DNA from: Burkholderiaceae bacterium
GTDB taxonomy: Bacteria; Pseudomonadota; Gammaproteobacteria; Burkholderiales; Burkholderiaceae
Direction: 5' to 3'
DNA: 64,000 nt
Assembly: GCA_018261955.1 (NCBI GenBank)
Contig: JAGTRK010000002.1
Span: forward strand, 124,001 to 188,000
Below the pieces are notes generated by a model. It was not told where the DNA came from. It worked only from the letters and a program-made list of their open reading frames with translations, and ran no database searches. Both the position numbers and the translations under genes were made by a program. Below, piece after piece: positions 1 through 64,000 of the stretch; the first letter of the stretch is position 1, and each line of letters opens with the position of its first letter.

Positions 1-586
1 CACACAGTGCGATTACCGCAGGGTCTTGGCTCATCACTTCACCATTTTTTTGCGCTTGTGTGGCGGCTTGCTCATACAGTTTGAGGGTCGCGGCATCTTC
101 ATCGGTCAATAAGCCCTGTGACAGAATTTGATGGGTCAGTTCAGTCACGGCGGGCGTGGCGATGAGTTGAGGCTTTTTCACGTGTATTTCAATGCCTTTA
201 TCCACCATGCGGATGTCGAAGGCTTCTGGACGCAAATCGTAACCAAATGAATATTCCGCGCGATAGCGAATGGCGATGCTCGCAGTGGATGTGAGTTTGG
301 TTGATAGTTGAGGCAAGGGTACGCGCTCAATGGTTTGTGTGGTCAATTCCTCACGTGTGACGGTTGCGGTGAGCAATTTCATTTGTCCCGACATGGCCTC
401 TTTGCCCGCACTTAAATAGGAGGTATATCGGGTGTAGCCCAAAAGTTCGGGGTCATTTTGTATCAAAATGCTTTTGAGGTTTTGCGGTATCGGCCAATCG
501 CGCACGGGCAAAAGACGTTGCACCCACAATGTGCCCAATACCGTGAGTATGACAACCAATGACCATCTGACAAAATTGTTTTTCAT
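1..586 (-). CDS. Partial membrane-anchored protein, DUF4230-like
   Basis: The reading frame is open from ATG at 586 to the window edge, so the C-terminus is missing; about 195 residues are visible. The first 25 residues contain a short basic N-terminus (MKNNFVRW) and one hydrophobic helix, so the protein is probably tethered in the inner membrane with the rest in the periplasm. The segment around residues 100-140 alternates beta-type hydrophobics (IAIRYRAEYSFGYDL, then GIEIHVKKPQL and TPAV), which resembles the DUF4230 family; that assignment is from memory of the family pattern and is tentative. No function is known for such proteins. It is divergent from trhP. Confidence 0.6.
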   Translation of the reverse strand, partial: MKNNFVRWSLVVILTVLGTLWVQRLLPVRDWPIPQNLKSILIQNDPELLGYTRYTSYLSAGKEAMSGQMKLLTATVTREELTTQTIERVPLPQLSTKLTSTASIAIRYRAEYSFGYDLRPEAFDIRMVDKGIEIHVKKPQLIATPAVTELTHQILSQGLLTDEDAATLKLYEQAATQAQKNGEVMSQDPAVIALC

Positions 587-691
587 AATGCGTTTCCAAA
601 AGAGTGAATGCAAAATGGTATCACTTTTACAAGATGTGTTTGTCTGGTCTGTGTGATTGAGTGTGGGAGTGTGCGTGTGGTGCAAGCGTGG

Positions 692-697
692 TAGAAT
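692..697 (+). promoter_or_regulatory. Candidate -10 element for trhP
   Basis: The hexamer TAGAAT lies about 50 bases upstream of the trhP start. No convincing -35 hexamer is visible 17 bases upstream, so this is only a candidate. The rest of 587-745 holds no gene. Confidence 0.35.
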
Positions 698-745
698 GCG
701 CGCTCATTTGAACCACGCCACGTTGGCGTTTCCCCTGACAGGACA

Positions 746-2089
746 ATGAACATGAAAACTGAACTGCTTCTTCCAGCGGGCACGCTGGACAAGATGCGAT
801 GTGCCTATGATTTTGGCGCAGATGCCGTCTATGCGGGTCAACCGCGCTACTCGCTGCGTGCGCGCAACAATGAATTTAAACTCGAAAACCTCAAAATTGG
901 TATTGATGAGGCGCATCAACGCGGCAAAAAATTCTATGTCGCTTCCAACCTATTGCCACACAACGCCAAAGTCAAAACCTATATGGCGGATATGGTGCCT
1001 GTGATTGAAATGCAGCCCGATGCCTTGATTATGGCCGACCCCGGTTTGATTATGATGGTGCGCGAAAAATGGCCTGAGCAAGAAATCCATTTGTCGGTAC
1101 AAGCGAACACCGTGAATTTTGCGACCGTTAAATTTTGGCAAAAAATGGGCGTGTCGCGCATTATATTGTCGCGCGAATTGTCGATTGAGGAGATCGCAGA
1201 GATTCGCCAAGAATGCCCCAATATGGAACTTGAAGTGTTCGTGCATGGCGCGCTGTGCATTGCGTATTCTGGGCGTTGTCTGCTCTCGGGCTACTTCAAC
1301 CACCGTGACCCGAATCAAGGCACGTGCACCAATTCGTGCCGTTGGGACTACAAAGTGCATGATACCGCCGAGACCGATGGTGGTGACGTGCAAAAAATTC
1401 AGTTTGACTTAAACAAAGCGTGGGACGAGGCCAACGATAATTTTTCAGCGACTGAAATCAAGCGTCATCCGCTGGCAGATAAGACCTATCTGATTGAAGA
1501 AGCCACGCGTGTGGGTGAAATGATGCCGATTTTAGAAGACGAGCATGGCACGTACATCATGAATTCGAAAGATTTACGGGCGATTCAGCACGTCGAAAAA
1601 TTGGTGAAAATCGGCGTGAATTCACTGAAAATCGAAGGGCGCACCAAATCACTCTACTACGTTGCGCGCACCGCACAGACCTATCGCCGCGCGATTGACG
1701 ACGCGCTCGCGGGTCGTCCGTTTAACCCAGAATTGTTTGCTGAGTTAGAAGGTTTGGCGAACCGTGGTTATACCGATGGATTCCTCGAGCGTCACCAATC
1801 GCACGAAACCCAGAACTATGTCTCAGGCTATTCAAGCGCAAAATTAAGTCAGTATGTGGGCGATGTCCTGAGTGTGGATGCCGAGGGTTGGGCAACGGTG
1901 GATGTGAAAAACAAATTTCGCGTGGGTGACAACATTGAAATCATCCACCCATCGGGCAATCAAATCATCAAACTGCCCACGATGATGAAAGACGGCGTAC
2001 CCGTGCAAGAAGCCGCAGGCGGCGGCCATATTGTGCAAATACCGAATATGCAAGGCAAGGACAAAGCCTTGTTGACCGTGGTTTTGTAA
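746..2089 (+). CDS. trhP: Peptidase U32-family tRNA hydroxylation protein TrhP (YegQ)
   Basis: The 447-residue protein matches the E. coli YegQ/TrhP length (about 450) and opens with the U32 signature ELLLPAGTLDKMRCAYDFGA, followed by ADAVYAGQ. The cysteine-rich segment near residues 168-200 (GRCLLSGYF ... GTCTNSCRW) carries the cysteines characteristic of this family. In E. coli TrhP supports prephenate-dependent formation of 5-hydroxyuridine at position 34 of tRNAs, so it is not a true protease; this role is transferred from the family. The start at 746 has a modest AGGA sequence just upstream; an in-frame ATG two codons later is an alternative. It is monocistronic here and followed by a tRNA gene. 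Confidence 0.9.
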   Translation: MNMKTELLLPAGTLDKMRCAYDFGADAVYAGQPRYSLRARNNEFKLENLKIGIDEAHQRGKKFYVASNLLPHNAKVKTYMADMVPVIEMQPDALIMADPGLIMMVREKWPEQEIHLSVQANTVNFATVKFWQKMGVSRIILSRELSIEEIAEIRQECPNMELEVFVHGALCIAYSGRCLLSGYFNHRDPNQGTCTNSCRWDYKVHDTAETDGGDVQKIQFDLNKAWDEANDNFSATEIKRHPLADKTYLIEEATRVGEMMPILEDEHGTYIMNSKDLRAIQHVEKLVKIGVNSLKIEGRTKSLYYVARTAQTYRRAIDDALAGRPFNPELFAELEGLANRGYTDGFLERHQSHETQNYVSGYSSAKLSQYVGDVLSVDAEGWATVDVKNKFRVGDNIEIIHPSGNQIIKLPTMMKDGVPVQEAAGGGHIVQIPNMQGKDKALLTVVL

Positions 2090-2182
2090 TGAGCATGTCG
2101 TCATAGCCGTATAGTATTTGTGAAAGAAACACACAGACTGACTTAAATTTGGTTCGCAAATTCACAGATGGTGTGTTTTCGA

Positions 2183-2212
2183 TTGACGAAGACTCGGTTT
2201 TTGACCTATAAT
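2183..2212 (+). promoter_or_regulatory. Sigma70-type promoter of tRNA-Ser
   Basis: TTGACG (2183-2188) and TATAAT (2207-2212) are separated by 18 bases, about 40 bases upstream of the mature tRNA 5' end. This is one of the best promoter matches in the window. Confidence 0.75.
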
Positions 2213-2253
2213 CATAGTCTATTTTGCACTCAGGTCAAACCAGTGCAGGATTA

Positions 2254-2347
2254 GGAGGCGTGGCCGAGTGGTCGAAGGCACTTCCCTGCTAAGGAAGCAT
2301 ACGGGCTTAAACCTGTATCGAGGGTTCGAATCCCTCCGCCTCCGCCA
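2254..2347 (+). tRNA. tRNA-Ser (anticodon GCU)
   Basis: The acceptor stem GGAGGCG pairs with CGCCTCC, and CCA is encoded at 2345-2347. The anticodon arm is CTTCC-CTGCTAA-GGAAG, giving anticodon GCT, which reads AGC/AGU serine codons. The long variable arm (ACGGGC...GTATC region) is typical of a class II tRNA, and the T-loop GGTTCGAATCC is canonical. It is followed directly by a terminator hairpin and then the ribosomal protein operon. Confidence 0.97.
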
Positions 2348-2358
2348 AATTGAGCGAG

Positions 2359-2387
2359 AACGGTGGTTGCTTGCAACCGCCGTTTTT
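2359..2387 (+). terminator. Rho-independent terminator after tRNA-Ser
   Basis: AACGGTGGTTGC (2359-2370) pairs with GCAACCGCCGTT (2373-2384) with one G-T pair and a very short loop, followed by five T. It separates the tRNA from rpsF, but no independent rpsF promoter is obvious between the two. Confidence 0.75.
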
Positions 2388-2393
2388 ATCTTT

Positions 2394-2429
2394 GCTCCAC
2401 CGACATCGACGCAAACAGTATCGGGGGGC
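2394..2429 (+). promoter_or_regulatory. Structured rpsF leader, candidate S6:S18 autoregulatory site
   Basis: GCTCCACCGA (2394-2403) can pair with TCGGGGGGC (2421-2429) as a nine-pair stem with one bulged A and a 17-base loop, ending about 20 bases before the rpsF start. Leaders of rpsF-rpsR operons in many bacteria carry an RNA hairpin bound by the S6:S18 complex with a conserved CCG element. The pairing is seen directly; assigning it to that motif is inference. Confidence 0.45.
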
Positions 2430-2449
2430 TTTATCCAAAAGGAGAAACT

Positions 2450-2845
2450 ATGCGTCATTATGAAATTGTACTGATTGTACATCCCGACCAAAGCGAGCAA
2501 GTGCCGGCAATGATGGAGCGTTACACGGCTCAAATCACCGCGGCCGAAGGCAAGGTTCATCGCTTTGAAGACTGGGGTCGTCGCCAAATGGCTTACCCAA
2601 TTCAAAAATTGGCAAAAGCGCACTACTTGTGCTGGAACATCGAATGTTCACAAGCGTCTTTGGATGATTTGGAACACAACTTCCGCTTTAACGATGCGAT
2701 TTTGCGTCATTTGACTGTGAAAATGAACAAGGCTGAAACCACGCCTTCTATCATGCTTAAGGCAGTTGAAAAATCAGCGGAACGTGAAGAACGCAAACCT
2801 GCTGAAGTGGCTGTTGAAACTGCACCAGCGGTCGCTGCTGAATAA
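2450..2845 (+). CDS. rpsF: 30S ribosomal protein S6
   Basis: S6 binds 16S rRNA together with S18 in the platform of the small subunit. The 131-residue protein begins [18 protein letters not shown], the standard S6 N-terminus, and contains the conserved [14 protein letters not shown] and [11 protein letters not shown] segments. The acidic, Ala/Glu-rich C-terminal tail after residue 100 is usual for beta- and gammaproteobacteria. I chose ATG 2450 because a strong AAAAGGAG ribosome site precedes it; a longer frame reaching back to 2363 would run through the terminator and leader. It is the first gene of rpsF-priB-rpsR-rplI. Confidence 0.97.
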
Positions 2846-2870
2846 TTGAGATTGAGTAAAGTGATTTCGC

Positions 2871-3191
2871 GTGAGTGATTTCAATCGTTTGAGTTTGGAT
2901 GCGTGTTTGATGGAAAAAACACACATTCGCAAAAACTTAACGGGTGTTCCCGTGGTCGAAGTGTTGTTGCAACACGCATCAGACCAAACCGAAAATGGCG
3001 GCGCACGCCAAACGCAGTTTGAAATTGCCGCGGTGGCGATGGGCGAAGTGGCGTTGGTGTTAGAGGATTGTACGGTCGGGGCGTATTACCGAGTACAAGG
3101 ATTCTTAAACCGAAAAAGTTTAAAAAGCGTCAAACTCAGATTGCACATCACCCACATCACGCCGATATCGTTTGTTGACTCATCAAAATAG
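2871..3191 (+). CDS. priB: Primosomal replication protein N (PriB)
   Basis: PriB is a small OB-fold single-stranded-DNA-binding protein that helps PriA restart stalled replication forks. At 106 residues it has the expected size, and its place between rpsF and rpsR is diagnostic. Recognisable segments are the central RQTQFEIAAVAMG strand and the C-terminal KLRLHITHITPI strand. The start is GTG (GTGAGTGATTTC), 25 bases after the rpsF stop. In this lineage priB is cotranscribed with the ribosomal protein genes. Confidence 0.9.
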   Translation: MSDFNRLSLDACLMEKTHIRKNLTGVPVVEVLLQHASDQTENGGARQTQFEIAAVAMGEVALVLEDCTVGAYYRVQGFLNRKSLKSVKLRLHITHITPISFVDSSK

Positions 3192-3243
3192 TTAAATTAT
3201 CGTTAATCGTATTTAAAAAATTTTTGGAAAAAGGAAAAGCATC

Positions 3244-3519
3244 ATGGCTCCTCCACGCAATAAAAATGGTCGCCCAGAGCGCCGTCCACAACAAAACCCA
3301 TTGTTCAAACGCAAACGTGTTTGCCGTTTCACCGTCGGTGGTGTGGAACAAATCGACTACAAAGATGTCGATACTCTCAAAGATTTCGTCGCCGAAAATG
3401 GCAAAATCATTCCTGCGCGCTTGACAGGTACTCGCGCGATTTATCAACGTCAGCTCAACACAGCCATCAAACGCGCGCGTTTCTTGGCATTGTTGCCATT
3501 CTCTGACAACCACAAGTAA
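3244..3519 (+). CDS. rpsR: 30S ribosomal protein S18
   Basis: S18 partners with S6 on the 30S platform. The 91-residue protein has a basic N-terminal extension followed by the conserved core [20 protein letters not shown], then [13 protein letters not shown] and the [12 protein letters not shown] end. It retains a single core cysteine. A GGAAAAAGGAAAAGC purine run precedes the ATG. It lies 52 bases after priB in the same operon. Confidence 0.97.
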
Positions 3520-3560
3520 TCGTTCAATCAAACGATAAACGATATACGAAAGGATAAATC

Positions 3561-4013
3561 ATGCAAATTATTTTATTGGAAAAAGTGCTCAACGTCGGTC
3601 AGTTAGGCGAAGTGGTTAAAGTCAAAGATGGTTACGCACGTAACTATTTGATTCCACAAGGTAAAGCGCGTCGCGCGACCAAAACCGCAATGGCTGAGTT
3701 TGAAGCACGCCGTGCTGAACTCGAAAAAGCCCAAGCCGAAAAATTGGCAGCAGCGCAAGGCGTGGCTGCCAAACTCGAAGGTTTGGTTTTAGAGTTGCCA
3801 TCCAAAGCAGGTGTGGATGGTCGTTTGTTCGGCTCAATCACCAATGCCGATATTTCAGACGCATTGAAAGCGCAAGGTTTTGACGTGGCTAAATCACAAG
3901 TTCGTGTGGTTGAAGGCGCGGTTAAAACGGTGGGTACGTATTCAGTTGCCGTTGGCTTGTTCACCGATGTGAATGCAACCATTGCTTTGAATGTGGTTCC
4001 AGAAAAGAACTAA
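3561..4013 (+). CDS. rplI: 50S ribosomal protein L9
   Basis: L9 binds 23S rRNA domain V and helps maintain reading-frame fidelity. The 150-residue protein begins [19 protein letters not shown] and contains the family signature [14 protein letters not shown], then the long central helix ([18 protein letters not shown]) linking the two domains. GAAAGGA precedes the ATG. It is the last gene of the operon and is followed by a strong terminator. In many relatives dnaB follows directly; here dnaB is about 46 kb away. Confidence 0.97.
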
Positions 4014-4040
4014 ACACCCGCGTATTCGCAGTGTTTCGTA

Positions 4041-4070
4041 AAAAACCAAGTCGCAAGGCTTGGTTTTTTT
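4041..4070 (+). terminator. Rho-independent terminator after rplI
   Basis: AAACCAAG (4043-4050) pairs with CTTGGTTT (4059-4066) around an 8-base loop and runs into a T tract. It closes the rpsF-priB-rpsR-rplI operon. Confidence 0.85.
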
Positions 4071-4098
4071 GCGTGAGTATGTATTGTTTGTGTGTTGA

Positions 4099-4127
4099 TT
4101 GTGTTTATGTCACAGCGTGGCTATAAT
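4099..4127 (+). promoter_or_regulatory. Sigma70-type promoter for ptsN-hprK-rapZ
   Basis: TTGTGT (4099-4104), a 17-base spacer and a perfect TATAAT (4122-4127) lie about 65 bases upstream of ptsN. Confidence 0.6.
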
Positions 4128-4191
4128 GTGTTTTTATATTAAAAAACTTGCGCCGTGATAATGGCTCAGGCTCAGATTGAGACAACACAAT

Positions 4192-4668
4192 ATGATGAAT
4201 TTACTTGCCAAACTTTTGCCAACGAACAACATCGAACTCAAAATTTCCGCAACCAGCAAAAAGCGTGTGTTTGAGTACGCCTCAATATTGTTTGAAAACA
4301 ATCAAGGAATTGAGCGCAGCAAAGTGTTCGATAGTTTGCTCGCGCGCGAGCGTTTGGGTTCAACTGCTTTGGGTAAAGGGGTCGCCATGCCCCACGGTCG
4401 GATTAAAGGACTCAAAGAATCGGTGATTGCCATCATCAGTGTGGACACACCCGTGGCGTTTGATGCGCCAGATGGCGAACCTGTGTCGCTCATGGTTTTC
4501 TTATTGGTGCCTGAACATGCGACTCAGCAGCATTTAGAGATTTTATCGGAGTTGGCGGAGTTGCTATCCGATAAAGCCAACCGAGATATTTTGCTCAATG
4601 CGCAATTCGCAGGTGAAGTGTTGCAATTGGTGCAAACTTGGTCGCCTGCTCGCCGCAGTTTGGGTTAA
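4192..4668 (+). CDS. ptsN: Nitrogen-PTS EIIA protein (PtsN)
   Basis: EIIA-Ntr is the terminal phospho-acceptor of the nitrogen-related phosphotransferase system and regulates potassium, carbon and nitrogen processes. The protein (158 residues from ATG 4192) begins MMNLLAKLLP, as in Burkholderiales homologues, and carries the active-site histidine in GVAMPHGR, then the conserved LMVFLLVPEHATQQHLEILSEL core. The next codon, ATG 4195, is an equally good start; a TTG at 4177 would add five residues but has no support. It forms a cluster with hprK and rapZ, which is typical of betaproteobacteria. Confidence 0.93.
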   Translation: MMNLLAKLLPTNNIELKISATSKKRVFEYASILFENNQGIERSKVFDSLLARERLGSTALGKGVAMPHGRIKGLKESVIAIISVDTPVAFDAPDGEPVSLMVFLLVPEHATQQHLEILSELAELLSDKANRDILLNAQFAGEVLQLVQTWSPARRSLG

Positions 4669-4681
4669 TTCAAAAAGGTCG

Positions 4682-5650
4682 ATGATGCAATCCATTGCCA
4701 CGATGTACAACGATGTCGCCAAACGCCTCAAACTCAAATGGTGCGCAGGTCAAGACGGTGCGTTTCGAATTTTAGGTGAGTCGCATGTCGCGTCAGTGGA
4801 TTTGGTCGGGCATTTGAATCTGATTCATGCTAAGCGCATTCAAGTAGTGGGGCAGGCGGAAATGGCATATTTTGACTGGCTGTCCGAGAAACGACGGGTT
4901 GAATACCTCAATGAGTTTTTGAATTACGGCGAGCCATCCGCCATCATTATGGCCGATGCGATTGAGCCGCCTGCATTTTTAACCCAGTGGTGTGATGACC
5001 ACGCGATTCCCTTATTTGCCAGTTCCGAAGAATCCGCCACGGTGATTGATTATCTGCGCTTGTATTTCGGACGTTTGTTTGCCAAAACCTGCTCGCGTCA
5101 CGGCGTGCTGATGGATGTCTTGGGCGTGGGTGTATTGATTTCGGGTGAGTCGGGTTTGGGTAAATCCGAGTTGGCTTTGGAGTTGATTTCACGCGGACAC
5201 GGCTTGGTCGCCGATGATCAGGTGGATTTCTCGCGCATCAGCCCCGATTTTATTGAGGGACGCTGTCCTGCCCTGCTACAAAACTTGCTCGAAGTGCGTG
5301 GGATTGGGTTATTGGACATTAAAACCATTTTTGGCGAGACTTCGGTGCGTCGTAAAATCAAACTCCGATTGATTGCTCAGTTGATTAAGCGCACCGACAT
5401 GGATACCAAATACGAGCGTTTACCAATGCAAACCTTGACTGAAAATATTTTGGGCGTGGATGTGCATAAAGTGGTCTTGCCTGTCGCGGCAGGGCGAAAT
5501 TTAGCGGTATTGGTCGAGGCTGCGGTGCGCGATACGGTATTGAAATTAAGAGGCATCAACACCCTTGAAGAATTCATGAAACGTCAACGACAAGCGATGG
5601 ACGAGGCACAAATTGATCCGTCCAGCCATAACAGCCAAGGAAATATTTGA
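4682..5650 (+). CDS. hprK: HPr kinase/phosphorylase
   Basis: HprK phosphorylates and dephosphorylates the regulatory serine of HPr. The 322-residue protein has the N-terminal MurE-like domain and a C-terminal kinase domain with the P-loop GESGLGKS at about residues 155-162. The HPrK signature EVRGIGLLDIKTIFG and a K/R-rich catalytic loop follow. I start it at ATG 4682, 13 bases after the ptsN stop; a longer frame would overlap ptsN by 70 bases. The stop codon TGA shares its A with the rapZ start, so translation is probably coupled. In proteobacteria this enzyme is thought to control PTS regulation rather than sugar uptake. Confidence 0.95.
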   Translation: MMQSIATMYNDVAKRLKLKWCAGQDGAFRILGESHVASVDLVGHLNLIHAKRIQVVGQAEMAYFDWLSEKRRVEYLNEFLNYGEPSAIIMADAIEPPAFLTQWCDDHAIPLFASSEESATVIDYLRLYFGRLFAKTCSRHGVLMDVLGVGVLISGESGLGKSELALELISRGHGLVADDQVDFSRISPDFIEGRCPALLQNLLEVRGIGLLDIKTIFGETSVRRKIKLRLIAQLIKRTDMDTKYERLPMQTLTENILGVDVHKVVLPVAAGRNLAVLVEAAVRDTVLKLRGINTLEEFMKRQRQAMDEAQIDPSSHNSQGNI

Positions 5651-6528
5651 TGAATTTGGTGCTGATTACAGGTCTCTCAGGTTCAGGCAAAAGCGTGGCG
5701 TTGCGCTATTTGGAGGATGAGGGTTACTACTGTGTCGATAATCTGCCCGCAAATTTGTTAGAACCATTGATTGCTGAGTCCAACGAGGATGGTCAGACGC
5801 GCTTAGCGATTAGCATTGATGCGCGTTCATCGGCTGATTTTGAAAAACTCCATGACCAGATTGTCGCCATGCGCGCGCAGGGGCGCGAGGTGCACAGCGT
5901 GTTTTTCACCGCCAATGACGACACCCTCATCCAACGGTTTTCGGAAACCCGCCGTCGCCATCCGCTCTCACGCGAAGCCAATGCCCATACAGACACCTCA
6001 CTCAAAGACAGCATCGCTTTGGAGCGAACTCGCCTTGCGCCTTTGATTTCGGTATCGGCGGTGATTGACACCAGCGCGCTCAAAGCCAAACAATTGCAGC
6101 AGTATTTGCAAGATATCCTCGGTTTAACACGCTCGGGTTTGACGGTGTTGTTTCAGTCATTCGGTTTCAAACATGGCTTGCCCGTGGATGCGGATTTTGT
6201 GTTTGATGCGCGTTGCTTGCCCAATCCGTATTACGATGTGGCATTGCGCCCTCTGACGGGCTTGGATGTGCCTGTGCAAAATTTTTTGCAAGCACAAGCC
6301 GACACCCTGCCGTTTATTGATGATATTGAACAATTCATCAAACGCTGGCTACCCAAATTTGAACAAGACGATAGAAGTTACCTGACCATCGCGATTGGTT
6401 GTACCGGCGGGCAACATCGCTCGGTGTACATTGCGCAAACTTTGGCGGAACGCATGGTGCAAAGTGGCTTTAGGCGCAGCAATCAAGTGCTTGTGCGCCA
6501 CCGCACCATGAAATCTCAGGACGCTTAA
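5650..6528 (+). CDS. rapZ: RNase adapter protein RapZ (YvcJ family)
   Basis: RapZ-family proteins bind nucleotides through a P-loop; in E. coli RapZ hands the GlmZ small RNA to RNase E and so tunes glucosamine-6-phosphate synthase. The 292-residue protein starts MNLVLITGLSGSGKSVALRY with the Walker A motif and ends with the RNA-binding domain containing AIGCTGGQHRSVYIA. Start and hprK stop overlap as TGATG. Whether it acts on a GlmZ-like RNA here is unknown. Its TAA overlaps by four bases with the stop of the convergent MFS gene (TTAA at 6525-6528). Confidence 0.94.
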   Translation: MNLVLITGLSGSGKSVALRYLEDEGYYCVDNLPANLLEPLIAESNEDGQTRLAISIDARSSADFEKLHDQIVAMRAQGREVHSVFFTANDDTLIQRFSETRRRHPLSREANAHTDTSLKDSIALERTRLAPLISVSAVIDTSALKAKQLQQYLQDILGLTRSGLTVLFQSFGFKHGLPVDADFVFDARCLPNPYYDVALRPLTGLDVPVQNFLQAQADTLPFIDDIEQFIKRWLPKFEQDDRSYLTIAIGCTGGQHRSVYIAQTLAERMVQSGFRRSNQVLVRHRTMKSQDA

Positions 6529-7760
6529 ACACGCCCGAGTAACAACAACCGTCCCTCAGTGCGCACCACAATCCAAAGCACCCATAAACCAGTCACAAAA
6601 TACCCAATCGCCAACGGCAGCACCGTACCGTCGAACATCTGACCGATGAGACTGCCTATCATCGCCCCCATAAAACTGGTGTAAAAACCGAGCCATGAAG
6701 ATGCCGAGCCCGCGATGGCACGCAGTGGCTCCATCGAAATCGCATTAAAGTTGGGCATCATTAAACTAAAACAAAACAAACAACCCGCCAATAAAGGCGC
6801 AAACACCCACAGTGGCGGTTTGCCCGAGAACAACACACTCAACAAAACCAGCAAACCCGAAATGGCGACAAAACTGACCAATGCGGTATGCGCCATGCGC
6901 CGAATCCCCAGCCTGCCGACCCAGTGTGAATTCACAAATGCAGCGACCCCCATAAACAGCGCAATCGCACCGAACATCAAGGCAAAACGTTCGTTCAAGC
7001 CATACACATCGCGTTGGAAAATTTGTTCGGATGAGCCCAGATAGGTCATCAACACGCCATACATCAGTCCCGTTGCGGTTGAATAGCCCAGCGTGGTGCG
7101 CGAGCGTACACACTGACGCAGACTGTCGAGCAAACTGTGCACAGAAATCGGGCGGCGGAACTCAGGCTTGAGTGTTTCGGGCATGCGACGCATAAACCAA
7201 GCGGACAACGCCAAACCGAATAGCAACAAGACCCAAAAAATACTGTGCCACGAAAACCACCACAGCAAGACTTGTCCTAAGGTGGGCGCAAACACGGGCA
7301 CGAGGATGAACACCATCATAATCATCGACATCACCCGCGACATATCTGCGCCCGAAAACGTATCGCGCACAATCGTGGCAGAGAGCACGCGCATTGCCGC
7401 CATACCCACGCCTTGTAGGATGCGCATGATGAGCAACACGGTAAAGTTCGGAGCCAAGGCGGCCCCCAAAGTTGCCAGTGAGAAAATAACCACACCGAGC
7501 AACACAATCGGTTTTCGTCCCCAATAATCCGCCATCGCGCCGTAGCACAACTGCGCGAATGAAAACCCCATCATGAAAGCGTAAATCACCCACTGAATAT
7601 GATTGGCATTCTCTCCCGTTAAGCCAAAGTTCGCGCTCATTGCGCCAAATGCGGGCAGCATGGTATCAACTGCCAAGGCAGAAATCGCCATCATACTGGC
7701 AATCAACAAGATAAATTCACGGCGACCAATGCCCGTGGGCAGATTTTTTTGAAAAGGCAT
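6525..7760 (-). CDS. MFS multidrug transporter, Bcr/CflA family
   Basis: A 411-residue, 12-helix major facilitator protein likely to export drugs or metabolites by proton antiport. It has the family N-terminus (FILLIASMMAISALAVDTMLPAF), the loop 2-3 motif YGAMADYWGRKPIVLLG and the antiporter motif C-like GVGMAAMRVLSATIVRD. Bcr/CflA proteins typically have the two opening motifs and about 400 residues. The frame is open to 7886, but those codons lie in a dispersed repeat and add an unlikely N-terminus, so I start at ATG 7760 (MPFQKNLPTGIGRREF). No strong ribosome site is visible there. It converges on rapZ. Confidence 0.85.
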   Translation of the reverse strand: MPFQKNLPTGIGRREFILLIASMMAISALAVDTMLPAFGAMSANFGLTGENANHIQWVIYAFMMGFSFAQLCYGAMADYWGRKPIVLLGVVIFSLATLGAALAPNFTVLLIMRILQGVGMAAMRVLSATIVRDTFSGADMSRVMSMIMMVFILVPVFAPTLGQVLLWWFSWHSIFWVLLLFGLALSAWFMRRMPETLKPEFRRPISVHSLLDSLRQCVRSRTTLGYSTATGLMYGVLMTYLGSSEQIFQRDVYGLNERFALMFGAIALFMGVAAFVNSHWVGRLGIRRMAHTALVSFVAISGLLVLLSVLFSGKPPLWVFAPLLAGCLFCFSLMMPNFNAISMEPLRAIAGSASSWLGFYTSFMGAMIGSLIGQMFDGTVLPLAIGYFVTGLWVLWIVVRTEGRLLLLGRV

Positions 7761-7857
7761 GGGAGATGATGGGTAAGGTAAAGCCGAATTATACGGGATA
7801 TGGTGAGATGGCGTTTTTTGGGTGAGTGGATTGGAGTGCACCAAACAAATTGAGTCC

Positions 7858-7892
7858 ATCATTGCGAGCGCAGCACGGCAATCCATAGAAAC
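7858..7892. repeat. Copy of dispersed 'cattgcgagc' repeat (partial)
   Basis: The sequence CATTGCGAGCGCAGCACGGC followed by AATCCATAG matches the left arm of the inverted-repeat elements at 25104 and 54950. Only one arm is present. It lies upstream of the MFS gene; the stretch from 7761 to 8001 holds no supported gene. Confidence 0.5.
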
Positions 7893-8001
7893 CCAATCTG
7901 TCGATAGCCATAGATTTTATGCACGAAAAAGTGAGGTTTCAAACCGCTGTTTAATTATGCTTGGATTCATGCTTGACGGTTCATTCATGTGCTTATTGGG
8001 C

Positions 8002-8697
8002 TCATTCAGTTTTGCTTTTTTCTTGATGCAATAAAACCATCACCGCGCCGTGACCACCATCATTTTTGGGTGCGGCGCAAAATGCGAGCACCGAGGTGTT
8101 TTGTGTGAGCCAGTTTTTCACATGGGTTTTCAAAGTCGCTTCACCACTGGCAGAGCCAAAACCTTGACCATGGATGATGCTGACCACGCGTTGTGATTGG
8201 CTTGCTGCTTGGTATAAAAACGCGCTGGTGGCAATGCGTGCTTCTTCGACCGTTTTGCCGTGTAAATCCAAACGTGCCGATACCGCCCAAGCCCCTTTTT
8301 GCAATTTTTTCAGCAGCGTATCGGGAATGCCGCGGCGCAAGTAAGTGCCCACCTCATCATCACGCAAGTGTTGCGCATCGAACTGGTCAGATGCTTGGTT
8401 ATGTGTGCGTTTGTGTATGCTTTGCTTTTTGACCTGCTCGGTTTCGCCTGCGGCCTGTTGGCGTTTTTTGAGCACATGCTCAGGCGGCAGGTTGGTTTTG
8501 GGCGGGTGGATGTAACGGTCTTTGGCTTTAATTGGGGCGACATCTTGCACTTCTCTGAGAAATTCGTTGCTCATGCGCGATTGTTGTGCGCGTTGTTTTG
8601 CTTGCTCTTGCTCGATGCGCGCGCGCTCCTTCGCCTCTTGTTCAATGGCTTTTTTCAACTGGGCTAAGTCGGCGAGTGAGTGAGATTTGGCTTTCAT
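8002..8697 (-). CDS. Smr-domain protein (MutS2-like C-terminal nuclease domain)
   Basis: The 231-residue protein has a charged, coiled N-terminal half (residues 1-60 rich in Glu, Gln, Lys and Arg) and a C-terminal Smr domain. The domain motifs are LDLHGKTVEEAR, HGQGFGSASGEATLKTHV and DGGHGAVMVLL, including the LDxH and HGxG residues needed for nicking activity in other Smr proteins. Its substrate is unknown; family members cut DNA or RNA. I start at ATG 8697 rather than at 8772, because the upstream codons run through the trxB terminator. It follows trxB in the same direction but behind a hairpin. Confidence 0.85.
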   Translation of the reverse strand: MKAKSHSLADLAQLKKAIEQEAKERARIEQEQAKQRAQQSRMSNEFLREVQDVAPIKAKDRYIHPPKTNLPPEHVLKKRQQAAGETEQVKKQSIHKRTHNQASDQFDAQHLRDDEVGTYLRRGIPDTLLKKLQKGAWAVSARLDLHGKTVEEARIATSAFLYQAASQSQRVVSIIHGQGFGSASGEATLKTHVKNWLTQNTSVLAFCAAPKNDGGHGAVMVLLHQEKSKTE

Positions 8698-8724
8698 GTG
8701 AATTAAAGGACAATTTCGAGCATT

Positions 8725-8749
8725 GAAAAAAGGTGGGCAATGCCCACCC
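8725..8749 (-). terminator. Rho-independent terminator after trxB
   Basis: On the minus strand GGTGGGCATTGCCCACC forms a hairpin followed by six T. It lies between trxB and the smr gene, so the latter probably depends on read-through or its own promoter. Confidence 0.8.
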
Positions 8750-8772
8750 GACACAGTATGCGAGTGATTCAA

Positions 8773-9786
<1,014 letters not shown>

Positions 9787-9789
9787 TTA

Positions 9790-9880
9790 TTGTCATTGCG
9801 GGCGGGGCAACAACCTCACCGCAATCCAAAAAAGATGGGATAAATGACTTGAGACTACGGGTCAAACCCGCAGTGACACA
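9790..9880. repeat. Dispersed intergenic repeat element
   Basis: This begins TGTCATTGCGGGCGGGGCAA, includes CCGCAATCC, and ends with GGGTCAAACCCGCAGTGACA. It is a variant of the inverted-repeat family seen at 25104, 54950 and 55756, with arms that read inwards as 'gtcattgcggg' and 'cccgcagtgac'. Confidence 0.6.
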
Positions 9881-9897
9881 CCATAAGATAACCCAAG

Positions 9898-10677
9898 ATG
9901 AAATCAAAACCCACCAAAACCCGTTACCAAAAAGAGCCCGTGACCTTCTCTGAAATCGGCGATGTGCGCTATTTACATTTCGGCACGCCGTGGGTGCAGG
10001 GCGCGATGAATATGCGCCGCCCGTTTAAGTTAGAGCTTGAATACGCGCGCATGATGATGGCGTATTTATTGTTTATGGATGCGCCGAAAAAAGTCGCGCA
10101 ACTGGGTATGGGTTGTGCCTCGCTCACCAAATTCACCTACAAATATTTACCCCACACGCATTCGACCGTGGTGGAACTCAACCCCGATGTGATTGCGGCG
10201 TGCTATGGCATGTTTCGTCTGCCGATGGACGAGCGCATTGAGGTCGTGCAGGCAGATGCCGCCCAATGGGTTGCCGAGCAGGTCAGTGTATTTGATGTGT
10301 TGCAAATCGATTTATACGATGCGTCTGCGCGTGGTCCCGTGTGCGATTCTGTGGCGTTTTACACCGATTGTTTTAATGCACTCAAAGACACGGGCATGGC
10401 GACCATCAACTTATTCGGCGACCACCCGAGTTTTGAGAAAAACATGCGCCACCTCAACCAAGCATTCAACCACCGCGTCGTGGCTTTACCCGAAATTCAC
10501 GAGGGCAACCGCATCGCGCTGGCATTCAAAGGTGAGCCGATTGTGAAAGATTGGGCCGAATTGTACGCGCGTGCAGATGCGGTCAAGAGTGAATACGCAC
10601 TGCCTGCGAAACGCTGGGTCAGTGCGTTGAAATCAGTGTCTGCGGGCAATTTATCGAGTGCAAGGTTTGAGATTTAG
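9898..10677 (+). CDS. Spermidine synthase-like aminopropyltransferase family protein
   Basis: A 259-residue Rossmann-fold protein of the polyamine-synthase superfamily. The N-terminal strand domain (FSEIGDVRYLHFG, WVQGAMNMRRP) is followed by a nucleotide-binding motif AQLGMGCASLTKFTYKYLP, the acidic VVELNPDVI that contacts the ribose, and LQIDLYDASARGP where an Asp sits in the active-site loop. The glycine-rich loop GMGCAS departs from the GGGDGG of true spermidine synthases, so the substrate is uncertain; family members in betaproteobacteria are usually annotated only as spermidine synthase-like. It stands alone between a repeat and the XRE regulator. Confidence 0.75.
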   Translation: MKSKPTKTRYQKEPVTFSEIGDVRYLHFGTPWVQGAMNMRRPFKLELEYARMMMAYLLFMDAPKKVAQLGMGCASLTKFTYKYLPHTHSTVVELNPDVIAACYGMFRLPMDERIEVVQADAAQWVAEQVSVFDVLQIDLYDASARGPVCDSVAFYTDCFNALKDTGMATINLFGDHPSFEKNMRHLNQAFNHRVVALPEIHEGNRIALAFKGEPIVKDWAELYARADAVKSEYALPAKRWVSALKSVSAGNLSSARFEI

Positions 10678-10695
10678 TTGTTAGTAAGCGATGGC

Positions 10696-11040
10696 TTATT
10701 TAGGATTTTCACCTATAAGTTTGACATAATATTTGTACAAACTTAGCAAATCACTTTCATTTGCCGAATATACAAAATCAATCAGTGCGTGGCGCATCTC
10801 GGATGCCAATGGGTTTTCTGGTGTTTGTTCCGAAATAGGAAAGAAATCGCGTAACGGAACATCCAAAGCCTTGGACAAGCGCATTAACGTATCCAAAGCA
10901 GGATAATAATCCCCTTTTTCAATTCGACCTAATGATTTTGGGTCTATCCCGATTTGCTCGGATAAAACCTCTTGCGAGCGAAGACGCGCCTTGCGAAGTC
11001 GCCGAATCTGTTGCCCAATTGCGTTATTTGCTTTTGTCAT
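10696..11040 (-). CDS. XRE-family transcriptional regulator
   Basis: A 114-residue protein with an N-terminal Cro/C1-type helix-turn-helix: IGQQIRRLRKARLRSQEVLS, then EQIGIDPKSLGRIEKGDYYPALDTLMRLSKAL. The C-terminal 45 residues are of unknown function and could mediate dimerisation. ATG 11040 gives the usual spacing to the HTH; a longer frame to 11088 is unlikely. It is divergent from three genes for exported proteins, and a perfect palindrome lies in the 160-base gap, so it may regulate that cluster and itself. Whether it is a repressor is inference. Confidence 0.85.
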   Translation of the reverse strand: MTKANNAIGQQIRRLRKARLRSQEVLSEQIGIDPKSLGRIEKGDYYPALDTLMRLSKALDVPLRDFFPISEQTPENPLASEMRHALIDFVYSANESDLLSLYKYYVKLIGENPK

Positions 11041-11129
11041 GCGAGTTTGCTCATAAAGGCGAATTATCACAAGACAAATCCGCAACAATAACCACTTTTT
11101 AGATGTGTTAAATTAGACAATAGTGATGT

Positions 11130-11141
11130 ATAACATGTTAT
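11130..11141. promoter_or_regulatory. Palindrome between XRE regulator and exported-protein cluster
   Basis: ATAACATGTTAT is a perfect 12-base palindrome, about 90 bases from the regulator start and 60 from the lipoprotein start. Size and position suit an XRE-family operator. A TTGACA at about 11172-11177 is close by, and so is a candidate -35. Assignment is inference. Confidence 0.4.
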
Positions 11142-11199
11142 TATTTGGCAGTATGTGACCTTAAGTTGTCATTGACATAAACTTTGAAGGAAATTGCAA

Positions 11200-12108
11200 A
11201 TGAAAAAACTCGTCGTCATCCTGATGTTGTTATTATCGTCGTGTGGTTTAACCAAAAAGCAAGCTTCTTGTGATGCTGAGGAGACCAGCTCACTATATGC
11301 CGACATAATGAACAAAGAAATAGTCAAGTTAATGAGTAGCAAAAATGAATTTGGTGGTTTTGCTGTTGATGAGTCGCAAGCGCGTTCATTAACTGGGTTG
11401 CTTAAATACCAATTGGAACAAGTGCGCACAGCAATGAGTGACCCGAACAGCACGAAAAAAACCTGTGATGCAAAAATAAAAATTACATTACCCAATGACT
11501 TGTTGGAAGTAAGCGAAAACACCAGACAAAATTTATATGACGCGTCACAAAATGGGGCTGATGTCAGGTTGGGAGCTGATTACGTATTACCCATTCGCCA
11601 ACAATTAGGCAAAAAGGGTTTTGAGATTGATGCCAATGCTTTAAGTAAAAACACGACTTTTGACATTCAACCGACCGATGATGGTAAAAATTTGGTGATG
11701 AATTCCTCTGATATCACTGATAAAGCCCGTAATATCGCTATGATTTTAGTTCTCAACCCTTTGGAGAGTAAAGCAAAGGAAATCAAAGGTGACATTGAGA
11801 TTAAAAAAGCACAAGAAGAACAAAATGCTTTAAATTTAGCCAAGCAAAATTATCTGTTAGCCAAAGAAAATAATCAAACTACGCGCGATGCCATAAATAC
11901 GAGATGGAAACTGTTACCAACTTTTTTACAAAATCAACTGTTGCAGGAGCAAAAAGCATGGGTCGCACAAAAGAAAGTGAGTTGTGGTGAGCCAAACAAC
12001 AAAAACACACCCCAACCGCAAACAGAAACTGAATTTATTTCAGCAAAAGAAGCACTTGAATGTGATACGCGTATGACGCAAGATAGATTGAGTTATTTAA
12101 GCCGCTAA
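11200..12108 (+). CDS. Putative lipoprotein with LprI/DUF1311-like C-terminus
   Basis: The 302-residue product starts MKKLVVILMLLLSSCGLTKK, a lipoprotein signal with lipobox LSSC, and is probably anchored in a membrane facing the periplasm. The middle is unrecognised. The C-terminal 90 residues have the spaced pattern LLQEQKAWVAQKKVSCG ... EALECDTRM ... RLSYL, which resembles DUF1311/LprI-like lysozyme-inhibitor domains (Q-x2-W, two Cys, then an Arg); this is pattern recognition, not an alignment. I start at ATG 11200 behind GAAGGAAA; a TTG two codons upstream is unnecessary. It is the first of three genes in one orientation and is visibly AT-richer than the flanking core genes. Confidence 0.65.
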   Translation: MKKLVVILMLLLSSCGLTKKQASCDAEETSSLYADIMNKEIVKLMSSKNEFGGFAVDESQARSLTGLLKYQLEQVRTAMSDPNSTKKTCDAKIKITLPNDLLEVSENTRQNLYDASQNGADVRLGADYVLPIRQQLGKKGFEIDANALSKNTTFDIQPTDDGKNLVMNSSDITDKARNIAMILVLNPLESKAKEIKGDIEIKKAQEEQNALNLAKQNYLLAKENNQTTRDAINTRWKLLPTFLQNQLLQEQKAWVAQKKVSCGEPNNKNTPQPQTETEFISAKEALECDTRMTQDRLSYLSR

Positions 12109-12124
12109 CAACACGGGGAAAATT

Positions 12125-12820
12125 GTGAAAATCAAAAATGTAATGGTACTCGTTGGGTTATTGGGCTCAACTGGTTTGATGGCAGGTACGACCTGTGGAA
12201 TAGATGACCGTACAGTTGATGCAGGTTTAATTGATATGAATGACTTCTATGGTGACATCCCTTCTCCCTGCCATGATAGGCGGGTTTCTCAAGGGCATGC
12301 TGTTTTGTGTCAAAATCCCAACATGGTTAATATCGCCATATTAACTCGAATGTTGAATATTTATGCTTTGGAGAATGCAACCCGCAGGGAAAGACCAGCA
12401 CTACACAAAAAACCTTATTGGAGAAGCAACTTTACAACAAAAGAGAAGATTTGCAGTCAATTGGAAGAAGAGTTTGAAGCTGCGATTGGTCTGGCGGGTT
12501 ATCAAAGCACCTTGGACGGGTTTCAGAAAGAATCTGAGAATAGGTCTGATGGAACGCCTGAGGGTAATTGTATGTATTTACTAAAGGGCGGAATGTTTAA
12601 TGGATTGTTAGAAAATGTATGTGAATTCGATGGGGGAGTAAAGCAGTCCATTATGAAGTCTTACGACCAAGCGAACTGTCGAGCAATCCTTTCTCAAGAT
12701 CAGGTGAACACTCTTTCAAAAGAAATGTTGAGTGTCATTAAGGGCGATATTGAACGTAATGGGCGAGATGCTTTTTGTGAAAATGCAAGATCAGGTTATG
12801 AGCATTTAATTGGTCAATAA
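12125..12820 (+). CDS. Hypothetical exported cysteine-rich protein
   Basis: I do not recognise this 231-residue protein. It has a signal peptide (MKIKNVMVLVGLLGSTGLMA, likely cut before or near GTTCG). The mature part contains about eight cysteines, an even number suited to periplasmic disulfides. It starts with GTG preceded by a good GGGGAA site, 16 bases after the upstream stop. The following gene starts 19 bases after its stop. The three genes therefore look like one transcription unit of exported proteins. Codon use is AT-rich compared with the core genes. Confidence 0.6.
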   Translation: MKIKNVMVLVGLLGSTGLMAGTTCGIDDRTVDAGLIDMNDFYGDIPSPCHDRRVSQGHAVLCQNPNMVNIAILTRMLNIYALENATRRERPALHKKPYWRSNFTTKEKICSQLEEEFEAAIGLAGYQSTLDGFQKESENRSDGTPEGNCMYLLKGGMFNGLLENVCEFDGGVKQSIMKSYDQANCRAILSQDQVNTLSKEMLSVIKGDIERNGRDAFCENARSGYEHLIGQ

Positions 12821-12839
12821 TTTTGAAATAAGGAATATT

Positions 12840-13535
12840 ATGAAAGCCAAAAATTGGTTGATGGTTCTGTGTCTATCCAGTGCCCCATTGTTCGCCCACG
12901 CAAAAGATTTGAGTTTGGGCGGGGTGTTATCGGATATTTTAAGTTCGGTTGTTGGTGTCGATATAAATTCATTAGAATTGAATCGAGGTGGCAAGGATGT
13001 AATGCAATTGGATGTGGCGGGTATTAAGATTGGTATGGGGTTGGAGCAGGTTAAAAAAGTGTTGGAAGAAAAAAATTTTGTAATCTATGACACAAATGAT
13101 GGGCTGGATGAGAAATTAGGTGTTAATGTTACCCGTCAAGTTTTAGCAAATTCTAAGGATGAGCACTCGTCAATTTTTGTTTGGTTTACTTCTAATTTTC
13201 CATACAGCGTCGATAACACTATAGTTGCTTACAAGGTGGAATATGGTATCGGTGGGTATGATGATATAGATAAAGCACGTTCACAACTTGTAGGTGCCGC
13301 ACTTGAGAAATATGGCTCTCCGAGTGTGGATAATGACGAAGGTAGATTTGGTCGCTATATGTATTGGTGTTCTAAAATCAAGCAAGGAAGTTGTCAATAC
13401 GAAGGTTCTGATTTCTTATATGTGGATAGCCGTGGCTCAATTAGTTTAAATGGACAAGGTTTTGAACGCAGGTTATTCAACGCTTGGAAAAAATCTCTTT
13501 CGGATTCGCAACCTGATGTGAATCGAAATTTTTAA
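12840..13535 (+). CDS. Hypothetical exported protein
   Basis: An unrecognised 231-residue protein with a clear signal peptide: MKAKNWLMVLCLSSAPLFAHAK, cleavage expected after AHA. The mature protein includes GIKIGMGLEQVKKVLEEKNF, which resembles the 'G-x-x-hydrophobic-x-x-V' repeat found in small beta-lactamase-inhibitor-like or SmpA/BamE-type folds. That similarity is weak and does not define a function. ATAAGGAATATT precedes ATG 12840. It is the last gene of the exported-protein cluster, and the neighbour ribD converges on it. Confidence 0.6.
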   Translation: MKAKNWLMVLCLSSAPLFAHAKDLSLGGVLSDILSSVVGVDINSLELNRGGKDVMQLDVAGIKIGMGLEQVKKVLEEKNFVIYDTNDGLDEKLGVNVTRQVLANSKDEHSSIFVWFTSNFPYSVDNTIVAYKVEYGIGGYDDIDKARSQLVGAALEKYGSPSVDNDEGRFGRYMYWCSKIKQGSCQYEGSDFLYVDSRGSISLNGQGFERRLFNAWKKSLSDSQPDVNRNF

Positions 13536-13588
13536 TTTGCAACCTATTACATTCACGCCCAGTACGAGAATTTTGAACTGTGTTGAGT

Positions 13589-14752
13589 TCATTTCTTGCG
13601 CAAAATCAGTCGTGCATCATCGCCCAATAAATCCATATCGACCCAACGCCATGCGCCATTTTGCGTCAAATTGTCTAAATTTGTGTCGGGAGAAAACTGT
13701 GCGGTCGGCACACCCACGCCGACCACGCGTGGCGCGAGGTACATCAGGATTTCATCGACCAAACCTTGCTCCAACAAAGCGGCATTCAAGGTCGCACCTG
13801 CTTCAACGTGAATTTCATTGAATGGTTGATGAGCAAAGTGTTGCCACAATTGAGGTAAGTCAATGCGTTCATGGGTGATGTTGCTATTCGGATCGACGAT
13901 GCTGTGTGTGGGTAGAGGTAAGATGCTCAGATTGTCGTGCGATTGTTGGAGCAGTTCAATACGTGCGGCCAATAAACTCGCCATAGGATGTTCCGCAGGT
14001 ATATCCGCGCATACGATGCATACCTTGCCATCGGCAAATAATTTTGCATCCGTGGGGGTTTGTGCCCAAGTATCGACAATATATTTTACAGGTGGATGGG
14101 TTATATGGATGCCGCGTACATTCAACTGTGGATTGTCGTGCAACACAGTGCCAATGCCCGTGACGATGGCATCGGCACGCGCACGGAATTGATGTCCATC
14201 CATGCGCGCGGCTTCGCCAGTAATCCACTGGCTGCGTCCATCGAGCAGGGCGGTTTTGCCGTCTGCGCTCTGCGCCCATTTCATCCGGGTGAATACTTTG
14301 CCATGTGTCATACGGGTCATAAAACCGATGTTCAATTCATGCGCTGCTTGGGCGATGGGGTGCTCTGTGGGCAAGATATCGACGCGGATGCCCGCCGCAC
14401 GTAGGTTTGCCACACCTTGTCCTGCGACCTGTGGGTTGGGGTCAAGACATGCGACCATCACATGTGCCACCTGAGCCTGTATCAGTGCATCAACACAGGG
14501 GGGTGTGCGCCCGTGGTGGCTACAAGGTTCAAGTGTGACATATGCGGTGGCGCCAATCGTATTGTGGCCTTGTGCTTGCGCATCGCGTATCGCCATGACT
14601 TCGGCGTGCGCTTGCCCTGTGGCTTGGGTAAAACCTTGTCCAAGGATTTGCTGGTTGTGCACCAACACACAACCGACTCGAGGGTTGGGTGAAGACAGCC
14701 CTATGGCGTGTTGAGCCAAGTTAAGGGCGATTGATAAGTAATTTGAATTCAT
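13589..14752 (-). CDS. ribD: Bifunctional riboflavin biosynthesis deaminase/reductase RibD
   Basis: RibD performs the second and third steps of riboflavin synthesis: deamination of the diaminopyrimidine, then NADPH-dependent reduction of the ribosyl side chain. The 387-residue protein has the N-terminal zinc deaminase motifs HAEVMAIRDA (His and catalytic Glu) and PCSHHGRTPPC (two zinc cysteines). A C-terminal reductase domain follows (KVFTRMKWAQSADGKTALLD ... WITGEAARMDGH). Length fits the fused enzyme. No other rib genes are in the window; it is monocistronic and converges with the exported-protein cluster. Confidence 0.95.
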   Translation of the reverse strand: MNSNYLSIALNLAQHAIGLSSPNPRVGCVLVHNQQILGQGFTQATGQAHAEVMAIRDAQAQGHNTIGATAYVTLEPCSHHGRTPPCVDALIQAQVAHVMVACLDPNPQVAGQGVANLRAAGIRVDILPTEHPIAQAAHELNIGFMTRMTHGKVFTRMKWAQSADGKTALLDGRSQWITGEAARMDGHQFRARADAIVTGIGTVLHDNPQLNVRGIHITHPPVKYIVDTWAQTPTDAKLFADGKVCIVCADIPAEHPMASLLAARIELLQQSHDNLSILPLPTHSIVDPNSNITHERIDLPQLWQHFAHQPFNEIHVEAGATLNAALLEQGLVDEILMYLAPRVVGVGVPTAQFSPDTNLDNLTQNGAWRWVDMDLLGDDARLILRKK

Positions 14753-14854
14753 GTGGGTATTGTAAAGGAAAATACAGTTGTAAATTCCTTGAAATTTTTA
14801 ACAACCTCACATGACTACAAATATAAAAATCAGAGTGATGATGTCCATAAAACA

Positions 14855-14880
14855 AAAGACCTTGCATGAGTAAGGCCTTT
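14855..14880 (-). terminator. Terminator after the Asr-like gene
   Basis: On the minus strand AAAGGCCTT and AAGGTCTTT pair (one G-T) around an 8-base loop and run into TTGTTTTA. It lies 22 bases after the Asr-like stop codon. Confidence 0.6.
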
Positions 14881-14902
14881 TGAATGTGCAAATCACTAAA
14901 AA

Positions 14903-15112
14903 TTATTTTTTAGCTGGTTGTGCTGCTTCAACTTTTTTTGCAACGGTCGCTTTGTGGGCTTTTTTGTGGTGGCGTTTGTGGGTTACTTTGGCTTTAGCTG
15001 GTGCAGTAGCAGCGGCAGCAGTTGTTACAGGTGCTGCTGGCGTTGTAGCGAAAGCAGTAACAGTAGCCAAACCAAATACAGAAGCAAGAACGATAGCGAA
15101 CAATTTTTTCAT
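14903..15112 (-). CDS. Asr-like small basic exported protein
   Basis: A 69-residue protein with signal peptide MKKLFAIVLASVFGLATVTA, cut near AFA. The mature part is Ala/Thr/Pro-rich and then Lys/His-rich (VTHKRHHKKAHKATVAKK). Signal, composition and order closely parallel enterobacterial acid shock protein Asr, a periplasmic basic protein induced at low pH under RstA control. An AAAGGAT site precedes the ATG. Low-complexity composition makes sequence similarity alone weak, but the rstAB genes follow immediately and an RstA-box-like sequence lies upstream, which supports the assignment. Function in acid tolerance is inferred. Confidence 0.7.
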   Translation of the reverse strand: MKKLFAIVLASVFGLATVTAFATTPAAPVTTAAAATAPAKAKVTHKRHHKKAHKATVAKKVEAAQPAKK

Positions 15113-15190
15113 GGCAGTATCCTTTTTAAAAATTAAAGTTTATAAAACGCTTAATTAAACAAGAAAACAATGTTTGCTTTCTTGAGTGCC

Positions 15191-15196
15191 ATTCTA
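15191..15196 (-). promoter_or_regulatory. Candidate -10 element of the Asr-like gene
   Basis: TAGAAT on the minus strand, about 80 bases upstream of the Asr-like start. No good -35 hexamer precedes it, as expected for an activator-dependent promoter. A second possible -10 (TATAAA with TTGTTT 18 bases upstream) lies nearer the gene at about 15140. Confidence 0.35.
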
Positions 15197-15238
15197 TGCC
15201 CGCCTGTTTTACTTGTCTGTTGTTGAAATGTTGGGTTT

Positions 15239-15252
15239 TGTAACTGAATGTA
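15239..15252 (-). promoter_or_regulatory. RstA-box-like site upstream of the Asr-like gene
   Basis: On the minus strand the sequence is TACATTCAGTTACA. The published E. coli RstA box, as I recall it, is TACATNTNGTTACA; 11 of its 12 fixed positions match. Its centre is about 60 bases upstream of the start predicted from the TAGAAT -10. Confidence 0.55.
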
Positions 15253-15288
15253 TCAAACAAAAACGTTTATTTCAGTGGTTTTAAGGGG

Positions 15289-16557
15289 TTACTTGGGCCA
15301 AACAATACTAAACAACGCACCACCCAACTCACTACGAGTGACTTGCACGCTACCATGATGCAGTTTGGCAATGCTGCTGACTATGGCCAAACCCAAGCCG
15401 TAACCACCTGTTTGTCGGCTGCGGCTTTGATCCAAACGGTAAAAAGGTTGAAAAATATTGTGCACTTGCTCCTCGGGAATGCCAACGCCATCGTCTGCGA
15501 CACTGAGTCTGTAGTGTTGGGTGGATTCGGTGAGTGACACGACGATTTGATGTTGCGCAAAGCGTTTGGCATTGTTTAACAAATTGGTGAGCGCGCGGGT
15601 CAATAAGTGTTCATCCCCTCGGCACAAAGACGTGCCTAATGCAAAGTGTACCGTCCATTGGATGTCGGATGATGTGGTTATCTGTGCTTGATTGACGCAG
15701 TGATTTAACCATGTTTCGGCGTTAAACGGTTGATTGATATTTTGAGTGGGTGCTTGCGCATCCACTTTGGCTTTAAATAATAGCTCATCAATTAGGTGTT
15801 CAATTTCAGTGACGTCATGGTCAAGTGTTGTGTCATCGGTATTGGATATGAGTGCCAGCCGATAGCGCAGTCGTGCCAATGGCGTTCGAATTTCGTGCGC
15901 AATGTCCTGCATCAGGGTTTCTTGTTGTTCCATTAGAATTTTAATATTGTCCGCCATGCTGTCAAAAGCTTGCCCAATTGGGTAAACGGTGGAGTTTTCA
16001 GCCAATTGAACGCGCGCGTCCATCTGTCCCGTGCCAATCTGTTTGGCTGCTGTTTCAATACTGCGTAAATCGCGCCACAGTGGGCGTAGCCAAGCATAAA
16101 CAGGAATGGATAAAGACAGAATAACCCCAAACAACATGACCAAATCAACCCAACGCAATTGCTTGAGAAAATACGAATAACTAATAGGACCCACGGATAA
16201 TAGATAATTACTGTTTTTAATTTGTTCGATATACGTTTGTTCGGTCGGTAGGTAAACAATCTGTCCCCGTGAGAGTGCATCCCATGAGTCCTTGTCCAAT
16301 TCATACGCAGATAAAGGATCAATATCTAAATCAAAATCGGTATCCAAGTGGAAATTTTTTAGGATGAGCGGCCATTCTTCTTGTGGGCGGTTTTGCAAAT
16401 CTTGTTCAATCAACGTCAATACCGTGGTTAATAAATCGCCCAAGTAATTTTCACTCACATCGTCTATGGCCTTTTTATAAAACAGCCCAAGGCAGACAAT
16501 CACTGCGACAAAAAATCCCACCAAAATGAGATAAAACTGGATGAATACTCGTCTCAT
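15289..16557 (-). CDS. rstB: Sensor histidine kinase, RstB-like
   Basis: A 422-residue inner-membrane kinase: transmembrane helix at residues 5-26, a periplasmic sensor domain (about 27-135), a second helix (136-158), HAMP, then the phospho-acceptor box DIAHEIRTPLARLRYRL with His221. The LRYRL ending of the H-box is characteristic of RstB/CpxA-like kinases. The ATP-binding domain shows the N box (LTNLLNNAKRFA), G1 (DDGVGIP) and G2 (GGYGLGLAIV). Its ATG follows the rstA stop codon directly with no gap, so the two are cotranscribed. The signal is unknown; acid or divalent-cation stress is plausible by analogy. Confidence 0.87.
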   Translation of the reverse strand: MRRVFIQFYLILVGFFVAVIVCLGLFYKKAIDDVSENYLGDLLTTVLTLIEQDLQNRPQEEWPLILKNFHLDTDFDLDIDPLSAYELDKDSWDALSRGQIVYLPTEQTYIEQIKNSNYLLSVGPISYSYFLKQLRWVDLVMLFGVILSLSIPVYAWLRPLWRDLRSIETAAKQIGTGQMDARVQLAENSTVYPIGQAFDSMADNIKILMEQQETLMQDIAHEIRTPLARLRYRLALISNTDDTTLDHDVTEIEHLIDELLFKAKVDAQAPTQNINQPFNAETWLNHCVNQAQITTSSDIQWTVHFALGTSLCRGDEHLLTRALTNLLNNAKRFAQHQIVVSLTESTQHYRLSVADDGVGIPEEQVHNIFQPFYRLDQSRSRQTGGYGLGLAIVSSIAKLHHGSVQVTRSELGGALFSIVWPK

Positions 16558-17286
16558 TTAGGTATTCCAAGCATGTGGAGACAACAAATAACCTTTGTTG
16601 CGTACAGTAATGATGCGACGATGTTCGATCGCATCATCGCCCAGTTTTTTGCGCAGGCGTGAAATATTGATGTCAACGCTGCGATCCAAACCATCGTAAT
16701 CAATTGAGCGTAGGCTTTTAAGCAAGTCATCTCGGCTTAAGATTAGCCCTGCATTTGATGCCAATAACCACAGCAAATCAAACTCAGTGCTTGATAAAAC
16801 GATATGTGTTCCCGCTAATGAGACATCTCGACAAGTTGGGTCGATTGTGAGTGTGCCGATGGTTAATTTGGCTGGTGCGGATTTTGTAGTGGCGGGCTGC
16901 TGTTCGACCTCGCCGTTCAGCGCGTACTGTCGTAACTGTGCGCGAATACGCGCGAGTAAAATGCTCGGTGGGGTGGTTTTGATGATGTAGTCATTTGCGC
17001 CCAAATCCAATCCCAAAATATGCTTGACTTCGGTATCGTTGGCAGTGAATAAAACAACCGGTTTGTTATAGAGTGTGCGCAGTTGTTGACAAATTGACAA
17101 GCCGTCTAAATTCGGTAACATGATGTCAAGCAGCACCAAATCAGGCTGTTCGCGTTCAACGGTTTTTATTACCTCCTTACCATCGTGTACCAATGTGACT
17201 TTCAAATCGTTACGTTCGAGGAAGGTTTGAATCAACTGTGCCAAACTCAAATCATCTTCAGCAAATACAATGTGTGGATGGGTCAT
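16558..17286 (-). CDS. rstA: OmpR-family response regulator, RstA-like
   Basis: A 242-residue two-domain regulator. The receiver has the acidic pair ED11-D12, phospho-acceptor Asp54 in LVLLDIMLP, Thr in VVLFTAND and the lysine in NDYIIKTTPPSILLARIR, a stretch strongly reminiscent of E. coli RstA. The C-terminal winged helix ends with RSVDINISRLRKKLGDD and TVRNKGYLL. It is the first gene of the rstA-rstB operon; a GTTACA palindrome and a TATAAT lie upstream, suggesting autoregulation. The gene name is given by similarity and by the neighbouring Asr-like gene. Confidence 0.87.
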   Translation of the reverse strand: MTHPHIVFAEDDLSLAQLIQTFLERNDLKVTLVHDGKEVIKTVEREQPDLVLLDIMLPNLDGLSICQQLRTLYNKPVVLFTANDTEVKHILGLDLGANDYIIKTTPPSILLARIRAQLRQYALNGEVEQQPATTKSAPAKLTIGTLTIDPTCRDVSLAGTHIVLSSTEFDLLWLLASNAGLILSRDDLLKSLRSIDYDGLDRSVDINISRLRKKLGDDAIEHRRIITVRNKGYLLSPHAWNT

Positions 17287-17318
17287 AGAAGCCTCAGTGA
17301 TATAACATCGTTCGGTTG

Positions 17319-17324
17319 ATTATA
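17319..17324 (-). promoter_or_regulatory. -10 element of rstAB
   Basis: Perfect TATAAT on the minus strand, 33 bases before the rstA start. No good -35 is present; the GTTACA palindrome lies at the -35 region instead, which fits activator dependence. Confidence 0.55.
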
Positions 17325-17343
17325 TGCCACACAGATGTGTTGT

Positions 17344-17360
17344 GTTGTAACAAAGTGTTA
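17344..17360. promoter_or_regulatory. Palindromic RstA-like operator upstream of rstA
   Basis: TGTAACA-AAG-TGTTACA is a perfect 7-3-7 inverted repeat containing two GTTACA half-sites. Read on the minus strand, AACACTTTGTTACA matches 10 of 12 fixed positions of the RstA box TACATNTNGTTACA. It is centred about 40 bases upstream of the predicted rstA transcript start. Confidence 0.5.
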
Positions 17361-17392
17361 CAAAAAAGCCGCCAGCAATCTGCTGGCGGCTT
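17360..17392 (-). terminator. Rho-independent terminator after the BMP gene
   Basis: GCCGCCAGC (17366-17374) and GCTGGCGGC (17380-17388) form a nine-pair G/C stem flanked by A and T runs; six T follow on the minus strand. It abuts the rstA operator. Confidence 0.9.
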
Positions 17393-17411
17393 TTGTTGGC
17401 ATGTTACGGAC

Positions 17412-18548
17412 TTATAAACTGCCTTCTACGCCTTCCACCAACCAAGACAAACCACCCAGCTCTTTGTCATCCAGTGCCTTGTCTTTAGCGACTTTTTCCA
17501 CGCCTTTTTGGTCTTTCAATGGACCAACGAAAATTTTACCGCCTTTGGCCAATTCGGCTTTTTTGCTTTCAACCAAAGTTTTGACATCGGCCGGAACCGC
17601 ACTGTTGATATCGACCAAATCGACCCATTTATCGGCAACGCCTTTCCATTGGTCGGCGGTATTGATTTTGCCTGACATGGCTTCTTTAACCGCTTGTGTG
17701 TAGTAATCCCCCCAGTTGATCACAGCCGAAGCCAAATGTGCTTTAGGGCCGTAGGCTTTCATGTTGGAATCCCAACCAAACGCATACACGCCTTTTTCTT
17801 CAGCGGTTTTCAATACAGCAGGAGAATCGGTGTTTTGTAACAACACATCCGCGCCTTGTCCAATCAAACTTTCCGCGGCTTGGCGTTCTTTGTTCATATC
17901 AAACCATGAGCCTGTGAACACCACTTTGGTTTTTGCCGCAGGATTGACGCTGCGCGCACCCAATGTGTAGGCATTGATGTTGCGAATCACTTCGGGGATT
18001 TTCACCGAAGCGACAAAGCCCAAGGTATTGGATTTGGTCATTTTACCTGCCAATACGCCCGCCAAATATGCTGACTCATAGGTGCGCGGCGCGTAGGTGC
18101 CCATATTGGGTGCGTTTTTGTAGCCTGTGGCATGGAAAAAGAACACATTCGGCGTGGTTTGCGCCACTTTTAAGGTTGAATCCATGTAGCCGAATGAAGT
18201 GGTGAAAATAATTTGATTGCCTTTGGCGACCAAATCACGAATCACGCGCTCAGAATCCGCACCTTCTTTGACCGATTCGACCTGTTGGGTGGTGACGGTG
18301 ATGCCTTCTTTTTGTAGGTTTTCAATCATCGCTTTGCGACCATTGTCATGGGCAAACGTCCAGCCGCCATCGCCAACAGGGCCGACATAAACGAAGCCCA
18401 CTTTGACTTCTTTGCCTGCGGTCGCAGCAGGTGCGGCAGCAGTCGGTTTGGTGGCTTCTTTTGAGCCACCACACGCGCTCAAGGTCAGTGCGGTGATGAT
18501 TGAGGCCGCAAATGCCACGCTACGACCAAGGGTATGGGTAAATGCCAT
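17412..18548 (-). CDS. BMP-family ABC transporter substrate-binding lipoprotein
   Basis: A 378-residue lipoprotein: signal peptide with lipobox LSAC at about residues 23-26, an Ala/Pro/Thr linker, then the BMP/PnrA fold (VKVGFVYVGPVGDGGWTFAHDNGR, GNQIIFTTSFGYMDSTLKVA, GVYAFGWDSN). BMP proteins capture nucleosides or purines for ABC import. I start at ATG 18548; the frame extends upstream through the permease gene and is not used there. It is downstream of one permease gene and ends at a strong terminator. The ATPase and second permease expected for such a system are not adjacent. Confidence 0.92.
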   Translation of the reverse strand: MAFTHTLGRSVAFAASIITALTLSACGGSKEATKPTAAAPAATAGKEVKVGFVYVGPVGDGGWTFAHDNGRKAMIENLQKEGITVTTQQVESVKEGADSERVIRDLVAKGNQIIFTTSFGYMDSTLKVAQTTPNVFFFHATGYKNAPNMGTYAPRTYESAYLAGVLAGKMTKSNTLGFVASVKIPEVIRNINAYTLGARSVNPAAKTKVVFTGSWFDMNKERQAAESLIGQGADVLLQNTDSPAVLKTAEEKGVYAFGWDSNMKAYGPKAHLASAVINWGDYYTQAVKEAMSGKINTADQWKGVADKWVDLVDINSAVPADVKTLVESKKAELAKGGKIFVGPLKDQKGVEKVAKDKALDDKELGGLSWLVEGVEGSL

Positions 18549-18592
18549 GTGAATACTCCAGTGAGTTAATAATAAATCATGCAAACAAACAA

Positions 18593-19564
18593 CTACGGTA
18601 AAAACGGTTGCGACAGCGACATCGGTGCGTTCATGCGAATCTTGCGCCAATCGCGCGAAATCCAGCACAGCACCACCACCGTTGCCACGTAGGGCAGGGC
18701 GTTGAGCACCTGCACATTGGTCATAAATGATGCCAAAGACTTCATCCAGCCTGATTGTCCCATCAACCAATCTTGAATTGGCTGATTGGCGGCTTGTACG
18801 GCAAAGCCGAGTGAGCGCATCAAGCCAAACAACAAAGCTCCTAAAATCAAACGAGTTGGATGCCAAGTAGCAAATACCACCAAAGCCACGGCGATCCAGC
18901 CTACGCCGCCCGTGATGCCTTCTTGCCACGCTTTAAACTGTACCAAAGCCACAAACCCGCCCGCAAAGCCCGCCATTGCACCGCCCAAAATAGTCATCGC
19001 ATAACGGATTTTGAGTACATCATAGCCGATGGCGTGTGCCACAGTGGGCGATTCGCCGACCGCACGCACAGTTAAACCGAATTTGGATTTGAAGAGTAAA
19101 ACGCCAAACACCACGCACAGCGTAATGCCCAAATATGCAGGGATGCTTTGATTAAATAGTTCTCCGAGCAAAGGTAATTTGGACAAAAAAGGAATTGCCA
19201 CAGGCGCAAACCCTGCCACCGATAAACCGACATATTTGACGCCGAACAGTGCAGATAAACCTGTGCCGAGGATGGTTAATGCCAAGCCTGTCGCGGTCTG
19301 GTTGGTCAATAAACGCAGCACCAAAAACGCGAACAACAACGCCGCCAAACCGCCCGTCACAGTGCCTGCAAGCATACCCAGTGAGGCGTTGCCCGTATTG
19401 AGCGCGACCGCAAATGCCGAGACCGCGCCGAGCAACATCATGCCCTCAACCCCCAAATTGAGCACGCCAGATTTTTCGGCGAGCAACTCGCCCATGCCTG
19501 CGACGATGAGAGGGATGGATGCAAGTAAAACGCTGGCTAACAAACTGGATACAAAGCCGTCCAT
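18593..19564 (-). CDS. Nucleoside/purine ABC transporter permease
   Basis: A 323-residue inner-membrane permease of the BPD_transp_2 (YufQ/NupQ-type) family with about eight to ten hydrophobic helices. Diagnostic stretches are MGELLAEKSGVLNLGVEGMM near the N-terminus and TVRAVGESPTVAHAIGYDV in the cytoplasmic EAA-like loop. These are shared with branched-chain amino acid and ribose permeases; the BMP partner points to nucleosides. ATG 19564 (MDGFVSSLLASVLLA) is preferred over the 38-codon-longer frame, which crosses the promoter. It forms a two-gene unit with the BMP gene, 44 bases apart. Confidence 0.9.
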   Translation of the reverse strand: MDGFVSSLLASVLLASIPLIVAGMGELLAEKSGVLNLGVEGMMLLGAVSAFAVALNTGNASLGMLAGTVTGGLAALLFAFLVLRLLTNQTATGLALTILGTGLSALFGVKYVGLSVAGFAPVAIPFLSKLPLLGELFNQSIPAYLGITLCVVFGVLLFKSKFGLTVRAVGESPTVAHAIGYDVLKIRYAMTILGGAMAGFAGGFVALVQFKAWQEGITGGVGWIAVALVVFATWHPTRLILGALLFGLMRSLGFAVQAANQPIQDWLMGQSGWMKSLASFMTNVQVLNALPYVATVVVLCWISRDWRKIRMNAPMSLSQPFLP

Positions 19565-19612
19565 AAAGACCTTGGTTGAAATGTGTGTGCGGTTGTAGAA
19601 ATGATGAGCGGT

Positions 19613-19618
19613 ATTATA
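19613..19618 (-). promoter_or_regulatory. -10 element for the permease-BMP unit
   Basis: Perfect TATAAT on the minus strand, about 50 bases before the permease start, in the gap after the hexokinase gene. It suggests that the permease-BMP pair is transcribed separately from the hexokinase. Confidence 0.5.
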
Positions 19619-19723
19619 ATGGGTTTGTGGCGAAAATTTGCACAAAAGTGGTGAGATTCTTGTGCCATTTGCACCCACCCATTGGGCAAGTTTGATATGG
19701 ATTCAATCAAGGTCATTGCCTCT

Positions 19724-21007
19724 TTATAGCCGATTGCCCATCGCCAAAGTCGCATAACCGACACCAATAAAATTGGTTTGCACCGCCAAATCATTGTGCA
19801 AAAACTGCGGCGTGATGTGCGCGGGGATGAGTTGGCGTAATTGTTGTTCCACGCGTTCTTTATACCCTTGGGTTTTCCAAAACAGCGTACCCTCAATTAA
19901 AATCCCAGTGGTGATGGTGCGTTCATCAGAATTATCGGCATTTTGCCCTTTGATAATCGCCGCCAACACCACAGCGGTTAAGTCCGCGCTGCGCTTAATC
20001 ACTGCGCGCGCCGCTTGCGCAATGTGTGGGTCTGGGTAATCGCGTAAATTTGCCACCATACCCGCATGGGATTGAATATCATCGGGGTCAAAAGCGTATT
20101 CGGCAGGTAAATTCATGCACACCTCGCGACCGACCACTTGCCCAAATAGGGGGGCGATGTAGCGACCTGATGCGGCTTTTTCCAAACGTTGTTTATTTGG
20201 GTTGTCGTGGATGCGTTGCTCGTTGAGTGCCTCATCAAACGAGCTTAAAAATTTTGGATGAAAGTTGCCGATTTCCAAATTCACTGCCATCAGGTCAGAC
20301 TCTGACCAACCTTGTTTTTCCTCACGAGTCAGTTTGGTGATTTGACTGACGGGGTAAAACGCTGCTGCGTTCAGCCCTGTTCCCGCAATGAGACCTATGT
20401 ATTGATCGCAGTCCGCCAGCCAAGCACCCGCCAATAATGTGGTGACCGTATCGTTGAGCACAGGTATTTTGCGTGCGGTTTGCTGGTTATTGGCAATCGC
20501 TTTGGCAATCAACTCGCGCAAAGAGCGACCAACCACGTTTTCGACGTTAATGCCCTTGGTCCAAGTGACCAATTGCGCGTCGCCATCGGGTGTATTGGTT
20601 GATGGGTAGGAGAAGCAATAGCCCAAATCAAACTCGGGTTGCTGACAAACCTGATGCACCAAATCCGCTTGGCGTTGAAAAAACACCTCGGCTGAAATCG
20701 CACCGACTTCTTGGGCTTGGCTCATAAGAGTTTCATCGCGTCGTTTGGGTTGGACAAAGGACACTTCGTTTTGGTGAAAGGCAATCTGCGCAGCGCGTAC
20801 ATTCGTGCCGCCCGCATCCAAAACCACCACCTCACCATCGTGTAACGTCTCGGGTAAGCGGGTGAAAGCTGGTAATGCCTTAATCGTTTGATTGGGTTGA
20901 GCCAAACCTTGGGCAATCTCAGCAACCATTTGGTCGCGAATCTCCATGAGTTGCGCTGTGGACAAAGAAATGCTGTGGTTCGCTGTGGTTGTGTTTGTAT
21001 TATTCAT
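19724..21007 (-). CDS. Hexokinase-family sugar kinase (eukaryotic-type fold)
   Basis: This should phosphorylate glucose or another hexose with ATP. The 427-residue protein has the order of motifs of the eukaryotic hexokinase family, not of bacterial Glk or ROK kinases: phosphate-1 loop LDAGGTNVRAA (64-74), sugar-binding CFSYPS (131-136) and WTKG (149-152), catalytic Asp186 in VLNDTVTTLL, then GLIAGTGLNAAAF, LEIGNFHPK and LEKAASGRYIAPLF. Length suits a single-domain enzyme. Start ATG 21007 follows GAGGCAG and overlaps the end of a small upstream ORF. Bacterial members exist but are uncommon in this group, so transfer is possible. Confidence 0.85.
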   Translation of the reverse strand: MNNTNTTTANHSISLSTAQLMEIRDQMVAEIAQGLAQPNQTIKALPAFTRLPETLHDGEVVVLDAGGTNVRAAQIAFHQNEVSFVQPKRRDETLMSQAQEVGAISAEVFFQRQADLVHQVCQQPEFDLGYCFSYPSTNTPDGDAQLVTWTKGINVENVVGRSLRELIAKAIANNQQTARKIPVLNDTVTTLLAGAWLADCDQYIGLIAGTGLNAAAFYPVSQITKLTREEKQGWSESDLMAVNLEIGNFHPKFLSSFDEALNEQRIHDNPNKQRLEKAASGRYIAPLFGQVVGREVCMNLPAEYAFDPDDIQSHAGMVANLRDYPDPHIAQAARAVIKRSADLTAVVLAAIIKGQNADNSDERTITTGILIEGTLFWKTQGYKERVEQQLRQLIPAHITPQFLHNDLAVQTNFIGVGYATLAMGNRL

Positions 21008-21185
21008 GTGGGTCTGCCTCGTGGATGGTGCGAAGGACGCTTTGCTTGTGTTGGGCACGCAAGGATTTATTGCTGCGGCGGTGGCTGCCCGCTTGCCGCA
21101 ACAATGCCGCGGCAACCAGTGGGTTGCGTGGTTTTTGTACTTGCCGCGTTTGTAATGATAAGGATTTGCGTTTGCTGATTTTCAT
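21000..21185 (-). CDS. Small basic protein, possible real gene
   Basis: A 61-residue, Arg/Lys-rich ORF (MKISKRKSLSL ... KPRNPLVAAALLRQAGSHRR). I recall short proteins with a PRNPLVAAA-x-RKAG-H pattern in other Burkholderiales, but I cannot confirm that here. Its TAA overlaps the hexokinase ATG by eight bases (ATGAATAA), an arrangement that could couple translation. No ribosome site is visible before its ATG, which lowers confidence. Function is unknown; the charge suggests nucleic acid or ribosome binding. Confidence 0.45.
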   Translation of the reverse strand: MKISKRKSLSLQTRQVQKPRNPLVAAALLRQAGSHRRSNKSLRAQHKQSVLRTIHEADPHE

Positions 21186-21226
21186 AATGATTTAAATTAA
21201 AACTCACAATCAACGGTGCACGGTGT

Positions 21227-21877
21227 TTACTGCGCACCATCCAATTCGGGCGTTGCTTGCTCGGGCTGGGCTTGCATAATCCAGCCACCGATGATTTCGC
21301 CCGCTTCTTCGAGCCCAATGCGGTTGGTGGAGGAAAACAATTGCACCGTGCCCCATTCGCCCGCCAAATCCGTCAATTGCTTGCGCACCGCGAATAGGGT
21401 TTTATTGCGCTCGTTGTTGGTCAGTTTGTCGCATTTGGTGAGCAAAATGTGAATCGGTCGCGCCAAAGGCACGAACCACTGAATCATTTGGATGTCCAAA
21501 TCGGTCAAACCACGGCGAATGTCTATCATCAGCACCAAGCCTTTGAGTTGGTCGCGCTCTTGCAGATAAGCCGACAGCAAACGATTCCAATGGTCTTTGA
21601 CCGCCAAAGGGGTTTTGGCATAGCCATAGCCTGGTAAATCCACCAAATAACCATAGGTTTCGCCGCGCCGACCGACAGTGAAATAATTGATGTGTTGCGT
21701 CCGTCCGGGGGTGTTGCTCGAGAATGCCAAACGTTTTTGATTGCACAACACATTGATGGCACTGGATTTGCCCGCATTGGAGCGACCTGCAAAAGCAATT
21801 TCAGGGAAAGGTGCTTTGGGCAAATCTGCATAATGATTGACTGTGGTAAAAAACTCACTGTGGTGCAGAATAGACAT
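21227..21877 (-). CDS. engB: Ribosome biogenesis GTPase EngB (YihA/YsxC)
   Basis: EngB is an essential GTPase that assists late assembly of the 50S subunit. The 216-residue protein shows G1 [11 protein letters not shown]2 T in SNTPGRTQ, G3 DLPGYGYAK and G4 TKCDKLT, all in the expected order. The N-terminus ([14 protein letters not shown]) is typical. It is divergent from the cytochrome c4 gene with a 256-base gap that contains the cytochrome promoter. Confidence 0.96.
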
Positions 21878-21957
21878 TCATAACTTTCTAAAGGGATAAA
21901 ACCACAATATTTGATTAAAAAAAAGCACATAATTCGCACAAGAATTGCGCTTGCGTC

Positions 21958-21986
21958 TTGGTTTATTGGTTACAGTATTGTACAAT
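21958..21986 (+). promoter_or_regulatory. Promoter of the cytochrome c4 gene
   Basis: TTGGTT (21958-21963), a 17-base spacer and TACAAT (21981-21986). The implied leader is about 140 bases; I see no strong structure in it. Confidence 0.55.
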
Positions 21987-22133
21987 GCCCGTTGAATATT
22001 ACGGCAATTTTGTAACAATCGTGGCAAATGTAAGGCGGTGAAAGATTGCGCCGCGCGCATTGGTCGCCATTGTGACACAAAATGCACCACATCCATTTTG
22101 AGTTTACTCAACTTATAGGTATAGGTTCTGATT

Positions 22134-22922
22134 ATGAAACGTTCTTACGCATATCTTTTAGTAGCGGCGGGCATTGTCGCAGCGATTTCGGGTGTCGCCA
22201 TTGCTCAACAAGCAGCGACACCAGCGGCGACCGCTCCTGCGGCAACTGCTCCAGCAGCAGATGCCGCCACCCCAGCGGCAGTTACTCCTGCAGCGGCATT
22301 TGACATCAAATCAGTTGAAGCCATGCCCGTGGGTGTTGAACGTGGTAAAGCGATTGCAGCGGGTTTGTGCGCCGCATGTCATATGGCGGATGGCAATAGC
22401 GCAGTACCTTTACAACCGAAATTGGCAGGTCAACATCCAGCGTATCTCGAAAAACAATTGATGGATTTCATAACCGTGTCACCCCAAGCGAAGAAAGAAA
22501 ACCCTGACGAGCGCGTTCGTGACAATGCCATCATGAAGGGGCAAGTGGCTTTGCTCTCGGCCGACCCGAAACAATATGCCAATGACGTGAAAAGTTTGGC
22601 AATGTGGTTTGCTTCACAAAAACTGGTTCCAGAAACTTCAAAAGGCGTGAACCCAACTTTGGGTATGGGCATCTACCGTGGTGGCATTCCGAGCAAAGGT
22701 GTGCCAGCCTGTGCGGGTTGTCACAGCCCAACGGGTGCGGGTATTCCAAATAAATACCCACGTGTATCGGGTCAATTTGCCGATTACGCAGAAGTTCAAC
22801 TCAAAGCTTTCCGTGAAGATCAACGCAAAAATAGTCCTGCCAACCAAATGCAAGACATTGCGAAGAAATTAACTGACACTGAAATCAAAGCAGTGGCAGA
22901 TTACATGGCGGGTGTTCGTTGA
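22134..22922 (+). CDS. Dihaem cytochrome c4
   Basis: Cytochrome c4 shuttles electrons in the periplasm, typically from the bc1 complex to terminal oxidases. The 262-residue product has a signal peptide (cut near AIA-QQ), an Ala/Pro/Thr-rich low-complexity linker (about residues 25-55) and two class I haem domains with CAACH and CAGCH haem-attachment motifs. Distal methionines are plausible in KGQ-type segments near the end of each domain. The unusual feature is the long Ala/Pro/Thr linker before the first domain. It sits directly upstream of the cytochrome c maturation genes resB and ccsA, which would attach its haems. Confidence 0.92.
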   Translation: MKRSYAYLLVAAGIVAAISGVAIAQQAATPAATAPAATAPAADAATPAAVTPAAAFDIKSVEAMPVGVERGKAIAAGLCAACHMADGNSAVPLQPKLAGQHPAYLEKQLMDFITVSPQAKKENPDERVRDNAIMKGQVALLSADPKQYANDVKSLAMWFASQKLVPETSKGVNPTLGMGIYRGGIPSKGVPACAGCHSPTGAGIPNKYPRVSGQFADYAEVQLKAFREDQRKNSPANQMQDIAKKLTDTEIKAVADYMAGVR

Positions 22923-22977
22923 TTTTTTAACCTCGCAACCAGTGTGATACATATAAAGCACACAATCAAACGATACC

Positions 22978-23006
22978 ATCGGGCGGCGAATAACCGCCCG
23001 ATTTTT
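22978..23006 (+). terminator. Terminator between cytochrome c4 and resB
   Basis: ATCGGGCGG (22978-22986) pairs with CCGCCCGAT (22994-23002) around a 7-base loop, followed by a T run. It ends only 15 bases before the resB start, so it may limit read-through into resB. Confidence 0.8.
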
Positions 23007-23020
23007 ATGAAATATGTCCC

Positions 23021-25087
23021 ATGAATTCTGCTCGTCTCTCTGAATCCAAACGTGCAACCTCTGACCACGGCTCCTTTGCCGCGCGCCTATGGGATTTTGT
23101 GGGTTCGATGCGTTTTGCGGTAAGTATTTTGACAATTGTGGCGATTGCCAGCGCGATTGGCACCATCATCAAACAAAACGAATCCAAGTTAAATTATGTC
23201 GATAAATTTGGTGAGTTTTGGGCAGGTGTTTTTGCAGCTTTGGGGATGCACGATGTGTACAACCAAGCGTGGTTCTTGGTGATGTTGGTGTTTTTATTGG
23301 CTTCAACCAGCATCTGTTTGATACGCAATACCCCGAAAATGCTGCACGACATGCGTGCGTACAAATTGCACAACCGCACCAATAGTTTGCGCCACATGCC
23401 CGAACACGCGCAGTGGCACAGTCCTTTAAATACACATGAGTTGACCACGCGTGTGGCGCAATTGTTTGAGCGCATGGGTTATCAAGCGCGTGCCAGTCAG
23501 GACAGCGGCGATGGGCAAACCCATGTTTATTTTGCCGCCAAACGGGGTCGCTATAACCGTTTGGGTTATATCCTGACGCACTTGGCAATTGTGGTGATTT
23601 GCTTGGGTGGACTGCTCGATTCAGAATTGTCCATCCGTGCGCAGGTTTTGTTTATGGGCAAAAAGCCCTTGACCAATATGGTGGCGTATCCACAAGTCCC
23701 TGCCAGTGGTTTGTTGTCAAATTCAACCCTGAGTTACCGCGGTGCGGTGCGTATTTCTGAGGGACGCAGTGTGGATTTCGTCGAATTGACCTATGACCAG
23801 AACTCGTATTTATTACAAGACTTGCCTTTTTGGGTGCGTTTGGATAAATTCAATGTGGAATATTACAGCACGGGAATGCCCAAATTGTTTGCATCGGACG
23901 TGACCATCAAGGACAAAACCACGGGCGAAGAATTTTCACAAACCATCAGCGTCAATCATCCTTTGCGCTACAAAGGTGTGGCTTTGTACCAAGCCAACTT
24001 TGATGCCAATGACTCCATCATGCATTTGAAAGTACACCCTTTATTTGGCGCGCAAACCGTGAGCAAAAACATTGATGCGCAAGTTGGTGGTCAGAGTGAA
24101 TTTCCTTTTGGCACAAAAAAATACAAATTGGAATGGCGCGGTTTTAAACCCATCAATGTGTTCCCAACCAATGAGAATGCCAAAGGCTCAACCACCGAAG
24201 CATTTACCCATGCCATGAACCCCAAAGGCGAAACCAAACAATTTCAAAACTTTGGCGCAAGCGTGACCTATGTGTTGCGCGATGATGCGGGCAATGCGGT
24301 TGAATATGTGCAATACGCTTCGCCCGTGATATTGGATGATGCGCCTGTGTTTATTACCGCGCGACGCGATAGTTTGGAGCAAGATTATCAATATTTCCGC
24401 ATTCCTGCCGATGCCGATGTGGGCTTGGCGGATTTTATGCGTTTGCGCGCGGCGTTGGCAGATGAGGGCGCACGCATGAAAATCGCTCAACGGTATGCAC
24501 AATCACATCCGACTGCAGGTGTCAGCGCGCAGCAGATGACCCAAGGCATTGAGAGAACCCTAACGACTTTTGCCACGGGTGGTTTGCAGGGTTTGGGACA
24601 GCAAATTGAATCCACCGTTCCTGAGGCTGAGCGTGATAAAATTGCCACATCCTTGGTGCGCGTGTTGGAAGAGACTTTGTGGGATGGTTTGCAAATGGTG
24701 CGTGCACAAGAAAACTTGCCCGCTCGCACTTTGGATGAGCAACATCAAAAATTTATTCGCATGTCTTTGTACAGTTTGTCGGAGTTTCAACGTTTTGGTT
24801 CGCCCGTGCTGGTTGAGTTGTCGGGGATGGACATCAAGCAGGCATCGGGCTTGCAAGCCACGCGCTCACCGGGGCAATGGTGGGTGTATTTGGGTTCTGT
24901 GATGTTGGTGCTGGGTACGTTGGCGATGGCGTTTATTCGTGAACGACGGATTTGGCTGCACATTACGCCGAACGAGGCGGGCGAAAATACCGTGACGATG
25001 GCCATGAGCAGTACCCGCCGAACCTTTGATTACCAGCAACACTGGGCACAGATGAAGCAAGCCATGCAGACTGAAACCTCGAGTTGA
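23021..25087 (+). CDS. resB: Cytochrome c biogenesis protein ResB (Ccs1)
   Basis: With CcsA, ResB forms the System II haem-delivery and ligation complex in the inner membrane. The 688-residue protein has early hydrophobic helices (FVGSMRFAVSILTIVAIASAIG and a second near residues 85-105), a further helix around residue 185 (LGYILTHLAIVVICLGG), a long periplasmic domain and a final helix near residue 630 (WWVYLGSVMLVLGTLAMAFI). ResB-type WDFVGSMRFAV and KRGRYNRLGYILTHLA are recognisable. Its start has no clear ribosome site. ccsA follows after a 205-base gap that contains a repeat element. Confidence 0.93.
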   Translation: MNSARLSESKRATSDHGSFAARLWDFVGSMRFAVSILTIVAIASAIGTIIKQNESKLNYVDKFGEFWAGVFAALGMHDVYNQAWFLVMLVFLLASTSICLIRNTPKMLHDMRAYKLHNRTNSLRHMPEHAQWHSPLNTHELTTRVAQLFERMGYQARASQDSGDGQTHVYFAAKRGRYNRLGYILTHLAIVVICLGGLLDSELSIRAQVLFMGKKPLTNMVAYPQVPASGLLSNSTLSYRGAVRISEGRSVDFVELTYDQNSYLLQDLPFWVRLDKFNVEYYSTGMPKLFASDVTIKDKTTGEEFSQTISVNHPLRYKGVALYQANFDANDSIMHLKVHPLFGAQTVSKNIDAQVGGQSEFPFGTKKYKLEWRGFKPINVFPTNENAKGSTTEAFTHAMNPKGETKQFQNFGASVTYVLRDDAGNAVEYVQYASPVILDDAPVFITARRDSLEQDYQYFRIPADADVGLADFMRLRAALADEGARMKIAQRYAQSHPTAGVSAQQMTQGIERTLTTFATGGLQGLGQQIESTVPEAERDKIATSLVRVLEETLWDGLQMVRAQENLPARTLDEQHQKFIRMSLYSLSEFQRFGSPVLVELSGMDIKQASGLQATRSPGQWWVYLGSVMLVLGTLAMAFIRERRIWLHITPNEAGENTVTMAMSSTRRTFDYQQHWAQMKQAMQTETSS

Positions 25088-25103
25088 TTTTTATGCTCGC
25101 ACG

Positions 25104-25222
25104 AACAAGCAACCGTCATTGCGAGCCTCGAATGGTTTTCTCGAGGCGTGGCAATCCAGCGGGTTTTTCTGTGGTGACACGGTAGAGATTGCTTTATTGC
25201 GCCGCAATGACGAACGATTGAC
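25104..25222. repeat. Dispersed inverted-repeat element between resB and ccsA
   Basis: The element reads CGTCATTGCGAGCCTCGAAT at its left end, includes GGCAATCCAG and GAGATTGC in the middle, and ends with GCCGCAATGACGAACG. The left CGTCATTGCG and right CGCAATGACG are exact inverted copies. Similar elements lie at 9790, 54950 and 55756. It holds no ORF. Confidence 0.7.
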
Positions 25223-25292
25223 GAGAAGTTTTGAAATCATCCCATTTTATTTTTTGCACCACCACACTTGTTTTTGAATATTGAGGCACACC

Positions 25293-26774
25293 ATGAGTTC
25301 AACATCCAATGCACCGAATTTAACCCCGATTGATTTGTCGGCACATCAATCCAAACACAGAGAAAACCCATCGTTTCTCAGTCGGTTGAATCTGCGCGAT
25401 GTGGTCTTTGCATTGTTGACCATCGCTTTATTTAGTTACGGTGCGTTGAAAAATATGCAATTGATGGACATCTATGAAAAAGTGATTCTGGTGTTTTCTG
25501 TGCTGTCGATTATTGCTTTGGCATGGTTTTGGCGACCTTTGCAGTGGGTGTTTGGCTGGGTGGCGGTGATTTCACTCGGTGCGGTCGCGATGTATGCGGG
25601 CGATTTGGCACGCGGTGAAACGGGCTTTGGTTTGAAATACATGTTTGCCAGTCAGCCCTTGGTGATGTGGATGAGTGTGTTGTTTATTTTGGGTACGTTG
25701 GCGTATTGGGTCGGTTTGATTTGGCCGCGTGCGACCACCATGAGTTGGCTCGGTAGCAAATTGACTTTTGCAGGTTTGATTGCGGGTACGGCGGCACTGG
25801 CGGTGCGCTGGCATGAGGGTTATTTGATTGCGCCTGATGTGGGACACATCCCCGTGTCGAATTTGTATGAAGTATTCATTCTATTCGCTTTATTGACCAC
25901 GGTATTTTATCTGTATTACGAAGAACACTATCAAACCAAACAGCTGGGTGCCTTTGTCATGTTGGTGGTGGTGGCTGCGGTTGGGTTTTTGTTGTGGTAC
26001 AGCATTGAACGCGGTCAGCAAGAAATCAAACCGCTGATTCCCGCTCTACAATCGTGGTGGATGAAAATCCATGTGCCTGCGAATTTTGTTGGCTACGGCA
26101 CGTTCTCGATTGCGGCGATGGTGGGTTTTGCATATTTGGTGAAATTTGTTGGTATGCCATTTGCCCATTTGCCCGCGGCATTCCAAGCCAGTTACAGCCC
26201 ATCGGGCGCGTTGCCAGCGGTAACCGATGCCAATGCACCCCAAATCTTGGCAGGGATGCAAGCGCAACACGCCAAACGCACCAAAACTTTGACGATTGTT
26301 TTGTGGGTGCTCGGTGCATGTTTGTTTATTGAGCCGATGGTGTTTCGCAAAGGCATCACCGCAGAATACCTCTCGACCTACTGGGCGATGTACTTTGGTA
26401 CGGGCTTGCTGATTGTTGGCTTTATATTGTTGTGGCGCAAACAATTGGCGACGCGCTTGCCTGACTTTGCCGTGCTCGATGACATCATGTACAAAGCAAT
26501 TGCCATCGGCTTTGTGTTTTTCACCATTGCCACGATTCTCGGCGCATTTTGGGCGGCAGATGCTTGGGGCAAATACTGGAGTTGGGATCCCAAAGAAACT
26601 TGGGCATTGATTGTTTGGCTCAACTACGCGGCGTGGTTGCACCTGCGCTTGATGGCGGGGATGCGCGGTACGCGCAGCGCGCTGTGGGCTTTGGTCGGCT
26701 TGTTGATTACGGGCTTTGCCTTTTTGGGCGTGAACATATTCTTGTCGGGTCTGCATTCCTACGGTACGCTGTAA
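25293..26774 (+). CDS. ccsA: Cytochrome c biogenesis protein CcsA (ResC)
   Basis: CcsA is the haem-handling partner of ResB in System II cytochrome c maturation. The 493-residue polytopic protein contains the tryptophan-rich WWD motif WGKYWSWDPKETWALIVWL near residue 430, which defines the haem-handling superfamily, and conserved histidines in the flanking helices. I start at ATG 25293, seven bases after a GAGG site; an in-frame TTG four codons earlier is unlikely. It would form an operon with resB except for the repeat in between. Confidence 0.94.
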   Translation: MSSTSNAPNLTPIDLSAHQSKHRENPSFLSRLNLRDVVFALLTIALFSYGALKNMQLMDIYEKVILVFSVLSIIALAWFWRPLQWVFGWVAVISLGAVAMYAGDLARGETGFGLKYMFASQPLVMWMSVLFILGTLAYWVGLIWPRATTMSWLGSKLTFAGLIAGTAALAVRWHEGYLIAPDVGHIPVSNLYEVFILFALLTTVFYLYYEEHYQTKQLGAFVMLVVVAAVGFLLWYSIERGQQEIKPLIPALQSWWMKIHVPANFVGYGTFSIAAMVGFAYLVKFVGMPFAHLPAAFQASYSPSGALPAVTDANAPQILAGMQAQHAKRTKTLTIVLWVLGACLFIEPMVFRKGITAEYLSTYWAMYFGTGLLIVGFILLWRKQLATRLPDFAVLDDIMYKAIAIGFVFFTIATILGAFWAADAWGKYWSWDPKETWALIVWLNYAAWLHLRLMAGMRGTRSALWALVGLLITGFAFLGVNIFLSGLHSYGTL

Positions 26775-26789
26775 GGATCAACAACAACA

Positions 26790-26819
26790 ATAGGGGCAGT
26801 TTTTGCCCCTATGCTTTTT
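26790..26819 (+). terminator. Rho-independent terminator after ccsA
   Basis: ATAGGGGCA (26790-26798) pairs with TGCCCCTAT (26804-26812) around a T-rich loop, followed by GCTTTTT. Confidence 0.85.
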
Positions 26820-26831
26820 GGAGGTGTGCGC

Positions 26832-28034
26832 ATGAAAACAATGGTTTTTACGTCTTCTCTGTTGTTTGGCTTGGCGAGCGCGCATAGTGCGTGGGCCGCC
26901 AATCCCTATCCCACCAATGGCACATGCGATGGATTGCCAAAAATCAATCTGAAAACCCCAGTGGGCACGTGCGTGGGCGTGGTGGCGAGCGACTTGAAAA
27001 TGCCACGCGGCGTATTGCCACTTGCGGATGATGTCTTGCTCGTCACCGAAATGGGTTCATGGGACAAAGGGCGTGGGCGACTGAGCCGATTATTGTGGCA
27101 AAACGGCCACTTTGAGCGCACCACATTGTTGGATCATTTAGACCGCCCGCATGGCATCGCAATCGGTGCGGATGGCTGGGTGTACATCGGCGAAGCCTCG
27201 CGCATCATTCGCATCAATCCCCAATCCATCAAAGATACACTGCAAGTGGTCATCGACAAACTGCCCGATGGCGGCAATCATCCGCTCAAACAAATCCTGT
27301 TCGGTGAGGATGGCGCGCTCTACATCAGCATGGGTGCGCAGACCGACCACTGCGAAAACGCCGATGGCTCTGCACCCAAATACCCTTGCGCCGAGGCTGT
27401 CGGTGCACGCGCCACGGGCTCGGTTTGGAAAGTTACAGGCTGGCAAAACAATCGCCCCCAAACCAGCGTTTATGCGCGCGGACTGCGCAATGCCATGGGT
27501 ATGGCGTGGAGTGCGAAAGGTGAATTGGTGGTGACCGACAACGGGCGCGACTTTATCAATCGCAGCAACGCCCAACTCTCGGATGCACAACTGCCGCACG
27601 ATGAACTCAATGTGGTGGCGCAAAATACTGATTACGGTTGGCCATACTGCTATGACCACAACCGCGTCAATCCCGAATACAGCAAATATGCCAAAGCCTG
27701 TACCAACAAGGTTGCGCCCGCCGTTCTCTTGCCCGCACACAGCGCGCCGCTCGGAATCATTCGTTACCCTGACAGTGGTGAAATCGCCGCGTTGCGTGGT
27801 CAATACCTCGTCGCGTTGCACGGCTATCGTGACACAGGGCATAGACTCGTGGCTTTTAGTGCCAATGCCGCAGGTCAACCCGCAGGCAAAATGACAGAAG
27901 TCATTGGCGATTGGGTGGCCAAAGGCTCACAACCCATGGGCGCACCGACCGAAGTGCGTGCTGTACCATCAGGCAAACTCTACATCACCGATGATAGAAA
28001 TGGGGTAGTGTTGCGCTTGTCGAATGGGCGATGA
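26832..28034 (+). CDS. PQQ-dependent sugar dehydrogenase family protein, exported
   Basis: A 400-residue protein with a signal peptide (cut after SAWA) and a six-bladed propeller of the glucose/sorbosone dehydrogenase family. Typical segments are RPHGIAIGADGWVYIGEASRI, KQILFGEDGALYISMGA, YARGLRNAMGMAW and DELNVVAQNTDYGWPYCYD, where the family places cofactor and calcium ligands. Family members oxidise soluble aldoses using PQQ, but substrate and cofactor cannot be read from the sequence, and no PQQ synthesis genes are in this window. GGAGGTG lies eight bases before ATG 26832. It is alone after the ccsA terminator. Confidence 0.85.
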   Translation: MKTMVFTSSLLFGLASAHSAWAANPYPTNGTCDGLPKINLKTPVGTCVGVVASDLKMPRGVLPLADDVLLVTEMGSWDKGRGRLSRLLWQNGHFERTTLLDHLDRPHGIAIGADGWVYIGEASRIIRINPQSIKDTLQVVIDKLPDGGNHPLKQILFGEDGALYISMGAQTDHCENADGSAPKYPCAEAVGARATGSVWKVTGWQNNRPQTSVYARGLRNAMGMAWSAKGELVVTDNGRDFINRSNAQLSDAQLPHDELNVVAQNTDYGWPYCYDHNRVNPEYSKYAKACTNKVAPAVLLPAHSAPLGIIRYPDSGEIAALRGQYLVALHGYRDTGHRLVAFSANAAGQPAGKMTEVIGDWVAKGSQPMGAPTEVRAVPSGKLYITDDRNGVVLRLSNGR

Positions 28035-28151
28035 GCTTCTCTTTGCTTCTTTACCCTGAGAAATATTTGAGAACATTTGGGTTATTTTATTCAATATGTG
28101 GTCGTTGTAAATCCATAATATGGCGGGGTCAATTGTTATTGAAAGCCATAT

Positions 28152-28751
28152 ATGAATCTGCAACTCTATTTATCCATGTCCGCCTTTGCCTTAGCCGCAT
28201 CGATTTCTCCTGGTCCTGTGAACATCGTGTCTTTATCGGCAGGCGCAACGCATGGGTTTCGCGCCACCATGCGCCATGTGTCGGGTGCGACATTTGGATT
28301 TACTTTGTTGTTACTGCTCATTGGTTTGGGTTTGAATAAGTTATTGGTAGTATTTCCAAAATTTACGGTTTGGGTGCAGTGGGCAGGTGTGGTGTTTTTA
28401 GTGTATTTGGCATGGCAGTTACTGCGCGATAATGGGCAACTTGGAGATGCCGAACAGATGCGTCGTCCATCGTACTTGTCGGGTGCGTTGATGCAGTGGC
28501 TCAATCCCAAAGCGTGGTTGGCATCCGTCGCAGGCATGGGCGCGTATGCCTCTGATGGTTCGCTGTCTTTGGTGGTGCAGTTTGCATTGATTTACTTTGT
28601 GGTGTGTTATCTGTCGCTGGCGGTGTGGGCGTATGTGGGTGCTTACCTGGCGCGTTATGTGCGCAATCCAATTTATTTACGTTGGCTGAATCGGACTTTG
28701 GCGGTTTTGTTGTTGGTCAGTGCAGGTTTTCTAATGTTGGAGAATTTTTAA
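28152..28751 (+). CDS. LysE-family exporter
   Basis: A 199-residue inner-membrane protein of the LysE/RhtB amino acid efflux family, about six helices. The N-terminal SISPGPVNIVSLSAGATHGF is the signature of the family, and LMQWLNPKAWLASVAGMGAY is the usual second half motif. The substrate is unknown. It converges with an AraC-family gene only 10 bases away; LysE/AraC neighbours are common and the regulator may control it. Confidence 0.9.
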   Translation: MNLQLYLSMSAFALAASISPGPVNIVSLSAGATHGFRATMRHVSGATFGFTLLLLLIGLGLNKLLVVFPKFTVWVQWAGVVFLVYLAWQLLRDNGQLGDAEQMRRPSYLSGALMQWLNPKAWLASVAGMGAYASDGSLSLVVQFALIYFVVCYLSLAVWAYVGAYLARYVRNPIYLRWLNRTLAVLLLVSAGFLMLENF

Positions 28752-28761
28752 CCCAATCGAC

Positions 28762-29583
28762 TCACAGCATAGCGTATTGACGTGGTGTTGCCGCAACTTT
28801 GCGTTTGAAGACCCTTTGAAAATGCGCTTGGTCGGCAAAGCCCAATTCGTGGGCAATGTCGATTGATGCTTTGCCCTGTTTGAGTAATTTTTGTGCCAAC
28901 AGTATGCGCTGATTGAGTAAATAAGCGTGTGGGGTCAAGCCAAAATGCGTTTTGAACGCACGCACCAGATATGATGGACTTAAATGCGCCGATGCACAGA
29001 TGTCGGCCAAACGCAAAGACTCTGTGCAGTGTGTGGCGATGAAATGCGCCGCATCTTTGAGTCTCGGATGAGCGATGTTGGGCAATGGGGTGCTCGTGCT
29101 TAGATGTTTGTGCAATAAATGATTTAACAGACCAAAAAATTCCACGCAGGCGATTTCTTTGCACAAGATATCTTGACCATCATCCACTAAGAGCGTGTGA
29201 AAATCCACTAAAGCCTGAAATAGCCGCGCATTCGTGCTCAAATGTGTGTTGAATGGTTGAAACTGGGGGCGCTCGTGAATGCCCCAATCATTTTGTAAGC
29301 GCGTCATCCAAGCGGTATCGACAAACAGCATCAAATACGACCAAGATGCACCTGCCACCGATTTACACGCATGGACATCGTGCGGGTTGATAATCACCAC
29401 CGAGCCTGTGCTAACCTCATACTGCACCGAACTGTTTTGATAAAAGTTTGCGCCATGTGTGATCGCACCAATCGAAAATGTGTCGTGACTGTGCTCGTCA
29501 TACGCCAATTTTTGGCTGTTTTCAATTGAGCGCGCTTCGATAAACGGCAGACGTTCGTCGCGCCAAAAACGGGGGAGGTTCAT
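28762..29583 (-). CDS. AraC-family transcriptional regulator
   Basis: A 273-residue regulator with an N-terminal cupin-type sensor domain (DEHSHDTFSIGAITHGANFY, VVIINPHDVHACKS) and a C-terminal AraC DNA-binding domain with two helix-turn-helix units (LRLADICASAHLSPSYLVRAF; SIDIAHELGFADQAHFQRVFKR). This type (AraC_binding with IINP-x-D-x-H) is common in regulators of amino acid exporters, which fits the convergent LysE gene. The effector is unknown. It is divergent from recG, sharing a 68-base gap. Confidence 0.92.
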   Translation of the reverse strand: MNLPRFWRDERLPFIEARSIENSQKLAYDEHSHDTFSIGAITHGANFYQNSSVQYEVSTGSVVIINPHDVHACKSVAGASWSYLMLFVDTAWMTRLQNDWGIHERPQFQPFNTHLSTNARLFQALVDFHTLLVDDGQDILCKEIACVEFFGLLNHLLHKHLSTSTPLPNIAHPRLKDAAHFIATHCTESLRLADICASAHLSPSYLVRAFKTHFGLTPHAYLLNQRILLAQKLLKQGKASIDIAHELGFADQAHFQRVFKRKVAATPRQYAML

Positions 29584-29651
29584 AACAAGGCTTTCTATTC
29601 AGTTCGTGCTATAGGGTGAATAGTGTACCATGATTGCGGTAAAATGCCCGC

Positions 29652-31748
29652 ATGCCAATATCCAACGCACCCAGCCACACTTTTTCCAAAGCCCTCAAAA
29701 TCACCCCGCTGATGGCGGAGAAACTCGCACGCGCGGGTGTGCGCTCGGACACGGATTTGTTGCTGCATCTGCCTTTGCGTTATGAGGATGAGACGCGCAT
29801 CACGCCTGTGTCTGCTTTGCGTTTGGGCGAATTTGCGCAGGTGCAGGTGACGGTGATTGAACATGAGGTGAAGTTTCGCCCGCGTCGGCAATTGGTGGTG
29901 ACCACGCAGGATGATTCTGGCGAGGTGTTGGTACTGCGCTACGTGAATTTTTATCCGTCGATGTTGGCAAATTTTCGTGCGGGGCAATTGTTGCGGGTCA
30001 AGGGTGAAGCGCGGCACGGTTTTTTCGGCACGGAGATGATACATCCACGGGTGGAAAAAGTGGCGCAAAACACCCCTGTCGCCGCCACGCTCACGCCCGT
30101 GTATCCAACCGTGGAGGGCTTGTCGCAATCGACTTGGCGCAAGTTGATTGCTCGCGCTTTGGACACGGTAGCTTTGCCAGAAATTTTACCGAGTAATGTA
30201 TTGAATCCTAAATGGGGCTCGTTGATGGATGCGGTTCGCTTGTTGCACGCGCCGCCGCCCGAGGTCAATCCTTCGGCGTTGACCGAACGCGACCACATGG
30301 CTTGGGCGCGCTTGAAGTTTGAGGAGTTGTTGGCGCAGCAGATTTCGATTCATCAAGCGCGGATGGCGCGACGTTTGGAGGTTGCGCCTAAATTATTGGG
30401 TGTGGCGGGTGGTGTGTTGGTATCGTTTTTGGCACAATTGCCTTTTAACTTGACGGGCGCACAGCAACGCGCATGGCAGTTGATTGCGCAGGATATGGGC
30501 ACAACCACGCCGATGCACCGTTTGCTCCAAGGCGATGTCGGCTCAGGTAAAACCGTGGTCGCGGCACTGGCGTGTGCGCAGTGCGTCGATGCGGGCAAAC
30601 AGTGCGCGGTGATGGCACCGACCGAGATTCTCGCCGAGCAGTTGTATTACAAATTGCATGAATGGTTCACGCCGCTGCATGTGAATGTCGCGTGGCTGGC
30701 ATCAAGTGTGACCAAAAAAAATAAGCAAGCCGTCTATGACGCGCTCGAAAAAGGTGAGGTGCACATCCTCGTGGGCACGCACGCGCTGATTCAGGAATCG
30801 GTGCGTTTTTATGATTTGGGGCTGGCGGTGATTGATGAGCAGCATCGCTTCGGTGTCAAGCAACGCCTTGCCTTGCGCACCAAGATGAAAGAAGCGGTGC
30901 GCTCGCTCAATGATGGGCAGGAACACGCACCGCATCAGCTGATGATGAGTGCCACGCCGATTCCGCGCACGTTGGCGTTGTCGTATTTTGCGGATTTGGA
31001 TGTGGCGGTGATTGATGAGTTGCCGCCGAATCGCACGCCGATTGTTACCAAACTGATTGATGTGCGTCGCCGCCCTGAGGTCGTGGCGAAGGTTGCGCAA
31101 GATGTTGAGCAAGGCAAACAAATTTATTGGGTCTGTCCGTTGATTGAGGAGTCCGAGACTTTGGAGTTGCAAACAGCGATTGCTACTTTTGAAGATTTAA
31201 CAGCGGCTTTACCCAATGCACGTGTGGGATTGGTACATGGGCGACTCAAACCCGCTGAAAAACGCGCGGTGATGGAGGCGTTTAAAACACAGGCATTGGA
31301 TGTTTTGATTGCCACCACGGTGATTGAGGTCGGGGTTGATGTGCCGAACGCCAGCGTGATGGTGGTCGAGCACGCCGAGCGGTTTGGTTTGGCGCAGTTG
31401 CATCAATTGCGTGGGCGAGTTGGGCGTGGTGCGGTGCACAGTCAATGTATTTTATTGTTTGAAACGCCGTTGTCGGACATAGCCAAAGAGCGATTGAAAG
31501 TGATGTACGAGACCACCGATGGTTTTGAGGTGGCGCGGCGAGATTTACAATTGCGTGGTGCGGGCGAGTTTCTCGGTGTGCGTCAGTCGGGTTTGCCGCT
31601 GTTGCGTTTTGCTGATTTAGAGACGGATGTGGCACTGCTGGAGGATGCGCGCGATGCGGCGGCGTGGTTGCTCGCGCATGACCACGCGGCGGCCGAGGCG
31701 CATTTATTGCGCTGGTTGGGCAATCGTGCTGAGCTATTGACGGTATGA
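29652..31748 (+). CDS. recG: ATP-dependent DNA helicase RecG
   Basis: RecG remodels stalled replication forks and branch-migrates Holliday junctions. The 698-residue protein has the N-terminal wedge domain (about residues 1-250, including VTVIEHEVKFRPRRQLVV), Walker A GDVGSGKT, the DEQH box (IDEQHRFG), MSATPIPRTLALS motif III, and C-terminal helicase motifs IATTVIEVGVDVPNA and HQLRGRVGRG. Length is normal. oxyR follows 48 bases downstream in the same direction; recG-oxyR linkage is known in several proteobacteria. Confidence 0.97.
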   Translation: MPISNAPSHTFSKALKITPLMAEKLARAGVRSDTDLLLHLPLRYEDETRITPVSALRLGEFAQVQVTVIEHEVKFRPRRQLVVTTQDDSGEVLVLRYVNFYPSMLANFRAGQLLRVKGEARHGFFGTEMIHPRVEKVAQNTPVAATLTPVYPTVEGLSQSTWRKLIARALDTVALPEILPSNVLNPKWGSLMDAVRLLHAPPPEVNPSALTERDHMAWARLKFEELLAQQISIHQARMARRLEVAPKLLGVAGGVLVSFLAQLPFNLTGAQQRAWQLIAQDMGTTTPMHRLLQGDVGSGKTVVAALACAQCVDAGKQCAVMAPTEILAEQLYYKLHEWFTPLHVNVAWLASSVTKKNKQAVYDALEKGEVHILVGTHALIQESVRFYDLGLAVIDEQHRFGVKQRLALRTKMKEAVRSLNDGQEHAPHQLMMSATPIPRTLALSYFADLDVAVIDELPPNRTPIVTKLIDVRRRPEVVAKVAQDVEQGKQIYWVCPLIEESETLELQTAIATFEDLTAALPNARVGLVHGRLKPAEKRAVMEAFKTQALDVLIATTVIEVGVDVPNASVMVVEHAERFGLAQLHQLRGRVGRGAVHSQCILLFETPLSDIAKERLKVMYETTDGFEVARRDLQLRGAGEFLGVRQSGLPLLRFADLETDVALLEDARDAAAWLLAHDHAAAEAHLLRWLGNRAELLTV

Positions 31749-31796
31749 TGTTGCCATAAATTCACTATGAGTAGTATTGATTGATAGGAAAAGAAT

Positions 31797-32759
31797 ATGA
31801 CCCTCACTGAACTTCGTTATGCCGTAGCCCTTGCACGCGAAAAGCATTTTGGTCACGCGGCAGCGGCGTGCTTTGTCAGTCAGCCGACGCTCTCAGTGGC
31901 GATTAAAAAGTTAGAAGAAGAATTGGGCGTGACGCTGTTTGAGCGTAGTATGCAAGATGTTGCCGTGACGGCGATTGGTGAACAAGTGATTGCGCAGGCG
32001 CAAACAGTGCTCTCGCAGGTCAACGCAATTAAAGACATTGTTGCGCATGGCAATGATCCGCTCAATGGTCCCCTAAATTTGGGAATCATTTACAGCATCG
32101 CGCCGTATTTATTGCCCAAACTGATGTCGCACGCATTCCAACATTTCCCCAAAATGCCGTTGATTGTGCAGGAGCAATACACCCACGTGTTGATTGAATG
32201 GGTCAAACAAGGGCGCATCGATGCGGCGATTATGGCGCTACCTTTTAACGAGTCGGGTTTGGAGATTGCGCCGCTGTACGATGAGCGATTTTTTGTGGCT
32301 TTGCCCAAAAATCATCCAATGGCAGAGCAAGCGAGCATCAGCAACCGCAAACTGAAAAAAGAACCGCTCTTAGTGCTCGGGGCAGGGCATTGTTTTCGTG
32401 AGCACGTATTAGAGGCCACACCTGAGGCGCAAGTGTATCAAATTGAAGAGGATGGTTTGCAACGCAATTTTGAAGGCTCGTCATTGGAAACCTTGCGCTA
32501 TATGGCGGCGGCAGGCATTGGTATCACCGTATTGCCCGCGTTGGCTGTGCCCGAACACGAATCCAATGGCGTGTTAAATTATGTGCCTTTGGTGGCGGAT
32601 AAAGGTGCGGGACGCGGTAAAAAATCAGGCGGCGAAGTGCCGCATCGCCGTGTGGTATTGGTTTGGCGCAAACATTTCAGCCGACAACGCGCGTGTGAGG
32701 CTTTGGCGCAAGCGGTACGCGAATGCGGTTTGTCGGCAGTGGATGTGTTGCAACCTTAG
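31797..32759 (+). CDS. oxyR: LysR-type peroxide regulator OxyR, second redox Cys replaced
   Basis: OxyR senses hydrogen peroxide and activates catalase and other defence genes. The 320-residue protein has the LysR helix-turn-helix at residues 18-37 (FGHAAAACFVSQPTLSVAIK) and an effector domain with the OxyR signature GHCFREH around Cys199, numbered exactly as in E. coli. The residue at position 208, where E. coli OxyR has its second cysteine, is Thr here (C-F-R-E-H-V-L-E-A-T). The C-terminal RRVVLVWRKHFSRQRACEAL is OxyR-like. An OxyR-type operator precedes katG 10 kb downstream. Assignment is firm; the sensing chemistry may be altered. Confidence 0.88.
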   Translation: MTLTELRYAVALAREKHFGHAAAACFVSQPTLSVAIKKLEEELGVTLFERSMQDVAVTAIGEQVIAQAQTVLSQVNAIKDIVAHGNDPLNGPLNLGIIYSIAPYLLPKLMSHAFQHFPKMPLIVQEQYTHVLIEWVKQGRIDAAIMALPFNESGLEIAPLYDERFFVALPKNHPMAEQASISNRKLKKEPLLVLGAGHCFREHVLEATPEAQVYQIEEDGLQRNFEGSSLETLRYMAAAGIGITVLPALAVPEHESNGVLNYVPLVADKGAGRGKKSGGEVPHRRVVLVWRKHFSRQRACEALAQAVRECGLSAVDVLQP

Positions 32760-32792
32760 TCTTGTCTGAGTGCGCCTGTGCTCAGTCGGACT

Positions 32793-33503
32793 TTAAATTT
32801 TCCCCGAAAACTGATAACGCGCCCCTGGGTGCCACATGGTGACCTTTGTGGCGACTTGGTTCATTGAACGTGTGGTGCGTTGCAGTACCAAGCAGGCCTC
32901 GGCAGGCTGCATGTGCAGCATTTCGGCGATGCGTTCAGGTGCGGGCAGGGCTTCGATGGTGTATTGCCCCGATTGCAGGGGTGCGTTCGCCATCAAATAT
33001 TCATTCGGCGTGGTCGTGGAAAAATCCTGCTGCAAATACTCAGGTGCAATCGCGGGGTTGACCCAACGGTCTTCGACCTGTATCGGCTCGTCATTTTCAA
33101 AATGCACAATCACGGTGTGAAATAAATAATCAGTCGGTGATACCGAAAACTCAAACGCCAGTGTCTCACCTGCTTTGGCTTTGGATAACTCGTACAACTC
33201 GCTGCGGTGCACGTGTCCACGTGCGCGGATTTCCTTGGCAATGCTTTGAATCTCGATGAGGGTGGTTTGGTACTTTTGTTGCGCGACAAAAGTCCCTGAG
33301 CCTTGTACACGGGTGAGCACGTGCTCGGCGGTCAGTTCGCGCAAGGCACGATTGACCGTCATGCGCGACACGCCGAATTGCTTGGCCAAGGTCAATTCGG
33401 GCGGAATTGCCTCACCTTGTCGCCAAACGCCTGTTTGGATGGATTCTAGAATTGAGTTTTTGATGTGTTGAAACACAGGAATGGTGGTTTTGTGCGTGTT
33501 CAT
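32793..33503 (-). CDS. hutC: Histidine-utilisation repressor HutC (GntR family)
   Basis: HutC represses the hut genes and is released by urocanate. The 236-residue protein has an N-terminal GntR winged helix (EAIPPELTLAKQFGVSRMTVNRALRELT, then RVQGSGTFVAQ) and a C-terminal UTRA ligand domain (FHTVIVHFENDEPIQVEDRWVNP) that is typical of HutC. It is divergent from hutU with a 160-base intergenic region that holds an operator-like palindrome. It converges with oxyR. Confidence 0.95.
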   Translation of the reverse strand: MNTHKTTIPVFQHIKNSILESIQTGVWRQGEAIPPELTLAKQFGVSRMTVNRALRELTAEHVLTRVQGSGTFVAQQKYQTTLIEIQSIAKEIRARGHVHRSELYELSKAKAGETLAFEFSVSPTDYLFHTVIVHFENDEPIQVEDRWVNPAIAPEYLQQDFSTTTPNEYLMANAPLQSGQYTIEALPAPERIAEMLHMQPAEACLVLQRTTRSMNQVATKVTMWHPGARYQFSGKI

Positions 33504-33558
33504 GGTGTGTTGTTTGGAAAATCAATCGTGGTATTTTACGCAAATTATCAAATAAGTA

Positions 33559-33587
33559 TTGACAGATTGTTCAAATAAATTTAAAGT
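33559..33587 (+). promoter_or_regulatory. Promoter of the hut operon
   Basis: Consensus TTGACA (33559-33564), a 17-base spacer and TAAAGT (33582-33587), about 75 bases before hutU. The operator-like palindrome starts at the last base of the -10. Confidence 0.55.
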
Positions 33588-33598
33588 TGTCTATACAA
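33587..33598. promoter_or_regulatory. HutC operator-like palindrome
   Basis: TTGTCTATACAA, within GTTGTCTATACAAA. The HutC site known from pseudomonads, as I recall it, is CTTGTATGTACAAG; 10 of 14 positions match. It overlaps the transcription start region of hutU, where a repressor would block initiation. Confidence 0.5.
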
Positions 33599-33663
33599 AT
33601 TATTCACTTTGCAAATTAAAACCCCAAAATCACACCTACCTGAACCATAACAAGGAGATAAAC

Positions 33664-35370
33664 ATGAACCCAATCACCCCCAACAACGACCCACGCTACG
33701 ACGAAAGCCGCGTCATCCGCGCGCCGCGTGGCACAGAGTTGACCTGTAAAAATTGGTTGACCGAAGCGGCGTACCGCATGATTCAAAACAACCTTGACCC
33801 TGAAGTGGCAGAAAACCCCAAACACCTCGTGGTCTATGGCGGCATTGGCCGCGCAGCGCGTGATTGGCAATGCTACGACACCATTCTCGCAACCCTCAAA
33901 GAATTGAATGAAGACGAAACTTTACTGGTGCAATCGGGCAAACCTGTGGGCGTATTTAAAACCCATAGCGATGCACCGCGTGTGTTGATTGCCAATTCCA
34001 ACCTCGTACCCAAATGGGCGAATTGGGAACATTTCAACGAACTCGACCGTAAAGGTTTGTTCATGTACGGACAAATGACCGCGGGCAGTTGGATTTACAT
34101 TGGTTCGCAAGGCATCGTGCAAGGCACTTATGAAACTTTTGTCGAAGCGGGTCGTCAGCATTTTAATGGCGATTGGAAAGGGCGTTGGATTTTGACCGCT
34201 GGTTTGGGCGGCATGGGCGGCGCGCAACCTTTGGCGGCGACGCTGGCGGGCGCGGTGTCATTGAATATCGAATGCCAACAGTCGAGCATTGATTTTCGCT
34301 TGCGCACACGTTATTTGGATAAACAAGCACGTGATTTGGACGATGCGCTGGATTTGGTCAAGTACCATTGTGAGCGTGGCGAAGCGGTGTCCATCGGCTT
34401 GCTTGGCAATGCGGCGGAGGTTTTGCCTGAATTGGTTAAACGTGCTCAAAACGGTGGTATGAAGCCTGACTTGGTCACCGACCAAACTTCTGCACACGAT
34501 TTAATCAATGGCTATTTGCCCATCGGCTGGAGTGTGGCGCAGTGGAAAGCGGCACAATCTGACCCTGCACAGCACGCCAAACTCACCGCCGATGCGGCGC
34601 AATCGTGCGCACAGCACGTGCAAGCAATGCTCGATTTTCATGCGATGGGTATTCCGACTGTGGATTATGGCAACAACATTCGCCAAGTCGCGTTTGATAC
34701 AGGCGTGAAAAATGCGTTTGATTTCCCTGGCTTTGTCCCTGCTTACATCCGTCCGTTGTTCTGCGAAGGCAAAGGACCCTTCCGCTGGGTGGCATTATCG
34801 GGCGATCCAGAGGATATTTATAAAACCGATGCGAAAATTAAAGAGTTGTTTCCGCACCACGCACATGTGCACCGTTGGCTCGACATGGCGCAAGAGCGCA
34901 TTGCCTTTCAAGGCTTGCCTGCACGAATTTGCTGGCTCGGTTTGGGCGAGCGACATTTGGCGGGTTTGGCGTTCAATGAAATGGTGAAAAATGGCGAGCT
35001 CAAAGCACCGATTGTGATTGGACGTGATCATTTGGATACGGGCTCGGTGTCTTCGCCCAACCGTGAAACCGAAGCGATGAAAGACGGCACAGATGCGGTG
35101 TCGGATTGGCCGTTGCTCAATGCTCTGCTCAATACTTCGGGCGGTGCGACTTGGGTGTCACTGCACCACGGCGGCGGTGTGGGCATGGGCTACTCGCAAC
35201 ATTCAGGCATGGTGATTGTCGCTGATGGTACCGACGCGGCGGCCAAACGTTTGGCTCGAGTGTTGGTCAATGACTGTGGCTCGGGCGTGATGCGCCATGC
35301 GGACGCAGGCTACGAGAGCGCGGTGGCGTGCGCGAAAAACAACGGTTTGAATTTGCCGATGATTAAATAA
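33664..35370 (+). CDS. hutU: Urocanate hydratase
   Basis: HutU uses tightly bound NAD+ to convert urocanate to imidazolonepropionate, the second step of histidine breakdown. The 568-residue protein begins [13 protein letters not shown] and has the Rossmann-type [18 protein letters not shown] and the active-site region [15 protein letters not shown] with its conserved Cys. I start at ATG 33664 behind AAGGAGAT; the longer frame to 33559 would include the promoter. It is the first gene of hutU-hutH-hutG-hutD-hutI. Confidence 0.97.
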
Positions 35371-35434
35371 TGTTTTAATCACGCCAGAGATAGAATACTT
35401 TAAATTAAATCACACAGTTTTACAGGAGCACACC

Positions 35435-36955
35435 ATGATCATTCAACCCAGCCAAATGACGCTTGAGGATTTACGCACCGTGTGGCGCAATCCCACACAA
35501 ATTGCCTTAGCGCCATCGGCTTACGAGGCCATCCATGCGTCGGCGCGAGCAGTTGACGCCATCGTTGAACGCGACTTGCCTGCGTATGGCATCAACACAG
35601 GCTTTGGACTTTTGGCGAAAAAGCGCATCGCGACTGAACAACTCGCGCAGTTGCAACGCAACCTCATTCTGTCGCACTCGGTTGGCACGGGCGAACCGCT
35701 GTCGGCGCAAGTCGTGCGCTTGGTCATGCTGATGAAAATTGCCAGTTTGGCGCGCGGTTTTTCGGGCATACGCGCTGAAGTGATTGACACCATGATTGCA
35801 ATTTTCAATGCAGGCATCACGCCGAACATCCCTGCCAAAGGCTCGGTCGGCGCGTCGGGCGACCTTGCACCTTTGTCACACATGACGCTGGCGTTAATGG
35901 GTGAGGGTCAGGTGTTTGTCAATGGTGCATTGGTGGATGCGCAAACGGCCTTGCGCCATGCAGGCATCACACCTGTGGTGTTGCAAGCCAAAGAAGGCTT
36001 GGCACTGATTAATGGCACACAGGTATCGACGGCTTTGACCTTACACGGGCTGTTTTTGGCAGAGCGTTTATTTGCCTCAGCCACCGTGGTGGGGGCGATG
36101 TCGATTGACGCAGCAAAAGGCTCGGACGCACCGTTTGACCCACGGGTGCACGAGGTGCGCGGGCAAGCAGGGCAAATCGCCAGTGCGAGCATGTACCGCA
36201 ATCTACTCAAGGGCAGTGAGATTCGCCGCTCGCACATTGAGGGCGATGAGCGTGTGCAAGACCCATACAGCCTGCGTTGCCAACCGCAAGTGATGGGCGC
36301 GTGTTTGGATTTGATTCACAACGCACGGCGGACATTGTTGATTGAAGCCAATGCCGTGACCGACAATCCTTTGATTTTCGTCGATGGCGTGTCCACCGAT
36401 GTGATTTCGGGCGGCAATTTTCACGCCGAGCCTGTGGCGTTTGCGGCGGATACTTTGGCTTTGGCGATTTCTGAAATCGGCGCGCTGTCCGAACGACGCG
36501 TGGCATTGTTGATTGACGCGAATTTATCGGGTTTACCTGCGTTTTTGGTCGATAACCCAGGGGTCAATTCGGGCTTTATGATTGCCCACGTGACTGCTGC
36601 GGCACTCGCATCAGAAAATAAATCTTTGGCACATCCTGCCAGCGTGGACAGTTTGCCGACTTCGGCGAACCAAGAAGACCACGTGAGCATGGCGACTTAC
36701 GCAGGACGACGACTGCACGAAATGGCGCAAAACACCGCGACCATCGTGGGCATCGAATTACTCGCGGCGGCACAGGGCATTGACTACCATCGCCCGTTGC
36801 GCTCGTCTGAGTGCATTGAGCAGGCGCATGGCTTGTTGCGCACGCAGGTGGCACGCTATGGCGAAGACCGATTGTTCGCACCCGATATTGAGGCGGCGAA
36901 ACAGTTGGTCATTACGGGTGAGTTGACGCAACACTGTCGAGAATTGTTTGAATAA
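35435..36955 (+). CDS. hutH: Histidine ammonia-lyase
   Basis: HutH removes ammonia from histidine to give urocanate, the first step of the pathway. The 506-residue protein carries the Ala140-Ser141-Gly142 triad in [15 protein letters not shown], which cyclises to the MIO cofactor, and the active-site YGINTGFG and NPLIFVDG segments. An ACAGGAG site precedes the ATG. It lies 64 bases after hutU. The pathway requires both, and the order U-H is common. Confidence 0.98.
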
Positions 36956-36986
36956 TTCGCCGTCAATTTAAATCAATGGAGACGCC

Positions 36987-37967
36987 ATGAAAACCCCACC
37001 GAACATGAAACTGTGGCATGGACGCACCGACACCCTCGAAGGCGAATTGGGCTTTCGCTGGCATCAAATCGTGCATCCTGTGCGTCCTGTGCGTGACAGG
37101 CATGACGCTGAATCCAATGCCATCGCACTGATTGGTTTTGCTTGCGATGCGGGCGTGGCGCGCAATCACGGGCGAGTGGGTGCGGCGGGCGCGCCGAATG
37201 TATTGCGCAAATCTTTGGCCAATATTCCTGCGCAAGCGCAGCAGCGCATCCTCGATGCGGGCGATGTGGTGTGCGATGGCGATGGTTTAGAAGTCGCGCA
37301 GGGTGAGTTTGCGCATGAGGTCACGCAATTGTTGCAGCAGGGCTATTTTCCAATCGGTATGGGCGGTGGGCACGAAATCGCGTTTGCCAGTTTCGGTGGT
37401 TGGGCGCAGTTTTTGGCGCAGACACAAGCGCAACCGAAGATTGGTATCATCAATTTAGATGCGCATTTTGATTTGCGCCGCGATGCACAGGCGACTTCGG
37501 GCACGCCGTTTTTACAAATCGCGCAGGAATGCGAGCGGCGCGGTTGGGCGTTTAACTACTGCTGTTTGGGTGTGAGTGAGTTTGCCAATACGCAGGCTTT
37601 GTTCGCGCGTGCCGAGCAATTGAATGTGACGTGGCGTTTGGACACCGACATGCGTCCGACGCAATTGGATGCTATTTTGGCGCAGTTGGCGCAATTTACC
37701 GCACCTTTGGATGCGGTGTATTTGACCATTGACTTGGATGTCTTGCCCGCCAGCGCTGTGCCCGCAGTTAGTGCGCCTGCGGCGTTGGGTGTGGAATTGA
37801 GCGTGGTTGAAGCGATAGTGGATGCGCTGTGTGCATCGGGTAAATTGCACTTGGTGGATTTGGCTGAGTTCAATCCGACGTACGACATAGATGGTCACAG
37901 CGCACGGGTCGCTGCGCGTTTGATTGCGCGAGTGGTTAATCAAGTAACTCAACGCAACACAGCATGA
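36987..37967 (+). CDS. hutG: Formimidoylglutamase (arginase family)
   Basis: This binuclear-manganese hydrolase cleaves N-formimidoyl-glutamate to glutamate and formamide, the final step of the short histidine route. The 326-residue protein has the metal-binding motifs GGGHEIAFA, NLDAHFDLR and TIDLDVLPASAVPAVSAPA (His and Asp ligands of the ureohydrolase family). This is the arginase-type enzyme, so the organism should not need HutF and a formylglutamate deformylase. Its stop overlaps the hutD start by four bases (ATGA). Confidence 0.94.
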   Translation: MKTPPNMKLWHGRTDTLEGELGFRWHQIVHPVRPVRDRHDAESNAIALIGFACDAGVARNHGRVGAAGAPNVLRKSLANIPAQAQQRILDAGDVVCDGDGLEVAQGEFAHEVTQLLQQGYFPIGMGGGHEIAFASFGGWAQFLAQTQAQPKIGIINLDAHFDLRRDAQATSGTPFLQIAQECERRGWAFNYCCLGVSEFANTQALFARAEQLNVTWRLDTDMRPTQLDAILAQLAQFTAPLDAVYLTIDLDVLPASAVPAVSAPAALGVELSVVEAIVDALCASGKLHLVDLAEFNPTYDIDGHSARVAARLIARVVNQVTQRNTA

Positions 37968-38569
37968 AACTGAGCATACGCCACGAACACGAGTATCGCG
38001 CCATGCTGTGGAAAAACGGCAAAGGCTTGACGCGTGAGGTTTGGGTGTATCCCGAAGGTGCGACTTTGGATGATTGCCTGTGGCGTGTCAGTTGTGCGCA
38101 AGTCGCGCAGGCAGGAGCGTTTTCGCAGATGTTGGGGCTTGAACGCAGTTTGATGATTTTGCGTGGGGTGTTGCGGGTGCAGGATTTGGATGCGCAGCGT
38201 TCTGTGTTTTTGAGTCCGCAGTCCGCGCCTTTTGTTTTTGCGGGAAGTGCCGCCATACATGCTGAACCGATGGGTGCGGGTCGTGTAGAGGATTTCAACG
38301 TCATGACTCGCACAGGTGATTGCAGTCATGTGGCGCGCAGATTGAATGTCGTTGGCACGCACGATGAACCGTTAATGGGCGATTGGATGCTGATATACCA
38401 CGAAGGTGGTGCGCCTGTACACATCGACCAGTCGACTGAACTCGTGCTTGATGAGCGGGCAACCCTGTTGGTAGCGCGTGAGGGCAAAGGTGGGGAAATC
38501 ATTCGCTTGTCTGCTACACAGGCATCACTCATCGTGGTGCACATCAATCAAATTAGGAGAATGCCATGA
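37964..38569 (+). CDS. hutD: HutD/Ves family cupin protein
   Basis: HutD is a small cupin-fold protein found in many hut operons; work in Pseudomonas suggests that it tempers hut expression, possibly by binding urocanate, but its role is not settled. The 201-residue protein shows the family N-terminus MLWKNGKGLTREVWVYPEG, WRVSCAQVAQAGAFSQ and the sequence VEDFNVMTRTG. ATGA overlaps exist with hutG upstream and hutI downstream, indicating coupled translation. Confidence 0.92.
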   Translation: MKLSIRHEHEYRAMLWKNGKGLTREVWVYPEGATLDDCLWRVSCAQVAQAGAFSQMLGLERSLMILRGVLRVQDLDAQRSVFLSPQSAPFVFAGSAAIHAEPMGAGRVEDFNVMTRTGDCSHVARRLNVVGTHDEPLMGDWMLIYHEGGAPVHIDQSTELVLDERATLLVAREGKGGEIIRLSATQASLIVVHINQIRRMP

Positions 38570-39804
38570 GTATGGGCACATGGGATGCTGTTTGGCTCAA
38601 CGCCCAGCTTGCCACCATGACCGATGGTGACAATAGTGGTTATGGCATCATCAGTGATGGCGCGTTGGCTATCAAAGATGGTGTGATTGCATGGGTGGGC
38701 AAGCAAAGCGATTTGCCCACAAACTACCAAACGCCCACCACCCACGATGCCAAGGGCGCGTGGATGACACCCGCGCTGATTGATTGTCATACACACATTG
38801 TCTATGCGGGCAATCGCAGCAATGAATTTGAAGCACGTCTAAATGGTGCGACCTATGCGCACATCGCTGCGCAAGGCGGTGGGATTCTGTCCACTGTGCG
38901 TGCCACGCGCATGGCGAGTGAAGATGAATTGTTCAACCTGAGCCTGCCGCGCGTGCGTCGATTGATGTCTGAGGGTGTCGGCGTGATTGAAATCAAATCG
39001 GGCTATGGTTTGGATTTAGACACCGAAGCGAAAATGCTGCGCGTGGCACGGCGCATTGGCGAGGCTTTGCCCATCACCGTCAAAACCACATTCCTCGGTG
39101 CGCATGCGCTACCAACGGAATTCTCAGATAATGCCGATGGCTATATTGACCACGTGTGCGATGTCATGCTGCCCAGCTTGTTTCAAGCGGGCTTGGTCGA
39201 TGCGGTGGATGCGTTTTGTGAGCACATCGCTTTTAGTCCCATACAAACCGAAAGGGTGTTTGCGCGCGCGCGTGAACTGGGATTACCTGTTAAGTTACAT
39301 GCCGAGCAACTCTCTGACCAAGGAGGGGCATCCTTGGTGGCGCAGTACGGCGGGTTGTCGGCGGATCACTTGGAGTATTTATCACCAGCGGGGATTGCGG
39401 CGATGCAGCGTGCCCATACCGTGGCCACGCTGTTGCCGAGTGCATTTTATTTTTTGCGTGAAACCAAACTGCCACCGATAGACTCATTGCGCGCCGCGGG
39501 TGTGCCGATGGCCGTGGCGACCGATTGCAACCCTGGGACTTCGCCGCTGACCTCGTTGCTTATGGCGATGAATATGGCGTGTACTTTGTTCAAACTCACG
39601 CCAGCAGAAGCACTGGCAGGCACGACGCGTCACGCGGCGCAGGCATTGGGTTTAGCACGCTCGCATGGTCAATTGCGCGTGGGGATGTGCGCGGATTTCG
39701 CGCTGTGGGACATCACGCGCCCTGCGGATTTGAGTTATGCCATGGGCGCGAATCCATGCGTGGGTTTGGTGTTGGGTGGGGTTGATGTTGAACTGGGTGG
39801 TTAA
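38566..39804 (+). CDS. hutI: Imidazolonepropionase
   Basis: HutI opens the imidazolone ring to give formimidoylglutamate, the third step of histidine degradation. The 412-residue amidohydrolase has the metal site DCHTHIVYAGNRSNEF, the internal HAEQLSDQGG and the late Asp in VATDCNPGTSP. It is the last gene of the hut operon. No histidine permease gene is present in the cluster, so uptake must be encoded elsewhere. I see no clear terminator in 39805-39954, only AT-rich sequence and a possible extended -10 (TGTGATAAT) for the next gene. Confidence 0.97.
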   Translation: MSMGTWDAVWLNAQLATMTDGDNSGYGIISDGALAIKDGVIAWVGKQSDLPTNYQTPTTHDAKGAWMTPALIDCHTHIVYAGNRSNEFEARLNGATYAHIAAQGGGILSTVRATRMASEDELFNLSLPRVRRLMSEGVGVIEIKSGYGLDLDTEAKMLRVARRIGEALPITVKTTFLGAHALPTEFSDNADGYIDHVCDVMLPSLFQAGLVDAVDAFCEHIAFSPIQTERVFARARELGLPVKLHAEQLSDQGGASLVAQYGGLSADHLEYLSPAGIAAMQRAHTVATLLPSAFYFLRETKLPPIDSLRAAGVPMAVATDCNPGTSPLTSLLMAMNMACTLFKLTPAEALAGTTRHAAQALGLARSHGQLRVGMCADFALWDITRPADLSYAMGANPCVGLVLGGVDVELGG

Positions 39805-39954
39805 GGAAACACGCAACAACCCAATCCAATATCGTTTATTTGACCATTGAACAGCATCGTTCGCAATGGCGGTATCCGCACCATCAAACAGATGCATACC
39901 GTCCGCAACTGTGATAATCTTTAGCCATCTACAAACAGATTACAGGCAGACGGA

Positions 39955-40428
39955 ATGAACATGTTCACAGACTATTTCCCTTTTGGCATGGCGCGTTACC
40001 TCATTGGTGGCTTGCTCATTGGTTTGGGTGTTGCCCTATTGTTCGTCACCACAGGTAAACTCGGCGGGGCGAGTACATTTTTCAGCGCGACGTGGTCGTG
40101 GGTATCGAATCTACCGTTTTTCCAAGAAGCCAGTTTGCGCAACTCGCGCCAATGGCGTTTGGTCTATGCGCTGGGTATGGTGCTCGGCGGTGTGGTGTAT
40201 GTTGCCTTGGGCTTGCCGACTGAAACCACGCAGGTGCAACTGTGGCGATTTGTGGTTGGTGGCTTGTTGATTGGCTTTGGTGCACGTCTCGGTGGCGGTT
40301 GTACGTCGGGGCATGGTATTTGTGGGATGGCGTCGCTCTCAGTTGGCTCAATGCTGATGGTCGCGGTGTTTTTGAGCACGGCAATCATCACCGCTTTGGC
40401 AGTGTCTGCGCTGGGGGTGACCCCATGA
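39955..40428 (+). CDS. YeeE/YedE-family sulfur transporter subunit, first half
   Basis: A 157-residue inner-membrane protein of the DUF395 (YeeE/YedE, TsuA/PmpA-like) family thought to import thiosulfate or related sulfur species. It has four or five helices and the diagnostic cysteine motif GARLGGGCTSGHGICGMASL near residues 107-126; the Cys residues handle the sulfur compound in the thiosulfate transporter TsuA. ATGA overlap joins it to the next gene, which supplies the second half of the bipartite (PmpA/PmpB) arrangement. The substrate is inferred from the family. Confidence 0.88.
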   Translation: MNMFTDYFPFGMARYLIGGLLIGLGVALLFVTTGKLGGASTFFSATWSWVSNLPFFQEASLRNSRQWRLVYALGMVLGGVVYVALGLPTETTQVQLWRFVVGGLLIGFGARLGGGCTSGHGICGMASLSVGSMLMVAVFLSTAIITALAVSALGVTP

Positions 40429-40844
40429 AATTATGGATGACATTAATCAGTGGCGCGTTGTTTGGTTTTGGCTTGGCGTACTCGACCATGATACATCCCG
40501 AAACGGTGCTGGCATTTTTGACCCTGCACGATTTGGGCTTGCTATTGGTGCTGTGTACTGCTGTGGCGGTCAACCTCGTGGTGTTTCAACTCGTGCCGCG
40601 CTTGCGCAGCAAACCTATTTTTGGCGAAGTGTTTGAAAAACGTCCGTTCACGGTCAATCGCCAAGTGACCCTCGGCGCGGTGTTGTTTGGCATCGGTTGG
40701 GGGCTGTGCGGTGTGTGTCCTGCACCTGCACTCACAGGTTTGGGTACGGGCAACTGGAATATGTTGGTGGTGCTGGTTTGTATCTTTATTGGTGCTGGCT
40801 TGCATGGAGTTTGGGTGCAAAAATTCAGCAAAAAAAGTGATTAA
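40425..40844 (+). CDS. YeeE/YedE-family sulfur transporter subunit, second half
   Basis: A 139-residue membrane protein with the complementary motif GIGWGLCGVCPAPALTGLG near residues 85-103, the second cysteine-bearing hairpin of the YeeE fold. The longer frame to 40242 overlaps the first subunit and is unlikely; ATG 40425 begins inside the ATGA overlap. It pairs with the upstream gene, together equivalent to one full-length YeeE. Its TAA overlaps the convergent gshB stop (TTAA). Confidence 0.87.
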   Translation: MKLWMTLISGALFGFGLAYSTMIHPETVLAFLTLHDLGLLLVLCTAVAVNLVVFQLVPRLRSKPIFGEVFEKRPFTVNRQVTLGAVLFGIGWGLCGVCPAPALTGLGTGNWNMLVVLVCIFIGAGLHGVWVQKFSKKSD

Positions 40845-41788
40845 ACACGCTCCAACGTTTCAATGAACATTCCCGCCACATCAAACCCCGTCTGATTGAA
40901 AATTTCTTGAAAACCCGTTGGGCTGGTGACGTTAATTTCAGTCAAGCATTCGCCAATCACATCAATCCCCGCGAGTAAAATCCCGCGCGCCCACAAAATC
41001 GGGGCGAGGGTATTGGCGATGCGCCAGTCGGATTCAGACATCTCGACCACCACGGCTTTACCGCCCGCTGCCATATTGCCGCGCACTTCGCCGTCCTGCG
41101 GAATGCGTGCGAGCGCGTGCGGCACGACCTGTCCACCGATGATGAGGATGCGCTTGTCGCCCTGAGCAATTTCGGGTAAAAAGCGTTGCGCCATAATCGG
41201 ACGTGCGCCGTTTTCGGTCAAAACTTCCACCACCGAGCCCAAATTCATACCGTTTTCTGTCACGCGAAATACGCCCGATCCGCCCATACCATCAAGTGGT
41301 TTGAGAATAATGTCGTGGTGCTTGGCATGGAACTGTGTGAAACTGGCTTTATCGGACGCGATGATAGTCGGAGCGGTCAATTCTGGAAATTCGAGAATGG
41401 ACACTTTTTCAGAGTGGTTGCGGATGGCACTGGGTGCATTGAATACTTTCGCGCCTTGGCGTACCGCTGCATCCAACAACCACGTATCAGTGACGTAATT
41501 CACATCAAACGGTGGGTCTTTACGTATCACCACCGCATCATAAAACGACAGTGGGTGTTTACATTGCTCTGCCACGATGTACCAATGGTTTTGTTCGGGC
41601 GTGTCCACCATGTCCACCAAAACGATGCGCTGGGCGTGCGCTTGAATAACGCCCACTGAACGGACATCACTCGCCGCACACGCCCACACGCTGTGCCCAC
41701 GCGCCTGCGCTGAGCGCATCATGGCATAAGTGGTTTCTTTATGGATTTTGAATGTGTTCAATGGGTCGGCGATAAATAAAATATTCAT
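40841..41788 (-). CDS. gshB: Glutathione synthetase
   Basis: GshB joins gamma-glutamylcysteine to glycine using ATP, the second step of glutathione synthesis. The 315-residue protein begins MNILFIADPLNTFKIHKETT and contains the ATP-grasp elements DGMGGSGVFRV, IMAQRFLPEIAQGDKRILII and the closing EINVTSPTGFQEI. I start at ATG 41788, not at 41863. In many Burkholderiales gshA and gshB are adjacent; here gshA is at 46.3 kb, with katG, a restriction cassette and ybaK in between. Confidence 0.97.
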   Translation of the reverse strand: MNILFIADPLNTFKIHKETTYAMMRSAQARGHSVWACAASDVRSVGVIQAHAQRIVLVDMVDTPEQNHWYIVAEQCKHPLSFYDAVVIRKDPPFDVNYVTDTWLLDAAVRQGAKVFNAPSAIRNHSEKVSILEFPELTAPTIIASDKASFTQFHAKHHDIILKPLDGMGGSGVFRVTENGMNLGSVVEVLTENGARPIMAQRFLPEIAQGDKRILIIGGQVVPHALARIPQDGEVRGNMAAGGKAVVVEMSESDWRIANTLAPILWARGILLAGIDVIGECLTEINVTSPTGFQEIFNQTGFDVAGMFIETLERV

Positions 41789-41919
41789 GGTGTCAATCAA
41801 TGGAGTGGATTCGACACAATTGTAGCATGATGAACCTTCATCTGAACGATTGGGTAAAATCATGTTGGCGTACCTGAGGTCACATTAAATTATAAATTTA
41901 AATAAATTTTAATTTTTCA

Positions 41920-41956
41920 ATAGTTGTTGACTATAACTATCATCGAAATATCTCAT
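41920..41956. promoter_or_regulatory. OxyR-binding-site-like sequence upstream of katG
   Basis: ATAGTTGTTGACTAT (41920-41934) is a perfect ATAG-N7-CTAT half of the OxyR consensus. After exactly seven bases a degenerate second half follows (ATCG-N7-TCAT, 41942-41956). The total span is the 37 bases expected for an OxyR tetramer. It ends at the -35 region of the candidate katG promoter. Confidence 0.6.
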
Positions 41957-41985
41957 TGGACGAGTGCTGATTACTTGCCTACAAT
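41956..41985 (+). promoter_or_regulatory. Candidate katG promoter
   Basis: TTGGAC (41956-41961), an 18-base spacer and TACAAT (41980-41985), about 85 bases before katG and immediately downstream of the OxyR-like site. Confidence 0.5.
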
Positions 41986-42049
41986 GCAGACGTTACCTAA
42001 ACACACCGGACCATACAGTATCAACAGTGTGAATAGGTTTTTTCCATAG

Positions 42050-44221
<2,172 letters not shown>

Positions 44222-44246
44222 GTTGGTTTTGATTGATTGTAATAGG

Positions 44247-44274
44247 AAGGGCAAGCACGAGGCTTGCCCTTTTT
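44247..44274 (+). terminator. Rho-independent terminator after katG
   Basis: AGGGCAAGC (44248-44256) pairs with GCTTGCCCT (44262-44270) around a 5-base loop, followed by TTTT. Confidence 0.9.
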
Positions 44275-44442
44275 GATGCATGGTTAGGAAATGTCTTTTT
44301 AGTGAGTTGGATTCACTTTTGATAAAATAATTCGTCATGAAATAGGAATATTGGAGTAACGAATTAACTTCTTGGATAGTTCACAAACCAATTCATAGTA
44401 TCCTTGGTCTAACTTATATATCAATTTATTCTGCGCACTAAA

Positions 44443-44613
44443 TTAATCTGGAAACATTTCAATTTCTGTCACAACATAATTATCTCCGTCTAATACAATC
44501 TCGTTCTGTTCATATAATTGTTTGACAGTAGCAACGGCATCATCAATGTTTGCTGCTTCTATTTCAACAATTTTTGATAAAAACTCGCGAACTTCTATTT
44601 TAAATGTTTCCAT
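44443..44613 (-). CDS. dpnD: DpnD/PcfM-family small protein
   Basis: A 56-residue protein, METFKIEVREFLSKIVEIEA onward to VVTEIEMFPD, matching the DpnD/PcfM family of short acidic proteins. dpnD is the second gene of the pneumococcal DpnI cassette; its function is not established. ATG 44613 overlaps the end of the DpnI-like gene by 14 bases, so translation is probably coupled. A frame to 44646 would overlap further and is not preferred. The codon use is strongly AT-biased compared with katG and ybaK on either side. Confidence 0.8.
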   Translation of the reverse strand: METFKIEVREFLSKIVEIEAANIDDAVATVKQLYEQNEIVLDGDNYVVTEIEMFPD

Positions 44614-45379
44614 AGCGAACTTTCTTGTAGTTGCCACGACTAACAAATTCTACAATTCCTTTATCCCTTAGTATTTGCAATTGTTGCCTAATTTTATCTT
44701 TGACGAAATTGTTGTTCGGGTGTTTTGATTTCAATTTTTCCTCGAATTTGTAAAGTTCATCAAGAGTAAAAGTGTCATTCTGAATTAAGTCGATGCAGTT
44801 CATCACATCTAAAATCCAGCCTTTTGCGTCATTATTTTGTTGTCGTAAAAATAGAGTTTTGTTAAAAGTGTCTTTTACCAGGTTATGATTAATGACCTTT
44901 GCATTTTTAATTAAAAACACTTTTCCAGCATCTGCAATTTTTGAAATATCAATATTGCAACCAACCCAGCCTGCTCTCCGTGCTGTTTCTGCTAATGGTG
45001 GACGTTTGATAATGATTTCTGCCGTGAAAAACTGTTTGGGGATTATTAAAAAGTCATTCACAGTCCACTGCTTTGTGTAGGTAAGAAAGAAAAAATTTGG
45101 ATTGTTTTCTGAAGAAATTCGTTCAATCATTTTGGAATATGCCCCATCAGCAATCGTATTCGTGAGTTTTCCTTTTTTGCTTTTTAATTCAAACTCTTCA
45201 CTGCACTTTCCACAGTAAAAATCCGCGACAGGACGATTGTTTTCAAATTCATTTAACGGTAAATTGCCGCAACTCGGACAATAAGAATTGTTTAAAACCC
45301 AATCTTCGGTCAATAGTCTTGCAATTTGAGAGCTGCTTGAATACCCCTTTGCTAAATTTGTATTAAATGATAAATTCAT
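44600..45379 (-). CDS. dpnC: DpnI-like methyl-directed restriction endonuclease (Dam-replacing family)
   Basis: DpnI cuts GATC only when its adenine is methylated. The 259-residue protein parallels pneumococcal DpnI along its length: RLLTEDWVLNNSYCPSCGN, FENNRPVADFYC, SEEFELKSKKG, NPNFFFLTYTKQW, ARRAGWVGCNIDIS, and KIRQQLQILRDKGIVEF in the C-terminal winged helix. The PD-(D/E)XK residues Asp53, Glu64 and Lys66 and the zinc cysteines 34, 37, 56 and 59 are all present, so it should be active. It lies directly after a truncated Dam-type methyltransferase and is AT-rich. An active enzyme requires that the host lack GATC adenine methylation. Confidence 0.93.
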   Translation of the reverse strand: MNLSFNTNLAKGYSSSSQIARLLTEDWVLNNSYCPSCGNLPLNEFENNRPVADFYCGKCSEEFELKSKKGKLTNTIADGAYSKMIERISSENNPNFFFLTYTKQWTVNDFLIIPKQFFTAEIIIKRPPLAETARRAGWVGCNIDISKIADAGKVFLIKNAKVINHNLVKDTFNKTLFLRQQNNDAKGWILDVMNCIDLIQNDTFTLDELYKFEEKLKSKHPNNNFVKDKIRQQLQILRDKGIVEFVSRGNYKKVRYGNI

Positions 45380-45454
45380 TTGGTGTCTTGATCTTGGTAG
45401 AGAGTGAGTTAGACTAACTTCACAAAAAAAATTAATTCAAAAGTATTCTAAAAC

Positions 45455-45538
45455 TTAACTGCGTGCATTAGGCGATTCTTTTATGACCTTGTCGATGATT
45501 TTATACTGGCCACCTGCCCATTTTAAAAATGGCTTCAT
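45455..45538 (-). pseudogene. dam: N-terminal stub of a Dam-type DNA adenine methyltransferase
   Basis: From ATG 45538 the minus strand encodes MKPFLKWAGGQYKIID and then 11 more residues before TAA at 45455-45457. FLKWAGGK/QY followed by I-I/L-D is the opening motif (AdoMet-binding motif I) of Dam and DpnM-type GATC methyltransferases. The rest of the enzyme, including the DPPY catalytic motif, is absent; the DpnI-like gene starts 76 bases later. It is best read as the residue of a dam gene replaced by the DpnI cassette. The stub is short, so chance is not excluded, but the motif match is specific. Confidence 0.7.
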
Positions 45539-45600
45539 GAATTTTCTAAATCTTGAATGTTTTCCAAGTGATCAATGCTTGGTATTAAATATGAATCCAT
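45535..45600 (-). other. Short ORF overlapping the dam stub, possible gene remnant
   Basis: ATG 45600 opens a 21-residue frame (MDSYLIPSIDHLENIQDLEN, then S) whose TGA overlaps the dam-stub ATG (ATGA). The frame is open upstream for a further 18 codons, almost to the ybaK stop. This looks like the 3' end of a gene once coupled to the methyltransferase, but I do not recognise it. No other gene is visible between 45380 and 45659. Confidence 0.3.
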
Positions 45601-45659
45601 TATAAATGAGAACTCGATAAAAATATGGTTAGAATATTCTTTACGTGATGAATTTCAAC

Positions 45660-46151
45660 TCACCCCACCAACCCCACCTCAACCGCCACCGCCGATAGGC
45701 AGCGGATAATCTCTTGCGGATTTAGACTCACCAAAAACCCGCGCTTGCCCCCATTGATGTAAATTTCAGGCAGCTCAAGTATGGTTCGCTCGATGTACGC
45801 AGGCATGGCTTTTTTGGTGCCAAATGGACTGGTGCCACCAACGAGAAATCCTGTGTGGCGGTTGGCGACTTCGGGTTTGCACGGTTCAACCTTTTTGCAG
45901 CCGATTTGCCGCGCGAGTTCTTTGGTCGAGACTTTGCAGTCGCCGTGCATGAGGATGATGAGGGGTTTGGTGTGTTCGTCTTTGAATACCAAGGTTTTGA
46001 TGACGGTATGTTCGGACACGCCCAATTCACGCGCCGATACGCCAGTGCCGCCGTGTTCTTTGTAGGCGTATAGATGTGGGGTGAACGCGATGTTGTGCGC
46101 CTTGAGAAATTGGGTCGCGGGGGTTTCGGGAGTGTGGGCGTGTTTGCTCAT
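45660..46151 (-). CDS. ybaK: Cys-tRNA(Pro)/aminoacyl-tRNA deacylase YbaK
   Basis: YbaK hydrolyses mischarged Cys-tRNA(Pro) in trans, guarding translation fidelity. The 163-residue protein has the INS/YbaK domain: VIKTLVFKDE, the LILMHGDCKVSTKELA helix and the catalytic-site GFLVGGTSPFGTKKAMPAYIE with its conserved GXXP loop and Lys. I start at ATG 46151 (MSKHAHTPETPATQFL), not at 46187. It reads toward the dam/DpnI region and lies downstream of gshA. Confidence 0.94.
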   Translation of the reverse strand: MSKHAHTPETPATQFLKAHNIAFTPHLYAYKEHGGTGVSARELGVSEHTVIKTLVFKDEHTKPLIILMHGDCKVSTKELARQIGCKKVEPCKPEVANRHTGFLVGGTSPFGTKKAMPAYIERTILELPEIYINGGKRGFLVSLNPQEIIRCLSAVAVEVGLVG

Positions 46152-46224
46152 GGTTGTATATGCGGCATAAAAATGGGATTGCGCCATTATCAGTTATCCC
46201 CGCAGGTTTTGTATTCGCGTCCTC

Positions 46225-46258
46225 TTTTGGAGATGGCGGGTCAAGCCCGCCATGACTC
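46225..46258. repeat. Short intergenic repeat between gshA and ybaK
   Basis: GGAGATGGCGGGTCAAGCCC followed by GCCATGACTC matches the right half of the element at 55756 (GGAGATTGCGGGTCAAAGCC then CGCAATGAC). It can fold as a short hairpin (GGCGGG...CCCGCC). Confidence 0.5.
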
Positions 46259-46262
46259 GGCA

Positions 46263-47552
46263 CTACACTTCTTCGCGTTCAGGATCGGTGCGCTCTAATT
46301 CCAACGATGCCGCGAGCATCGCCAAGCGTCCCACCACACCGTATTGATAAAAGCGGTTGTGCATGGTGTTGAGGTCTTCGGGGTCGTGCACGCGCTCACT
46401 GATGAAGGACAGTGGTTCAAAACGCATGCCCGATGAGTTGAGGTTTTCATCGTGGCCTTTTTCAGAGTTCGCGCGGTAGAATCCACCCACCACGTAGCGG
46501 TCTATCATATAGACCACTGGTTCGGTGGTGTGTCCGTCCCAACGTTCGATGGTGGGTACGCCCTCTTGAATCAGGAGGTCCTGGACTTCCAAGCCTTCTT
46601 TAATCACCGCCATTTTGTTGCGTTGTTTGCGGTTCAAGTCACGAATGTCGTCAGGCGAGCGCACGGTCATGATGCCCATGCCGTAGGTACCCGCATCGGC
46701 TTTGACGATGACGAATGGGTCGTCTTTGATGCCGTATTCTTTGTATTTTTTGGTGATTTTTTTTAATGTGGCTTCCACCGCGGTGGCGAGTTCATCCTCG
46801 CCTGCGCGCTCATGAAAGTCCACGCCGTTGACGTTGGTGTGGTAGGCGTTGAGCAGCCACGGGTCGATGCCGAGCATTTTGCCAAATTTTTTCGCCACTT
46901 CATCGTACGCAGTGAAGTGGGTGGATTTGCGGCGAACGGTCCAGCCTGCGTGCAGCGGCGGGAGTAAATGTTGCTCACGGATGTTTTCGAGTATCAGCGG
47001 TTGACCGCCTGATAGGTCGTTGTTGAGCAAGATGGTACACGGGTCAAATTTGCCGTGATCCAAGGTGATGCGCCGACCGTTGCGCTCCAATGGCTCGAGC
47101 GTGAGCGTTTCGCCATTGGTCAATTCGAGCACAGTCGGCTCGGTGATTTCGTCTGAGAGCGAACCCAAGCGGACGTTCAACCCCGTCAGACGCATGATTT
47201 TTGAGAGTTGCGCGACGTTCTGTAGGTAAAATTGGTTGCGTGTGTGTTTCTCAGGGATGATGAGTAGATTGCGCGCATCGGGGCAGTATTTTTCAATCGC
47301 CGCCATCGCCGCTTGGGTGGCGAGCGGAAACATTTCATCCGCGAGGTTGTTGAACCCACCTGGAAATAGGTTGGTATCCACGGGCGCGAGTTTGAATCCC
47401 GCATTGCGCACATCGACCGAGCTGTAAAACGGCGGCGTGTGTTCCTGCCACTCTAAACGAAACCAACGCTCAATCGTGGGCGTTGCGTCGAGCATTTTTG
47501 CTTCAAGTTCAGAGAGCGGGCCAGTGAGTGCGGTACGTAGGTGTGGAACCAT
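46263..47552 (-). CDS. gshA: Glutamate-cysteine ligase, proteobacterial ferrooxidans-type
   Basis: GshA makes gamma-glutamylcysteine, the first and limiting step of glutathione synthesis. The 429-residue protein belongs to the family first defined in Acidithiobacillus and common in Burkholderiales, distinct from E. coli GshA. Typical segments are PPFYSSVDVRNAGFKLAPVD, NLFPGGFNNL, FVIVKADAGTYGMGIMTV (ATP-grasp-like glycine loop) and YMIDRYVVGGFYRANSEKG. Start ATG 47552 has AAAGGCAC upstream. gshB lies 4.5 kb downstream, separated by ybaK, the DpnI region and katG. Confidence 0.93.
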   Translation of the reverse strand: MVPHLRTALTGPLSELEAKMLDATPTIERWFRLEWQEHTPPFYSSVDVRNAGFKLAPVDTNLFPGGFNNLADEMFPLATQAAMAAIEKYCPDARNLLIIPEKHTRNQFYLQNVAQLSKIMRLTGLNVRLGSLSDEITEPTVLELTNGETLTLEPLERNGRRITLDHGKFDPCTILLNNDLSGGQPLILENIREQHLLPPLHAGWTVRRKSTHFTAYDEVAKKFGKMLGIDPWLLNAYHTNVNGVDFHERAGEDELATAVEATLKKITKKYKEYGIKDDPFVIVKADAGTYGMGIMTVRSPDDIRDLNRKQRNKMAVIKEGLEVQDLLIQEGVPTIERWDGHTTEPVVYMIDRYVVGGFYRANSEKGHDENLNSSGMRFEPLSFISERVHDPEDLNTMHNRFYQYGVVGRLAMLAASLELERTDPEREEV

Positions 47553-47656
47553 GATGTGCCTTTTTGGGTCGGTTCAATAATAATGTGTCTAATGTAGATT
47601 GGGGCTAAGGTTGAGAATTCAAGATGCCTATGAATTCACACCGTACAGGCATGGGA

Positions 47657-47682
47657 TGAAAATGGCGGCAATGCGCCGCCAT
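47657..47682 (-). terminator. Terminator after slyD
   Basis: On the minus strand ATGGCGGC and GCCGCCAT form an eight-pair stem with a 5-base loop followed by TTTTC. It lies 14 bases after the slyD stop. Confidence 0.65.
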
Positions 47683-47695
47683 GTTTCTGAGGGTA

Positions 47696-48178
47696 TCAAT
47701 GGTGATGACCATCGCCGCCGTGGGCGTGACCGTGGTCTAATTCTTCGGTGGTCGCTTCACGCACCGATTCGACTTTCACCGCGAAGTGTAGGGTTTCACC
47801 CGCCAAAGGATGGTTGGCATCGACGGTGACAAAGTCATCGGCAATCGCAGTGACCACAACCGACATTGGGCCTTCAGGCGATTCGCCGTGCAACTGCATA
47901 CCGACTGCCAAATCAGGGATGTTGCCAAACACTTCGCGCGGTACTTGCTGAATCGCTTCTTCGACGCGTGCGCCATAGGCATCTTCGGGCGCGATGGTGA
48001 CGTTCAACTCGTCGCCTGCTTTTTTGCCCAATAACGCATTTTCCAACCCTGGGATGATTTGGTGGTGACCGTGCAAATACATCAAAGCTTCGCGACCATC
48101 GGAGGTGTCAACGACATTGCCTGCATCGTTGGTCAATGTGTAATGAATGTTTACAACTGAATTTTCGGAAATTTGCAT
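47696..48178 (-). CDS. slyD: FKBP-type prolyl isomerase SlyD
   Basis: SlyD is a cytoplasmic peptidyl-prolyl isomerase, chaperone and nickel-binding protein. The 160-residue product has the SlyD FKBP core (YTLTNDAGNVVDTSDGREALMYLHGHHQIIPGLENALLGKKAG), the inserted-flap region (PEDAYGARVEEAIQQVPRE) and a short His-rich metal tail (HGHAHGGDGHHH). The tail is shorter than in E. coli SlyD. It is monocistronic with its own terminator. Confidence 0.95.
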   Translation of the reverse strand: MQISENSVVNIHYTLTNDAGNVVDTSDGREALMYLHGHHQIIPGLENALLGKKAGDELNVTIAPEDAYGARVEEAIQQVPREVFGNIPDLAVGMQLHGESPEGPMSVVVTAIADDFVTVDANHPLAGETLHFAVKVESVREATTEELDHGHAHGGDGHHH

Positions 48179-48343
48179 GGTGTCCTCAGAGTATGCGTTA
48201 ATCGAGCGGGCATTATAAAGGAAAACCCGTATTTAGATATGAAATCCGAGTGAAAGTGTTTCAAGCAACCCCATTAAGAAATACGTCCAATCAGTGCGTT
48301 TCAGTCACAATCCAATGATTTTGAAACGATTTTTGAGTTGGAG

Positions 48344-49552
48344 TTACTGAAGCGTGTTGGTATCAATCGGCGTGCCGATGTCTTTTTGCGTGCGCAGTTT
48401 GTGTTTTTTGCGTTGATGGCGCACGAGTTGCTCGGCCACACGTTCGTGCCATGAATTTTTGCGCAACACCAACCAACGCGGCGATTTAAACTGCACCATG
48501 CGCCGATACAGCCAAATGTACACCACCACAAACCCCAGTGCCACCCACATCAGCGCGGCGGTGTTTGACCAGAGCAACACCGCAGGTATCACAGTAAGCA
48601 GCGTCATGCCCCACAAATACGGTGCGGTCATTGAGTTGCGCTGTGTGCGCACGTGCGTGTCTGGGTCGCGTATCATCCAACGCACAAGGCGTTTATACAC
48701 CATCATGTGAAAATGCAGACCGTCAGGTTCGCCTGGGGATTGCCCGCGCAGCATTTTTTTACGATAAATCGAAAACAGCGTTTCCCACACAGGGTAGAGC
48801 ATCAGCACCAAAGGAAACCAAGGCGATACCGTGGTATTGCGTTCAATCAACAGCACAGAGAGCACGCCGAGCACAAAACCCCACAAATACGCACCGCCAT
48901 CGCCCGCAAAAATCATGCCGCGTGGAAAATTCCACACCCAAAATCCCAAGGTCGCGCCGAACAAGCCACACGCGACTGCCAACACTTGATAATCCGCCAC
49001 TTTAAACGCCACATAGGCAATTGCGGCGGTCATCATCAGTACCACCATGCCCGCCAAACCGTTGTAGCCATCGATGATGTTGACCGCATGCGCCACGCCG
49101 CCGACCGCAAACATCGTAAACAACAACGAAAAAATCGAAATAGCCAGTAAGGCATCTAACCCGGGAACCGCGACATAGGTAATTCGCGCATCAAGCAACC
49201 ACCACGCCAAACCCGCCGAGACAAAACTGGCGAGTAATCGTTCGCGCGGGCCAACTTTCTTGGTTAAATCTTCAATCAACCCCCCCGCAAACGCGGGGAT
49301 TAAGCAGACAATAAAAATCACCCACCAGAGCCATCTTATCGGTGCAATACTCGATGACACCAGCGCGGCGACCAATAAACCCGCGAAAATCGGAATGCCA
49401 CCGACGCGTGGCGTGCTCTGCGCATGAAATTTTTGTGGCCCCTTGTGCTCATGCGCATCGTAGGTCAAATGCGCGTGCATGTGCGCGTAATGCAGCAACC
49501 AAACGGTGACTGCAAAACTAATGACCAATGCACTGATGAGGGTTAACAACAT
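48344..49552 (-). CDS. WecA/MraY-type undecaprenyl-phosphate glycosyltransferase
   Basis: Such proteins transfer a sugar-1-phosphate to undecaprenyl phosphate at the inner membrane to start a surface polysaccharide. The 402-residue protein has about eleven helices and the family motifs RVGGIPIFAG, FAGGLIEDLTKK (the Mg-binding acidic pair region), AHAVNIIDGYNGLAG, FPRGMIFAGDGGAYLWG and the sugar-specificity loop GLHFHMMVYKRLVRW. The HxHxxxYKR loop resembles WecA-like enzymes more than MraY. A basic C-terminal tail extends past the last helix. It stands alone without other polysaccharide genes, so the product is unknown. Confidence 0.88.
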   Translation of the reverse strand: MLLTLISALVISFAVTVWLLHYAHMHAHLTYDAHEHKGPQKFHAQSTPRVGGIPIFAGLLVAALVSSSIAPIRWLWWVIFIVCLIPAFAGGLIEDLTKKVGPRERLLASFVSAGLAWWLLDARITYVAVPGLDALLAISIFSLLFTMFAVGGVAHAVNIIDGYNGLAGMVVLMMTAAIAYVAFKVADYQVLAVACGLFGATLGFWVWNFPRGMIFAGDGGAYLWGFVLGVLSVLLIERNTTVSPWFPLVLMLYPVWETLFSIYRKKMLRGQSPGEPDGLHFHMMVYKRLVRWMIRDPDTHVRTQRNSMTAPYLWGMTLLTVIPAVLLWSNTAALMWVALGFVVVYIWLYRRMVQFKSPRWLVLRKNSWHERVAEQLVRHQRKKHKLRTQKDIGTPIDTNTLQ

Positions 49553-49734
49553 GCGCGACCTTTGTGAAACATGTTTGTGCGCTGATGACGCACGACGTTG
49601 AACTGTGTTTAAAAACAGAATGTCATTGTACTCTACAGAAACGCGTTAAACCACAATGCAATGATTCAATCATGAGTTTTGATTCCATCCTGTGGTTTGA
49701 TGGGCACTGCTTGCGGATAGGCGACAAAAATAGA

Positions 49735-49773
49735 CGACAAAAAACCCCGTAAACACGGATGTTTGCGGGGTTT
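49735..49773 (-). terminator. Terminator after tRNA-Lys
   Basis: On the minus strand AAACCCCG...CGGGGTTT (49766-49773 with 49742-49749) is extended by inner A/T pairs and followed by six T. Confidence 0.8.
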
Positions 49774-49803
49774 GTTTGCTGACAAAAAACGCTGTGCCAA
49801 ATA

Positions 49804-49879
49804 TGGTAGGTCGTGCGTGATTCGAACACGCGACCATCGGATTAAAAGTCCGGTGCTCTACCAGCTGAGCTAACGACCC
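49804..49879 (-). tRNA. tRNA-Lys (anticodon UUU)
   Basis: A 76-base gene on the minus strand: acceptor GGGTCGT pairs with ACGACCT (one G-T), D-arm TAGCTCAGCTGGTAGAGC, anticodon loop CTTTTAA with anticodon TTT, T-arm GCGTGTTCGAATCACGC, and encoded CCA at the 3' end. A consensus promoter and a terminator flank it. Confidence 0.97.
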
Positions 49880-49895
49880 ATAAAATTAGAACGAA

Positions 49896-49925
49896 ATTAT
49901 ACCGCTTGTTTTTAGAGTGTGTCAA
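49896..49925 (-). promoter_or_regulatory. Promoter of tRNA-Lys
   Basis: On the minus strand a perfect TTGACA (49925-49920), an 18-base spacer and a perfect TATAAT (49901-49896), 17 bases before the tRNA 5' end. Confidence 0.8.
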
Positions 49926-50232
49926 TAGTGTTTTGAATTTTTTGCTGTGCGATTTGAGGTTTTTTTGATTTTTTAATTTGCTTGCGCTTGTGCGAGTTGA
50001 GGGGGACTTCAGAACTGTGGCGGTTTTGTCGCGTTGATAATGAAATGGCAACGGCTTGGCTGTACGCGTTTTGATTAAACACGGATGCGCTTGGGTAATT
50101 CTGCGGCGATGTGGTGCAAAAAACAGTACAATAGCCCATTAAAAAATATGCCCACAGGTCGATTTCCCGAATCAATGGATGGGGTGGGTTTAAACCAAGT
50201 ATAAACACGCAGCATGAGCGAATTTAAAAACT
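49926..50232. other. Gene-free gap between tRNA-Lys and dnaB
   Basis: I find no supported gene here. The first half is T-rich on the plus strand. A candidate -10 (TACAAT, 50127-50132) without a clear -35 may serve dnaB, implying a leader of about 95 bases that shows no strong hairpin. Confidence 0.5.
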
Positions 50233-51654
50233 ATGAATAATATTGTGATGGATGATGATTTGTCGCTGTTGCGCACGCCGCCGCATTCTGTCGAGGCGGA
50301 GCAATCGGTCTTGGGCGGCTTGATGTTGGACAATTTGGCGTGGGATAAAATCAACGATATTGTCCACGAGGATGATTTTTATCGTTTTGACCATCGGGTG
50401 ATTTTTAAAACCATTGTGGGTTTGATGGAGAAAGACCATCCAGCCGATGTGTTGACGGTGTTTGAATCTTTGCAAAATCAAGGGCGGCTCGATGATGTCG
50501 GCGGTATGTCGTATCTGAACGCATTGGCAACGGGCGTGTCGTCAGCCGTGAATATTCGCCGCTATGCCGAGATTGTGCGTGACCGCAGTTTGTTGCGCAA
50601 ACTGATTTCGGCTTCGGACAATATTGCCGAATCCGCGCTCAGTCCGCAGGGACGCGATACCAATGAAATCATCGATTCGGCTGAAAAGGCGATTTTACAA
50701 GTCTCGCAAGACGGTCAACGCGGCAACAATGAATTTTTAGAATTGCCCGTGGTGCTCTCGGATGTATTGCAAACGATTAACGAGTTGCACGAGCGTGAGC
50801 ATTTGGACGACGTCACGGGCGTGAGCACGGGGTTTATCGCCTTGGACAAAATCACTTCGGGCTTGCAAAAAGGCGATTTGGTGATTGTCGCAGGTCGTCC
50901 GTCTATGGGTAAAACCTCGTTTGCGATGAATATGGCGGAGCACATTGCGATTGAAGAGGGCTTGCCCGTGGCGGTGTTTTCGATGGAGATGGGCGCGGAG
51001 CAACTCGGTATGCGTGTGCTCGGCTCGGTGGGGCGCATCAATCAAAATCATTTGCGCACGGGGAAACTCACCGATGAAGATTGGGAGCATTTGACCGTGG
51101 CGATTGAGAAAACCCGCGACACGCAATTGTTCATTGATGAATCGCCCGGACTGACGGCTTTGGAGTTGCGCTCGCGCGCACGTCGCTTGCACCGCACCTG
51201 CGGCGGCTTGGGCATGATTATGGTTGATTATATTCAGTTGATGAGTGGTGCGGCTTCCAATAATTTTGAAAATCGCCAATCGCAAATATCTGAGATTTCC
51301 CGTGGCTTAAAATCTTTGGCGCGTGAGTTGGATTGTCCCGTGGTGGCTCTGTCGCAACTCTCGCGTGCAGTGGAAAGCCGCCCAGACAAACGCCCATTGA
51401 TGTCGGACATTCGTGAATCGGGTGCGATTGAGCAGGATGCGGACATCATTATGTTTGTGTATCGCGAGGAATACTATTTACAAAAAGATGGCGACTCAGC
51501 CAACCAAGCCAAACTCGAAGAAGCCAAAGGCAAAGCAGACATCATCATTGGCAAACATCGCAATGGCGCAACAGGTGTGATTAAACTGGCATTTCACGGC
51601 GAGTTCACGCGCTTTGATAATTTGGCTTATAGTGGCGATTATGCCGATTATTAA
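50233..51654 (+). CDS. dnaB: Replicative DNA helicase DnaB
   Basis: DnaB is the hexameric 5'-3' helicase of the replication fork. The 473-residue protein has the N-terminal DnaG-interacting domain (PPHSVEAEQSVLGGLMLDN), a linker, and the RecA-like domain with Walker A AGRPSMGKTSFAMN, Walker B MIMVDYIQLMSG and the arginine finger region GKHRNGATGVIKLAFHG. There is no intein. In many relatives it sits behind rplI; here it is followed by a metallophosphoesterase gene. Confidence 0.97.
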   Translation: MNNIVMDDDLSLLRTPPHSVEAEQSVLGGLMLDNLAWDKINDIVHEDDFYRFDHRVIFKTIVGLMEKDHPADVLTVFESLQNQGRLDDVGGMSYLNALATGVSSAVNIRRYAEIVRDRSLLRKLISASDNIAESALSPQGRDTNEIIDSAEKAILQVSQDGQRGNNEFLELPVVLSDVLQTINELHEREHLDDVTGVSTGFIALDKITSGLQKGDLVIVAGRPSMGKTSFAMNMAEHIAIEEGLPVAVFSMEMGAEQLGMRVLGSVGRINQNHLRTGKLTDEDWEHLTVAIEKTRDTQLFIDESPGLTALELRSRARRLHRTCGGLGMIMVDYIQLMSGAASNNFENRQSQISEISRGLKSLARELDCPVVALSQLSRAVESRPDKRPLMSDIRESGAIEQDADIIMFVYREEYYLQKDGDSANQAKLEEAKGKADIIIGKHRNGATGVIKLAFHGEFTRFDNLAYSGDYADY

Positions 51655-51677
51655 GACAAATTAAGAGGGCCGTGACG

Positions 51678-52883
51678 ATGGTGTACGCCATTCCACTGTT
51701 GTTGAGTGTGTTGTTGTGTGCGCTCGCCTATTATGTTGGGCGCAGATTGATCGACCCGAGTTGGTCTGAGGGTGTTCGCTTAACGCTTTGGGTGATACTC
51801 ATCGTGATGGCGGCGTGTGTGCCGCTGCTGTTTGTGTTTCGCCGCTTTGCGTTTTTGCACCAAGATTCAATCATCCTTCAGGGAATGCAGTACGCGCTGG
51901 GCTTGTACACCATCGTGGTGTTTATGACTGTTGCGCGTGATGTGTTTCTAATTGTGATTGCAGCAATTCAAGCCATCCAATCTGCTTTTAAAAAATCCAA
52001 TCAAACTTTTCAGCCCTACGCCGCTTATCAAAAGCAATTGCAACGGCGCGCGTTTCTCTCGCAGGCAACGCGCATGGGCACGTTGATGGGCTCGGCGGGG
52101 ATTTTTGGACGTGCCGCGTTTCGGGCAAATAACGCTCAGCCCACAGTTGTCAGCTGTGATATTGCGATTGACAATTTGCCTGTCGCATTAGACGGCGTGC
52201 GAATCGTGCAAATTTCCGATTTACATGCCGGTCAAATTCACCACGCCGCACCGCTGATTGAGTCGATTGTTAAAGCGGTTCAAGAACTTCAGCCTGACAT
52301 TATTGCCATGACAGGAGATATGACCGATGGCGTGGTGGCGCAATTGCGCGCGCAACTTGCGCCATTGGCGCAGCTCAAAGGCAAATACGGGCAGTATTTC
52401 GTGACGGGCAATCATGAGTATTACACCGACACCGCTGAGAACTGGCTGGCGCATTGGGGGCAATTGGGCTTTACCACTTTACAAAATCAGCACCAAGTGT
52501 TGCAGATTAACGGCGCGTCTTTGGTCATCGCGGGCGTGCACGATTTCCGTTCGAGTAAACGCCATGCAACGCATGTATGCAGCCCACAATTGGCTCTGCG
52601 CGATGCGCCTGATGCCACCACCATTCTGTTGGCGCACCATCCCGATACGGCGCATTTGACCGAGGATGTGCGCGTGGATGTGCAATTGTCAGGGCACACT
52701 CACGGTGGGCAGTACTTCCCTGGAACCTTATTGGTGCGTTGGGTGCACAAATTCAATATTGGTTTGAACCCTTATCGCAACGGCTGGGTCTATGTCAATT
52801 CGGGTACGGGGTACTGGGGCTCCGCGCTGCGCTCAACCGATGTGGTCAGTGAAATCAGTCTGCTTACCCTCAGACGAGCCTAA
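51678..52883 (+). CDS. Membrane-anchored metallophosphoesterase
   Basis: A 401-residue protein with three or four N-terminal helices (residues 1-105), then a calcineurin-like phosphoesterase domain with all metal-binding motifs: ISDLHAGQIH, TGDMTDG, VTGNHEYY, LAHHPD and LSGHTHGGQ. This YkuE/YaeI-like group includes enzymes acting on UDP-sugars or lipids, but the substrate here is unknown. I choose ATG 51678 because the GAGG site is nine bases upstream; a GTG at 51672 would be only three bases away. It follows dnaB by 23 bases and may be cotranscribed. Confidence 0.87.
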   Translation: MVYAIPLLLSVLLCALAYYVGRRLIDPSWSEGVRLTLWVILIVMAACVPLLFVFRRFAFLHQDSIILQGMQYALGLYTIVVFMTVARDVFLIVIAAIQAIQSAFKKSNQTFQPYAAYQKQLQRRAFLSQATRMGTLMGSAGIFGRAAFRANNAQPTVVSCDIAIDNLPVALDGVRIVQISDLHAGQIHHAAPLIESIVKAVQELQPDIIAMTGDMTDGVVAQLRAQLAPLAQLKGKYGQYFVTGNHEYYTDTAENWLAHWGQLGFTTLQNQHQVLQINGASLVIAGVHDFRSSKRHATHVCSPQLALRDAPDATTILLAHHPDTAHLTEDVRVDVQLSGHTHGGQYFPGTLLVRWVHKFNIGLNPYRNGWVYVNSGTGYWGSALRSTDVVSEISLLTLRRA

Positions 52884-53024
52884 TGTTGCCACAACATACA
52901 TGTTGGTGCTCAACTGACACAAGCATGTAACTTGTATTGATTCCATTGATAAAAATTCGCCGACCACCCGAATGACGCGAACGCCTTATACTATTGGTTT
53001 TCTTGCACGGATGTCATCTCTTTT

Positions 53025-53951
53025 ATGAACGCTACCCACCCCACTGCCGACAAACATTTCAAAACCTATGTGTTGCTCATACTGACCAATTTGGTGTGGG
53101 GCAGCACTTGGGTGGTGGCGAAGTTGTTGACTGCGCAAGTGCCGCCGTTGACTGCTTCGGCGGTGCGTTTTTTAATGGCAACCCTCGCGTTGGCGGTGTT
53201 GGTGCGATTGTATGAAGGGCGCATTCCCTCGTTACCCCGCACCGATCGACGCGTGGTTCTGGGCATGGGCTTGACGGGGATTTTTTTGTACAGCCTGTGT
53301 TTTCTCATCGGTTTGAAATTCACTTCAGCGGGGCGCGGCGCGCTCATCATCGCGCTCAATCCTGCGGTGATTGCATTGGCGGCGTGGTTGATTTACCAAG
53401 AGGTGATGACCCCGATCAAAGGTTTGGGCATTGCCTTGGCATTGATTGGCTGTGTGTGGGTGGTCGGCAATGGGCATCCGATGAAACTGCTACAAGGTGA
53501 GGTCGGCTGGGGTGAATTGCTGATTGTGGGTTGCGTGTTGGCGTGGGCGGTTTATACCTTCATCAGCCGCCGTGCCAGTGGCATGGTCTCACCTGTGGTG
53601 ATGAACTTTTATGCGTGTTTGGTCGGTGGTGTGTCGCTCTCGGTGGCGGCCTTGTTCGAGTCACCGTGGCGCATCTTGCCACACATGGGTTGGCAGTCTT
53701 GGGCGCAGTTGGCGTATTTGGCCTTTTTTGCCACGGCATTGAGTTACACATGGTATTTGAGCGCGGTGAAAACTTTGGGCGCGGGGCGCACGGCTTTATT
53801 TACCAATCTCACGCCTCTGTCGGGCGTATTGATGGGCGCGTGGTTCATCGGCGAGCGTTTGCCGTGGGCGGTTTTGGCTGGCGGCGCGGTCACGATTGTG
53901 GGCGTGGGTTTGACGATTTGGGCCGATTATCGCTACAAACAGTTGCACTAA
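53025..53951 (+). CDS. EamA/DMT-family transporter
   Basis: A 308-residue inner-membrane protein with ten predicted helices as two EamA repeats. The first starts LTNLVWGSTWVVAKLL with the PPLTASAVRFLMA segment, the second LIVGCVLAWAVYTFISRRASG. RhaT/YdcZ-like drug/metabolite exporters of this family move amino acids or other small molecules; the substrate cannot be deduced. A TATACT -10-like hexamer lies about 40 bases upstream. It is followed by the acyltransferase gene after a 62-base gap with its own TATAAT. Confidence 0.88.
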   Translation: MNATHPTADKHFKTYVLLILTNLVWGSTWVVAKLLTAQVPPLTASAVRFLMATLALAVLVRLYEGRIPSLPRTDRRVVLGMGLTGIFLYSLCFLIGLKFTSAGRGALIIALNPAVIALAAWLIYQEVMTPIKGLGIALALIGCVWVVGNGHPMKLLQGEVGWGELLIVGCVLAWAVYTFISRRASGMVSPVVMNFYACLVGGVSLSVAALFESPWRILPHMGWQSWAQLAYLAFFATALSYTWYLSAVKTLGAGRTALFTNLTPLSGVLMGAWFIGERLPWAVLAGGAVTIVGVGLTIWADYRYKQLH

Positions 53952-54013
53952 GCTTGGGCAAACGCGCTGTCAACTTGCCTTATAATGAACGTATCAATTG
54001 AATTTTTGGAGGA

Positions 54014-54937
54014 ATGATGCAGAAAACCAATATCGTGCATTGGGTGCGCTTTGCCTTAACGGGTTTGGGTCTGGTGCTCAATGTGATTGTGTTGCCGACC
54101 ATATTGATGTTGACCGCCTTATTGCGCATCATACCGATTCGACCACTGCAAACTTTTAGTCAGCATTTGGCAATCGGGATTGCGCAAACTTGGATTGCGA
54201 TTAACTCAGCTTTGTTTCGTTGGTTTTTACCGACTAAAATGACCAGCAATGTGCCCGACACGGTGCAAGCGAATCGCTCGTATTTGGTGGTGAGCAACCA
54301 TCAAAGTTGGGTGGACATCGTGGTGCTGCAAGCCATTTTTAACCGCAAAGCGCCTTTTTTTAGATTTTTTCTCAAACGTGAATTGATTTATGTGCCCATC
54401 ATGGGCTTGGCATGGTGGGTGCTGGACTTCCCGTTCATGCGTCGCTTGACCAAAGAACAAATTGCCAAAAATCCTGAACTGAAAAACCGTGACAAACAAG
54501 AGACCATCCGCCGCATGCAAAAATTCAAAGACGTGCCCGTTGGCATCATGCTGTTTCTCGAAGGCACGCGTTTTACTCAAGCCAAACACGATAAGCAACA
54601 GTCGCCGTATCAACACTTGCTCAAACCACGTGCGGCAGGCGCGGCGTATGCCTTGAGCGTGTTGTCGGATAAACTCGATCAAGTGATTGATGCGACCATC
54701 AGTTATCCGCACGGCGTGCCGACCTTTGTTGAATTCTTGATGGGTAAATGTGCCGAAATTCACGTGGATGTGCAGGTGCGTCCGATTCCATTGGCTTTGC
54801 GCCAAGGTGATTATGAAACCAATAAGGCGTTTCGGGTGGAATTTCAAAATTGGATCAATGGTATGTGGCAAGAAAAAGATGCGCAATTGGCTCAAATCGT
54901 TTCCGATCATTCAGATTTTAGCCATCCTAAAAATTAA
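54014..54937 (+). CDS. Lysophospholipid acyltransferase, PlsC/YihG-like
   Basis: A 307-residue membrane-associated enzyme expected to acylate lysophosphatidate or a related lysolipid. It has N-terminal hydrophobic helices (about residues 10-45), the catalytic NHQSWVD (NHx4D) near residue 95, and FLEGTRF (the EGTR substrate-binding motif) near residue 180. The extended C-terminal region with SYPHGVPTFVEFLMGK is more typical of the YihG-type acyltransferases than of short PlsC. A GGAGG site directly precedes ATG 54014; ATG 54017 is an alternative. A TATAAT lies at 53981-53986. Confidence 0.9.
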   Translation: MMQKTNIVHWVRFALTGLGLVLNVIVLPTILMLTALLRIIPIRPLQTFSQHLAIGIAQTWIAINSALFRWFLPTKMTSNVPDTVQANRSYLVVSNHQSWVDIVVLQAIFNRKAPFFRFFLKRELIYVPIMGLAWWVLDFPFMRRLTKEQIAKNPELKNRDKQETIRRMQKFKDVPVGIMLFLEGTRFTQAKHDKQQSPYQHLLKPRAAGAAYALSVLSDKLDQVIDATISYPHGVPTFVEFLMGKCAEIHVDVQVRPIPLALRQGDYETNKAFRVEFQNWINGMWQEKDAQLAQIVSDHSDFSHPKN

Positions 54938-54949
54938 ATGCAGGTCATC

Positions 54950-55046
54950 GTTGCGAGCAGATTCACCGCGCAGCAATCCAACAATACCCAATGGATTGAT
55001 GCGATATGGATTGTGCTTCGCTGATAAGGCATCGCTCGCAATGACC
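54950..55046. repeat. Dispersed inverted-repeat element
   Basis: GTCATCGTTGCGAGCAGATT opens the element and CATCGCTCGCAATGACC closes it; GCAGCAATCCAA and ATGGATTGTGCTTCGC lie inside. The arms are imperfect inverted copies, as in the element at 25104. No gene is present in the gap. Confidence 0.65.
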
Positions 55047-55084
55047 ATAGTGATTAACTCAACTCAATTAATTTATAAATCACA

Positions 55085-55543
55085 ATGCAAACAGTAACAC
55101 ACACCCACAGCTTTGATTTACCGCAACCGATAGACCAACTATTCCCATTGTTCAGTCCCGAGGGCGAAAAACTGTGGGTGCCTGATTGGGACTATGTCGG
55201 TATCGTTGACGCGCACCCTTTGGCTGAGGATGGCGTGTTTTTAACTCAAAACCACGATCACAGTGATAATGCGGGTTTAGATGCGGTGTGGTTGGTGAAA
55301 AAATATGATGCCGCGAATCATGTGGTACAGTTTTATAAAATCGAGCCTTCGTTGAAAGTTGGCTTGATTACGGTGGCGTGTGTGGCATTGTCGTCGAGTG
55401 AAACGCGTACCAACGTGACCTATCGGTACACCGCGTTGTCTGAAACAGGTGCAGAGTTTATCCGTGGCTTTGATGCGCTCGCATACGAAGCATTTATCGG
55501 TGAGTGGCGGGAGTTGTTGATGAAATATTTTGAGGAGAAATAA
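55085..55543 (+). CDS. SRPBCC-family protein (polyketide cyclase/START-like)
   Basis: A 152-residue protein whose pattern fits the SRPBCC lipid/ligand-binding fold: an N-terminal strand (THTHSFDLPQPIDQLFPLFSPEGEKLWVPDWDY), a central sheet (ADAVWLVKKYD-type, VVQFYKIEPSLKVGLITVACVAL, TNVTYRYTALSETG) and a long C-terminal helix (GFDALAYEAFIGEWRELLMKYF). The ligand is unknown. Its stop lies only a base before the iscX ATG, so the two are probably cotranscribed; the meaning of that pairing is unclear. Confidence 0.7.
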   Translation: MQTVTHTHSFDLPQPIDQLFPLFSPEGEKLWVPDWDYVGIVDAHPLAEDGVFLTQNHDHSDNAGLDAVWLVKKYDAANHVVQFYKIEPSLKVGLITVACVALSSSETRTNVTYRYTALSETGAEFIRGFDALAYEAFIGEWRELLMKYFEEK

Positions 55544-55544
55544 A

Positions 55545-55739
55545 ATGAAATGGACAGAAGTTTTAGAAATTGCAATTCAACTGGCCGATGCGCACCCAGG
55601 GATTAACCCTGCGACCGTGCGCTTTACCGATTTGCACAATATGGTGGTTGATTTGCCTGAGTTTGATGACGACCACAGTCGCGGTGGTGAAAAAGTTTTG
55701 GAGGCGATTCAACAGGCGTGGATGGATGAGGTGAAGTAG
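55545..55739 (+). CDS. iscX: Fe-S cluster assembly protein IscX
   Basis: IscX is a small acidic adaptor that binds the desulfurase IscS and iron and tunes Fe-S cluster synthesis. The 64-residue product begins MKWTEVLEIAIQLADAHPGI and has the family hallmarks NPATVRFTDLHNMVVDLPEFDDD and LEAIQQAWMDE, close to E. coli IscX. I use ATG 55545, with GAGGAG nine to fourteen bases upstream; the longer frame overlaps the previous gene. It is normally at the end of the isc operon; here it stands with an SRPBCC gene away from any isc genes. Confidence 0.93.
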   Translation: MKWTEVLEIAIQLADAHPGINPATVRFTDLHNMVVDLPEFDDDHSRGGEKVLEAIQQAWMDEVK

Positions 55740-55755
55740 GGAAATCATCATTAAT

Positions 55756-55823
55756 CCGTCATGCCGTGCTTGACACGGCATCCCCATAGATTATGGAGAT
55801 TGCGGGTCAAAGCCCGCAATGAC
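55756..55823. repeat. Dispersed repeat element, 'gtcatgccg' type
   Basis: CGTCATGCCGTGCTTGACAC then GGCATCCCCATAG, a middle, and GGAGATTGCGGGTCAAAGCC then CGCAATGAC. Two internal hairpins are visible (GCCGTGCTTGACACGGC and GCGGGTCAAAGCCCGC). It lies between iscX and the LysE gene. Confidence 0.7.
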
Positions 55824-55854
55824 CTCAGATGACTCACTTTAAAAGGCACGGGCC

Positions 55855-56475
55855 GTGTTCGACATTCAAAACTACCCACAATTTATTTTAGCGATTATTT
55901 TGTTCCAACTGATTCCTGGAGCGGGCACATTGGCGATTTTAAACGCCACTGCGCGCCGTGGCATGGCTGCGGGGCTGTCTGCAGTGACAGGCACACTGGT
56001 CGGTGATGCGGTGTGGATGATTGGCGCAGCCATTGGTTTGGCGGCAGTGATGCAGGCCAATCCGATGGTGTTTACAGCATTGCAGTATTTTGGCGTGGCG
56101 TATTTGCTGTGGTTGGCTTGGGGCTTGTTGCGTGCGGGACGCAGTGAGTTGGATGTTGACTCAGAGCAAAGCAAATCCCACTGGCAGTATGGCAAACAAG
56201 CGGCGTTGGTGAGTTTAACCAATCCCAAAGTGATGCTGTTTTTCGTGGCGTTTTTCCCCTTGTTTTTGAAGCCCTCCGCCAGTCCCGTGACTTTGGGTGT
56301 GATGATGCTGCATGTGACGGTGATTAGTTTTGTGTATCAGGCAATTTTGGTCTTGGTCGGCAACTGGTTGGCGCGCCAATTCAAAGGCGTGCCACAAGCC
56401 CAAGTGTGGGCAAAACGCTTTGCAGGTGTGGCATTGGTTGGATTTGCTTTGAAACTGGCGGCCAATAACCGTTGA
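55855..56475 (+). CDS. LysE-family exporter
   Basis: A second LysE/RhtB-type exporter in this window: 206 residues, about six helices. The usual SPGP motif appears as LIPGAGTLAILNATARRGMAAG, and the second half has AALVSLTNPKVMLFFVAFFPLFL. Start is GTG (GTGTTCGACATT) with AAAAGG upstream; no ATG is in frame nearby. Substrate unknown. It ends at a terminator shared with the convergent ygiQ gene. Confidence 0.88.
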   Translation: MFDIQNYPQFILAIILFQLIPGAGTLAILNATARRGMAAGLSAVTGTLVGDAVWMIGAAIGLAAVMQANPMVFTALQYFGVAYLLWLAWGLLRAGRSELDVDSEQSKSHWQYGKQAALVSLTNPKVMLFFVAFFPLFLKPSASPVTLGVMMLHVTVISFVYQAILVLVGNWLARQFKGVPQAQVWAKRFAGVALVGFALKLAANNR

Positions 56476-56500
56476 TGGTTTCCCCCGATTTTGATAGAGA

Positions 56501-56526
56501 AACGCACCCAAGTGGGTGCGTTTTTT
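56501..56526. terminator. Terminator between the LysE gene and ygiQ
   Basis: AACGCACCC (56501-56509) pairs with GGGTGCGTT (56514-56522) around a 4-base loop and runs into six T on the plus strand. An A run on the other side makes it potentially bidirectional. Confidence 0.85.
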
Positions 56527-56540
56527 GTTAATGGGGTGAA

Positions 56541-58856
56541 TTATCGAAACTTTGCCAATTTGTTTTGCGTTTTGCGCTTGGCGGAGTATTTGCCAGCGAG
56601 TTTGATGCCGCCTAAGCCCGTATCGGTGGGTTTATTGCGTTGCGTACTCGTGGTTTTTTTTACACCTGCGCCATTGTGGGCACTGTTGCGATTGGGTGCA
56701 TCTTGGAATCGCTGGGTTGGGTGGTGCGCGGTTCTGGCATTGGGTTTGGCGTTGGCGGCAGCCGCGCTTTGCGTCATGTTGGCAGGTTGACGCGTGGGCA
56801 CGAGGTGTGATTTTGAGTAACCAATCAAATCACTGCGCCCCATTGCGTACAGCGACTCACGTATCATCGGCCAGTTGTTGGGGTCGTGATAGCGCAGATA
56901 GGCTTTGTGTAAGCGGCGGCGTTTTTCTTCGCGCACCACATCGACTTTTTCGGACGAACGCGTGATTTTCGCGAGTGGATTGCGTTGGGTGTGCCACATG
57001 GTGGTTGCCATCGCCATCGGCGTGGGCAAAAATGTCTGCACTTGGTCAAGGCGGAAGTTATTGCGTTTGAGCCACAGCGCGAGGTTGAGCATGTCTTCAT
57101 CACTTGTGCCGGGATGCGCGGCGATGAAGTAGGGAATGAGGTATTGCTCTTTGCCCGCTTCTTTAGAGTACTGTTCAAACATTTGTTTGAAACGGTTGTA
57201 CGAGCGCATCTCGGGCTTCATCATTTTCGACAAAGGCCCTGTCTCGGTGTGCTCAGGGGCGATTTTGAGATAACCGCCGACATGGTGTTGCACCAACTCC
57301 TTGATGTAGGCAGGCGACTCAACCGCGAGGTCGTAGCGCAGACCCGATTGGATGTTGATTTTTTTCACGCCTTTAATTGCACGGGCTTTGCGGTATAAAT
57401 CAATCAGGCTATCGTGATTGGTGTTGAGGTTTTTGCAAATATCAGGAAAGACACACGACAGTTTGCGACAACTCGCTTCGGTCACCGCATCTTTGCAGCC
57501 GAGCCGATACATATTCGCTGTTGGACCACCCAAGTCAGAAATTTGCCCTGTGAAACCATCGGTTTTATCGCGAATTTCTTCAATTTCGTGCAGGATGGAT
57601 TCGTGCGAGCGGCTTTGAATGATGCGCCCTTCGTGCTCGGTAATCGAGCAAAACGTACAACCACCGAAGCAACCGCGCATGATGTTGACCGAGTATTTTA
57701 TCATGTCCCAAGCGGGGATTTTCGCCTCACCGTAGGACGGGTGCGGATTGCGCGCGTAGGGCAAGCCATAGACGTAATCCATTTCTTCGGTGGTCAATGG
57801 GATGGGTTGCACGTTGAGCCAAACATCACGCTCACCGTGCTGTTGCACCAATGCACGTGCGTTACCGGGATTGGATTCGAGGTGCAATACACGCGAAGCG
57901 TGCGCGTACAACACAGGGTCGTGCGCCACCGTTTCAAACGCAGGGATGCGAATCACGCTGTGCAGGCGTTGCGCATCGCGTTTGGCGATGAGTTCGGCTT
58001 TGCGCTGTTCTTTATTAAAAAATTGAATGGGTTGTTCGGTTTTGGGGGGGGCATTTGTGGGTTGTGCATCGGTTTTCGTGCTGTCCAAATACGGATCAAC
58101 GTGGCTGTATTGCGCGTCTTTGACATTCGGCGCATCCACGGTGGTTGAGTCAATTTCCTGCCATTCGTCTGAGGGTTTCCAGCCGAATGGCACAATAAAT
58201 GCCGTGCCGCGCACATCACGGATTTCGTTTAACTTTTCGCCCCGCGCCACACGGTGGGCAATTTCGACCAAGGCGCGCTCAGCGTTGCCAAACAATAAAA
58301 TATCCGCTTTGGAACTAATCAGAGCCGAAGGGCGCACGGTATTTGACCAGTAGTCAAAATGCGCGATGCGGCGCAAACTCGCCTCGATGCTACCAACCAT
58401 CACACCGACACCGGGGTACGCCTCACGACAACGTTGCGCATAGACATTCACCGCGCGGTCTGGGCGTTTGTTTGGAGCGGCGTTGGGGGTGTAGGCATCG
58501 TCCGAGCGCGGTTTGCGGTCAGCTGTGTAACGATTGACCATCGAGTCCATATTGCCTGCGGTCACGCCGAAAAATAAATTCGGCGCACCGAGTTTTTGAA
58601 AGTCATGCTTGCTGTGCCAATCGGGCTGGCTGATGATGCCAACGCGAAAGCCTTGATTCTCTAACAATCGCCCAACCAGTGCCATGCCAAAACTCGGATG
58701 GTCTATGTACGCATCGCCCGTGACCAAAATAATGTCGCATGAATCCCAGCCAAGCGCGTCCATCTCAGCACGCGTGGTGGGCAAAAATGGCGCAACACCA
58801 AACCGCTTCGCCCAATAAGGGCGGTATTTGTGGATGGGTTGGGTGGTGATGGGCAT
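56541..58856 (-). CDS. ygiQ: YgiQ-family radical SAM protein
   Basis: A 771-residue radical-SAM protein (UPF0313/YgiQ family) of unknown substrate. The N-terminal B12-binding-like domain ([26 protein letters not shown]) is followed by the radical core with the CxxxCxxC cluster motif [17 protein letters not shown] and the SGLRYDLAV segment. The C-terminal tail after about residue 690 is low-complexity and basic, as in many YgiQ proteins. I start at ATG 58856 rather than 58877. It converges with the LysE gene. Confidence 0.92.
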
Positions 58857-58938
58857 GGGTGTTTCCGAGTGAATCAAATGAGGAACGCATTATAACAGCA
58901 TGTGACCATTTACATTGATACGCACACGGTCACCCACA

Positions 58939-60021
58939 TCACGTCAAACTGGGGTAGTCCACATAGCCCACGCGCAGGTCTTCTTGACCCACACCGTAGC
59001 AGGTTTGCATATTGAATTCATTAAGTGCAGCACCTGTTTCAAAGCGTTTGGGCAAATCGGGCGAGGCGATGAAGTCGCGTCCGAACGCCACCGCGTCAGC
59101 TTGACCCGTTGCCAGTTCGTGTTGCGCGGTTTCAAATGTGAAACCTTCGTTGGCGATGAGCACGCCACCAAAGATTTTTTTCAATTCAGGGCTGATGCGG
59201 TCTGGTCCCAAATGTTCGCGGGTAAAAATAAAGGCAATTTTGCGTTGCGCCATTTGTTCAGCCACATAGCCAAAAGTGGCGAGAGGGTTGGTGTCGCCCA
59301 TATCGTGTGAATCACCGCGCGGTGCCAAATGCAAACCGACACGCCCTGCGCCAAACACCGAAATCGCCGCATCAACCACTTCTATCATCAGTCGTGCGCG
59401 GTTTTCAATCGAACCACCATAGGCATCGGTGCGTTGGTTGGTCGAATCTTGTAAAAACTGGTCGAGCAAATAGCCATTCGCACCGTGGATTTCCACGCCG
59501 TCAAAACCTGCGGCCTGAGCGTTGAGCGCACCTTGACGGTAGGCTTGGATAATGGCAGGAATTTCGCTGATGTCCAAAGCACGTGGGGTGACGTATTCTG
59601 TTTTTGGGCGCACCAAACTGACGTGTCCTTCAGGTGCAATCGCGCTTGGGGCAACGGGCAATTCACCGTTCAAATAAACAGGGTGCGAAATGCGTCCAAC
59701 GTGCCACAATTGCATGAAAATCCGTCCACCTTTGGCGTGTACCGCTTCGGTGATGTGTTTCCAACCTTCAATTTGCTCGTCAGACCAAATACCAGGGGTG
59801 TTGGGATAGCCCACACCTTGTGGCGTGACCGCAACCGCTTCGCTCAGAATGAGCCCCGCACTGGCGCGTTGCGCGTAGTATTGTGCCATGATGTCGTTGG
59901 GAATGCGCGCATCGTGTTCGCCTTGAGCATCACGCGCGCGACAACGTGTCAGTGGTGCCATGATGATGCGATTGGGAAGTGTCAAGTCACCCAATTGGAG
60001 TGGGTCAAATAATGTGGTCAT
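58939..60021 (-). CDS. Old yellow enzyme, NemA-like alkene reductase
   Basis: A 360-residue FMN-dependent ene-reductase using NAD(P)H on alpha,beta-unsaturated carbonyls or nitro compounds. Diagnostic segments are LPNRIIMAPLTRCRA, FMQLWHVGRISHP, AGFDGVEIHGANGYLLDQFLQD (the His/Asn pair that binds the substrate carbonyl), TNQRTDAYGGSIENRARL and the C-terminal VAFGRDFIASPDLP. Its physiological role is unknown; homologues take part in electrophile detoxification. It is monocistronic and divergent from no obvious repressor gene. Confidence 0.93.
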   Translation of the reverse strand: MTTLFDPLQLGDLTLPNRIIMAPLTRCRARDAQGEHDARIPNDIMAQYYAQRASAGLILSEAVAVTPQGVGYPNTPGIWSDEQIEGWKHITEAVHAKGGRIFMQLWHVGRISHPVYLNGELPVAPSAIAPEGHVSLVRPKTEYVTPRALDISEIPAIIQAYRQGALNAQAAGFDGVEIHGANGYLLDQFLQDSTNQRTDAYGGSIENRARLMIEVVDAAISVFGAGRVGLHLAPRGDSHDMGDTNPLATFGYVAEQMAQRKIAFIFTREHLGPDRISPELKKIFGGVLIANEGFTFETAQHELATGQADAVAFGRDFIASPDLPKRFETGAALNEFNMQTCYGVGQEDLRVGYVDYPSLT

Positions 60022-60124
60022 GTGAAATCCTTGAGAATGAAAGGGTTGTTGATATATCCAAAAATTATAACACGGCGCTTGAATCTACGCTTTTGGTCAA
60101 ACCGTTACGCGTGCTCGGTGGCGT

Positions 60125-61474
60125 TTATTCTGCGGGTGTGGGTGGTTTGCGCTCATACTTGCGCAAACGCACCAAGCATGCCAAACCAACCACAAAAAAC
60201 AATGCCAACGCCAGCGCGGAAGCCTGTGTATTGCCTGTTTGGTTCACCAATGTGCCGTGCACCGATGTACCGACCACAATCGCGCATTTTTCCAAGACAT
60301 CGTAGAAACTAAAAAAAGTTGAGGAGTCGTGCGAAGTCGGTAGCAGTTTGCTATAGGTTGAGCGCGAGACCGATTGCAATCCACCCATGACCAAGCCGAC
60401 CAAACCTGCGGTGAGGAAAAATTCGGTTTCAAGGTTGTAGTCAGTGCGCGCGCTTAGATTGGCGAGGCGGTATATCATCAGGCAAATCACAATCCAGATG
60501 ATGACTGCGAGTGATAAGCCCGCGGTGTTGCCGATTTTTTTGACCAACCACGCGAAACTTAAAGCACCGATGATTGCCTCAATTTGCAGCAGCATGATGG
60601 TTAAAATCATTTTGGTTTGCGATAGGTGAATCTCTGTACCAATAAAAGTGGCGATGATGAATATGGTTTGCATCCCAACGCTGTAAAAGAAAAACGAGGT
60701 CAAAAACCACTTGATGCGTTTGCTACGCAATAACTCATTCACCGTTTTGCTCAACTCGGCGTAACTGTCGGTCAACAAAGTGAATATGGATTTTTGCGCA
60801 TGGTGCGTTTGCTCCGTGGCAGACAGCACGCGGTTTTTCGGCAGGCGTGAAAAACTAAATTGCGCAAAGCCCAGCCACCAAAGTCCCGTGAGCAAAAAAC
60901 ACAGGCGTGTGTAAAAGCCACGGTTGGTCTCATTGGCAACCACTTGGATTAAAACCAGCGAGAGGATTAAAAGCATTAAAGAGCCGACATAGCCGAGTGC
61001 AAAGCCTTTTGCCGAGAGCGCGTCTTGTTTGTCCGCGCTGGCGATTTCGGGTAAAAACGCATTGTAAAACACCATCGAACCATAAAAACCTATGCTCGCG
61101 CAGATATTCAAAATCAACGCCAAACCCACATCAGATGCGGATTTAAAGAAAAACAAACCCATGGTGGACAGAGCGCCCAGCGTGCAAAAGAATTTGAGAA
61201 ACGAGAGTTTATTACCGCGACTGCCCGCAATCGATGAGAGCACAGGTGAGAGGAAGACCAAGATTAAAAACGACAGTGTGAGTGAATAGCTGTAGGTGGC
61301 ATTCGCGCTGACCGATTGACCGAAGAATCTTAGGGTATGCGCATCATTGCCCATCACGGCTTGGAAATACAAGGGAAAAATTGCGGTGTTAATAACCAAT
61401 GCGTAGGAGGAATTCGCCCAGTCATACATGGCCCAGCCTGTCATGGTTTTTCGATGATTGATGTGCGTGCTCAT
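60125..61474 (-). CDS. UMF1-family MFS transporter (Atg22-like)
   Basis: A 449-residue, 12-helix transporter of the UMF1/Atg22-like group. The opening TGWAMYDWANSSYALVINTAIFPLYF is the family signature, and VMGGLQSVSRSTYSKLLP near the C-terminus is equally typical. Yeast Atg22 exports amino acids from vacuoles, but bacterial members are mostly uncharacterised, so the substrate is unknown. I start at ATG 61474; the frame extends 80 codons further but would run through the promoter region of the divergent gene. It reads toward the old yellow enzyme gene. Confidence 0.88.
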   Translation of the reverse strand: MSTHINHRKTMTGWAMYDWANSSYALVINTAIFPLYFQAVMGNDAHTLRFFGQSVSANATYSYSLTLSFLILVFLSPVLSSIAGSRGNKLSFLKFFCTLGALSTMGLFFFKSASDVGLALILNICASIGFYGSMVFYNAFLPEIASADKQDALSAKGFALGYVGSLMLLILSLVLIQVVANETNRGFYTRLCFLLTGLWWLGFAQFSFSRLPKNRVLSATEQTHHAQKSIFTLLTDSYAELSKTVNELLRSKRIKWFLTSFFFYSVGMQTIFIIATFIGTEIHLSQTKMILTIMLLQIEAIIGALSFAWLVKKIGNTAGLSLAVIIWIVICLMIYRLANLSARTDYNLETEFFLTAGLVGLVMGGLQSVSRSTYSKLLPTSHDSSTFFSFYDVLEKCAIVVGTSVHGTLVNQTGNTQASALALALFFVVGLACLVRLRKYERKPPTPAE

Positions 61475-61586
61475 GCCTGCCTCTAAAAATAATTGTTCGC
61501 ATGGTACATGAAATGCCGAGCAAACACCAAAATTAGATGCACTGAGTTTATACTGCGTACATTCAACTTCTCTAACAAAGCTTGCC

Positions 61587-62675
61587 ATGTTTAAAATGAA
61601 TAAAAATAAACGTTTGCCCGAGCAGTTGTTCACCGTGGTGATGTGGGTGATTGCCGTATTGTTTGCCGTATTTCTAACGGGTTTGGGCAGCAAGGTGATT
61701 GGTGACTTGCCCAAAGTCGGTGATGCGCCTGAGTTGGCGCAATACTATTCACCCGAATTGAAACAAATTCAGGCACAACGTGAACAGGTGGTGAAAAACA
61801 ATACCGCAGTGCGTCAAGAATTGGCACAAGTCCAACTTAATTTGGACAAGGCGCAACAGCGTTACGATGAAGAGAAACAACAGTTCGATAACTGGATACA
61901 AACGCGCACCGCCACAGGCAATAATGCGCAAGATGCTCAAGTTTTGGTGCGCACACAAAAATTAGACCAATTACAAGCGCAGGTCAGCAGCGAGCAGCAA
62001 AAAGTCGAGCAATTGAACCAAGCAATTCTCAATAACGAACGCATGATTTCTGTTGAGCGCGAGCAAGCGTTGCAAGAACAGGCGCGCGCCGCATTTGAAC
62101 ACGCGAACAACACCCAAGAGTTAAAAGTATTTTTGATGCGACTACTTGTGACCTTACCTGCTTTGGTGTTGGGTGCTTGGTTGTTTGCGAAAAAACGCCA
62201 GTCGCGTTATTGGCCGTTTGTGTGGGGCTTTATCTTTTTTGCACTGATTGCGTTTTTTGTTGAACTCGTCCCCTATCTGCCCAGTTACGGCGGCTATGTG
62301 CGCTACATTGTCGGCATTGTTTTGATTTTGGTCGGTGGGCATTATGCCATCACACGCATGCAAACCTATCTGCGTGAAAAACAGACTCAGGAGCAGAAAA
62401 TGAGCCAAAGTTCTCAAGCAGAACGGCGCAAAAGTTTTGATAACGAACTGGCTTTGGGACACATCGCTAAGAATGTTTGCCCCAGCTGTGAGCGAGCATT
62501 GAGTACCAGTTCGGGTGTGCCCGCGGACTACTGTGTGCATTGCGGTTTGTGTGTGTTTAAAAAATGCACGCAGTGTGGTTCGCGTTGCAGCACCTTTTTT
62601 AAATATTGCTCCACATGTGGCAACACCTTGGCAGATGGCGTGAATCAAGCCCATGCGGATAAAATACCGCTGTGA
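61587..62675 (+). CDS. Membrane protein with coiled coil and C-terminal zinc ribbons
   Basis: I do not recognise this 362-residue protein. It has one N-terminal helix (LFTVVMWVIAVLFAVFLTGLG), a periplasmic-type coiled coil (about residues 50-180, rich in Gln, Glu, Ala and Lys), three helices (about 185-275) and a cytoplasmic-side tail with paired cysteines: CPSCERALS, CVHCGLCVFKKCTQCGSRC and CSTCGN. These look like two or three treble-clef or zinc-ribbon units. A spaced coiled coil plus zinc ribbons suggests a scaffold or sensor, but no function can be assigned. It is divergent from the UMF1 gene and upstream of greA. Confidence 0.7.
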   Translation: MFKMNKNKRLPEQLFTVVMWVIAVLFAVFLTGLGSKVIGDLPKVGDAPELAQYYSPELKQIQAQREQVVKNNTAVRQELAQVQLNLDKAQQRYDEEKQQFDNWIQTRTATGNNAQDAQVLVRTQKLDQLQAQVSSEQQKVEQLNQAILNNERMISVEREQALQEQARAAFEHANNTQELKVFLMRLLVTLPALVLGAWLFAKKRQSRYWPFVWGFIFFALIAFFVELVPYLPSYGGYVRYIVGIVLILVGGHYAITRMQTYLREKQTQEQKMSQSSQAERRKSFDNELALGHIAKNVCPSCERALSTSSGVPADYCVHCGLCVFKKCTQCGSRCSTFFKYCSTCGNTLADGVNQAHADKIPL

Positions 62676-62705
62676 TGGCTTTGTGGGGGTGTTTTACGCT
62701 TAAAA

Positions 62706-62736
62706 TTGCCACATGGCGGCGGCTTATGTGTACAAT
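62706..62736 (+). promoter_or_regulatory. Candidate greA promoter
   Basis: TTGCCA (from about 62706) and TACAAT (62731-62736) with a 19-base spacer, giving a leader of about 90 bases before greA. Confidence 0.4.
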
Positions 62737-62760
62737 GATAAAAGGTTAGTAAAAAACAGC

Positions 62761-62782
62761 CACCGCAGTTGCGACTGCGGTG
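62761..62782 (+). promoter_or_regulatory. Leader hairpin upstream of greA
   Basis: CACCGCAGT (62761-62769) pairs perfectly with ACTGCGGTG (62774-62782) around TGCG, followed by CTTTACTTT. It lies inside the predicted greA leader. E. coli greA has an attenuator in its leader that yields short RNAs; this could be an analogue or simply a weak terminator of the upstream gene. Confidence 0.45.
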
Positions 62783-62832
62783 CTTTACTTTGTATCAGGC
62801 ACTCACAACGAGTCCAGCAGTAGGAGAAATAT

Positions 62833-63309
62833 ATGAGCAAGACCCCTGTTACCAAATTGGGTGAACAATTGTTGCGTGATGAATTGCAACACCTCAAACA
62901 CGTTGAGCGTCCCGCCGTGATTACCGCGATTTCAGAAGCGCGCGCGCAAGGCGATTTGTCGGAGAATGCAGACTATGATGCCGCCAAAGAAAAACAAGGT
63001 TTTGTTGAGGGACGTATCATTGAACTCGAAGCAAAACTGGCCAACGCACAGGTGATTGACCCTGCGACACTTGATGCCGATGGGCGCGTGGTATTTGGTG
63101 CAACGGTATTGCTCGAAGATTTAGAAAACAGCAATGAAGTGCGCTATCAAATCGTTGGTGACGATGAAGCCGACATTAAAGTATCAAAAATTTCCATCAG
63201 CTCGCCGATTGCGCGTGCGCTGATTGGTAAGTCTGCGGGCGATGTCGCACAAGTACACGCACCCTCAGGTGTGCGCGAGTACGAAATTGTCGAAGTGCTG
63301 TACATCTGA
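62833..63309 (+). CDS. greA: Transcription elongation factor GreA
   Basis: GreA rescues backtracked RNA polymerase by stimulating transcript cleavage. The 158-residue protein has the N-terminal coiled coil with the conserved [20 protein letters not shown] tip, whose Asp/Glu coordinate the catalytic magnesium, and the C-terminal FKBP-like domain ending in [32 protein letters not shown] precedes the ATG. The stop TGA overlaps the start of the next gene, suggesting cotranscription. A hairpin in the leader may regulate it. Confidence 0.97.
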
Positions 63310-63749
63310 TGACTATGTGGTTGCAACGCTTCGCAAAAATCGCCCTGATGTTTTGGGCGATTGTCACGTGGGTGACGGGGTATGTGTTTGCCCCTGTGAT
63401 GTTTGCCAAGTTTGATAAAGTTCAAGCGGGTTTGAATACAGGTGAGTTGCTTCATGCAACCTATGTACTCAGTTTGCTGTGTGTTTTGGTGTTGTTGATA
63501 GATTTTCGGGTGCGTTTCAAACAACGTTTGCTGCATCTGACTGATTTGTGGTTGACCTTGGGCGCATTGTTCATCGTGATTGTTCAGTACGTCGGTATTT
63601 TACCCAAAATGGCCACACTCAAGCAAACCATGCTCAGCAACCCTGCGGATGCCAGCGCATTCATGCAGTGGCATGGCATCTCACAAGTGCTGTACTTAAT
63701 CACCAGCGTCATGCTGGCAGTTTTGGTATGGCATCGCTTGCTCAAATAA
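63309..63749 (+). CDS. DUF4149-family membrane protein
   Basis: A 146-residue protein with four hydrophobic helices and the family pattern WVTGYVFAPVMFAKFDK near the N-terminus and a polar helix pair ending in LKQTMLSNPADASAFMQWHGISQ. DUF4149 proteins of unknown function are often encoded next to greA in betaproteobacteria, as here. Its start overlaps the greA stop codon (TGATGA region), so it is translationally coupled. ATG at 63315 is an alternative start. Confidence 0.82.
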   Translation: MTMWLQRFAKIALMFWAIVTWVTGYVFAPVMFAKFDKVQAGLNTGELLHATYVLSLLCVLVLLIDFRVRFKQRLLHLTDLWLTLGALFIVIVQYVGILPKMATLKQTMLSNPADASAFMQWHGISQVLYLITSVMLAVLVWHRLLK

Positions 63750-63764
63750 TGTTGGGAATGATTT

Positions 63765-64000
63765 GTGAATACGGTTTTATTGTTGGTGGCTTCGAATATT
63801 TTTATGACCTTCGCGTGGTATGGTCATCTTAAAGACACGCATACACCGCTTTGGCAAGCGATATTGCTCAGTTGGGGCATCGCTTTTTTTGAGTATTGTT
63901 TGATGGTGCCTGCCAATCGCATGGGTTTTACCCATGGTATGAATGGTTTTCAACTAAAAATCACTCAAGAAGTGGTCACTTTGGTGGTGTTTACCATATT
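63765..64000 (+). CDS. Partial DUF486-family membrane protein
   Basis: The frame from GTG 63765 runs to the window edge, giving 78 residues of a small hydrophobic protein: NTVLLLVASNIFMTFAWYGH, LSWGIAFFEYCLMVPANRMG and QLKITQEVVTLVVF. These match the DUF486 family (about 110 residues, four helices, related to the small drug/metabolite transporters); the C-terminus is cut by the window. The GTG is preceded by GGGAATGA. Function is unknown. It follows the DUF4149 gene by 15 bases, probably in the greA operon. Confidence 0.8.
   Translation, partial: MNTVLLLVASNIFMTFAWYGHLKDTHTPLWQAILLSWGIAFFEYCLMVPANRMGFTHGMNGFQLKITQEVVTLVVFTI

Follow-up and report, generated by a model that had tools for sequence, protein, structure and literature searches.

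In Streptococcus pneumoniae, DpnI and DpnII (and DpnIII) have been reported as alternative cassettes at one locus (PMC4263131). In Neisseria, it has been described that drg, a DpnI-type gene of low G+C content, is inserted at dam, which is truncated in some strains, and that dam and drg are mutually exclusive (PMC516771, PMC4269198). The locus described here is a new case of this kind of swap, already known from Streptococcus and Neisseria. It lies in a 64-kb window (the whole stretch of DNA analyzed) of a genome, G000, whose assembly is 88.7% complete and whose genus is represented by three genomes, one per species, the two congeners being G001 (locus L059; completeness 70%) and G002 (locus L060). 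From the comparison of the three, it is highly probable that a GATC R-M cassette, composed of dam, a second methylase and a nuclease, was swapped for dpnC-dpnD at the ybaK-katG locus (Table 1).

Table 1. Features of the exchange locus, in positions of the window.
Feature	Position	Strand	Basis
katG, left flank of the exchange locus	42071..44221	+	NCBIfam cat_per_HPI; collinear in congeners
AT-rich cassette tail; left-hand junction at about 44274/44275	44275..44442	-	Limit of congener homology
dpnD, DpnD/PcfM-type gene, 56 aa, overlapping dpnC by 14 nt	44443..44613	-	Pfam
dpnC, DpnI-family endonuclease, predicted to act on Gm6ATC; catalytic domain and winged helix	44600..45379	-	Pfam, PDB, PADLOC
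AT-rich gap between stub and dpnC	45380..45454	-	No congener homology found (blastn, alignment)
5' dam stub, 27 codons; stop at 45455-45457	45458..45538	-	Congener Dam match; DNA alignment to dam starts of G001 and G002
Region upstream of dam, common to congeners; presumed old promoter	45539..45659	-	blastn
ybaK, flanking the locus on the right; largely missing from G002	45660..46187	-	NCBIfam YbaK_EbsC

The protein encoded by dpnC (259 aa) matches the Pfam families DpnI (1.4e-77) and DpnI_C (7.6e-35), both nearly over their full length, and thereby contains the N-terminal catalytic domain as well as the C-terminal winged helix. Its residues 1-253 match the DpnI structures of the PDB (4esj/4kyw, E 1.3e-101) and it is recognized by the PADLOC methyl-directed endonuclease model mREase_II (2e-115). 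The order dpnC-dpnD is, to our understanding, that of the S. pneumoniae DpnI cassette. Asp53, Glu64 and Lys66 are conserved, together with Cys34, Cys37, Cys56 and Cys59, which we take to be the zinc cysteines, and Leu129, Arg135 and Trp138 of the methyl-binding cleft are present. Catalytic roles for the first three residues and methyl-cleft roles for the last three have been reported (PMC4117772). The intact DpnI homologue proposed in the initial annotation is hence borne out by residues, Pfam and the match to 4esj alike, as is the overlapping DpnD-type gene by Pfam DpnD-PcfM (5.7e-11). The latter score was obtained for the longer listed frame, 44443-44646, which opens with TTG; the ATG at 44613 is the more likely start. 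Relatives of DpnI were gathered by scanning a genome collection with peptide patterns which, being derived from the window DpnI, favor close relatives; 55 were found (L001-L055), giving 56 dpnI loci with the window. Relatives of dpnD stand downstream of dpnI in 26 of the 55 (E up to 0.1). In nine (L004, L006, L026, L046, L048, L051, L052, L053 and L055), the dpnI frame is shorter than 200 codons, reflecting either frequent gene decay or, for some, sequencing errors.

Regarding the stub, a congener Dam used as query retrieves it from the 64-kb window with E 1.4e-7, the next best match being at 0.69, and its identity to the congener dam genes, which stand at the same place, is 75% over 24 residues. 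A Pfam search of the stub gave no match, and two NCBIfam Dam models match it at E 0.0016-0.0017, under their cut-offs, such weak family-model scores being explained by the shortness of the piece. A chance ORF is excluded by the E value and by the congener alignment. The 27-codon start of a Dam-type methyltransferase noted initially is therefore genuine, and the fear that it was a chance match is dispelled by the dam gene standing at this locus in both congeners; the gap separating it from dpnC also exists, its length being 75 nt and not 76. Upstream, blastn aligns the window at 86.7% to G001 over 45486-46180 and at 70.5% to G002 over 45486-45813, and the congener alignment places the right-hand junction at about 45458-45486. 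On the katG side, homology to both congeners reaches 44273-44274. The region preceding the stub is presumably the old dam promoter; a promoter consensus scan of 44150-45750 on both strands returned 10 sites vs 5.2 (sd 2.3) in shuffles.

Across the three genomes of the genus, the flanks of the locus are constant while its contents differ three ways. As the initial annotation had anticipated for relatives aligned at ybaK-katG, an intact dam lies between the same flanks in both congeners, accompanied by a DpnA-like second methylase. The order is gshA, ybaK, dam, second methylase, a 207-aa gene and katG in G001, and gshA, dam, second methylase, a 177-aa gene, a 193-aa gene and katG in G002. In the latter, most of the ybaK gene adjoining the R-M cassette has been deleted, and only about 150 nt of its 3' end remain alignable (L060:7066-7415). 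The Dam of G001 matches Dam structures in the PDB (2.1e-85) and DpnM (2dpm, 2.2e-44), and its second methylase, assigned to N6_N4_Mtase by Pfam, shares 49% identity with the middle gene of the pSRQ700 trio dam/methylase/endonuclease. The 207-aa gene is MutH-like (Pfam 3.9e-8, PDB MutH 8.6e-7, PADLOC REase_II 3.9e-10), a category to which we assume the GATC nuclease Sau3AI to belong as well. The combination of Dam, second methylase and MutH-like nuclease predicts a GATC R-M cassette in G001. A recognizably MutH-like nuclease is present at the locus in one of the two congeners, G001; in G002, the 177-aa gene belongs to PDDEXK_11 (1.6e-5), the Pfam search of the 193-aa gene gave no match, and PADLOC found none for the genes at the nuclease position (L060:8993-10091), which possibly encode a nuclease new for GATC. 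By homology, the displaced systems would act on GATC.

Between the window and its congeners, homology is lost somewhere in codons 17-26 of dam and picks up again near 44274, immediately beyond katG. As the DpnI cassette fills the space between these breakpoints, the whole old cassette appears to have been replaced, the start of dam alone being left. Indeed, the second methylase and the two extra genes of G002 have no match in the window at E up to 1, and the best match of the MutH-like protein in the window (E 0.05) lies outside the locus. The earlier proposal that a DpnI cassette took the place of dam consequently holds as to the replacement but has to be amended as to the loss of a solitary dam, since a whole predicted R-M cassette was displaced. 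A search for a further Dam/DpnM gene, for which the initial annotation had called, returned no MethyltransfD12 match in the 88.7% complete assembly of G000 while both congeners were positive; no second Dam was thus found in this assembly. A 681-aa frame located elsewhere in it gave one N6_N4_Mtase match. The case for the loss of Dam from this genome is strong but, given this level of completeness, not final.

We propose that the ancestor held, between ybaK and katG, a DpnII/MboI-type GATC R-M cassette (Dam, a DpnA-like second methylase and a nuclease), nearly all of which would have been replaced by dpnC-dpnD in one step or in quick succession, an active dpnC being untenable in a cell still methylating GATC. 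What would have been retained is the stretch preceding dam, along with the first 17-26 codons of the gene. As DpnC would be lethal alongside an active Dam, the replacement must remove Dam simultaneously, and the start of dam would be the scar of this event. The cell would afterwards leave GATC unmethylated, and DpnC, if expressed and active as predicted, would cut the fully methylated Gm6ATC of incoming DNA from Dam-positive donors, phages and its own congeners. It might be argued that dam decayed first and that the DpnI cassette came later to a dead locus, without direct exchange. Two such steps cannot be dated from sequence, the last codons of the stub have diverged from the congener dam and the 75 nt that come next have no congener homology. 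We nevertheless judge this course unlikely: congener homology breaks once per side and the second methylase and the nuclease are wholly gone, which fits a single replacement, and many other loci also have a dam fragment immediately preceding dpnI. It is far less probable still that the stub traveled with the DpnI cassette from a donor already bearing a dam scar. Although dpnI is likewise directly preceded by a short dam stub in the closest DpnI relatives, L001 and L002, the stub of the window matches the congener dam best (75% of 24 residues), the short stubs of L001, L002, L027, L028 and L047 reaching only 55-59% over 14-22 residues, and DNA homology to the congeners extends across the sequence preceding dam as well as some 17 of its codons. 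A replacement at the resident dam accordingly remains our preferred reading.

The DpnI cassette was probably acquired. The highest identity of its DpnI, 83%, is to a Cytophagales protein (L001), and among 150 genomes of the family dpnI is present solely in G000, none being found in the 149 others searched; both facts point to acquisition. Within the order, dpnI was found in 10 of 399 genomes, nine of them over the cut-off. By record title, 35 of the 55 relatives of the window DpnI are assigned to Bacteroidota. A tree was built from 52 DpnI proteins, namely that of the window, those of the 46 loci (out of 55) with frames >200 aa and five from the order; in it, the window protein falls within a group of 12 rows (support 86/88, not starred); nine of the 11 other rows bear Bacteroidota titles, the remaining two being Spirochaetales (1) and Ignavibacteriales (1). 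A Bacteroidota-like origin of the cassette is therefore probable. The G+C content is 32.9% for the DpnI cassette, 49.6% for the window and 39.6 and 38.8% for the displaced congener cassettes. Since the latter are AT-rich too, AT-richness alone is weak evidence of transfer; the transfer that had been deduced from it stands, owing to the tree and to the rarity of dpnI in relatives. As possible carriers, a known plasmid and a known phage were both rejected: 44275-45485 has no DNA match among plasmids, and the single protein match obtained among phages has 53% identity over 29% of the query. Protein matches in the plasmid collection consist solely of two chromosome-sized N. gonorrhoeae records. 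G000 also contains a ComEC-type gene, compatible with natural transformation without proving it.

The genus is short of GATC. In 184 kb of G000, 152 GATC sites were counted vs 748.6 expected from trinucleotides (0.20), and in 136 kb of G002, 136 vs 555.3 (0.24); for G001, the count is confined to its 4.5-kb contig (9 vs 19.2). GTAC and GCGC stand at 0.99-1.01 in G000 and G002. Other palindromes are depleted in G000 (CTAG 0.09, CCGG 0.10, GGCC 0.26, AGCT 0.29), and the same four are low in both G000 (184 kb) and G002 (136 kb), at 0.06-0.43, hinting at further long-lived R-M systems in the genus. We consider it likely that the GATC shortage is a fossil of a GATC-cutting R-M system long held by the genus and inherited here. 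A distinct origin, such as exchange with differently methylated partners, mismatch repair or phage pressure, is rather unlikely, albeit a more serious contender than the alternatives weighed above for the exchange. Rusinov et al., who found GATC to be underrepresented in 38 of the 42 genomes encoding DpnI-like enzymes and termed this surprising, suggested exchange between methylation types or mismatch repair; they also noted that an ordinary GATC R-M system is frequent in strains or congeners of DpnI-type genomes, and that a lost system can leave avoidance as its trace (PMC4687349). Across our 55 DpnI loci, GATC is present at 754 vs 1873 expected (0.40) and ranks lowest or second lowest among the 16 tetramer palindromes in 32 of them. 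The shortage is similar in the 20 loci counted with a dam fragment (0.37) and in the 35 without (0.42), which does not favor a link specific to the fragment and lends some weight to these other causes. Against them, G002, which bears dam and lacks dpnI, is equally short of GATC, and 28 dam-family loci from other genera of the family (102 kb) have no overall shortage (563 vs 573.1; 0.98), these controls being dam-family loci rather than random DNA, with single loci ranging from 0.0 to 1.26. Moreover, the MutH-like protein of G001, used as a protein query and not as a MutH family model, found no homologue in G000 and G002, which argues against mismatch repair. Of four other dpnI-bearing genomes of the order (11-13 kb each), two are not depleted in GATC (ratios of 1.10 and 1.02) and two are moderately so (0.53 and 0.55).

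Beyond this genus, dam fragments recur upstream of dpnI. Among the 56 loci, 53 have >200 nt upstream, and in 19 of these 53 a Dam N-terminal motif precedes dpnI on the same strand at a distance of up to 1.2 kb. Searches of the downstream side and of the opposite strand, out to 3 kb as far as sequence was available, yielded no such motif. Three further loci (L020, L031 and L052) have degraded dam stubs, recognized by eye. In 15 of these 22 loci, the dam frame runs 18 to 323 codons past the motif and terminates close to the dpnI start, from 6 nt ahead of it to 17 nt beyond it, an arrangement that would suit translational coupling. The exceptions end 161 nt before dpnI (L018 and L022), 75 nt (the window), 59 nt (L028), 54 nt (L052), 27 nt (L020) and 19 nt (L031). 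The window belongs to this pattern, although its 75-nt gap implies that stub and dpnC are not translationally coupled. The loci are not all independent, several Bacteroidota having one common junction; by parsimony, the dam-adjacent state requires at least 14 changes on a tree with 18 open forks and without L004, L046 and L052. We tentatively advance, while leaning slightly toward doubt, that dpnI often enters genomes through disruption of dam, whose 5' end it then uses as its own. A single event would then remove the methylase, as survival demands, and supply a promoter and a translation start. Were this true, the shortage of GATC that is common among DpnI genomes would have been inherited from displaced R-M systems. 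A literature search conducted mostly at the abstract level brought up no description, outside Neisseria, of dam fragments recurring ahead of dpnI.

Ten of the dam frames are near full length and keep the catalytic DPPY. In all ten, the C-terminus differs from that of the congener Dam, in L046 solely in the last residues, and these frames are presumably inactive. MethyltransfD12 is over the cut-off in 27 of the 50 genomes searched from among the 55, and its ten best matches (215-233 bits), which span the whole Pfam profile, correspond by position to the ten dpnI-adjacent frames, the next match scoring 164.5 bits. In nine loci (L003, L007, L008, L010, L012, L017, L029, L030 and L036), a near-full dam with DPPY directly precedes a full-length dpnI. 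Our guess is that such cells survive through C-terminal inactivation of Dam. In the computable pairs among these nine loci, dN/dS of dam is 0.04-0.17, many dS values being near saturation, and this low ratio may predate the junction. Between L007 and L008, dpnI has a dS of 0.02 beside a dam dS of 1.11, so that dpnI seems to have moved recently between different dam genes. An element of about 95 nt was observed just before dpnI by blastn in L007 (2756-2846), L008, L010, L012 and part of L011, and by eye in L003, L004, L009, L017, L029 and L030; in some of these loci it cuts dam at differing places. This element may mark the border of a mobile unit. No copy was seen in the gap of the window, and the fold of the element is unremarkable (z 0.88).

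The interest of this locus is that it allows a before-and-after comparison, within one small genus, between a predicted GATC R-M system and its mirror-image enzyme, the polarity of the exchange being suggested by the dam stub. It also bears on a puzzle, namely that DpnI-like enzymes should spare their own unmethylated DNA, yet the genomes carrying them nearly always avoid GATC (PMC4687349); here, the displaced system is visible at the very locus of the DpnI cassette. Moreover, gene flow into the source species from the methylating congeners is predicted to meet a barrier. As in S. pneumoniae, a DpnI and a DpnD gene are found where relatives hold GATC methylases and a nuclease, with opposite methylation preference. 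Unlike in S. pneumoniae, the alternatives are distributed between species of one genus and occupy the ybaK-katG locus, one of them includes a MutH-like nuclease, and a dam stub remains. The likeness to Neisseria drg lies in a low-G+C DpnI-type gene standing at a truncated dam, whereas the window DpnI is 44.5% identical to the gonococcal protein; moreover, N. gonorrhoeae retains beside drg a second methylase, 60% identical to that of G001, while in the window the whole cassette is gone. Finally, the displaced cassettes can be set beside the MboI/LlaDCHI-type systems, which we take to be the GATC R-M systems comparable to the G001 cassette and to the pSRQ700 trio: the gene order dam, second methylase, nuclease is the same in G001 as on pSRQ700, but the third gene is MutH-like in G001 and is replaced in G002 by a PDDEXK_11 gene and the 193-aa gene.
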